NCBI GenBank assembly: GCA_026988515.1
Contig: JALSLA010000090.1
Location: 1-33,921, forward strand
Source: Helicobacteraceae bacterium
GTDB lineage: Bacteria > Campylobacterota > Campylobacteria > Campylobacterales > Sulfurimonadaceae
Direction of reading: 5' to 3'
Length of the DNA stretch: 33,921 nt
This document shows positions 1-33,921 of the stretch, in pieces. The notes under the pieces were generated by a model. It saw only the letters and a list, made by a program, of their open reading frames with translations, made no database searches and was not told the origin of the DNA. Made by a program: the position numbers and the translations under genes. Numbering within the stretch: position 1 is the first letter of the stretch; every line of letters begins with the position of its first letter.

Positions 1-969
1 GGCTTCAATATGACCAATAAGATAGCCGTCGCTTTCGCTTAAGACGGCATCGACATGCTCGGGTTTGACAACCAATACCATACCCACCCCCATATTGAAG
101 GCACGAAACATTTCATGACGCTCAACACGGGTGCCGATGAGCTCAAAAATGGGCAGAGTACGAATCTGGTTTTCATGAATAACGGCACGCAGATGTTTGG
201 GAAGAACACGCGGAAGGTTTTCGACAATACCCCCTCCGGTAATATGTGCAAGAGCCTGAATCTTCTCCTTGAGTCGTTTAAATGTTTTGACATAAATACG
301 TGTCGGTGTTAACAGGGTATCGATTAACGGTGCGCCGTTGAAGTCGTCGTGAAACTGCATGTGAAGTGTCTCAAAAAGTACTTTGCGTGCTAACGAGAAA
401 CCGTTGGAGTGGATGCCTGAACTCGGCAGCGCGATGAGCTGATCGCCGATATTGACGCGAGACGTACGGTCAAGCTCCGATTTTTCGGCAATACCGACGG
501 CAAAACCGGCCAAATCGTAGTCATCTTGGGCGTACATACCGGGCATCTCGGCCGTTTCGCCGCCGATTAGGGCGCATTCACTTTGACGACACCCTTCGGC
601 GATACCGCTGACAACGGCAGTAGCAACATCAACTTCAAGCTTTCCCGTGGCGTAATAGTCTAAAAAAAACGAGGGGGTGCCGAAATTGCAGATAAGATCA
701 TTGACACACATGGCCACCAGATCGATACCGACGGTATCGTGAATGCCCGAATCAATAGCCAGCTTGAGTTTGGTGCCGACACCGTCAGTCGCGGCAAGCA
801 TGACCGGTTCGTTGTAGCCCCGAGGCAGTTCAAAGGCGCCGGCAAAAGAGCCGATACTGCCGAGAACTCCGGGAATCGAGGTCGATTTGACCAAGGGCTT
901 AATATTGTCAACAAAACCGTTGCCCGCGTCAATATCGACACCGGCATCTTTATAACTGATGGAACGCAT
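1..969 (-). CDS. purM: Phosphoribosylformylglycinamidine cyclo-ligase (AIR synthetase), C-terminus cut by window edge
   Basis: Makes 5-aminoimidazole ribonucleotide from FGAM using ATP in purine biosynthesis, in the cytoplasm. Translating the minus strand from the ATG at 969 gives 323 uninterrupted codons that run off base 1, so only the last few residues should be missing compared with the usual 330-345. Family motifs in order are DGVGTKLKLA near residue 62, CVNDL near 88, GGETAEMPGMY near 137, LPSSGIHSNGFSL near 181 and HITGGGI near 243. A GGAG ribosome site lies about 7 bases before the ATG and an extended -10 box stands just upstream. It is in the same direction as the DUF2892 gene but has its own promoter. 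The identification is firm. Confidence 0.95.
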   Translation of the reverse strand, partial: MRSISYKDAGVDIDAGNGFVDNIKPLVKSTSIPGVLGSIGSFAGAFELPRGYNEPVMLAATDGVGTKLKLAIDSGIHDTVGIDLVAMCVNDLICNFGTPSFFLDYYATGKLEVDVATAVVSGIAEGCRQSECALIGGETAEMPGMYAQDDYDLAGFAVGIAEKSELDRTSRVNIGDQLIALPSSGIHSNGFSLARKVLFETLHMQFHDDFNGAPLIDTLLTPTRIYVKTFKRLKEKIQALAHITGGGIVENLPRVLPKHLRAVIHENQIRTLPIFELIGTRVERHEMFRAFNMGVGMVLVVKPEHVDAVLSESDGYLIGHIEA

Positions 970-997
970 GCTATCTCCACAATGTAATATGATGCGG

Positions 998-1006
998 ATT
1001 ATAGCA
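998..1006 (-). promoter_or_regulatory. Extended -10 promoter for purM
   Basis: On the minus strand the sequence reads TGCTATAAT, a perfect extended -10 box. A start near 991 would leave a leader of about 22 bases with the GGAG ribosome site in it. There is no good -35 box, as is usual for sigma-70 promoters of Campylobacterota. Confidence 0.55.
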
Positions 1007-1026
1007 GAGTCGAGTTGAGGAGTGAG

Positions 1027-1218
1027 TTAAGATTGGGGCAGATCGCACTTTTTGGTAATGATACACAGTGGGCAGAAGTTGGCAACGCCGGCAACAAGAG
1101 GAATAAGACCCAAAAAGAACCACGGATTGCTTGAATAGACGGCATAACCAATGAGCGATACGCCTAAGATAATACGAAAAATTCTACAAAATGAGCGAAT
1201 TTTATTATAGTTCATCAT
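1027..1218 (-). CDS. DUF2892 (YgaP-like) small inner-membrane protein
   Basis: A protein of about 63 residues, mostly two hydrophobic segments (IFRIILGVSLIGYAVY and PWFFLGLIPLVAGVANF), matching the DUF2892 family whose best known member is the membrane part of the YgaP rhodanese. The end of the second segment carries FCPLC and a third Cys lies nearby (ITKKC), so a thiol or metal role is possible. The open frame extends upstream to 1251, but an AAGGAA ribosome site lies directly before the ATG ATG pair at 1218 and 1215, so translation starts there. A TTACATGTAT palindrome (minus-strand reading) lies just upstream of that ribosome site. Function is unknown; family assignment is by pattern. Confidence 0.75.
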   Translation of the reverse strand: MMNYNKIRSFCRIFRIILGVSLIGYAVYSSNPWFFLGLIPLVAGVANFCPLCIITKKCDLPQS

Positions 1219-1228
1219 AAATTCCTTA

Positions 1229-1238
1229 ATACATGTAA
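1229..1238. repeat. TTACATGTA-type palindrome, copy 1 (intergenic)
   Basis: ATACATGTAA on the plus strand (TTACATGTAT on the minus strand), one of ten related sites in the window. It sits directly upstream of the ribosome site of the DUF2892 gene. The sites at 17660-17671 and 20310-20323 are also intergenic. Confidence 0.7.
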
Positions 1239-1278
1239 ATTGAAACGACATTATATCAAGTTATTTTAAAAATAAGTA

Positions 1279-1295
1279 CAGTTGATTATCAACTG
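1279..1295. promoter_or_regulatory. 17-base perfect palindrome, candidate operator
   Basis: CAGTTGATTATCAACTG has 8-base arms (CAGTTGAT / ATCAACTG) around a single T. It lies in the divergent gap between the DUF2892 gene and the speE-like operon, about 50 bases upstream of the operon's likely -10 box. The half-site TTGAT/ATCAA recalls the CRP/FNR family, but there the halves are 4 bases apart, not 1, so the binding protein cannot be named. Confidence 0.5.
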
Positions 1296-1323
1296 CTTCT
1301 TAAGTTAATTTTCGTTTCAACTG

Positions 1324-1351
1324 TTTCAATACTTTTTAATGCAAATATGAT
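1324..1351 (+). promoter_or_regulatory. Possible sigma-70 promoter for the speE-like/coaE/dapF operon
   Basis: TTTCAA, a 16-base spacer, then TATGAT at 1346-1351; transcription would start near 1358 and give a leader of about 30 bases. Both boxes are imperfect. Confidence 0.4.
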
Positions 1352-1386
1352 AAAATCGCTTCAAATAAGACACTAAGGCACTAAGA

Positions 1387-1938
1387 ATGAGTAATTTTAG
1401 TCATGATGAGATGATGGTTCACGTACCCTTATGTACGCATAAGGCTCCTAAAAAAATATTGGTTATCAGTGATACCTATGAAAATTTAATGCGTGAACTG
1501 GAGCGTTACAGCGGGATTGATGCAAAGGCGGTTCCGGCATCGGTAGCTCTTGAAGCACTGCGCAGTGAAGCAGATGCGACATATGATATTGTCATTTTTG
1601 AAAAGCACAGTGATGATGCTGCGATGCCGGCACATATAAATCGGGTGTTGAAAGAGGATGGGCTGGTAACATTGTGCCATCCGGATCTGGAGGATGTTCA
1701 AGCCAATAAAAGTGTCATGAAGGTATTAGGAAATTATTTTAAGATTATAATGCCGTATCGTGCCGCTGAAGAGACGGTATTGCTAGCGTCAAAAGAGTAC
1801 CATCCGACTGCTGATATTATTTTACAGCGAAGTGACCTGCTCGAAGGGCAGCAATACTATAACTGTGATATGCACATTGCCGCATTTGCCATGCCCAACC
1901 ATGTCCGACAATGCTACCTCGGAGTTATCCGTAACTGA
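1387..1938 (+). CDS. Degenerate spermidine-synthase-like protein
   Basis: 183 residues. The start (DEMMVHVPLCTH then KKILVIS) and the end (YYNCDMHIAAFAMPNHVR) match spermidine synthase (SpeE) motifs of the type YHEMLVHVPL and the C-terminal HxAAFALPxxV segment. The centre does not: the SAM-binding GGGDGG loop that should follow KKILVI is replaced by SDTYEN, I see no equivalent of the catalytic Asp region, and the protein is about 80-100 residues shorter than a full SpeE, lacking the N-terminal beta-barrel. The gene overlaps coaE by one base (TGATG), and as I recall Helicobacter pylori also has speE next to coaE, so it looks like an ancestral speE that lost catalysis and not a chance match. 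A new function or a pseudoenzyme role is possible. The open frame is intact. Ribosome site is weak (AAGG about 11 bases upstream). Confidence 0.65.
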   Translation: MSNFSHDEMMVHVPLCTHKAPKKILVISDTYENLMRELERYSGIDAKAVPASVALEALRSEADATYDIVIFEKHSDDAAMPAHINRVLKEDGLVTLCHPDLEDVQANKSVMKVLGNYFKIIMPYRAAEETVLLASKEYHPTADIILQRSDLLEGQQYYNCDMHIAAFAMPNHVRQCYLGVIRN

Positions 1939-2576
1939 TGGCATTTGAGTATGCTATAGCACTAACCGGAGGGATCGCCACAGGAAAGAGCACTGTAGCG
2001 TCATTGATGCTTTTAAACGGCATTCGCGTTATTGATGCCGACACGATTGCGCATCAGATTCTGGCAGAACATCGTGAATGGGTAGCAGAAACATTCGGCG
2101 ACGTTTATGTCTCTAAAAGAGGGGTCGATCGTCACGCTTTAGGAAAAGTCATCTTTAGTGATTCTGAAAAAAAAGAGACGCTAGAGCAGTTTTTGCATCC
2201 TAAAATCCGTACTGAAATTGAGAAACGCAGTGAGGAACAAGACCGCTTTCGCTTCCCGTATCTTATCGATATTCCGCTCTTTTTTGAAAAAAAAGGCTAT
2301 GATATCAAAGAGTCTGTTGTGGTCTATGCTCCAAAAGAGATTCAGCTGGAGCGTTTTATGAAACGTAACGGATTTTCAAAAGAGGAGTCATTAAAGCGTA
2401 TGGCATCACAGATGGATATTGACGCAAAACGAGCATTGGCAACATATGTGATTGACAACAGCAGCAATTTGAAACATCTTCAGCAGGAGTGCGAGGCGTT
2501 TGTTGCGATGATTCAGGAGAAGTACAACGATGAGGAGAGCAGACATGATGGTAGCAAAATACAGTGCAAGCGGTAA
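1938..2576 (+). CDS. coaE: Dephospho-CoA kinase
   Basis: Phosphorylates the 3'-OH of dephospho-CoA, the last step of coenzyme A synthesis, in the cytoplasm. The N-terminus has the P-loop GGIATGKST at residues 11-19, followed by VIDADTIAHQ, the family's DAD substrate motif. DIPLFFEKKGYD and VVVYAPKEIQLERFMKRNG in the second half fit the family, as does the 212-residue length. Its ATG overlaps the stop of the speE-like gene by one base, and its last 32 bases overlap dapF, so the genes are translationally linked. Firm identification. Confidence 0.92.
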   Translation: MAFEYAIALTGGIATGKSTVASLMLLNGIRVIDADTIAHQILAEHREWVAETFGDVYVSKRGVDRHALGKVIFSDSEKKETLEQFLHPKIRTEIEKRSEEQDRFRFPYLIDIPLFFEKKGYDIKESVVVYAPKEIQLERFMKRNGFSKEESLKRMASQMDIDAKRALATYVIDNSSNLKHLQQECEAFVAMIQEKYNDEESRHDGSKIQCKR

Positions 2577-3297
2577 TGACTTTGTCATATTTCATAGCTT
2601 TGTGAAATCAGATCGTTCGGCATTGGCGCGAACCTTATGCCATCGTCACAACGGTATCGGCGCCGATGGTATGATTGTACTGTTACCGCATGAACAGTAC
2701 GATTTTGAGTGGGAATTCTATAACAGCGACGGGTCGCGTGCGCAAATGTGCGGTAACGGGTCGCGTGCAGCTGCGCACTATGCACAGCGCCATGCTCTGG
2801 CACCTTCGATAATGACCTTTATGACCGAAGCCGGCACTATCGGTGCCGAGGTTCACGGCAACATGGTTACGAGCGATTTGACACCGCCGCATATTTGCGA
2901 AAAAGGGATCTACAGCAATGCCAAAGAGTGGTGGCTTATTGATACGGGTGTACCGCATCTGGTCACTTTTGATGCGCCGATGGAACACCTTAATCTGAGT
3001 GAAGCACGGGAACTACGCGAACGCTACAATGCCAATGTCAATATAGCCGCAGTACTCCCCGACGGCAATTTGCGAGTACGTACTTATGAGCGCGGTGTTG
3101 AAGATGAGACATTGGCGTGCGGTACGGGTATGGCGGCCGTGTTTTACAGAGCGCTTGTCGAAGAGCGTATTTCAGGAGATTGCAAAGTTTTTCCAAAAAG
3201 CGGTGAAACACTTTATTTGGGAATGCGTGAAGAGACCATCACTTTTAAAGGCACGGTAACAGCGTGTTTTGAAGTGAGCTGGAATGATCCGTTTTAA
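2545..3297 (+). CDS. dapF: Diaminopimelate epimerase
   Basis: Interconverts LL- and meso-diaminopimelate for lysine and peptidoglycan synthesis. The two catalytic cysteines are present in CGNGSRAAAHYA and ACGTGMAA. The N-terminus AKYSASGNDFVIF is the usual DapF opening. The frame is open from an ATG at 2530, but an AGGAG at 2533-2537 stands 7 bases before the ATG at 2545, and starting there gives the family's usual N-terminus, 250 residues. ATG at 2548 is a close alternative. The gene overlaps coaE upstream and the glucosaminidase gene downstream (14 bases), in one operon that couples cell-wall precursor supply and wall turnover. Confidence 0.93.
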   Translation: MMVAKYSASGNDFVIFHSFVKSDRSALARTLCHRHNGIGADGMIVLLPHEQYDFEWEFYNSDGSRAQMCGNGSRAAAHYAQRHALAPSIMTFMTEAGTIGAEVHGNMVTSDLTPPHICEKGIYSNAKEWWLIDTGVPHLVTFDAPMEHLNLSEARELRERYNANVNIAAVLPDGNLRVRTYERGVEDETLACGTGMAAVFYRALVEERISGDCKVFPKSGETLYLGMREETITFKGTVTACFEVSWNDPF

Positions 3298-4024
3298 TAG
3301 AGCTGCATTACCGCTTCTCATACTCTTTTTACCGCTAATAATCAATGCGTCAGGTAGTGATGCCAGTTATGCAAATATGACCGACATCACGAAAAAAAAG
3401 CGTGCATTTATTGCCATGATGCTTCCAAAAATTCATCAGGAAAACTATAAAATCCTTAAAGAGCGCCATTTTGTACAGCAGTTTTTTAAGCAGAGACTTT
3501 TTTTAAACAGTTCACGTTCCCGCCGTGATATTGAACAGCTTAATGCCTTAGCCAAAAAATATAAGATTAAAGATCTCTATAATGAGCGCAAGTTTTTAAA
3601 ACGGATTAATCAAATCCCCGTTGCTTTAGTCTTGGCGCAGGGCGCATTGGAGTCGGCATGGGGGGAGAGCCGTTTTGCACGTGAAGCCAACAATATTTTT
3701 GGGCAGTGGACGTATGAAAAAGACGGGATGGTGCCGCTCTATCGAGCAGCAGACAAACAGCATAAAATTAAACGTTTTAAGAGTATTAATGACTCTATCG
3801 CCGCGTATATGTTAAACCTTAATCGCAATAAAGCCTATCGTGCTTTTCGAAACAAGCGTGAAATATATACCCGTGACAAGAAGATTTTTAGCGGTTTGGA
3901 AGCTGCCGATACCATGCAAAATTATTCAGGTATCGGTAAGGAATATAACCTTATTTTAAAAAAAGTCATACGCAAAAATCACTTTGGAGCGTTTGATAAC
4001 AGAGCGGTACAGCGCGAGTTATAG
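3284..4024 (+). CDS. Exported Bax-like peptidoglycan glucosaminidase
   Basis: 246 residues: an N-terminal signal sequence (RAALPLLILFLPLIINASG) predicts export to the periplasm, then a Bax/FlgJ-type mannosyl-glycoprotein endo-beta-N-acetylglucosaminidase domain from about residue 95. LAQGALESAWGESRFAREA contains the catalytic Glu motif of this lysozyme-like fold, followed by NNIFGQW and the later YSGIGKEY. Such enzymes cut the glycan backbone of peptidoglycan. It overlaps the end of dapF by 14 bases. It ends only 3 bases from the convergent prfA stop, with no terminator visible between them. The E. coli relative is bax; the exact bond cleaved here is not shown by sequence. Confidence 0.8.
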   Translation: MIRFNRAALPLLILFLPLIINASGSDASYANMTDITKKKRAFIAMMLPKIHQENYKILKERHFVQQFFKQRLFLNSSRSRRDIEQLNALAKKYKIKDLYNERKFLKRINQIPVALVLAQGALESAWGESRFAREANNIFGQWTYEKDGMVPLYRAADKQHKIKRFKSINDSIAAYMLNLNRNKAYRAFRNKREIYTRDKKIFSGLEAADTMQNYSGIGKEYNLILKKVIRKNHFGAFDNRAVQREL

Positions 4025-4027
4025 TAC

Positions 4028-5095
4028 CTATAATCCTGCTGCTTCAATGTTTTTAGCTTGAGTGTCGGCAATGAGCGGGTCAATAATCTCATCTAAAAGT
4101 CCTCCGGTCATAATCTCGTTAAGACGGTAAAGGGTCAGTGTAATGCGATGGTCGGAAATGCGGTTTTGCGGATAGTTGTAGGTACGAATACGGCCGCTTC
4201 GATCGCCCGTACCGACTTGATCTTTACGAGCGGCACCCTCTTTTTCCATGGCCTCTTGCATTTGCAGGTCGTAAAGGCGGGCTTTAAGTACCTTCATGGC
4301 TTTTTCACGGTTTTTATGTTGGGACTTTTGGTCTTGATTGGTAACAACAATACCCGTGGGAAGATGCGTAATACGCACGGCCGAATCGGTAGTATTGACA
4401 GACTGTCCGCCGCACCCGGAAGAGCGCATGACATCAATTTTAAGATCGTTGGTATCAATATCGATCTCAACATCATCGACTTCTGCCATAATAGCTACGG
4501 TAATGGCAGAGGTATGTACCCGTCCTTGCGATTCTGTTGCGGGAACCCGCTGCACCCTGTGGGTACCGCCTTCATATTTCATGCGACTGTAAACATTGTC
4601 CCCTTTGATGAGGGCAATAATCTCTTTGTATCCGCCTGAATCCGAAGGGCTTGAACTCATCAGTTCAACGTTCCAGCCTTTAACATCGGCATAGCGCAAA
4701 TAGGCATTGAACAGGTCACCGACAAAAATAGCCGCTTCATCGCCTCCGGTTCCTGCACGCATTTCAATGATTGTATTGCGGTCATCATTGGGGTCACGCG
4801 GCATCAGAAGAATCTTAATCTCTTCTTCGAGCATCGGTACTTTGGCTTCAAGCTCTTTAAGCTCTTCTTTGGCCAGTTCACCGAGTTCGGGATCGCCTAA
4901 CATCTCTTTGTTGTCACTAATATCTTGCAGTATCTGGCGGTATGCTTTGGCTTTGTCGACAATCTCTTGAAGGGCAGATTGCTCTTTGGAAAGTGCCGTC
5001 ATTTTTTTGATATCTGAGGAGATGTCAGGAGCACTGAGCAAGTCGCTCAGTTCATTGTAACGGGTAATGAAAGGGGTGAGTTTTTCCGCTAGCAT
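4028..5095 (-). CDS. prfA: Peptide chain release factor 1
   Basis: Recognises UAA and UAG in the ribosomal A site and releases the finished peptide. 355 residues, the normal length. It has the GGQ motif ([16 protein letters not shown]), whose Gln acts at the peptidyl-transferase centre, and the stop-codon-reading PAT in [15 protein letters not shown], which marks RF1 and not RF2. It follows rpsT with an 18-base gap and is probably co-transcribed with it. Firm. Confidence 0.96.
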
Positions 5096-5113
5096 GAATG
5101 CTCTAAAAAACTA

Positions 5114-5374
5114 CTATAACGCGTTAACAGCTTGGTGTAAACGGCTAATTTTTCGAGAAGCAGTCTCTTTTTTGAGAATACCTTTACTGACAAATTTGTG
5201 AATTTGTTGATTGGCAACTTTGAATGCTGCAGTAGCCTCTTCCTTGTTTCCTTCATCGATAGCGCTTCGAACGGCTTTGACGATGTTTTTTAAACGAGTA
5301 CGATAATATCGGTTACGCTCAGTACGTTTTTCAGTCTGGCGGATACGTTTTAATGCTGACTTATGGTTTGCCAT
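5114..5374 (-). CDS. rpsT: Small ribosomal subunit protein bS20
   Basis: An 86-residue, very basic helical protein beginning [21 protein letters not shown], the classic S20 start; it binds the 16S rRNA 5' and 3' minor domains. The frame is open further upstream to 5566, but AAGGA 8 bases before the ATG at 5374 and the conserved N-terminus fix the start, and the upstream part is antisense to glmM. A palindromic GGTAGTATTCTACC (5403-5416) in the leader may overlap its promoter. It is the first gene of the rpsT-prfA pair. Confidence 0.96.
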
Positions 5375-5486
5375 CGCATTTATCCTTATCAAATTTTTTT
5401 TAGGGTAGAATACTACCTTAAACAATCTTAAATTTAAGTTATGTTTAAACGATTGTCCAAGAAAATACAATAAATTAGGAGTGTAA

Positions 5487-6830
5487 ATGAAATTATTTGG
5501 AACTGATGGAGTCCGTGGAGAAGCCGGTACCTTTTTACATGCAGAACGCGCGATGCGTGTGGCCATGGCTGCGGGAATTTATTTTAAAAAAGATGCCAGT
5601 ACCAAAAAAATTTTAGTAGGTAAAGATACGCGACGCAGCGGTTATATGATTGAGACCGCCATTGTAAGCGGTCTCACGGCAGTGGGTTATGATGTCATTC
5701 AAATTGGCCCGATGCCCACGCCCGCCATTGCTTTTTTAACGGAGAATATGCGTTGTGATGCCGGCATTATGATCAGTGCGTCGCACAATTCGTTTGAAGA
5801 TAACGGCATTAAGTTTTTTGATGCGCACGGCAACAAGCTGCCCGAAGAGGTCGAAGAGAGTATCGAGAAGATTTTTAACAGTAAAAAGGGGCTGATCAAA
5901 GCGGCACACGCCGTAGGTAAAGAGATCGGTGCAGCCAAACGGATTGATGATGTCATCGGCCGCTACATTGTTCAGTTAAAAAATTCGTTCCCTAAAGATA
6001 TTAACTTGCACGGTTTGCGCATTGTGCTCGATACGGCAAACGGCGCGGGTTATATTGTCGGTCCGACGGTTCTGGAAGAGTTGGGTGCGGAGGTTATTGT
6101 ATTGCACAATCACCCCAATGGACACAATATTAACGACGGATGCGGTGCATTGCACACCAAAGATGTTCGTGATGCGGTACGAAAATATCGAGCCGATTTA
6201 GGCATTGCGCTAGACGGTGATGCCGACCGTTTGGTTGTGATTGATGAAAAAGGCGATGAAGTCGACGGGGACCATCTTATTGGTGCTTTGGCACTCTATT
6301 TTCAAGAGCGCGGCATGCTCAAAGGTAACGGAGTGGTCACAACGGTAATGAGTAACCAAGGTCTTGAAGATACACTTAAAAAGCACGGATTAAAGCTCTA
6401 CCGCTCCAACGTCGGCGACAAGAACGTGCTGGATGTTATGCATAAAGAGGGCATTAACTTCGGTGGTGAGCAGAGCGGACATGTGATTATGCATGATTAT
6501 GCAAAAACCGGTGACGGATTAATGAGTGCCCTTCAGGTGCTGGCACTGGTCATTCGAAGCGGTAAAAAGGCCAGTAAAGTATTGCGCCCGTTTGCACTCT
6601 ATCCGCAAAAACTTTTAAATCTTAAAGTCTCGGAGAAAAAACCGCTCGATAAGATTAAAGGACTTAAAGAGAAGCTAGCCGACATTGAGGCATTGAACAT
6701 ACGCCATCTGATTCGTTACTCCGGTACGGAAAACCTGTTGCGCATTCTTCTTGAAGGTAAAGAAGCCGACGTGGTCGATACAGAGCTTGAAGCGCTTGGA
6801 GCACTGCTGAAGAAAGCTCTTAATGGTTAA
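5487..6830 (+). CDS. glmM: Phosphoglucosamine mutase
   Basis: Converts glucosamine-6-phosphate to glucosamine-1-phosphate for UDP-GlcNAc and so for peptidoglycan and LPS. 447 residues, usual length. The N-terminus has [10 protein letters not shown]; the phosphorylated serine lies in [19 protein letters not shown] (Ser99); the magnesium loop DGDADR is near residue 241; and the C-terminal phosphate-binding [11 protein letters not shown] is present. The ribosome site AGGAG is 6-7 bases before the ATG. Its last 8 bases overlap lspA, so the two are probably translationally coupled. Firm. Confidence 0.96.
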
Positions 6831-7281
6831 AAACGTTCTTTCGCTCGTATTGGCGCTGGTCGGTATTTTTATTGTTGACCAAAACCTTAAAAGCATATTC
6901 TTAGAGGGTTATCGCTATTACGGCGAAGTGATTGACCTGATTCTTGTCTACAACAAAGGCGTGGCGTTTTCAATGCTCTCTTTCTTGGACGAGTGGCTCA
7001 AATGGCTTCAGTTGGGAGTGATGGCGGCGGTTTTGGTTTATGTATTGCGCCTGAACAAGCGTTGCTATATGATTCCTGTGGGTATGTTGTTGGGTGCAGG
7101 TCTCTCGAATGTTTACGATCGATTTGTTCACGGCGGTGTGGTCGATTATGTCTATTGGCACTACAAGTTTGATTTTGCTGTTTTCAACTTTGCAGATGTT
7201 ATGATCAATGTATCGGTAGGGGTACTGTTACTGTTGCATTGGAAAGAGCAGTGGTGCTCACAACTGGACTCGAACCAGTGA
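6823..7281 (+). CDS. lspA: Lipoprotein signal peptidase (signal peptidase II)
   Basis: Inner-membrane aspartic protease that removes the signal peptide of prolipoproteins after lipid attachment. 152 residues with four hydrophobic segments; catalytic aspartates are in GGVVDYVYW (Asp108) and NFADVMINV (Asp125), with YNKGVAFS and GLSNVYDR also conserved. It starts inside the glmM 3' end. Its last nine codons (7252-7278) and its stop are the antisense of the tRNA-Val 3' half, so residues WCSQLDSNQ come from tRNA sequence. They lie after the last membrane segment and probably do not matter for activity. Confidence 0.93.
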
Positions 7282-7327
7282 CTCTTACCTTGTCGAGGTA
7301 ATACTCTACCAACTGAGTTATGCGAGC
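7252..7327 (-). tRNA. tRNA-Val (anticodon GAC), with C33
   Basis: 76 bases with CCA encoded. Acceptor GCTCGCA/TGTGAGC, anticodon stem TTACC/GGTAA, T arm ACTGG TTCGAGT CCAGT. The anticodon loop reads TCGACAA, which puts GAC at 34-36 but C at position 33 (base 7295), where tRNAs almost always have U. The other five tRNAs here have U33. It is the last gene of the tRNA operon, and its 3' part overlaps the lspA end on the other strand. Confidence 0.93.
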
Positions 7328-7354
7328 GTTAAACGGACGATGGTCTCTGTTTTG

Positions 7355-7439
7355 TGGTGCGGATGAGAGGACTTGAACCTCCACGCCTTGCGGCACCAGA
7401 TCCTAAGTCTGGCGTGTATACCAATTTCACCACATCCGC
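7355..7439 (-). tRNA. tRNA-Leu (anticodon TAG)
   Basis: 85 bases with CCA encoded, acceptor GCGGATG/CATCCGC. The anticodon loop is CTTAGGA between CCAGA and TCTGG. A long variable arm (GTGCCGCAAGGCGT region) is typical of class II leucine tRNAs. Confidence 0.95.
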
Positions 7440-7490
7440 GTGGTTTATAAAAAAGTGTTGGAATTATACCAACGAAACCTTAAACAAAAA

Positions 7491-7567
<77 letters not shown>

Positions 7568-7580
7568 ATCACTGACTAAA

Positions 7581-7657
7581 TGGTACGCCCGATAGGATTC
7601 GAACCTATAACCGTCGGTGCCGAAAACCGATACTCTATCCAGTTGAGCCACGGGCGC
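7581..7657 (-). tRNA. tRNA-Arg (anticodon TCG)
   Basis: 77 bases with CCA encoded, acceptor GCGCCCG/CGGGCGT. The anticodon stem TCGGT/ACCGA encloses TTTCGGC. Reads CGA and probably other CGN codons. Confidence 0.95.
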
Positions 7658-7719
7658 GACTTTGATGCTGTCAATATGTAAATTTTTAATGTAATTTGAT
7701 CTCTATTTATGTCACTGTA

Positions 7720-7797
7720 TGGGGTGAGATACGGGATTCGAACCCGCGACCCCCGGCACCACAAACCAGTGCTCTAACCAGCTGAGCTAATCTCACC
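7720..7797 (-). tRNA. tRNA-His (anticodon GTG)
   Basis: 78 bases including the extra G at -1, which pairs with C73, the identity mark of histidine tRNA. Acceptor GTGAGAT/ATCTCAC, loop TTGTGGT, CCA encoded. Confidence 0.95.
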
Positions 7798-7820
7798 GTC
7801 AGTAAAAAAATAGAAAAAAG

Positions 7821-7898
7821 TGGTCGGGGTGAAAGGACTCGAACCTTCGACCCCCTGGTCCCAAACCAGGTACTCTAACCATACTGAGCTACACCCCG
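7821..7898 (-). tRNA. tRNA-Pro (anticodon TGG)
   Basis: 78 bases with CCA encoded, acceptor CGGGGTG/CACCCCG. The anticodon stem CCTGG/CCAGG encloses TTTGGGA. First gene of the tRNA operon, about 40 bases after the promoter. Confidence 0.95.
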
Positions 7899-7941
7899 AC
7901 ACGGTTCGCTAAGATAGCCAAAGCTAAATTAGTGAGGCGAA

Positions 7942-7970
7942 ATTATAGTTTATTTTACCTGCTTTGTCAA
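7942..7970 (-). promoter_or_regulatory. Perfect sigma-70 promoter of the tRNA operon
   Basis: On the minus strand: TTGACA (7965-7970), 17-base spacer (7948-7964), TATAAT (7942-7947). Both boxes match consensus fully, unlike the other promoters in this window, as expected for a strong stable-RNA operon. Transcription should start near 7935, about 37 bases before tRNA-Pro. The rest of the gap to 8043 shows only a possible TATACT box (7999-8004) for the plus-strand gene at 8044. Confidence 0.85.
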
Positions 7971-8043
7971 TAGAATACGGCTTTAAATAATTAAAGGGTA
8001 TACTCCCTGTAGAGTATTTCATGAAACAGGAGCAGATTGCCGT

Positions 8044-8310
8044 ATGATTGAGAGAATTAAAACGCTGTTGTTGGACCATCAGATTAATCCGGCTTCAACC
8101 ATTGAATATGAGGTCAACGGAGAATTACATGTATATTCTCTCGAGCAGATTGCTGCGGCATATATGGAAGCGTCAGAAGCGTCGCAGCATATTTTTGTAG
8201 AGGCACTTGAAAAAGCACTGCACGAAGGAAAAAAGGGCGTGCAGAGCTATTTTGAGAAGATGGGGCAACTGCTCTTAATGAGTACGCTCTCCCAACAGTT
8301 TGAAACTTAG
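8044..8310 (+). CDS. Small hypothetical protein, 88 residues
   Basis: I do not recognise a family. The predicted product is acidic to neutral and largely helical ([29 protein letters not shown]), with no signal sequence or membrane segment. An AGGAG stands 11 bases before the ATG, somewhat far, and a possible TATACT box at 7999-8004 lies upstream. Its stop overlaps the convergent thiG stop by 4 bases (8307-8310). One TTACATGTA site lies inside it, encoding part of ELHVY. Codon use is like the neighbours, so it is probably a real lineage-specific gene. Confidence 0.6.
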
Positions 8311-9086
8311 AACTGTATCATGCCGTCAATGGGTGAGGATGCCGTAGCATAAGGACGTTTGGGGATACGTCCGCTAAGATAGCTCATACGTCCTGCCTGA
8401 ACGGCATGTTTCATGGCTGCAGCCATTAGCATAGGATTGTCAGCTTGGGCAATAGCGGTATTGGTGAGTACTCCGTCAGCGCCCAGCTCCATAGCATAAG
8501 CGGCATCACTGGCACAACCGATACCGGCATCGACAATAACAGGTACGCTGACTGCTTCGCGAATAAAGACGATGTTGTAAGGGTTTTGAATACCCAGACC
8601 CGAACCGATCGGTGCGGCCAGCGGCATAACGGCATGTGCTCCGGCATCTTCAAGACGTTTTGCCATAATGGGATCGTCTGAGGTATAGGCCATAATGGTA
8701 AAACCCTCTTTGGCAAGAGTCTTGCAGGCTTCAATGGTCTCAAGGACGTCAGGATAGAGGGTTTTTTGCGTATCACCGATGACTTCCAGCTTAATCAGAT
8801 CAATACCCGTAGCTTCACGGGTGAGTCGAAAGGTGGTAATGGCCTCTTCCGCACTTACGCATCCTGCCGAGTTGGGTAAAAACTTCACATTGGTGCCGGC
8901 AAAAGTATCACGAAGATTTTCTTTGTCCGGATCGGTAATGTTGAGACGACGCACCGCAACGGTAATGAGTTCTGAACCGCTTGCCAGCGTCGCCTCTTTG
9001 GTGGTTTGAAAATCTTTATATTTTCCACTTCCTACAATGAGGCGGCTACCCAGTTCATAGCTGCCGATGGTTAAAATAGTATCCAT
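8307..9086 (-). CDS. thiG: Thiazole synthase
   Basis: Forms the thiazole phosphate of thiamin from deoxyxylulose phosphate, a glycine- or tyrosine-derived dehydroglycine and sulfur carried by ThiS. 259 residues, a TIM-barrel. The Schiff-base lysine lies in [10 protein letters not shown] (Lys99); the phosphate-binding parts GSGLGIQNP and the closing [11 protein letters not shown] and [11 protein letters not shown] are present. GGGAGC lies about 9 bases before the ATG. No thiS, thiF or thiH is in the window, so partners are elsewhere. It lies 60 bases after purN on the same strand; co-transcription is possible. Firm. Confidence 0.95.
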
Positions 9087-9146
9087 AGTAATTGCTCCCG
9101 ATAGTTTGCTATGCTGCTTTATATCATAACGATTCTGTTAGCAATC

Positions 9147-9707
9147 TTATTTCAAATCATTAAGCAGACCAATAATGGCTTTTGGCAAGATTTCGTACTC
9201 AATAGCACGGATTTTTTTATGAAAGCTTTGAAACGATTCGTCTGTATCTCGCTGAAATGCCTGTTGCAAAATAACGGCACCGCCGTCAAGCTCTTCGGTG
9301 ACATGGTGGACGGTGGCACCGGCCAGTGGGTCTGCACTGTAAAAACTGCGCTCAAGGGCATGGGCGCCTTTAAAGCGTGGAAGCAGTGAGGGGTGAATGT
9401 TGATGGCTTTTAGCTGTGAGGTAAACACCGGAGTGACAATGCGCATAAATCCTGCCATGACACACAGGTCGATGCAGTAGGATTGCAGTATGGCGACAAG
9501 GTGTTGGTCAAATGCTTCTCGCGTCTTAAAATGTCGGTGTTCAAGAACTCTTACGTCAATACCGGCATGTTTGGCTTTGATGATACCGTTGGCATTGGGA
9601 TTGTCGGTAAGTGCGCAGACAATATGACAGGTATTGCCGTGTACGGTCTCAATGAGGTTTTGTAGATTTCCTCCTTCACCGCTGAAAAGTACGGCTATAC
9701 GCTTCAT
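9147..9707 (-). CDS. purN: Phosphoribosylglycinamide formyltransferase
   Basis: Transfers a formyl group from 10-formyl-tetrahydrofolate to GAR in purine synthesis. 186 residues. The glycinamide-binding FSGEGGNLQNLI is at the start; the catalytic Asn-His-Asp triad is in INIHPSLLPRFKG (Asn103, His105) and ELDGGAVI (Asp141). Its ATG overlaps the nnr stop (ATGA, 4 bases), so its translation depends on nnr. It is a second purine gene near purM, though not in the same operon. Confidence 0.94.
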   Translation of the reverse strand: MKRIAVLFSGEGGNLQNLIETVHGNTCHIVCALTDNPNANGIIKAKHAGIDVRVLEHRHFKTREAFDQHLVAILQSYCIDLCVMAGFMRIVTPVFTSQLKAINIHPSLLPRFKGAHALERSFYSADPLAGATVHHVTEELDGGAVILQQAFQRDTDESFQSFHKKIRAIEYEILPKAIIGLLNDLK

Positions 9708-11095
9708 AACGTAGCGATACTCTCAATCAGAGTTTGCGGTGTGAGCGCATAAGAATTTTGTGAAAAAGTACGTGCGGCAAGCGTATGGGCAAGCGAGGCA
9801 TGGATGGCAGCATCCAGTGGTGCATAGCCTTGTGCTAAAAGCGATCCAATGAGACCGCTTAAGACATCGCCGCTGCCCCCTTTGGCAAGACAGTTGCTTC
9901 CCAACGGATTGATGTAGAAATAGGTACCGTAGCCAATAATGACATTGGCGCCTTTGAGCAGAAGTACGGCATGCGGATAGTGTCGGCAAAACTGTTCAAC
10001 ATAGCTAAAGCGATCGCGCTGTAAGGTAGCAATATCAATATCGGCGATACCGCACTTTTTTAAGACAGTTGTAAACTCTTTCGGATGCGGGGTAAGGATG
10101 ATATTGCGGCGTTGCAGTAAGGAAGGAAACAGAGGATGCGCAAAGATATCGGCATCCAGAATCAGAGGAAGCGTATGGTTGAGATGGGCTTGAAGTTCAC
10201 AGTCGGAGAATTCGTTGCCCAGTCCCATACCGACGGCCAGTGCTGTTGTTGTTGACGGTAGTAGGTGGGACTGCATCAGTTCGTCAGGCAGTTGAACATT
10301 TTCATTCGAGAGCAGGGTTACCAAACCGGCACCGAAGCGAAAAGCGGCACGACCGGCAATCATGGCGGCACCTTGTTTTTCACCGCAAATGATACCCAGA
10401 TGTCCGAAACTTCCTTTGTGGGTATTGTGTCGGTGTCGGTGCGGTAATTTGATATCATCAGCTTCCAAAAGGTTCCAATTGCTTGGTGTCTCATATACGG
10501 CACGACTGACGCCCAAATCAATAACATGAACGCTTCCGACAACATCTTTAGCGGCATCACTGAACATGGAGCGTTTGAGAGCGCCCATGCAGAGGGTGAT
10601 GTCGGCATGAAACACAGCCGATTCCAAGCTGCCGTCACGATGTAGTCCCGAAGGAACATCACAAGAAATTTTAACAGCTGAGAGGGCATTAAGACGTTGT
10701 AACAGTGATGCGGTAGGCGCATCAAACGATCGTGAAAAACCTGTACCGAACAGCGCATCAATAACAATGTCGGCAGCAGAGAGTGTTTTGCAAACGCTCA
10801 CACCGACCTTTTCGGCACGCCGCAGCTGCAACTGTGCCATTGGCGACTTGACACCGTAGGGCAGATAGACAGAGACGGCATAGGTTCCGTGCAGTATGCG
10901 TGCCAAAGCGATTCCGTCAGCACCGTTATTGCCGCTACCACAGACAATAAGAACAGAGTGGCCGGTATTAAAGTGCGCGGCTATATATTCCCGCATCCCG
11001 TCTGCCGCATGTTCCATTAAGATATCTTCACTGAGTTCAAACTCATGATAGCATCGCCGATCCAGCGATTCGGTCTCATCAAATATTTTTTGCAT
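9704..11095 (-). CDS. nnr: Bifunctional NAD(P)H-hydrate epimerase / ADP-dependent dehydratase
   Basis: Repairs hydrated, damaged NAD(P)H. 463 residues. The N-terminal YjeF_N epimerase half (about 1-205) has VCGSGNNGADGIALARIL at 51-68, DALFGTGF and CDVPSG. The C-terminal kinase-like NnrD half (about 215-463) has NTHKGSFGHLGII, ILDADIF, LTPHPKEF, LLKGANVIIG and the NCLAKGGSGDVLSG loop at 401-414. No ribosome site precedes the ATG, and an extended -10 box ends 7 bases before it, so the mRNA should be leaderless. It is the first gene of nnr-purN, divergent from kdsD. Confidence 0.93.
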   Translation of the reverse strand: MQKIFDETESLDRRCYHEFELSEDILMEHAADGMREYIAAHFNTGHSVLIVCGSGNNGADGIALARILHGTYAVSVYLPYGVKSPMAQLQLRRAEKVGVSVCKTLSAADIVIDALFGTGFSRSFDAPTASLLQRLNALSAVKISCDVPSGLHRDGSLESAVFHADITLCMGALKRSMFSDAAKDVVGSVHVIDLGVSRAVYETPSNWNLLEADDIKLPHRHRHNTHKGSFGHLGIICGEKQGAAMIAGRAAFRFGAGLVTLLSNENVQLPDELMQSHLLPSTTTALAVGMGLGNEFSDCELQAHLNHTLPLILDADIFAHPLFPSLLQRRNIILTPHPKEFTTVLKKCGIADIDIATLQRDRFSYVEQFCRHYPHAVLLLKGANVIIGYGTYFYINPLGSNCLAKGGSGDVLSGLIGSLLAQGYAPLDAAIHASLAHTLAARTFSQNSYALTPQTLIESIATL

Positions 11096-11101
11096 GTTGC
11101 T

Positions 11102-11110
11102 ATTATATCA
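11102..11110 (-). promoter_or_regulatory. Extended -10 promoter of nnr, leaderless
   Basis: The minus strand reads TGATATAAT. With the hexamer at 11102-11107, the expected +1 is exactly the A of the ATG at 11095. No Shine-Dalgarno sequence is present. Confidence 0.65.
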
Positions 11111-11135
11111 GTAGTGAGTTAAAGGCTCTTTGAGA

Positions 11136-11141
11136 TATAAT
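11136..11141 (+). promoter_or_regulatory. -10 box of kdsD, leaderless
   Basis: TATAAT is followed by CGCATTT and then ATG at 11149. The expected +1 falls at 11148 or on the A of the start codon, and no Shine-Dalgarno is present. A -35 box is not evident. Confidence 0.6.
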
Positions 11142-11148
11142 CGCATTT

Positions 11149-12117
11149 ATGAAAAACTATTTAGAGATAGCCAAAGAGACGCTGCATATTGAAGCAAAAA
11201 CCCTTGTTGATGCGGCAGAAAACCTAGAAACAGACTTTAGTGATGCTGTTGAGATGATCTTTTCGTGCCATGGCAAGCTCATTGTTACGGGAGTAGGAAA
11301 ATCGGGACTCATTGGAGCTAAGATGGCGGCAACATTTGCTTCCACGGGTACACCGAGTTTTTTTCTGCACCCGACTGAAGCACTGCACGGCGATTTGGGA
11401 ATGATCGGCAAAAACGATGTGGTATTGGCTATTAGTTACAGTGGCGAGAGCGAGGAACTGAGTTCAATTTTACCGCACATTAAGCGGTTTGACATTCCGC
11501 TGATCGGGATGACGCGACAGATCGATTCGACGCTGGGACGATACAGCGATGTCGTGATTCGGGTTACGGTTGAAAAAGAGGCCTGCCCGTTGGATATTGC
11601 ACCCACAAGTTCAACGACACTGACTCTGGCTCTTGGTGATGCTCTGGCAATCTGTCTCATGAAAGCGCGCAATTTTGCCAAAGAAGATTTTGCGGCATTT
11701 CATCCCGGCGGGGCACTGGGCAGACGGCTTTTTGTCAAAGTAAAAGACATTATGCGTCAAAACAATTTGCCCATTATTGCACAGAACAGCCCTATGAAAG
11801 AGGCAATAATTGCTATTGGTGAAGGGCGTCTGGGTACGGTGTTTCTAGTTGATGATTCCGGTACGATGGTCGGTATTTTAAGTGACGGTGACGTGCGTCG
11901 CGCACTCATGCAAGCGCAATTTTCGCTAGAAACTCCGGCATTGACGTACGCGACTAAGAACCCTATTGCCATCAGTGACGCGGAGATGCTTGCCAGTGAC
12001 GTACTGGTTCTTATTGAGCGTAACAAAATACAAATTTTAGCCGTCACCGATGATACGGGACAGGTGAAAGGGGTGGTGCATCTGCACGATCTCGTCGAAA
12101 AAGGAATAGCATCATGA
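11149..12117 (+). CDS. kdsD: Arabinose-5-phosphate isomerase (KdsD/KpsF family)
   Basis: Converts ribulose-5-phosphate to arabinose-5-phosphate, the precursor of Kdo in LPS. 322 residues. The N-terminal SIS sugar-isomerase domain has VTGVGKSGLIGAKMAATFASTG near 47-68 and SYSGESEEL near 105, with FHPGGALGRRL ending the domain. Two CBS domains follow, from about 205 (IMRQNNLPIIAQNS, VFLVDDSGTMVGILSDGDVRRAL) to the end (LAVTDDTGQVKGVVHLHDLV). Its stop overlaps the next gene's ATG. It leads the operon kdsD-rluB-rarA from a promoter that seems to give a leaderless mRNA. Confidence 0.93.
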   Translation: MKNYLEIAKETLHIEAKTLVDAAENLETDFSDAVEMIFSCHGKLIVTGVGKSGLIGAKMAATFASTGTPSFFLHPTEALHGDLGMIGKNDVVLAISYSGESEELSSILPHIKRFDIPLIGMTRQIDSTLGRYSDVVIRVTVEKEACPLDIAPTSSTTLTLALGDALAICLMKARNFAKEDFAAFHPGGALGRRLFVKVKDIMRQNNLPIIAQNSPMKEAIIAIGEGRLGTVFLVDDSGTMVGILSDGDVRRALMQAQFSLETPALTYATKNPIAISDAEMLASDVLVLIERNKIQILAVTDDTGQVKGVVHLHDLVEKGIAS

Positions 12118-12881
12118 TGCGTTTAAACAAGTTTATTGCCCACTACTCCTCCTACTCACGCAGAGAAGCAGACAAGGCCATTCAAGAAGGGTATGTCAAG
12201 GTGGAAGGTGCCGTGCAGACCAATCCGGCCACACAGGTAGATGAGCGTTATGCCAAGGTGGTTATTAGCGGTAAAAAAATTGTACCGACGGATCAATTTA
12301 CCGTTATTGTTTACAACAAGCCCAAAGGGGAACTGGTGACCAAAAAGGATCCGCGCGGACGTAAAACGATCTACGATACATTGGAAAAAAAGTACAAACA
12401 CTTCATTCCTGTGGGAAGGCTCGATTATGCCAGTGAAGGGGTGTTGTTACTGACCGATGCCTCTCGCGTGGCTACAACATTAATGAACTCCGACTTGCAA
12501 CGTATCTATAAGGTAAAAATTCGCGGTACCGTTTCTGAATTGATGGAACAAGCCATGCAAGAGGGGTTGACGCTAGACGATGCGACGGCAGGGGCGCATG
12601 CACATTCGAGTATTACGACAATGACTTTTGCCCCGTTTCTTGCCTATCACGTTCAGAAAAACACGCCAAACTACTCCATCTTAAAAGTTGCCATCAGTGA
12701 AGGGCAAAATAGAGAGTTACGCCGTTTTTTTGCACACTTTGGCACGGATGTAACCGACTTGAAGCGCATTGACTTTGGCGGTATAGAACTTAATAATCTG
12801 CCGACGGGCAAGAGCCGGTTTTTAACGCGTAGCGAGTACCGTACGCTGCATCAATTTCTTAAAGAAGCGAAAGTAGTGTAG
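12114..12881 (+). CDS. rluB: RsuA/RluB-type rRNA pseudouridine synthase
   Basis: Isomerises a uridine in rRNA. 255 residues: an S4 RNA-binding domain at 2-48 (RLNKFIAHYSSYSRREADKAIQEGYVKVEG begins it), then the catalytic domain with VGRLDYASEGVLLLTDA, whose Asp is the nucleophile, and later VAISEGQNRELRRFFAHFG. Two in-frame ATGs (12114 and 12117) overlap the kdsD stop; either may be used. The family is certain; RluB, RluE and RsuA are hard to separate by eye, and the symbol reflects overall length and the Campylobacterota pattern. Confidence 0.85.
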   Translation: MMRLNKFIAHYSSYSRREADKAIQEGYVKVEGAVQTNPATQVDERYAKVVISGKKIVPTDQFTVIVYNKPKGELVTKKDPRGRKTIYDTLEKKYKHFIPVGRLDYASEGVLLLTDASRVATTLMNSDLQRIYKVKIRGTVSELMEQAMQEGLTLDDATAGAHAHSSITTMTFAPFLAYHVQKNTPNYSILKVAISEGQNRELRRFFAHFGTDVTDLKRIDFGGIELNNLPTGKSRFLTRSEYRTLHQFLKEAKVV

Positions 12882-12883
12882 TC

Positions 12884-14080
12884 ATGGCAGACTGGACACG
12901 GCAATTACGTCCGCAATGCTTTGATGATGTCGTCGGACAGGAGCATCTGTGTGCTACTGAGGCACCGTTACGACAGTTGTGTGAGAACGGTGCTTTAGGA
13001 CATAGTTTTTTTTACGGTCCTCCGGGGAGCGGTAAAACAACATTGGCACGCATTATTGCTTCGGTAATGGATCTGCCGTGGTATGAATTTAATGCCACAT
13101 CACTGAAAATCGAGCAACTGCGTAAAATATTTGAGCAGTACAACAATACGTTGCAGCGACCGCTGATTTTTATTGATGAGGTACATCGCTTGGCAAAAAA
13201 CCAGCAAGAGGTACTCCTTCCGGTTATGGAGGCTAACACGGTGTTAGTTATGGGAGCTTCTACCGAAAACCCTTTTTTTTCCCTAACTGCAGCTATACGA
13301 TCGCGTTCATTACTCTTTGAACTCTACCCGATTAAGCGTGAAGCGTTAGAAGAACTTTTACGCAATGTTATTGAGTGTCACAATTTACATGTAGATGCCG
13401 AGGCACGAAAATACCTTCTTGCCAGTAGCGGCGGTGATGCCCGCGCGATGATAAAGCTTTTGGAGTTTGCGTCCTCCGTGAAGAGAGATGTTGATGTTGC
13501 ATTACTGCAGTCACTATGCCCCAAAGCATTGATACCGGGAAGTTGTGAAGCCGAAGAGCACTATGATCTGATATCGGCACTGATTAAAAGTATTCGCGGC
13601 AGTGACGCCGATGCGGCTATTTACTATTTGGCACGCCTTATTGAAGGAGCAGAACCGCCCGAATTTATTGCACGGCGTTTGGTGATTTTAGCTTCTGAAG
13701 ATATCGGCAATGCCAATCCGAATGCACTCACGCTTGCGGCTTCGGCAATGACAAGTGTGCGTAGCATCGGCTATCCTGAAGCACGTATTATTTTGGCGCA
13801 AGCAGTTATCTATCTCTGTGGTTCGCCAAAATCCAATGCTTCGTACGCAGCTATTAACAGTGCCCAAAAAGCGGTACGTTCCGGAGAGATACTGGATATT
13901 CCAAAAGGTATTAAACAGCACAATGAAGACTACAGGTATCCTCACGATTTTGGAGGATGGGTCGCGCAGGAGTATTTAAGCAAGCCGCTTCATTTTGTGA
14001 CGCTTAAAGAGGTCGGCTATGAAAAAAAGATGAAGGCGTGGTTTAAAGCATTGCATGAATATGCCGATAATAGACAGTGA
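12884..14080 (+). CDS. rarA: Replication-associated AAA+ recombination protein RarA (MgsA)
   Basis: A clamp-loader-like ATPase acting at stalled replication forks. 398 residues. It opens with the RarA signature RPQCFDDVVGQEHL; Walker A is FYGPPGSGKTT at 43-53; Walker B is IFIDEVHRL at 95-103; sensor 1 is GASTENPFF and sensor 2 GGDARAMIKLLE. The C-terminal tetramerisation part has ASEDIGNANPNAL and the terminal YPHDFGGWVAQEYL typical of RarA. It starts 2 bases after rluB without its own ribosome site, so translation depends on the upstream gene. Firm. Confidence 0.94.
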   Translation: MADWTRQLRPQCFDDVVGQEHLCATEAPLRQLCENGALGHSFFYGPPGSGKTTLARIIASVMDLPWYEFNATSLKIEQLRKIFEQYNNTLQRPLIFIDEVHRLAKNQQEVLLPVMEANTVLVMGASTENPFFSLTAAIRSRSLLFELYPIKREALEELLRNVIECHNLHVDAEARKYLLASSGGDARAMIKLLEFASSVKRDVDVALLQSLCPKALIPGSCEAEEHYDLISALIKSIRGSDADAAIYYLARLIEGAEPPEFIARRLVILASEDIGNANPNALTLAASAMTSVRSIGYPEARIILAQAVIYLCGSPKSNASYAAINSAQKAVRSGEILDIPKGIKQHNEDYRYPHDFGGWVAQEYLSKPLHFVTLKEVGYEKKMKAWFKALHEYADNRQ

Positions 14081-14136
14081 GGCTATTAACAGAGCATTAA
14101 CGTAAATTGGTAAAAATTGCTTGTGGTCAGGTGTAG

Positions 14137-14158
14137 AAAGCAAGCTCGAGTGCTTTTT
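14137..14158 (+). terminator. Hairpin terminator of kdsD-rluB-rarA
   Basis: AAAGCA (14137-14142) pairs with TGCTTT (14151-14156) around AGCTCGAG, and the plus strand continues in a T run to 14158. The metH stop codon lies in the same T run. On the minus strand the T run is poor, so it is mainly a plus-strand terminator. Confidence 0.6.
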
Positions 14159-17100
14159 ACACATTATAATAGCTCGCATTGGGATGATAGACCACTAGTG
14201 CTGATGTTGACTGCTCCGGATGAATCTGAAACGTTTCACTCAGTTCTATTCCTTCCTCTTCAGGACGTAACAGTTTAAACAATGCTACATTGAGTTCCAA
14301 ATCGGGACAGGCGGCATAGCCGAACGAGTAGCGAGAACCTTGGTAGCGGTTCATGCGGACATCGCTCAGTGTATTACCTTCCCCTTCGGATATGTTAAGA
14401 TCAAGACGAATCTGTTTGTGTGCCATCTCTGCAAGGGCTTCGGCCAACTCCACACCCAATCCGTGAAACTGGTAGTATTCATTGTAGTTGCCCGCATCAT
14501 AGATGCTGCGCTCGACATCACTGAGTTTTGCACCGGCACTGACACAGGTCAAAGCGACGACATCGTGGCGATCACGGTGGAAAAAATCACTGATGGCACG
14601 GTGCGGTTTTTTGCGTTGACGGGGAAAATCAAAATGATATTCAGCACGGCTGATAACATGCTCAAGCGTATCGGTACAAATGTCGTGTGCACTGTGCCAG
14701 CCCTCATCTTCATGAAAAATCAACAATGTGTTGTCATCACTGCGGCAGGGCCAGTAGCCGTAGAGAATGGTCGGTTCAAAAAGCTCTTCTTCAAGAAAGC
14801 GTCGTTTGAGTTTTTCGTATGCCGGCCAAACAATCTCATCAAGCTGTTTGGCATACGCCTCTTTACTCATTCCTTTGGAGCTGTAGCCCCAACGGGATTT
14901 AAACAGAAGTTTGTGGTTGATCCACTCAAAAGCAAGTTCCATCTGTGCCGGTGTGAGTGTCAGTTTTCGCCGCCCCCAAAACGGTGGTGTCGGAACGACA
15001 ACATCACGTGAAGGCATAACCAGCTCTTCAAAAGGAGGTATAACAATGTCGTTGTTCTGTGCGGGTGGTGCATCTTCATGCTCTTTAGGGTGTAAGTCGG
15101 TGTCGAAATTACCCGATTCTATGCGGCTCATAGCTGTCACTCCGTCAAAAGCATCTTTACAGTAAAAAATAGGGCCGTTGTAAAAAGGACGGCAAAAATC
15201 ATCTATAAACGAGCGAGTCAGCGCCGCACCGCCTAAAAGAATCGGAATATCAATACCAGCTTCTCGCATCGTTTCAAGATTTTCTTTCATCACTTGAGTC
15301 GATTTTACCAGTAGCCCACTCATACCGATGGCTTGGGCATTGGACTCTTTAAGTGTTTTTAAAAACTGATCCAGTTCCACTTTAATGCCGAGATTGATAA
15401 CCTTAAAGCCGTTATTTGACAGAATAATATCGACAAGATTTTTGCCCACATCGTGGACATCGCCCTTGACCGTGCCTAAAATTAATGTGGTATCGACGGC
15501 TTTGTCAATTTTTGGAAGGTAGGGGTTGAGGTAATCGACAGTTGCTTTCATGGTTTCGGCACTTTGAAGCACGAAAGGCAGTTGCATCTGTCCCGATCCG
15601 AAAAGTTCGCCGACAACTTTCATGGCATCAATGAGAATTTCATTAACGATTACTTCGGGAGCGATGGTATGACGCACCTCTTCTACCAGTGGTATCATGC
15701 GCTCTTTGTCACCGTCCATCAAGAGTTTGGCAATTTTTTCCGTATCGCTTAACTGTTGATACTCTGCATCTTCTGCCTGGGTGTCAATAGCCTCTTTGGA
15801 GCTGAAATGGTCAATAAAATCAAAAAGAGCCTGACCATCAGGCTTGGTATCAAAGAGGAGGTTGTTGCACACGTCTTGATCGATCTGAGAAATTTTATTG
15901 AGCGGGATGATGTGTTTGACGTTAATGATGACTGCGGTTAATCCTGCACGGATACAGTGGTCCAAGAAGATGGAGTTCAGATAGGGACGGGCATCTTTGT
16001 GAAGTCCGAACGAAATATTTGAAAGCCCCAATACCGCACCGACCTCGGGGTGTTTCCGGCGGAGTAGCTTAATGGCTTCAATGGTTTGTATGGCGGCATC
16101 ACGATACTCTTCGTCACCGCTACCCACCGTAAACGTGAGTAGGTCAAAAACTAAATTTTTAGGGTCAAGTCCATGCTTTTTGGTAGCAAGCTCATAGATA
16201 CGTTCGGCCACTTCAATTTTTCTGGCAACACTTTTGGCCATACCCGTTTCATCAATGGTCAAACAGACCAGCGCCGCCCCGTATTTTTTTGCCAACTGGC
16301 AGATTACGTCAAACTTTTCGATGCCGTCTTCCAGATTGACAGAGTTGATAATAGGCTTGCCGCCAATAAGTTTGAGCGCTGTTTCTAAGGCAGAAACCTG
16401 TGTTGAATCAGGCATGAGCGGCAGGTTGATTTTTTGGGCATAGAGGCTCATGACTTCATGCATATCTCGGTTTTCATCACGACCGGCGAATCCGACGGAG
16501 AGATCAATGACATGCGCACCGGCACGAACCTGTTGTTGGGCAACACTTAGCGTGCCTTCGTAATCTTCGGCCAAAAGCAGTTCACGAAACGCTTTTGAGC
16601 CTGTGGCATTGGAGCGTTCACCGATAAGCAACGGTGCAGGGTTTTGCATGAGGGCGACATTGCTAAAAAGTGATGCCAAGGAGGTCTCTTGAGAGCCACG
16701 CGCCTTTTTAGGCGTGATGGGAGTGACGCGATTGACCAAAGCACGAATATGTTGTGGCGTGGTACCGCAGCATCCACCCAAAAAACTCACCCCGTCGTAC
16801 TGTAAAAAGCGCTCTTGATGGCCGGCAAACTCTTCGGGTCCCATGGGGTAGTAGGTGTAGCCGCCACGATTTTGCGGCAGTCCGGCATTGGCATGAACGG
16901 AGATGGGTTTTCCCCACCCTTGACTTAAGGTTTTAATATGCTTTTCGACCTGTTCGGGACCCGTACCGCAGTTAAAACCGAGCGAGAGAATATCAAAGGG
17001 TTCTAAAATGGTAGTGATTGTCTGCACATCGGTTCCAATGAGCATGGTTCCGGAGAGTTCAATAGTGACGGAGACCATAATGGGCAGATCGGTACGGCAC

Positions 17101-17648
17101 TCTGTGTTGGCTGCTTCACATGCATGAAGCGCTGCTTTGATCTGTAGCGGATCCTGACATGTTTCGAGCAAAAATATGTCACACCCTCCGTTAATGAGAC
17201 CCATGGCACACTCTTTGTACCCCTTAAACATCTCGTCATAGTGGATATGTCCCAAAGAGGGGAGCTTGGTTCCCGGTCCGATAGAACCTAAAACATAACG
17301 GGGATGTTCGGGTGTTGCAAAGGCATCGCACATCTCTTTCACCAGAGCGGCACCGGCGTAACTGAGTTCATAGGCACGCTCGCCAATGCCGTACTCATCG
17401 AGTACCCAGGAAAAAGCACCAAAAGTATTGGTGGTAATAAGATCGGCACCGGCAGAAAGATAAGCACTGTAGATGGAGCGCATTACATCAGGTGCGGTGA
17501 CATTTAAAATTTCGTTGCAGCCTTCATTGCCTTCCCATGCCGCTTTTGGAATATCTTTGTCATGTTCTTGCAGTTGCGTTCCCATTGCTCCGTCAATAAT
17601 AAGCGGGCGGGTGGCAATGGTCTGGAGTAGTTGTTGTGTTATGGACAT
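14157..17648 (-). CDS. metH: Cobalamin-dependent methionine synthase
   Basis: Moves a methyl group from methyl-tetrahydrofolate through cobalamin to homocysteine. 1163 residues, slightly shorter than the E. coli enzyme of about 1227. Domains in order: homocysteine-binding with zinc cysteines in GFNCGTG (Cys227) and GGCCGTTPQH (Cys293, Cys294); pterin-binding from LIGERSNATGSKAF near 341; cap near 650-720; B12-binding with DVHDVGKNLVD (cobalt ligand His732); and a reactivation domain to the end with RYSFGYAACPD, the AdoMet-binding RxxxGY. All modules are present, so it should be functional. Only a weak ribosome site (AAGATG) is seen, and a TTTACATGTAAA palindrome lies 12 bases before the ATG. 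Confidence 0.97.
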   Translation of the reverse strand: MSITQQLLQTIATRPLIIDGAMGTQLQEHDKDIPKAAWEGNEGCNEILNVTAPDVMRSIYSAYLSAGADLITTNTFGAFSWVLDEYGIGERAYELSYAGAALVKEMCDAFATPEHPRYVLGSIGPGTKLPSLGHIHYDEMFKGYKECAMGLINGGCDIFLLETCQDPLQIKAALHACEAANTECRTDLPIMVSVTIELSGTMLIGTDVQTITTILEPFDILSLGFNCGTGPEQVEKHIKTLSQGWGKPISVHANAGLPQNRGGYTYYPMGPEEFAGHQERFLQYDGVSFLGGCCGTTPQHIRALVNRVTPITPKKARGSQETSLASLFSNVALMQNPAPLLIGERSNATGSKAFRELLLAEDYEGTLSVAQQQVRAGAHVIDLSVGFAGRDENRDMHEVMSLYAQKINLPLMPDSTQVSALETALKLIGGKPIINSVNLEDGIEKFDVICQLAKKYGAALVCLTIDETGMAKSVARKIEVAERIYELATKKHGLDPKNLVFDLLTFTVGSGDEEYRDAAIQTIEAIKLLRRKHPEVGAVLGLSNISFGLHKDARPYLNSIFLDHCIRAGLTAVIINVKHIIPLNKISQIDQDVCNNLLFDTKPDGQALFDFIDHFSSKEAIDTQAEDAEYQQLSDTEKIAKLLMDGDKERMIPLVEEVRHTIAPEVIVNEILIDAMKVVGELFGSGQMQLPFVLQSAETMKATVDYLNPYLPKIDKAVDTTLILGTVKGDVHDVGKNLVDIILSNNGFKVINLGIKVELDQFLKTLKESNAQAIGMSGLLVKSTQVMKENLETMREAGIDIPILLGGAALTRSFIDDFCRPFYNGPIFYCKDAFDGVTAMSRIESGNFDTDLHPKEHEDAPPAQNNDIVIPPFEELVMPSRDVVVPTPPFWGRRKLTLTPAQMELAFEWINHKLLFKSRWGYSSKGMSKEAYAKQLDEIVWPAYEKLKRRFLEEELFEPTILYGYWPCRSDDNTLLIFHEDEGWHSAHDICTDTLEHVISRAEYHFDFPRQRKKPHRAISDFFHRDRHDVVALTCVSAGAKLSDVERSIYDAGNYNEYYQFHGLGVELAEALAEMAHKQIRLDLNISEGEGNTLSDVRMNRYQGSRYSFGYAACPDLELNVALFKLLRPEEEGIELSETFQIHPEQSTSALVVYHPNASYYNV

Positions 17649-17659
17649 GAAACATCTTT

Positions 17660-17671
17660 TTTACATGTAAA
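17660..17671. repeat. TTTACATGTAAA palindrome in the metH leader
   Basis: Perfect 12-base palindrome between the predicted metH transcription start (about 17675) and the ATG at 17648, a position where a bound protein could block elongation or translation. One of ten TTACATGTA sites. Confidence 0.7.
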
Positions 17672-17681
17672 TCGTAGCGGC

Positions 17682-17710
17682 ATTTTAGCCAAGTGGAGCA
17701 TAAAGCTCAA
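17682..17710 (-). promoter_or_regulatory. Probable sigma-70 promoter of metH
   Basis: Minus strand: TTGAGC (17705-17710), 17-base spacer, TAAAAT (17682-17687). Start near 17675 gives a leader of about 27 bases. Confidence 0.5.
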
Positions 17711-17752
17711 TGAGACATGTCAGGATACAAGAAGAAGTTAAGCTTAAATGTT

Positions 17753-17854
17753 CTATTTGAGAAGATTTTCGAGCATCCAGCTGTTTTTAGAGGATTGTTT
17801 CAGTCGTTTGATAATGCAGCGTTCCAGTGCACTAACACTTTTTTTGGTTGCCAT
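17753..17854 (-). CDS. Small basic protein, 33 residues, unrecognised
   Basis: An open frame of 33 codons from ATG at 17854 to TAG at 17753. It has an almost ideal ribosome site, AAAGGAG, 6 bases before the ATG, and an extended -10 box TGTTATAAT at 17883-17891 that would start transcription near 17876. The product begins MATKKSVSALERC, has a central run of basic residues (IKRLKQSSK) and ends in MLENLLK; it is predicted to be a cationic amphipathic helix with one Cys and one Trp, with no signal sequence. Promoter plus ribosome site argue that it is real. I do not recognise it. A regulatory peptide, a toxin-like peptide or a small partner protein are all conceivable; nothing in the sequence decides. 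Confidence 0.6.
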   Translation of the reverse strand: MATKKSVSALERCIIKRLKQSSKNSWMLENLLK

Positions 17855-17882
17855 GGTTTCTCCTTTGTTTTAAATTGATGAA

Positions 17883-17891
17883 ATTATAACA
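17883..17891 (-). promoter_or_regulatory. Extended -10 promoter of the 33-codon gene
   Basis: Minus strand TGTTATAAT, with the TATAAT at 17883-17888. It lies in the gap after the Cys-rich gene, so the small gene has its own transcript. Confidence 0.55.
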
Positions 17892-17921
17892 AAGAAGAAT
17901 TACCAGAGTGTTACGATGTGA

Positions 17922-18155
17922 TTATTTACTCCCGCATTTACCGTTGCCGCATTTCATGGCTTCAGGACTCTTTGCAGCGGCTTTGTCTTTGTTACAGTCG
18001 CATTTTTTAGCTTTTTTCTCACCGTTGCAAGCAGGCGTTTCAATTGCTTTTTTCCCTTGACATCCACATGATGAACAGGCGCTGAGCGATGAGGTGCCAA
18101 GACCGCTAAAGAGTGCTACGGCAATACATACCGCTACGAGGTTAAATCGTTTCAT
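17922..18155 (-). CDS. Cys-rich exported small protein
   Basis: 77 residues: basic start, hydrophobic core (LVAVCIAVALFSGLGTSSLSA) and probable cleavage after SLSA, so it is exported. The mature part has eight cysteines in CSSCGCQ, one in TPACNG, CDCNK, then KCGNGKCGSK, mixed with many lysines. The CxxCxC and CxC spacing suggests binding of a soft metal such as Cu, Zn or Cd, or disulfide bonding in the periplasm. Ribosome site AAGGA is 7 bases before the ATG. I know no named family. It stands last among the genes behind the FAD oxidoreductase, before the 33-codon gene. Confidence 0.65.
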   Translation of the reverse strand: MKRFNLVAVCIAVALFSGLGTSSLSACSSCGCQGKKAIETPACNGEKKAKKCDCNKDKAAAKSPEAMKCGNGKCGSK

Positions 18156-18220
18156 GATGATCCTTTTTTATAATAGTGCAGATCATATAGAAAAAAAGAT
18201 AATAGCGGGTTTAGATTTTT

Positions 18221-18646
18221 TTAATACGTCGTGGTATGCAGTTGCAAATCAGTTTTAAGACGCTCTGCGAGTTCATGCATTTTTTGTTGCCATGAAGCCT
18301 GTTTAAAATCTTGCTGAATACGGTAGTAGCAACGTTTGTTACGAAAAACTTCCAATCTGACATAACCGTCAAAATCGGATCCCAATGCATTGGCAATCGG
18401 GTTGCGGCAGGCATTGACTTCGTAGTGAATACCCTGAAGTGTAAACAGACACGAGTCGCTGATGTTGACATCGCTAAAGAGGGTATGCAGCAAGCGATAA
18501 AGATCATCGTGAGTGCGATCAATACGAAGACAAGAGACCTTAAACGGTTTTGCAATACACCATTGCGTATAGATGTTGCTCTCACACCCGCTACACAGCA
18601 AGAGTGTACACAGTAGTAATGTTAATGCTGTAGCGCGTTGCACCAT
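18221..18646 (-). CDS. Probable lipoprotein or exported protein of unknown function
   Basis: 141 residues with an N-terminal hydrophobic stretch ending LLLCSGC. Cys21 could be the lipid-carrying residue, but Cys instead of Leu at -3 makes the lipobox atypical. The rest is soluble with further cysteines (QWCIA, VSCLR, DSCLF, NACRN, KRCYY), consistent with disulfides in the periplasm. The start overlaps the end of the upstream 129-residue gene by 25 bases and has no clear ribosome site of its own, so the genes are coupled. No family recognised. Confidence 0.6.
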   Translation of the reverse strand: MVQRATALTLLLCTLLLCSGCESNIYTQWCIAKPFKVSCLRIDRTHDDLYRLLHTLFSDVNISDSCLFTLQGIHYEVNACRNPIANALGSDFDGYVRLEVFRNKRCYYRIQQDFKQASWQQKMHELAERLKTDLQLHTTTY

Positions 18647-19011
18647 GACCGCATTGCTTCGTTGGCTACAGGATTGGGAGCCTCTAAAAAAGAGAGTACA
18701 AAAGATTCGCCCATATCGGCAACGCCGATAGAACGGGGGCGAACAGCTAAAATAAGCGGATCGGGCAGCTCTTTTCCGAAACAGAAGAGAATATTTTTGG
18801 CATCGTGAATACCGGTCGCAATGGTAGACTCTTGAAGTGAACAGGTGTGTGAGAAGTGATCAAACCGACCGATATATGTCGCAACGGTATGGGCCTCTAT
18901 GTGTACTTGAAGGGCATCTAAAACAGCATCGACATTCCGGTACGCGGTTGCCTCTTTTTTCAGGGTCAGTGTTAGAATTGGATACTGCTCTTTATAGTGT
19001 AGTTGTGTCAT
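18622..19011 (-). CDS. Conserved-type hypothetical protein, 129 residues
   Basis: The frame is open back to 19101, inside the oxidoreductase gene, but AAAGGAA lies 5-6 bases before the ATG at 19011 and starting there removes the overlap, so I choose it. The product starts MTQLHYKEQYPILTL and contains VATYIGRFDHFSHT and AKNILFCFGKELPDPLILAVRPRSIGVADMG. It is cytoplasmic by composition. This resembles a family I recall from sulfur-oxidising Campylobacterota (perhaps DUF6858), but I am not sure of the number. It begins 14 bases after the FAD oxidoreductase, so a shared mRNA and related role are likely. Confidence 0.6.
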   Translation of the reverse strand: MTQLHYKEQYPILTLTLKKEATAYRNVDAVLDALQVHIEAHTVATYIGRFDHFSHTCSLQESTIATGIHDAKNILFCFGKELPDPLILAVRPRSIGVADMGESFVLSFLEAPNPVANEAMRSWCNALQH

Positions 19012-19025
19012 AATATTCCTTTGGA

Positions 19026-20207
19026 TTATAGCCCCGGAAGTCGAGGAATTTTTCCCAGCTTGGAGTAACGGCAGTATGCTCCCCACCCTTTTTTCATCCA
19101 ATGTCCGACAACGGGCAGGGGAATCATCAGGGCACGTTTGTCATCACGATAGACAAATGCTGCGCCGTCACCACTGTCCATAATGCACAAAATATTGAGA
19201 TGTTCACGATACCCTTGACGCGTTGCAACGTTACTGTCGCGCGCTGCCATATTAAAAGCAACCAAGCGTGCCATAACTTCGGCAATGTGTCCTTGTTTGG
19301 CGCGCCATGCAGGGCCTTCGAGTGCTGCACAGTCACCAATGGCATAGACGTTGGTAGCTTCACCGGCATCATTGAGCACCTCACAAAAATCATTGATCCG
19401 AACAAATCCGGCTTCATTGAGAGGCAGATCGGATGCTTTGAGTACAGCATGCCCGTCGCCGGCAGGAATAAAGAGGGTGAGATCGCTTTTAAGCTGTGAA
19501 TCGTCTTCAAAAACAATGCCATCATGCGTAAAAGCGGTAATCTTTTTACCGAAGTAACGGGTAATATTGAGACGAGAAAAATAGCGATCCATCATGCGAA
19601 GCGCTTGAGATCCCATACGCGCACCGGGCTCTTTCATAGGAGCGAAAAAGTTTAGGTCAAAACGGTCACGAATTCCTTTCTTTACAAGGAGATGATGGAT
19701 ATTAAAAAGCAGCTCAAATCCGGGACCGCCGCGTACTGCGGAACTGTCGTTAGGGTTACTGCCAAAACCCATGGCAATAGTACCGCTGCCTTTGGCAATA
19801 AGGCTGTTTAATGCATCGCGAATTTGTAAGGAGACCTTTGGATCCCCGCAGATAGAGAGCGTATTTTCAATACCTTGATACGCTATTTTATGAGCACCCA
19901 TCGCAAGAATGAGGTAGTCATATTCGCGGTATATTCCATAATTGCCGAGGGTAATTGTATTGGATTGAGAGTCAATGAGTGTCACCTCGTCAACGATGAG
20001 TGAAAAGCCGTGAATTGTTGCTAATTGATTGAGATCGATACAGACATCCTCGAAAGAGGCTTTGCCGGTAGGTATCCAGATGGAAGTGGGGTAGATATAA
20101 AAATAGTCTCTATCGCTTACAAGTGTTACATTGTAGTGTCTTTTTCGTAAGAAAATAGCTGCTTCAATACCGGCAAATCCTCCGCCTAAGATTAATACTT
20201 TTCGCAT
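19026..20207 (-). CDS. FAD-dependent pyridine-nucleotide-type oxidoreductase (NDH-2 / sulfide:quinone reductase-like)
   Basis: 393 residues. N-terminal FAD-binding LILGGGFAGIEAAIFLRKR at 5-23, second dinucleotide part around TIAMGFGSNPND, and the FAD-closing NVYAIGDCAALEG at 286-298. The layout and the ending (VVGHWMKKGWGAYCR) fit flavoproteins related to sulfide:quinone reductase and type II NADH dehydrogenase; the C-terminus may touch the membrane. The conserved SQR cysteine pair is not visible: the segments GPGFELLF and AKQGHIAE lack Cys, so sulfide oxidation is doubtful and the substrate is unknown. Ribosome site AAGGG is 7 bases upstream. A 9-base inverted repeat lies 47 bases before the start. 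It heads a set of small unfamiliar genes. Confidence 0.75.
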   Translation of the reverse strand: MRKVLILGGGFAGIEAAIFLRKRHYNVTLVSDRDYFYIYPTSIWIPTGKASFEDVCIDLNQLATIHGFSLIVDEVTLIDSQSNTITLGNYGIYREYDYLILAMGAHKIAYQGIENTLSICGDPKVSLQIRDALNSLIAKGSGTIAMGFGSNPNDSSAVRGGPGFELLFNIHHLLVKKGIRDRFDLNFFAPMKEPGARMGSQALRMMDRYFSRLNITRYFGKKITAFTHDGIVFEDDSQLKSDLTLFIPAGDGHAVLKASDLPLNEAGFVRINDFCEVLNDAGEATNVYAIGDCAALEGPAWRAKQGHIAEVMARLVAFNMAARDSNVATRQGYREHLNILCIMDSGDGAAFVYRDDKRALMIPLPVVGHWMKKGWGAYCRYSKLGKIPRLPGL

Positions 20208-20253
20208 ACAATACCCTTTTGCAATAACCGTTATCTGTTTGTACCATGGTGCC

Positions 20254-20278
20254 TTATTTGACGAATAAAGTCAAATAA
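20254..20278. promoter_or_regulatory. Perfect 9-base inverted repeat, candidate operator
   Basis: TTATTTGAC and GTCAAATAA separated by 7 bases, in the divergent gap between the FAD oxidoreductase and msrA, 47 bases upstream of the former. There is no T run after it, so a terminator is unlikely. The regulator is unknown. Confidence 0.6.
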
Positions 20279-20309
20279 TATTACTATTTATACGTCATCT
20301 TAGCGATTA

Positions 20310-20323
20310 ATTTACATGTAAAT
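20310..20323. repeat. ATTTACATGTAAAT palindrome (longest copy)
   Basis: Perfect 14-base palindrome, the longest of the ten TTACATGTA sites. It lies between the inverted repeat at 20254 and the msrA start at 20401. Confidence 0.75.
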
Positions 20324-20400
20324 CGTGACATTAGCATCATTGTTGTTGCCGTGATTTTAGAATAGGGCGGTACAATAAAAAGAACAAACAAGGAGAAGCA

Positions 20401-20934
20401 ATGAGAGAAGAACGCGCATTGATCGGCGGGGGATGTTTTTGGTGCATTGAAGCAGTGTATCATAAAGTAAACGGGGTGAAGCAAGCGCTAAGCGGCTATG
20501 CCGGCGGAAGACGACCCAACCCCAGTTATGAGTCGGTATGCAGTGGTGCTACCGGCCATGCGGAGGTGGTAGAGGTAGTATTTGATGCCGAGATTATTAG
20601 TTACCAAGAGATACTTGAAATTTTCTTTGCCATTCATAATCCGACAACGTTAAATGCGCAAGGTGCCGATAAGGGAACCCAGTATCGTTCGGTAATCTTT
20701 TACTACAATGATGAACAACGCAAGCAGGCAGATGGGGTTATCAATGCGGTGCAACAGCAGTGGCGTGATCCTGTTGTAACGGAATTGTCACCGGCACCCG
20801 AGTTTTATGCAGCGGAAGCCTACCATCAACATTATTATGCACGTAATCGTACGCAGGGATATTGTCAAGTAGTGATTGCGCCGAAACTTCAGAAGTTTAT
20901 GACAGAATTTTCTTCTTTGGTAGAGAAAGAGTAA
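20401..20934 (+). CDS. msrA: Peptide methionine sulfoxide reductase A
   Basis: Reduces the S form of methionine sulfoxide in proteins after oxidative damage. 177 residues, cytoplasmic (no signal). The catalytic GGGCFWC is at residues 9-15 with Cys12 as nucleophile, followed by GYAGG and the substrate-binding GHAEVVEV and NPTTLNAQGADKGTQYRS. Ribosome site AAGGAG is 6 bases before the ATG. It is divergent from the FAD oxidoreductase and separated from it by two symmetric DNA elements. Confidence 0.95.
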   Translation: MREERALIGGGCFWCIEAVYHKVNGVKQALSGYAGGRRPNPSYESVCSGATGHAEVVEVVFDAEIISYQEILEIFFAIHNPTTLNAQGADKGTQYRSVIFYYNDEQRKQADGVINAVQQQWRDPVVTELSPAPEFYAAEAYHQHYYARNRTQGYCQVVIAPKLQKFMTEFSSLVEKE

Positions 20935-20942
20935 TGGGAGCA

Positions 20943-20966
20943 AACCAGGAGCCGTGCTCCTTGGTT
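20943..20966. terminator. Hairpin between msrA and the OmpA-family gene, probably bidirectional
   Basis: AACCA-GGAGC pairs with GCTCCTTGGTT around CGT (one bulged base). It sits in the convergent gap between the msrA stop (20934) and the OmpA stop (20968-20970). T runs on both sides are modest. Confidence 0.6.
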
Positions 20967-20967
20967 G

Positions 20968-22077
20968 TTACTTTTGCAGAATTGCTTCGACACGTCGGTT
21001 CTGTGCGCGACCCTCTTTGGTTTTGTTGGTAGCAACCGGACTGCTTTCACCTTTACCTACGGCAATGAGGCGATCGGCACTGATACCGTCTTCTATTAAG
21101 AGTTGTCGTACCGCCTCAGAGCGTTTCTTCGAAAGTTTTAGATTGTAAGGTTCCGTACCGATACTGTCGGTATGTCCTACAATTGTTGCCTTGTAGGGAT
21201 TGCGTTTTAAATATTTTGCAAACGAAGAGATGCGTGATGTGGCACCATTGGTCACTTTTGCAGAATCGAATGCAAAGTTAACCAGCAGATCCATTTTTTC
21301 AGCACACCCTTTGGTATCAACAGCAAAACCTTTCGGCGTATCGGGGCAGTCGTCTTTAAAATCAGGAACACCGTCGCCGTCACTGTCAAGCGGACAGCCG
21401 GAAGCATCTACTTTTACGCCTTTAGGCGTGTTTGGACATTTGTCTTGACCGTTAGGCACGCCATCCCCGTCATCATCAGAGATAATAACAAGAGGTTTTT
21501 TCGCTACAACCGGTGCAGCCACCGCGGCAACCGCTGCTACAGGTGCCGCTTTGGGGACAAACCCAAAGTTGAGACCGGCTAAAAAGGTAATGCTCTGATC
21601 AATTGTACCTTTATTTAGTTTGTTGGCATAAATAGCCTCGAGTTTGAGCGCTACGTGATCGGCAAGAGCCACCTTAAAACCGGCGCCGGCATCGAAAATA
21701 ACAGAGTCTCTGTTACCGTTTTCGATGTTGACACGACGATCAAGCTCGACGATTTCATAACCGGCACCCAGTTTGGCAAATGCCGTTACTTTGTCAGATT
21801 CGTGAAAATTACGTACTCCGTTTAAAAAAATACGCTGTACGGTAGTATCACCGCCGCCGCTGCGCGGCGAGTAGTAGTAGGCAAGTTCCGGACTAAAAAA
21901 ACTGTTTTCAAATCCATTATATTGAAGTTCGGCTCCATAGACCCCTTTTGAGTCAAGTCCGGTAACGTCTTCATGCTCTGTAACACCGCCCATGAGACTA
22001 ACCTCATAGTCGTATTGTGTTGCAAACAGCGAAGTTGTCAACAGCGCAGAAGAGAGTAGGAGTGATAGTTTTCTCAT
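20968..22077 (-). CDS. OmpA-family outer-membrane protein with calcium-binding TSP3 repeats
   Basis: 369 residues. A signal peptide ends at SLFA (about 19). A beta-barrel follows to about 185, then an Ala/Val/Pro-rich linker, thrombospondin type 3 repeats (DDDGDGVPNGQDKCPNTP and DSDGDGVPDFKDDCPDTP) and an OmpA C-terminal domain from about 265. The last has FAFDSAKVTNGA and GHTDSIGTEPYNLKLSKKRSEAV, whose Asp and Arg bind diaminopimelate in peptidoglycan. It should tie outer membrane to wall. Ribosome site AAGGAAA precedes the ATG, and a TATAAT promoter lies at 22111. Abundant-protein type; no transport substrate can be inferred. Confidence 0.9.
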   Translation of the reverse strand: MRKLSLLLSSALLTTSLFATQYDYEVSLMGGVTEHEDVTGLDSKGVYGAELQYNGFENSFFSPELAYYYSPRSGGGDTTVQRIFLNGVRNFHESDKVTAFAKLGAGYEIVELDRRVNIENGNRDSVIFDAGAGFKVALADHVALKLEAIYANKLNKGTIDQSITFLAGLNFGFVPKAAPVAAVAAVAAPVVAKKPLVIISDDDGDGVPNGQDKCPNTPKGVKVDASGCPLDSDGDGVPDFKDDCPDTPKGFAVDTKGCAEKMDLLVNFAFDSAKVTNGATSRISSFAKYLKRNPYKATIVGHTDSIGTEPYNLKLSKKRSEAVRQLLIEDGISADRLIAVGKGESSPVATNKTKEGRAQNRRVEAILQK

Positions 22078-22110
22078 CCAATTTCCTTTTTGTTATATTT
22101 TATTGTGGCT

Positions 22111-22116
22111 ATTATA
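22111..22116 (-). promoter_or_regulatory. -10 box of the OmpA-family gene
   Basis: Minus strand TATAAT preceded by nine T and a G, the T-rich upstream pattern of Campylobacterota sigma-70 promoters with no true -35 box. Start near 22104 gives a leader of about 27 bases. Confidence 0.55.
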
Positions 22117-22191
22117 CAAAAAAAAACTTAGAAAATGAATTAAATGGGGAATTTTGTTAATTATCTCCAAGAAACGCTCCCGATGCGAGCC

Positions 22192-23346
22192 CTACTCTTT
22201 TAAAGGTTTGGGCTCTTTATTGATGAGTTTAATGGCAATCATGACCACAATGACTTGGAACAGTGCCGCTAAAATAAAGGCATAGTAGTGTAGCTGGTCA
22301 ATGCTGTTGGCGTGATACGCCAAGGTGGCCATTGCAATGAGGAGGGTCAGAGGCATTCCGTGAGACAGACCGAGCAAGATCGCGTTACGATGACCTATGG
22401 TCTTGGCAAAAACACCGGCGCTGATGACACGCATGGCAATCATTCCCAAAGCAATGAGCGACGCTTTAAGAAGGAGTCCGTCCATGAGAATGGCGTCAAG
22501 CTTAAAGGAGCTGCCGATATAGACAAAAAAGATAGGCACCACAAAACCAAACCCAAAACTGGAGAGCTTTTCGGGCAGTTCATGTTTGTGTTCAAAAAAA
22601 GTAGGAATAAACATGCCGGCAATAAAGGCGCCAAAGGCTACTTCTAAATCCAGATAGATCATCATTGCAATCAGTAAAAAGAAGATGCCGATAGAGAGGC
22701 GAATGTCTTGTTCCTGATTGTCGGAGTGAGGCATCAGCAGTGTCGAGGTTTCGGGAAACCACCAAAACAGCAGCTGAAGCGCACGAAAGAGAATCAGCAA
22801 AAAAAGTAAAAAAAGCGCCAGTATGGCAATAATCTCAAAAAACTCACTGCCGGTACCGTGTTCCAATGCGGCAGAAGCGAGAGTAATTCCCGCAATACTG
22901 ACGACTTCACCAATACCTCCGGCCGTCATTGAAAGGCTTACCCACGGAGTCTGTCCGTACTCTTTAGCCAGTTTTGCAATCAGGCCGACGGAGATAAGCG
23001 GCAGAAGTACCATAAAAATATTGCCCAAGCTAAAATAGAGTGAGAAGGCGACCGAAAACAGATACAGCAGGGCAATATAGAGCAGAATCCTTCGCAGTGT
23101 GGTTTTGTCAATTTCCAATACTTTTTTGAGATTGACCTCCGTTCCGGCAATGAACATAAGATACAAAAAGCCAAATTCGGCAACCAGCTCAAAGAGTTCA
23201 ATGTGTTCGAGCAATCCTGCATAACCCAAAACCGCTCCAAAAATAATCTCAATGGGTGTGGTCGGAAGTTTGAGCAATTTCGCAAAAAACGGCGAAAAGA
23301 TAATAATTAACGAGAGGGTAATAATTAAGATAATTTCGTGACTCAT
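22192..23346 (-). CDS. CPA2-family cation:proton antiporter (KefB/Na+-H+ exchanger type)
   Basis: 384 residues made almost wholly of about 11-12 hydrophobic segments, with the family's opening FAKLLKLPTTPIEIIFGAVLGYAGL and EFGFLYLMFIAGTEVNL. The second half contains DLEVAFGAFIAGMFIPTFF, which holds acidic residues used in ion exchange. There is no cytoplasmic TrkA-N regulatory domain, so it is the short form. It probably exchanges Na+ or K+ for H+ at the inner membrane; the ion is not determined. The ATG overlaps the bioB stop by 4 bases (ATGA), making it the last gene of topA-yfcE-bioB-antiporter. Confidence 0.85.
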   Translation of the reverse strand: MSHEIILIITLSLIIIFSPFFAKLLKLPTTPIEIIFGAVLGYAGLLEHIELFELVAEFGFLYLMFIAGTEVNLKKVLEIDKTTLRRILLYIALLYLFSVAFSLYFSLGNIFMVLLPLISVGLIAKLAKEYGQTPWVSLSMTAGGIGEVVSIAGITLASAALEHGTGSEFFEIIAILALFLLFLLILFRALQLLFWWFPETSTLLMPHSDNQEQDIRLSIGIFFLLIAMMIYLDLEVAFGAFIAGMFIPTFFEHKHELPEKLSSFGFGFVVPIFFVYIGSSFKLDAILMDGLLLKASLIALGMIAMRVISAGVFAKTIGHRNAILLGLSHGMPLTLLIAMATLAYHANSIDQLHYYAFILAALFQVIVVMIAIKLINKEPKPLKE

Positions 23347-24197
23347 GGCGAAGCATCTTTGGGTGAGGTGGCAATACCCAGATGCAGTGCCTTGAGCATC
23401 TGTAGGTCTTTGTCGGCATCACATCCTGAAGTGGTCAGATAATTACCGATCACAATGGCGTTAACGCCGTGATTAAAAATTTCATGAGTGCGCTCTTTAA
23501 AGAGCAGTTCACGTCCTCCTGCCACCATAATACGATCGGCATTGGGCACCATTTCACGAGTGAGCCGCAATAAAGAGAGCGCCTCGTCAACGGTTAACGG
23601 ATTGGGCGCCAACGGCAATGCGTTATTGTGATGGTAAAAGTTAACAGGCACGGAAATGGGGTTAAGCGACGCAATGGCGCGCAACATGTTAAGACGGTCA
23701 TCATGAGACTCACCCAAACCGAAAATTCCGCCGGTTAACAGATTGAGTCCCGAGGCAGTAACATTTTCACAGGTGCTATAGCGTTCTTGCCACGAGTGGG
23801 TGGTACAGACATGGGGATAAAAAGCTTCAGAAGTCTCCAAATTGTGGTTATAAGCGGCAATGCCCGCTTTTTTAAGCGCATCAAGCTGTTCGCGGGATGC
23901 CGTGCCGTTGCACGCAATCAGTCGTAGCCGCGGTACGGCTTTGTTGAGGGTATGCGCTACGTTACAGACAAACTCCAAGGTTTTGTCATCAAGCCCTTTT
24001 TGTGCGGTTACCAGACAAAAACCGAGGGCTCCTTTACGCTCAATATAGCGCGCTTCATTAACGATGTCTTCAATCGGCTTGTGGTGGTAGCGTTCAATAT
24101 CGGCACGGTATTTGACGCTCTGTGAACAGAACTTGCAATCTTCGTTACAGGTTCCGCTGTTGATGTTGCAGATGGAGCATAGAAATATTTTTTTCAT
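23343..24197 (-). CDS. bioB: Biotin synthase (short Campylobacterota type), one auxiliary cluster Cys replaced
   Basis: Radical SAM enzyme that inserts sulfur into dethiobiotin. 284 residues. CNEDCKFC (Cys17, 21, 24) holds the [4Fe-4S]-SAM cluster. Against E. coli BioB, Cys97 matches Cys61 (LGFCLVTA), Cys128 matches Cys96 (LIACNGTA) and Arg260 matches Arg229 (AGGRELL), but the position of Cys188 is Leu154 (GLNLLTGGIFGLGES, codon TTA at 23736-23738). As I recall, Helicobacter and Campylobacter keep Cys there (LCSGGIFG, LCCGGIYG). The auxiliary sulfur-donor cluster must be altered or ligated differently. The rest (YNHNLETS, VPVNF) is normal and the frame is intact. Confidence 0.9.
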   Translation of the reverse strand: MKKIFLCSICNINSGTCNEDCKFCSQSVKYRADIERYHHKPIEDIVNEARYIERKGALGFCLVTAQKGLDDKTLEFVCNVAHTLNKAVPRLRLIACNGTASREQLDALKKAGIAAYNHNLETSEAFYPHVCTTHSWQERYSTCENVTASGLNLLTGGIFGLGESHDDRLNMLRAIASLNPISVPVNFYHHNNALPLAPNPLTVDEALSLLRLTREMVPNADRIMVAGGRELLFKERTHEIFNHGVNAIVIGNYLTTSGCDADKDLQMLKALHLGIATSPKDASP

Positions 24198-24200
24198 GTG

Positions 24201-24716
24201 CTAGAGTCTTTCAAAGTAAAAATGCTGTTCATCATAGTGTTTACTTTTGTGCTTTCTGTGGTAGTAGGTGACCTGAAAGCTTGTGTCACTGACATCAAGC
24301 ATGGCACACTCGGAGAGCGGTTTATTGCGAGCACAACTCTCACCGGGATTTAGAAAAAGCGTACCGTTTTTAAAGTCACACTCAAACAGATGGGTATGCC
24401 CAAAGAGAACAACCTCGGTATCGGCACTCATGTAAAAGGGAAGGTGCATCAGTTTAAATGTGGTCTGTGCCAGTTTGAAATAGTGAGGTTCTTGTACCAA
24501 ATGGTACCGGTTGTGGTATTCATGAAGATGGGCATCGTTGTTACCGTACACGGCAATATAACGGACACCGCTGTGTTTGAGCTGCTCTAAAACAGCCGGT
24601 TCACCGATATCACCCGCATGAATCAAAAACTCCGCCCCCTGCTGCAGGAGGTGGTTAATGTTTTTTTGCGATCGTTTCACCTTGCGGTGCGTATCGGAAA
24701 GAATACCGATTTTCAC
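24201..24716 (-). CDS. YfcE/MJ0936-type metallophosphodiesterase
   Basis: 171 residues with all motifs of the small calcineurin-like phosphoesterases: ILSDTH at the start, HAGDIG near 33, YGNNDA near 57, MHLPFY in the middle and LFGHTH near 107, which bind two metal ions. Relatives hydrolyse phosphodiester bonds in model substrates; the natural substrate here is unknown. It starts 3 bases after the topA stop and ends 3 bases before bioB, so it is firmly part of that operon. Confidence 0.88.
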   Translation of the reverse strand: MKIGILSDTHRKVKRSQKNINHLLQQGAEFLIHAGDIGEPAVLEQLKHSGVRYIAVYGNNDAHLHEYHNRYHLVQEPHYFKLAQTTFKLMHLPFYMSADTEVVLFGHTHLFECDFKNGTLFLNPGESCARNKPLSECAMLDVSDTSFQVTYYHRKHKSKHYDEQHFYFERL

Positions 24717-24719
24717 GTC

Positions 24720-26936
24720 TTACTCCATCTCTTCGACAGGCGTACGGTGTTTACATGTAATGCACTCATACACCTCTTTGTTCCGATAGGTACGTTGTGC
24801 CAATGTTCCACTGCAGCCTTGTTGTGTACACTTTTTAGTGCTGGGCTCGAACTTGGAAATAAATTTACATGTAGGGTAATCTTCGCAGCCCCAAAATGCT
24901 CCGCGTCGCGACTGTTTCCAGAGTAATTTTTTACCGCAGTCCGGGCAGGGAATTTCAGACTCTTTCGGCGCTTCGAGTGATTTGGTGTTTTTGCATTTCG
25001 GGTAACCGCTACAGGCTAGGAATTTACCGTTTCGCCCGTTTTTAATGAGCATATCACTGCCGCATTTTTCACATTTTTGTTCACTGATCTCTTCAGCCGG
25101 TTTTTCAACAACATTGCCATCAGCATCGACCTGTTCGGTATATTTGCATTTGGGGAAACCGCTACAGGCAATAAAGTTTCCGAAACGTCCGCCGCGCAAA
25201 AGCAGCTCGTCGCCGCATTTTGGACATTCGCGTCCTAAAGGTTTGGCAAGTTTTTGGCTTTTGATATTGGTTTTGCCTGCTTCGATTTTCTCCATAAACG
25301 GGAAATAGAAATCATGCAGAATTTTTTGCCAATCTTTACCCTTTTCGGCAATTTCGTCAAGAACTTCTTCCATTTTGGCGGTAAATGAGGCATCGACAAT
25401 ATTGGCAAAATGCTCTTCAAGCATCGTTGTTACTTTAAAAGCAATCTCTGTAGGGATAATTTGGCGCTTTTCAATTGTAATGTAATTTCGGGCCGTCAGG
25501 GTGGAGATGGTCGGTGCATAGGTTGAAGGGCGACCGATTCCTTCAGCTTCAAGTTTTTTAATAAGGCTTGCTTCGGAGTAGCGCGAAGGGGGCTCAGTAA
25601 AATGCTGCTTGGGCTGAATGCTTTGTAGGGCAATTGTCTCTTTCTCTGTGAGTGTCGGAAGCAACTTGTCTTTGTCGTCTGTGCCCATTACTTTGTAAAA
25701 ACCGTCAAAAATAAGTTTACGACCGGTTGCCCGATACTCAGAACTTTTGCTAATAAACGTAATGCTCTGTTGTTCAAACTGGGCATCTTCCATCTGAGAG
25801 CTTAAAAAACGCTCGTAAATAAGACGGTAGAGTTTAATTTCGTCAGGTTTGAGATACTGCGCCGCAACTTCGGGAGTAAAGTCGAGCATTGTCGGACGAA
25901 TCGCTTCGTGCGCCTCTTGGGCCCCCTTGGATTTTTTGGTATATACTTTCGGTTTTTTAGGCAGATACTTTGATCCGAATTTTGTCTCAATAAGTTCACG
26001 TGCCGCCGTAACGGCTTCGGCAGCCAGATTTAAAGAGTCGGTTCGCATATAGGTGATGACTCCTGAAGTGCCGTTGGGTGTTTTAACGCCTTCATACAGC
26101 GATTGTGCAATCATCATGGTTTTTTTAGGAGAGAATCCGAGTTTGCTTGATGCGGTCTGTTGTATGGTTGAGGTCATAAACGGCGGCGGTGTGGAGCTTT
26201 TACGCTTTTTGGTCTCAATGGTGCCGACATGAAACGTTTCGGCTTGAAGTCTGTTGACAATAGCTTCTGCTTCATCAGCACTTTTAATGGAGAGTTTTTC
26301 GAGTTTCGTGCCTTCATACTTCATAAGATTGGCATCGATGTTGGGAGCAAATACGGTATCGATACTCCAATACTCTTCGCTGACAAAAGCTTTAATTTCA
26401 CGTTCGCGATCGACGACAATTTTAAGGGTTGATGACTGTACGCGACCTCCCGAGAGTCCTTTTTGGATCTTTGATGCCAGCAACGGAGAGAGTTTGTATC
26501 CTACGATTCTATCGAGAAGACGACGGGTTTGCTGGGCGTTAACACTGTTCATGTCAATAGTCCGCGCAGTCTCCAGTGCATGCTGTATGGCACTTTTGGT
26601 TATTTCATGAAACACAATACGCGGTAGGGTTGCAGGGTCTTTTTTTATGGCATGGGCAATATGCCAGCCGATGGCTTCTCCCTCGCGATCCTCATCGGTC
26701 GCGATATAGACGGTATCGGCTTTTTTGGCAAGTTCTTTGAGTTGTTTGACAATGGCGGCATTCTCTTTGGCGACACTGTATTCCGGAGTAAGGGTCTCTC
26801 CTTCGATTTTAATGCCGAAACGACTTTTTGGCAGATCGCGGATATGCCCTTTAGAGGCGATAACCTCATAGCCTTTGCCTAGAAAGTTTTTAATGGTTTT
26901 CGCTTTTGCAGGTGATTCGACAATAATTAAATCCAA
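24720..26936 (-). CDS. topA: DNA topoisomerase I, TTG start
   Basis: Relaxes negatively supercoiled DNA. 738 residues. Toprim domain at 1-110 with IIVESPAKAKTI and the metal-binding DEDREGE (81-87); active-site Tyr296 in GVITYMRTDSL; four C-terminal zinc ribbons at about 571-597, 622-648, 664-690 and 703-728, each with Cys pairs. The start codon is TTG at 26936: AGGA lies about 8 bases upstream and no ATG gives the proper N-terminus. A rare start may limit expression. Two zinc ribbons contain TTACATGTA sites on the DNA, encoding TCK. It leads the operon topA-yfcE-bioB-antiporter and diverges from flagellin. Confidence 0.96.
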   Translation of the reverse strand: MDLIIVESPAKAKTIKNFLGKGYEVIASKGHIRDLPKSRFGIKIEGETLTPEYSVAKENAAIVKQLKELAKKADTVYIATDEDREGEAIGWHIAHAIKKDPATLPRIVFHEITKSAIQHALETARTIDMNSVNAQQTRRLLDRIVGYKLSPLLASKIQKGLSGGRVQSSTLKIVVDREREIKAFVSEEYWSIDTVFAPNIDANLMKYEGTKLEKLSIKSADEAEAIVNRLQAETFHVGTIETKKRKSSTPPPFMTSTIQQTASSKLGFSPKKTMMIAQSLYEGVKTPNGTSGVITYMRTDSLNLAAEAVTAARELIETKFGSKYLPKKPKVYTKKSKGAQEAHEAIRPTMLDFTPEVAAQYLKPDEIKLYRLIYERFLSSQMEDAQFEQQSITFISKSSEYRATGRKLIFDGFYKVMGTDDKDKLLPTLTEKETIALQSIQPKQHFTEPPSRYSEASLIKKLEAEGIGRPSTYAPTISTLTARNYITIEKRQIIPTEIAFKVTTMLEEHFANIVDASFTAKMEEVLDEIAEKGKDWQKILHDFYFPFMEKIEAGKTNIKSQKLAKPLGRECPKCGDELLLRGGRFGNFIACSGFPKCKYTEQVDADGNVVEKPAEEISEQKCEKCGSDMLIKNGRNGKFLACSGYPKCKNTKSLEAPKESEIPCPDCGKKLLWKQSRRGAFWGCEDYPTCKFISKFEPSTKKCTQQGCSGTLAQRTYRNKEVYECITCKHRTPVEEME
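24751..24873. repeat. Two TTACATGTA sites inside topA (24751-24760 and 24865-24873)
   Basis: TTACATGTAA and TTACATGTAG. On the coding strand they encode ITCK and PTCK in the third and fourth zinc ribbons. Other coding copies are at 8125-8133, 13385-13393, 31201-31210, 33521-33530 and 33882-33890. Confidence 0.7.
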
Positions 26937-27011
26937 AATTCTTTTCCTATATATAGTGGTATGATTTATTTCAAAGTGTGAAAGTGTAGCAAAAAAAATT
27001 TACAAAAAGTC

Positions 27012-27038
27012 TAAAGCTTTTGTTTTAGCTGTCGATAT
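27012..27038 (+). promoter_or_regulatory. Sigma-28 (FliA) promoter of flagellin
   Basis: TAAA (27012-27015), 15-base spacer, GTCGATAT (27031-27038), close to the consensus TAAA-N15-GCCGATAA. The start near 27045 gives a leader of about 63 bases. The position upstream of flagellin is as expected for a late flagellar gene. Confidence 0.85.
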
Positions 27039-27075
27039 AGTTAGTATCAGCAAGGAAGCTGAGAAAAAATTTGAA

Positions 27076-27089
27076 AGAGCATAAGCTCT
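27076..27089 (+). promoter_or_regulatory. Small hairpin in the flagellin leader
   Basis: AGAGC, loop ATAA, GCTCT, ending 6 bases before the AAAGG ribosome site (27096-27100). It could protect the 5' end or tune translation of this abundant mRNA. Only 5 pairs. Confidence 0.45.
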
Positions 27090-27107
27090 CCCCTTAAAGG
27101 ATTTATT

Positions 27108-27914
27108 ATGGGTTTTAGAATTAACACAAATATCGGTGCGATGAATTCGCATATGAATGCTACACGAAACAATGTTGGACTTGATAAAAGTCTTAGTGCG
27201 CTCAGTTCAGGTCTTCGAATTAACAAAGCGGCGGATGATTCTGCAGGTTTGGCAATTGCCAACAAGCTTTCTGCTCAGTCTCAAGGTCTAGGACAGGCGA
27301 TTCGAAATGCCAATGATGCCATCGGTATGATTCAAACGGCTGACGGAGCACTGGAAGAATACGACAACATTATTCAAAGAGTTCGTGTCTTAGCGGTACA
27401 AGCGGCGAATGATACACAAGACGTACAGTCTCGTAGTTATATTCAAGCAGAGGTTAACGGATTGATTTCTCAAGCTGATCAGATTATGACCAGTACAACC
27501 TTTAACGATAAAGGGCTTCTTAACGGTAGTAGTTCGGCGGTAGTGTTCCAGATTGGGCACAAAGCAGCAGATCAGATGACCGTTAATATTGCCGATGTCG
27601 GTAACTTTGGTGCAGTTAATGTTTCTACGCAAGCGGCGGCTACAACCGCTATTAGTACGATGGATACCAAGCTAGAGCTTATTGACGGTATTCGTGCAGA
27701 CATTGGTGCGGATCAGAACCAACTGGAGTCCGTCGTTCGTAATATTTCAGTTACGCAGGTGAATGTTGCCGCAGCGGAATCACAATTACGTGATGTTGAC
27801 TTTGCAGCAGAAAGTGCTAATTTCTCGAAACATAATATTTTAGCGCAGTCTGGAACTTATGCAATGAGTCAGGCAAATGCAGTTCAGCAAAATGTGCTTA
27901 GATTGTTACAATAA
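27108..27914 (+). CDS. fliC: Flagellin, short form
   Basis: Filament subunit, exported by the flagellar type III system without a signal peptide. 268 residues: only the conserved N-terminal (RINTNIGAMNSHMNATRNN, LSSGLRINKAADDSAGLAIANKL) and C-terminal (ESQLRDVDFAAESANFSKHNILAQSGTYAMSQANAVQQNVLRLLQ, in part) D0/D1 helices, with a minimal middle of about 60 residues and no D2/D3 domains. The N-terminal D1 helix has QRVRVLAVQAAN, like the TLR5-recognised region of gammaproteobacterial flagellins, unlike the changed version in Campylobacter and Helicobacter. The middle holds serine and threonine runs (NGSSSAV, STQAAATTAISTMDT) that could carry sugars from the Maf system. Ribosome site AAAGG lies 7 bases upstream. 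It may be called flaA in relatives. Confidence 0.95.
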   Translation: MGFRINTNIGAMNSHMNATRNNVGLDKSLSALSSGLRINKAADDSAGLAIANKLSAQSQGLGQAIRNANDAIGMIQTADGALEEYDNIIQRVRVLAVQAANDTQDVQSRSYIQAEVNGLISQADQIMTSTTFNDKGLLNGSSSAVVFQIGHKAADQMTVNIADVGNFGAVNVSTQAAATTAISTMDTKLELIDGIRADIGADQNQLESVVRNISVTQVNVAAAESQLRDVDFAAESANFSKHNILAQSGTYAMSQANAVQQNVLRLLQ

Positions 27915-27950
27915 TCTAAGTTAAGCAACATTTGTTGCACGTACATTACA

Positions 27951-27985
27951 GAGAGTTTAGACGCTGGGGTCTAAACCCTCTTTTT
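27951..27985 (+). terminator. Flagellin terminator, overlapping the maf stop
   Basis: GTTTAGAC (27955-27962), loop GCTGGG, GTCTAAAC (27969-27976), with three more outer pairs (GAG/CTC) and TTTTT at 27981-27985. The convergent maf stop codon (27971-27973) lies in its right arm. A weaker hairpin GCAAC-ATTT-GTTGC stands at 27925-27938. Confidence 0.85.
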
Positions 27986-29983
27986 AGAAAAGTTTGTTAT
28001 TTTTTTCTCATAGGTCTCTTCGATTTCCCTGACCGCTTGCACCAACATTTTGTTAACCTTTTTTATGTGGTGCTTGTGGTTTTTCAACTCTTTCGTATTT
28101 AAAATATCAAACAGATAGGTCACAATATTGTTCAGATAGTAGAGATAGATGATGCTTAAATGGTAACGTTCGCCGTCTACTTTTGCCAATAGGGTGTCAA
28201 TAAACAGAATAAACCGCTGTTTGTACTCATCAATACTGGCGGGAATGCTTTTGGATTGATAGGCGGCAATAACCTGTTTCAACTGTTGTGCATGAGCAAG
28301 TATGGCGTTAAGATAGTGATGTTCTGCACTGCTGAGTCCTTGTTCCGCATGCGCATCAAATTGCTGTTGTAACGCCTGTTGCAACGCCTGTTTGTCAAGA
28401 TCGTTCCAGTTCTCAAGAGGTACGGCAGCAACCTGCAGCGGAGTACTCTGCTCAAAAAACGCCCCGTCATTTAAGTTATACAGAGTTTGCTTTGGTGTTT
28501 TTTCTTTGGCAATAAATCGGTTGACGGTCTCAATGGAGATATTAAAACTTGACGTTGTCATGACCGTGTCGCTAAAGTTTCCACGAACGCCGATGGTACT
28601 GCTGGCAAAGGTAAAGGTATCTTCAACCTCATCGTGTTTGCTTAAATCCAGAGTTTTGGACTGTAGATGCTCTTCGGTATGCGTACGACCGCTCTCTTGG
28701 TCAAGGGCTAAATCGAGTCCGAGCAAATAGAGATTTTCTACACCGAGCCGGAGCAGCAGCCCCAAGCTCTGAGACCCGACACACGGTCCAACGATGGCAC
28801 CAAAGTTTTTTTTGTATTGCGCCAGATTCTGATAGAAATACGAGCGTTCATGAGGTACCCTCTCAACATGTTCTTGCAGTACCGAAGCTGAAAAAACTGT
28901 TATGGAGTGTTTGAGAAAATCCGGCGAACTGAGTGCGTCAAAATGTGCGAGACTGACTTCAAAACCATCAATGTGTATGACAATGTCCGGAGTAATATTT
29001 TCGCGTTCTAACAAGCGCAGTGTAGCAGATACGGCGACGAGAATAAATTTTTTATGATGCTGTTTGAGCCATGCTATATTTTTTTTTAAAGAAGGTCCCG
29101 CCGCAATGAGCAGGACCGGTGTTTTTTGCAGTATTTGGGGATGCCACGGCTGTGAAATATTGAGAAAGGGACGGTTGTTACCGAGGTGTTCAAGCGGTTG
29201 AATGTACTGATTCATCAGTGCGGTATAGCTAAACGTAAGATGCTCCTGAGAGGCAACAATCGATTGTAAGGTTTTGAATTTAATGTCACGATGGCTTGGC
29301 AGATGAAAAAACTTGATGTAATGGTTTTCTACAAAAGAGTCACTTAAAAAATCGGCGACATTTTGGTGAAAATTTTCATCATCGAAAATCCAAAAGTGTA
29401 GATTGGCATGAGATGCTATAGCATGATAATGGCATGTAAATAGCGAAAGTCGAAACAGTTCAAGGTCATCTTCGATAATAAGGTAAGCCTTAGCGCCGAT
29501 CTTGGTATCAATAGTGTTTATATGAAGTCCCAATCCAACGCCTAAAAAGATGAACTTATAGATACTGCGCATGCTTGTTGTTTTAGAATCGGCGTGCCGG
29601 TTGGCATAGTGCATAATGGGAGCGAGTCCGTGGTACGCACTGTTTTGTATGTTTTGATCGGCATAATAGCGGAGTGCCTCTTCGCTAAAGGTACGTGAAA
29701 AAAAGGTTTCCAGCACATTCTCGTTTTTCTTGTAAGAGATACTTGCAGCCGCACGTTGTGCCAATGTATTACTGTCGGTACCGTAGAGCATCGTGCCTGT
29801 CGCGAGTTCGACAACGTCAAAATAACCGTCTTTATATTCCAACTCATAGCGGGGCGTATGGTAGCCTTTGTCTATAGATGTTTCCAGTGCTGCAAGCTGC
29901 TCATAAAGTCGGGGGTGTACTTGCTGAAGGTAGGCAATGTTGTCTAAATAGGTTTGCGTAACCTGTTGTTCAATGGATTTCAC
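27971..29983 (-). CDS. maf: Motility-associated factor (Maf) flagellin glycosyltransferase, DUF115
   Basis: 670 residues of the Maf family, which adds nonulosonic acids such as pseudaminic acid to flagellin in Campylobacterota before export. The N-terminal part holds FLGVGLGLH (146-153) and IIEDDLELFRLSL (169-181), typical of the first Maf domain. The central DUF115 (MptE-like) domain starts at VLLIAAGPSLKKNIAWLK (290-307) and has DIVIHIDGFEV, AIVGPCVGSQSLGLLLRLG and NLYLLGLDLAL. A helical tail follows. It faces flagellin convergently and shares its terminator. GAGGAA precedes the ATG. The donor sugar is not shown by sequence and no sugar-making genes are in the window. Confidence 0.88.
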   Translation of the reverse strand: MKSIEQQVTQTYLDNIAYLQQVHPRLYEQLAALETSIDKGYHTPRYELEYKDGYFDVVELATGTMLYGTDSNTLAQRAAASISYKKNENVLETFFSRTFSEEALRYYADQNIQNSAYHGLAPIMHYANRHADSKTTSMRSIYKFIFLGVGLGLHINTIDTKIGAKAYLIIEDDLELFRLSLFTCHYHAIASHANLHFWIFDDENFHQNVADFLSDSFVENHYIKFFHLPSHRDIKFKTLQSIVASQEHLTFSYTALMNQYIQPLEHLGNNRPFLNISQPWHPQILQKTPVLLIAAGPSLKKNIAWLKQHHKKFILVAVSATLRLLERENITPDIVIHIDGFEVSLAHFDALSSPDFLKHSITVFSASVLQEHVERVPHERSYFYQNLAQYKKNFGAIVGPCVGSQSLGLLLRLGVENLYLLGLDLALDQESGRTHTEEHLQSKTLDLSKHDEVEDTFTFASSTIGVRGNFSDTVMTTSSFNISIETVNRFIAKEKTPKQTLYNLNDGAFFEQSTPLQVAAVPLENWNDLDKQALQQALQQQFDAHAEQGLSSAEHHYLNAILAHAQQLKQVIAAYQSKSIPASIDEYKQRFILFIDTLLAKVDGERYHLSIIYLYYLNNIVTYLFDILNTKELKNHKHHIKKVNKMLVQAVREIEETYEKKITNFSKKRV

Positions 29984-30074
29984 AAAGATTCCTCACAGAT
30001 AAATGATTTTAAAATAGTACCATGTTTTAAGAATTTGTATTATAGAATGTTAAATATTTTACAAGGAAACCGTA

Positions 30075-31280
30075 ATGATTGTCACGGAAACAAAGCATAT
30101 TGCATCGTGTCAGGATTTTGAGCTTAACGTTGCCCGACCGACGACACTTCGGTATGATCTTGCGTATCCTTCAGACGGGGCGGCGGATGCCGTTGTCTTT
30201 ATTGTTGCAGGATTTGGCGAAGATACGAACAGTGAGTATTTACGTAAATTGCGACACTACACGGCAGAAACTTTTAATGTCGTGGCAGTGAGTGTCTGTT
30301 ACCACTGTTTTTACTCGCGTCCGAATAACGGGGCCTCTTTAGAGTTTGACGACCTCGATATTGCAATACTGCAAGATGTTATTGCCCGTTATGATGTTGA
30401 TTTTTCAGAGGTCACAGAGATTACAAAAGAGCGTGTTTTGGAACATCTCAACAGCGTCTTTGATGACCGAAAACGACACAATCAAATGGACGAGGCGGCT
30501 CAGGTGATGCTTCCGATGACCTTGGTACCGAAAAACGGGGAGTATCAGAATTTCGGAGTGATGCAAGCGGTAGATCATATTAACGTGCTGCTTGACATTA
30601 GAAGACGTTTTCCGGCGCTTTTAGAGGCTGCAACCGTATTTGTCGGCAGCAGTCACGGGGGTTATATTGCGTATCTTTGTGCCAAAATTGCTCCGCAGCT
30701 TGTTGATGTTGTCATTGATAATTCGTCGTATGTAACCCCTCCGCTACAGTATATTGTCGGGAAAGAGACCAATATTAACGCACCGGAATATTTAGTCTAT
30801 CACGGCCATCTGCGTCTGCACTGTTTTGTTCAGACGCTCTGGACGACCAACAGTCAATCGCCGCACTGTTTCACAACCGACCGTTACCGTATTCGCGATG
30901 TGAGTGATACGGAACATTTAAGCAGACACCATAACGCTTCCAACGGAGCAATACGCTATGTTTCCTACCATTCACAAGAGGACAAACTGGCGCCGATTCA
31001 GGAAAAAGAAGCGTTCTACCGAGCCTTGCAAGCATCAGGGTTCGATGCGACCTTGCATCAGGTTGATCGTACCATGGTAGACGGTCGGTTTATTAAAACC
31101 CTTGAGCATGGTATGAACATGTCTTTAAAAGAGTTAATGAACCGAGAGCTTCCGTTCATAGCAGATTTTGCAAAACACAAAAGTGACGTGACGGTTGATT
31201 TTACATGTAAATGCGATACGCTCACATACCGTTTTCAGGTAGAGCAGAACCGATTGGTGTGCAGCTGCAGTCAGCATTGA
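30075..31280 (+). CDS. DUF2920 alpha/beta-hydrolase-fold protein, flagellin-modification associated
   Basis: 401 residues matching the DUF2920 family, which in Campylobacter jejuni sits in the flagellar glycosylation island (the Cj1305/Cj1306 type, from memory). The fold looks like an alpha/beta hydrolase: VVFIVAGFGED near 40, nucleophile elbow VGSSHGGY (Ser193), an Asp in HSQEDKLAPI and a His in LEHGMNMS as a possible triad. It may act as an esterase or acyltransferase on the flagellin sugar; this is inference from context. The C-terminal tail is odd: FTCKC and VCSCSQH put four cysteines in the last 27 residues. AAGGAA ribosome site; divergent from maf. Confidence 0.8.
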   Translation: MIVTETKHIASCQDFELNVARPTTLRYDLAYPSDGAADAVVFIVAGFGEDTNSEYLRKLRHYTAETFNVVAVSVCYHCFYSRPNNGASLEFDDLDIAILQDVIARYDVDFSEVTEITKERVLEHLNSVFDDRKRHNQMDEAAQVMLPMTLVPKNGEYQNFGVMQAVDHINVLLDIRRRFPALLEAATVFVGSSHGGYIAYLCAKIAPQLVDVVIDNSSYVTPPLQYIVGKETNINAPEYLVYHGHLRLHCFVQTLWTTNSQSPHCFTTDRYRIRDVSDTEHLSRHHNASNGAIRYVSYHSQEDKLAPIQEKEAFYRALQASGFDATLHQVDRTMVDGRFIKTLEHGMNMSLKELMNRELPFIADFAKHKSDVTVDFTCKCDTLTYRFQVEQNRLVCSCSQH

Positions 31281-31281
31281 T

Positions 31282-31308
31282 TACAAAAAAAATTGGTTTG
31301 GTCGATCT
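31282..31308 (+). promoter_or_regulatory. Probable sigma-28 promoter of fliD
   Basis: TACA (31282-31285), 15-base spacer, GTCGATCT (31301-31308). It shares GTCGAT and the exact spacing with the flagellin promoter. Confidence 0.5.
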
Positions 31309-31349
31309 CTCTTGTAAGAAAATTGTAATAATGTAATAAAGGAGATGCC

Positions 31350-32717
31350 ATGCCTATTAGTTCATTGGGTGTCGGCTCAGGCATATTGACCCAAGATGTT
31401 TTAGATCAGTTACGGGAAGCCGACAAGGCAAAGTTTGTAACGCCCGTAGAGCTTAGTATTGCCAACGAAGGCGATAAAAAAAATGCGCTTGAGATTATTG
31501 ATGCCAATATGACCAACCTGACGGACAGTATTAATGCCATTAAAAGTCATGGTCTGTTTGCCGAGCGTTCCACCTCTGCTACCGGAACGGCCGTTGAGGT
31601 AAGTGCCCAAGCCAATACCGATATTCAGGAATTTACCTTGGAGGTGCAAAATCTCGCCACCAAACAGATTGAGCAGTCCGGAGCGTTTGCTTCGAGTACT
31701 GAAACCATTGCCGGAGGTTCCGGCAGTATGAATTTAAATATTGACGGTCAGGACTTTACCATAGACTATGATGCCACAACCACACTTGAAGATTTGAAAA
31801 AGTCCATAAATGATATTGCCGGCGATAAGGTTGATGCGACCATTGTACAGATTAACAGCGGAGAGTTTCGTCTTTTTGTCAGCTCGGTTGACACGGGAAC
31901 TACCCAAGACATTACCATGACCGACACCGGCGGCAACCTGTCGGATTCACGTTTGACCGGCGGCATGAGTGCCATTCAAACAGGCATTGACGCGAATTTT
32001 ACCTTTAACGGGCAAGCCATTACCCGAACAAGCAATCGTGTCGATGACTTGATTGTTGGACTCGACATTACACTGAAAGAGGTGGGCAGTTCCACGGTTG
32101 TCATTGAACAAAACCGTGACAATATTATGGAGAAAATGGACAGCTTTGTCGACAAATACAATGCTGCGGTCAATGAACTGAATAACATGACCAAATCGAG
32201 CGTTGACAGCGAAACACGCGGTATTTTTTCAAACGAAAGCACCATTAAAAGCATGAAACGTACTCTTGAAGAGATGGTCTCCAATATAGGCGGTGTCGGT
32301 TCTATGATGGATTACGGCTTTGATATTGACAAAGAGGGCAAACTTTCGTTGGACAAAGAGCTGTTTACTGCCAAGCTTGATGAGAACCCTCGAAATGTCG
32401 AAGCCTTTTTGGCCGGAGGAACGTTTACCAATGCCGACGGTTCAAGCGTTGAGCTTGAGGGCGCGTTTACCCAAATAGCAACGACGGTGGAAGGTTACAC
32501 AAAATACAATGCAACGCTAGATCTCTTCAGCAACTCGATTCGAGAAAATATCAGTACGCTCGAAGACCGTAAAGACAAAGCCATTGAACGGCTTGACAAT
32601 AAGTACGAAATACTCAAAAAGCAGTTTGCCGCTTATGATGCCATGATTAACAAGCTTAACTCGGCATCGTCAATGTTTACGCAGTTGGTAAATACCCAGT
32701 ATGCAGCCTCTCAGTAA
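31350..32717 (+). CDS. fliD: Flagellar hook-associated protein 2 (filament cap)
   Basis: Caps the filament and guides folding of flagellin subunits; exported. 455 residues. The N-terminal SSLGVGSGILTQDVLDQLREADKAKFVTPVE is the conserved FliD start, VQNLATKQI follows, and the C-terminal domain has YNAAVNELNNMTKSS, RGIFSNESTIKSMKRTLEEMV and the closing coiled coil LDNKYEILKKQFAAYDAMINKLNSASSMFTQL. AAAGGAG is 6 bases before the ATG. A short flaG-like gene does not precede it. The last 17 bases overlap the next small gene. Confidence 0.95.
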   Translation: MPISSLGVGSGILTQDVLDQLREADKAKFVTPVELSIANEGDKKNALEIIDANMTNLTDSINAIKSHGLFAERSTSATGTAVEVSAQANTDIQEFTLEVQNLATKQIEQSGAFASSTETIAGGSGSMNLNIDGQDFTIDYDATTTLEDLKKSINDIAGDKVDATIVQINSGEFRLFVSSVDTGTTQDITMTDTGGNLSDSRLTGGMSAIQTGIDANFTFNGQAITRTSNRVDDLIVGLDITLKEVGSSTVVIEQNRDNIMEKMDSFVDKYNAAVNELNNMTKSSVDSETRGIFSNESTIKSMKRTLEEMVSNIGGVGSMMDYGFDIDKEGKLSLDKELFTAKLDENPRNVEAFLAGGTFTNADGSSVELEGAFTQIATTVEGYTKYNATLDLFSNSIRENISTLEDRKDKAIERLDNKYEILKKQFAAYDAMINKLNSASSMFTQLVNTQYAASQ

Positions 32718-32979
32718 TTCAGGTGAGTGGTTACGAGCCTTTAAAGTGGCGCTGATTGAAAAAAATGTTACAGGCATGCAGCAGCTTCTTGATGCCATTC
32801 CCGAGCATTACGAGCTTAGCGAGTATGAAGAGGCACAATATCTGTGCAACGAAGCCGTGACATTACTGCACGGTTTAAAAGAGGAGACGGCTGACACATT
32901 ACGGCATCTTGAAAAAAACCTGCGCTTTTTAGAGGCGACACAACGAACCAAAACATCTCTGCTTGACATTACCTCATAA
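32701..32979 (+). CDS. Small helical protein in the fliS/fliT position, candidate flagellar chaperone
   Basis: 92 residues, acidic and fully helical by composition (WLRAFKVALIEKNVTGMQQLLDAIPEHY, EEAQYLCNEAVTLLHGLKEETADTLRHLEKN), with no signal or membrane segment. It overlaps the fliD end by 17 bases and lacks its own ribosome site, so it is translated with fliD. In most Campylobacterota fliS follows fliD; this protein does not show the FliS N-terminal pattern as I remember it and is shorter. Size and helicity fit a FliT-like export chaperone. The function is inferred from position only. Confidence 0.6.
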   Translation: MQPLSNSGEWLRAFKVALIEKNVTGMQQLLDAIPEHYELSEYEEAQYLCNEAVTLLHGLKEETADTLRHLEKNLRFLEATQRTKTSLLDITS

Positions 32980-33666
32980 CTTTTTTTTACGAATACCAAA
33001 ACGTTGCGAACGCAGCGTCATTTCGGTGATGACCGCGCCGTCTCTCATGGAGAGTACCTGCTCTACGGCATCGGCAATATCACGGCTTTCAAGACGGCAG
33101 TGCGGCGCTTCGGAAACACCGAAACGCAAGGTGTCGAAAAAAGCGGTATCGGTCATGTCGGGGTTGATGGTGACAACGCCGACACCGCTGTTGCGCAGCT
33201 CTTCAAACAGGGCGTTTCCAAAAGCACGCAGACCGGCTTTGGTCGCCGTATAGAGTGCCGAAAACTTGCTTGAACGGGTTGCCTCAATGGAGGCAATGTT
33301 AATGAGCATACCGTTGTTTTGCTTGAGGGTGCGCAGCAAGGCGTTGCTTAGCAGTATGGGAACGGTCAGATTAATCTGTATCATCTGCTCAATGGTCGCG
33401 GCATCAAGCTCTTCGTGGGGTTCAAAAACACCGAATCCCGCAGCATTGACCAAGAGAGAAACGTCAGGTTCTTGTTTGAGCCGTTGGGTAAGTTGAGCGG
33501 TTTCGTGCGGGTCAAACAGATTACATGTAAACGGGACAAAGCGGTGATGCTCCAGCTCTGGGGTGCGGCGGCTAATGCCGATGACCTTATAATCTAGTTG
33601 TAACAGTCGTTCTGTAATGGCGCAACCAATGCCTGAACTAGCTCCGGTGACAACAGCGGTTTTCAT
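32974..33666 (-). CDS. Short-chain dehydrogenase/reductase
   Basis: 230 residues, classical SDR. NAD(P)-binding TGASSGIG near residue 8, NAAGFG near 77, catalytic Ser in INIASIEA and YTATK with Tyr and Lys of the active site. Arginines following IGISRR suggest NADP(H). The frame is open from a TTG at 33672, but AAAGGAG stands before the ATG at 33666, so I start there. It converges with the 92-residue gene (6-base overlap) and overlaps the upstream phosphorylase gene by 29 bases. Substrate unknown. Confidence 0.85.
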   Translation of the reverse strand: MKTAVVTGASSGIGCAITERLLQLDYKVIGISRRTPELEHHRFVPFTCNLFDPHETAQLTQRLKQEPDVSLLVNAAGFGVFEPHEELDAATIEQMIQINLTVPILLSNALLRTLKQNNGMLINIASIEATRSSKFSALYTATKAGLRAFGNALFEELRNSGVGVVTINPDMTDTAFFDTLRFGVSEAPHCRLESRDIADAVEQVLSMRDGAVITEMTLRSQRFGIRKKKL

Positions 33667-33921
33667 GGACAATCTCCTTTATGCGGGTGACCCCTCCGGC
33701 TAAAAGAGGTGCAATGGTCTCTTTGCGGACGTGCAGCGGTTCAAAATGATCGGAGACCACTTTAATGCAGTGGCATGTTTTAAACCGATGCCGCGCAGTT
33801 TGAAACAGTACGAAGGCTTCCATATCGACAGCCGTGTTATGGTGACGTGAGGCAGGAGCATCGACGGTTGTCAACGGTGTGTTACATGTAGGTTTCAAGA
33901 CAATAGAGGCATTGTCATGGT
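33638..33921 (-). CDS. Nucleoside phosphorylase/nucleosidase-family protein, C-terminal fragment
   Basis: About 93 residues to the stop at 33638; the start lies beyond the right edge. NTAVDMEAFVLFQTA is the family's VDME motif, whose Glu binds the ribose, and CIKVVSDHFEP matches the following strand with the catalytic Asp of MTA/SAH nucleosidase and purine nucleoside phosphorylase. Which substrate is used cannot be told from the fragment. It overlaps the SDR gene by 29 bases, so the two form an operon. Confidence 0.7.
   Translation of the reverse strand, partial: HDNASIVLKPTCNTPLTTVDAPASRHHNTAVDMEAFVLFQTARHRFKTCHCIKVVSDHFEPLHVRKETIAPLLAGGVTRIKEIVHENRCCHRS

Follow-up and report, generated by a model that had tools for sequence, protein, structure and literature searches.

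The nnr/kdsD Locus

The stretch of DNA analyzed here (33,921 nucleotides; hereafter "the window") is one of the 97 contigs that make up a draft genome of 1.99 Mb. Within it, nnr and kdsD lie head to head, with 53 bp between their start codons, and kdsD is followed by an rluB-type pseudouridine synthase gene (Table 1). The nearest named loci to the window KdsD come from Sulfurimonadaceae and other Campylobacterales, and in a tree of KdsD proteins the window sequence falls inside the Sulfurimonadaceae group. Protein alignments with relatives begin at residue 1–3 in almost all cases, which supports the ATG as the true start; a downstream start with a ribosome site, an alternative raised in the first-pass annotation and looked for here indirectly, is not suggested, relatives aligning from the first residues.

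Table 1. Features of the nnr/kdsD locus and of the loci compared with it (window positions unless a locus is named).
Feature	Position	Strand	Basis or remark
kdsD (KpsF/GutQ-type arabinose-5-phosphate isomerase), predicted leaderless	11149..12117	+	TIGR00393, 363 bits (cut-off 203.7); start conserved
nnr (NAD(P)H-hydrate epimerase/dehydratase), predicted leaderless	9704..11095	-	TIGR00196 and TIGR00197 above cut-off
Partner gene following kdsD, rluB-type pseudouridine synthase	12114..12881	+	TIGR00093 above cut-off; follows kdsD at almost every locus
kdsD -10 TATAAT, 7 nt before ATG	11136..11141	+	Exact in 27/32 family genomes, one mismatch in 3 more; spacer 11142-11148, ATG 11149-11151
nnr -10 TATAAT, extended (TGaTATAAT), 6 nt before ATG	11107-11102	-	4/28 family genomes; spacer 11101-11096, ATG 11095-11093
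Expected kdsD +1 (on the A of the start codon)	11149	+	Deduced from the distance to the -10 and the pyrimidine at -1
Expected nnr +1 (on the A of the start codon)	11095	-	Inferred from -10 spacing
28-bp block ending with, and including, the kdsD -10	11114..11141		27/28 columns identical in three same-genus genomes
Copies of TTACATGTAA in the window	17661, 20312, 24751, 31201, 33521
Fur-family regulator gene with signature	L050 11697-12095 (G000:C19)		Also L252-L265, L273, L275
uvrB, leaderless-type in the window genome	L171 5763-7745
glnD, leaderless-type in the window genome	L168 8968-11481
nnr/kdsD head-to-head loci	L002, L003, L283, L005, L006 (= L052), L007, L012, L013, L059, L069, L072, L079

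The first-pass annotation described a perfect TATAAT at both genes, placed so that transcription would begin at the A of the ATG or within one base of it, and no Shine-Dalgarno (SD) at either; the sequence confirms these elements and their spacing. Specifically, gaTATAAT-N7-ATG at kdsD and gaTATAAT-N6-ATG at nnr both fit gnTAnaAT-N5-9-ATG, the motif used to predict leaderless mRNAs in Campylobacterota (PMC3847290). No SD was found at nnr, where the anti-SD complement is matched over 3 nt at most (the TAA within TATAAT itself), or at kdsD, whose signature-bearing loci lack any anti-SD match longer than 4 nt. No 5' hairpin is indicated by RNA folding over the initial 60 nt of each mRNA (z 0.49 and -0.49).

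The expected start points lie 54 bp from each other, with 28 bp separating the -10 boxes. The 28-bp block that ends with the kdsD -10 is conserved among the three genomes of the genus in which the locus is present (Table 1), the surrounding sequence sharing a pairwise identity of 66–74%, and the inner 20-mer of the block occurs without mismatch only at the nnr/kdsD locus in each of the three. As one promoter has the block as its upstream region and the other as its core, there is reason enough for it to be conserved, and it is not a repeated motif. A reading of it as a shared operator was rejected: elsewhere in four genomes of the genus the 20-mer was found only with 2–3 mismatches, at eight places vs. 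four for the reversed control.

Leaderless-Type Promoters in the Window Genome

A sample of 94 stretches (window included), covering 1.28 Mb of the 1.99-Mb genome and 1196 open reading frames (ORFs) of at least 80 aa, gave the background rate of the signature. An exact TATAAT stood 5–8 nt before an early in-frame ATG at 15 of the 1196 ORFs (~1.3%), as delimited by a crude, greedy longest-ORF caller, vs. two for out-of-frame ATGs. By spacing, the in-frame counts were zero at 2–4 nt, one at 5, eight at 6, five at 7, and one at 8, and counts for leadered promoters climb from a spacing of ~17 nt. With one mismatch allowed, spacing 6 yielded 28 in frame vs. 4 out of frame and spacing 7 yielded 26 vs. 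7. Given this isolated in-frame peak at 6–7 nt and the few out-of-frame matches, leaderless-type promoters are a genuine minority class in this genome. The first-pass annotation was thus right that such starts are not a general habit; SD-like sites occur at several other window genes (5487, 20401, 27108, 30075, 31350), while operon-internal genes vary. Its remark that two leaderless starts back to back are unusual holds in part: nnr/kdsD is the only one of 144 divergent pairs in the sample with an exact signature on both sides (three have it on one side), and the arrangement is therefore uncommon, yet this pair was picked after the fact.

Beyond promoters, the genome carries the palindrome TTACATGTAA in 354 copies (reversed control, 2). 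The 1.28-Mb sample holds 237 of them, the next commonest palindromic 10-mer occurring 40 times; 65 of these 237 are not wholly within ORFs, though ~94% of the sequence is ORF, and around those 65 the consensus widens to TTTACATGTAAA. Copy number is patchy among relatives: 866–1061 in G005, G007, and G022, near zero in most others, 1220 in G055 of another family, and 367 in G018 vs. 48 in its congener G031. TTACATGTAA looks like a highly iterated palindrome.

Conservation of the kdsD Signature

Sixty genomes were searched, 37 from Sulfurimonadaceae and 23 from other families. Five family genomes offered no usable kdsD start (G001, G009, G014, G027, G029), leaving 32 assessable; 13 trimmed relative loci with little coding sequence were scored by match coordinates, and six loci were added later. 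The kdsD signature is exact in 27 of the 32, carries one mismatch in three (G008, G025, and G034, all of one genus), and is absent from two (G013, G019). Outside the family, one of 23 genomes (G056) has it exactly, two have it with one mismatch, and 20 lack it. We treat the G056 case as a chance match, with a spacing of 5 and the hexamer just ahead of the apparent stop codon of the preceding gene. Named loci from the genome collection show a consistent kdsD pattern, and kdsD keeps the signature irrespective of which gene lies upstream.

Two loci are irregular in other ways. In G034 (L323, L324) kdsD was matched in two separate pieces, one mismatch being present in the leaderless-type promoter, and this genome also has a second, more divergent kdsD copy lacking the signature. 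In L076, from a single-cell genome of Sulfurimonas, the TATAAT of kdsD (~2490-2500) abuts a TTG start, below the usual spacing, and the locus was scored as having no signature; a deletion or an assembly error may have produced this contact.

For the finer features, we compared 55 non-redundant signature loci (seven duplicate rows and the G056 match having been dropped) with 52 contrast kdsD loci lacking the signature, some of them from outside Campylobacterota. The -10/ATG spacing in the 55 is 6 nt in 37 and 7 nt in 18, with no other value. A pyrimidine stands just before the ATG in 54 of the 55 vs. 25 of the 52, and SD matches of 5–6 nt occur at none of 56 kdsD loci with the signature vs. 20 of the 52 without it. 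The aligned promoters read GnTATAAT, i.e., with a G two positions before TATAAT and an A/T bias upstream, the flanks being otherwise weakly conserved; no -35 element appears in the alignment. Bacterial RNA polymerase usually prefers a pyrimidine at -1 and an A at +1. If the usual distance from the -10 were strict, +1 at a spacing of 7 would fall one base before the A; with the pyrimidine at -1, the pattern nevertheless fits an RNA start on the A of the ATG at this spacing too. Together, the family-wide fixed spacing, the pyrimidine at -1, and the absence of an SD strongly support a leaderless kdsD start.

Origin of the kdsD State

A quick tree, built by maximum likelihood from 99 KdsD proteins, recovered the family clade with an SH-aLRT of 94 (no bootstrap). 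On this tree the signature is found in 58 of 60 family-clade rows and in none outside, a distribution that needs three changes and reads as one probable gain and two losses (L030, L076); G019, which the tree does not include, also lacks the signature and would count as one more loss. Gene order changes at the same boundary. The RNase J gene rnj (TIGR00649) precedes kdsD by 9–89 nt, in the same orientation, at all 34 scored loci outside the clade, and is upstream of kdsD at none of 61 inside it (upstream stretches of 33 to 2501 bp searched), while rluB stays downstream of kdsD on both sides of the boundary. From this adjacency in 34/34 vs. 0/61 loci it follows that the leaderless kdsD promoter goes with the break-up of the rnj-kdsD-rluB operon. 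The simplest account is that the operon was broken in the family ancestor and that kdsD-rluB then gained a promoter with its -10 box at the ORF.

Comparison of nnr

At nnr, the exact signature occurs in four of 28 family genomes (G000, G002, G003, G022) and in neither of two others. The nnr signature is therefore recent, and the three same-genus genomes holding the locus (its own included) plus one other lend the leaderless reading of nnr moderate support. Nor is the paired state conserved, nnr's four of 28 standing against 30 of 32 for kdsD (three with one mismatch). The two genes stand head to head, no more than 100 bp apart, at 12 distinct loci: kdsD bears the signature in all 12, nnr only in L002, L003, L283, and L012, and kdsD alone in the remaining eight. 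At L005, L006, L059, L069, and L072, nnr instead has a TATAAT 18–27 nt upstream together with an SD-like run. With the signature in four of the 12 for nnr vs. all 12 for kdsD, nnr switches between leadered and leaderless states while kdsD does not. In the Sulfurimonas loci L059, L069, and L072, where the gap is 36–44 bp, the -10 boxes of the two genes nearly coincide on opposite strands as a symmetric two-way promoter. The comparison of promoter-to-ATG spacing in related genomes, proposed in the first-pass annotation, thus bears out its leaderless prediction unevenly: the spacing of 6–7 nt is kept family-wide at kdsD, for which support is strong, and at nnr is confined to few genomes, for which it is moderate.

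Other Leaderless Candidates in Sulfurimonadaceae

Upstream of a Fur-family regulator gene (PF01475), the signature is exact in 14 and one mismatch away in four of 21 family loci, and found in none of nine from other families. Sulfurimonadaceae therefore have at least two leaderless candidates that have long been conserved, kdsD among them. Two comparators leaderless-type in the window genome gave mixed results. Of the 22 uvrB loci scored in the family, 10 carry the signature exactly, and six further ones, in which the script found no start codon, include at least two (L208, L212) with TATAAT-N5-ATG; at glnD the signature is exact in seven of 29 family loci and one mismatch away in two, with L249 lacking the N-terminus. 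Conservation of the kdsD kind is therefore not automatic. Both comparators are leaderless-type in part of the family, other relatives having TTG/GTG starts, SDs, or longer leaders, and they form a natural series of leaderless/leadered switches.

Proposed Model and Alternative Readings

The promoter elements, their spacing, their conservation, and the link of the kdsD state to lost rnj adjacency can be read directly from the sequences compared. We infer from them that each gene is transcribed from a sigma-70 promoter of the kind ordinary in Campylobacterota, its -10 box lying right against the ORF, such that the mRNA 5' end would lie at the AUG or within one base of it and translation would proceed without an SD. 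Leaderless mRNAs are translated by 70S or IF2-assisted initiation at a 5' AUG. The kdsD state would have originated once, near the base of Sulfurimonadaceae, when kdsD-rluB had left rnj and needed a promoter of its own, and would since have been maintained by selection on -10/ATG spacing; at nnr the same state probably arose later, in the window genus and one other genome. We consider this explanation, i.e., sigma-70 transcription from the A of both start codons and leaderless translation of the two genes, highly probable as a whole. Taken alone, the leaderless start of kdsD is more probable still, and that of nnr somewhat likelier than a leadered one.

Other readings of the same elements fare less well. 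That an AT-rich hexamer was matched by chance is scarcely credible: the genome is on the AT-rich side (43% GC over a 900-kb sample), but the in-frame excess over the out-of-frame control (15 vs. 2) and the family-wide conservation speak against it, and for kdsD chance is already excluded. The TATAAT boxes could instead be decoys, with both genes leadered and read from promoters further upstream; nnr is only 54 bp away, so a leader could extend into the opposite gene. This is quite improbable, however, given the fixed 6–7 nt spacing amid weakly conserved flanks, the pyrimidine at -1 in 54 of 55 loci, the lack of an SD, and the isolated in-frame spacing peak. A little less improbable, though still doubtful, is that leaderless promoters are a packing solution to the short divergent gap. 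In the window genus 53 bp separate the start codons and 28 bp the -10 boxes, as packing would have it, but nnr remains leadered, with an SD present, across the still shorter gaps of L059, L069, and L072, and kdsD also carries its signature where nnr is far away.

The first-pass annotation went further and suggested that the two genes form a joint regulatory device, both being translated preferentially under stress that favors leaderless initiation. The three same-genus genomes and G022 do carry both signatures, but nnr lacks it in 24 of the 28 family genomes and kdsD has it alone in eight of the 12 head-to-head loci; the joint response is unsupported, and we regard such a device as very improbable. 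With starts 54 bp and -10 boxes 28 bp apart, the polymerase footprints should overlap, so two polymerases could hardly hold both promoters together, and such mutual exclusion would make competition at least as plausible as co-response.

Relation to Known Leaderless Genes and Implications

The sigma-70 model favored here for both genes has clear precedents. PMC3847290 describes, in Campylobacter jejuni and Helicobacter pylori, leaderless mRNAs of the same phylum with the same motif, no ribosome binding site, and an ATG start; in C. jejuni, gnTAnaAT lies 4–8 nt upstream of mapped starts, leaderless starts share this signature, and promoters lack a -35, as in the aligned kdsD promoters. At C. jejuni cj0153c a leaderless promoter splits an operon, as at kdsD (PMC3847290), so that both leaderless mRNAs of this type and their gain or loss at operon breaks are already known in the phylum. 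Outside it, the available portion of PMC3160421 describes TA-led genes, in which a -10-like TANNNT ~12 bp upstream of the start codon likewise marks leaderless genes; these are genome-wide statistical classes with no ortholog-by-ortholog history of kdsD, whereas that history is traced here. The -10-adjacent ORFs of Deinococcus-Thermus (PMC12340547, whose section headings claim promoter tests) similarly have the -10 box directly before the ORF and leaderless mRNA, but that text presents them as a common mode in their phylum, as against a minority mode here (15/1196 ORFs).

What sets kdsD apart is its persistence. Following 23 genes, PMC3847290 reports that leaderless mRNAs generally lack conservation, and its main text mentions neither kpsF nor kdsD; in the open-access literature on leaderless mRNAs we found no report of a leaderless kdsD. 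While the leaderless mRNAs of PMC3847290 are poorly conserved, the kdsD state is near-fixed across Sulfurimonadaceae, and kdsD is thus a counter-example: an apparent single gain, tied to an operon break and followed by near-fixation in a family. As such, it makes the question of why a leaderless start is kept testable in Sulfurimonas, which is harmless and can be cultivated. A bolder and, in our view, rather unlikely proposal is that the leaderless state itself is selected family-wide in a small core of Sulfurimonadaceae genes, kdsD and the Fur-family regulator first among them. If true, leaderless initiation would serve core genes—for example, Kdo/LPS synthesis would continue when leadered initiation is limited—and the leaderless state would be more than a neutral by-product of a promoter's chance position.
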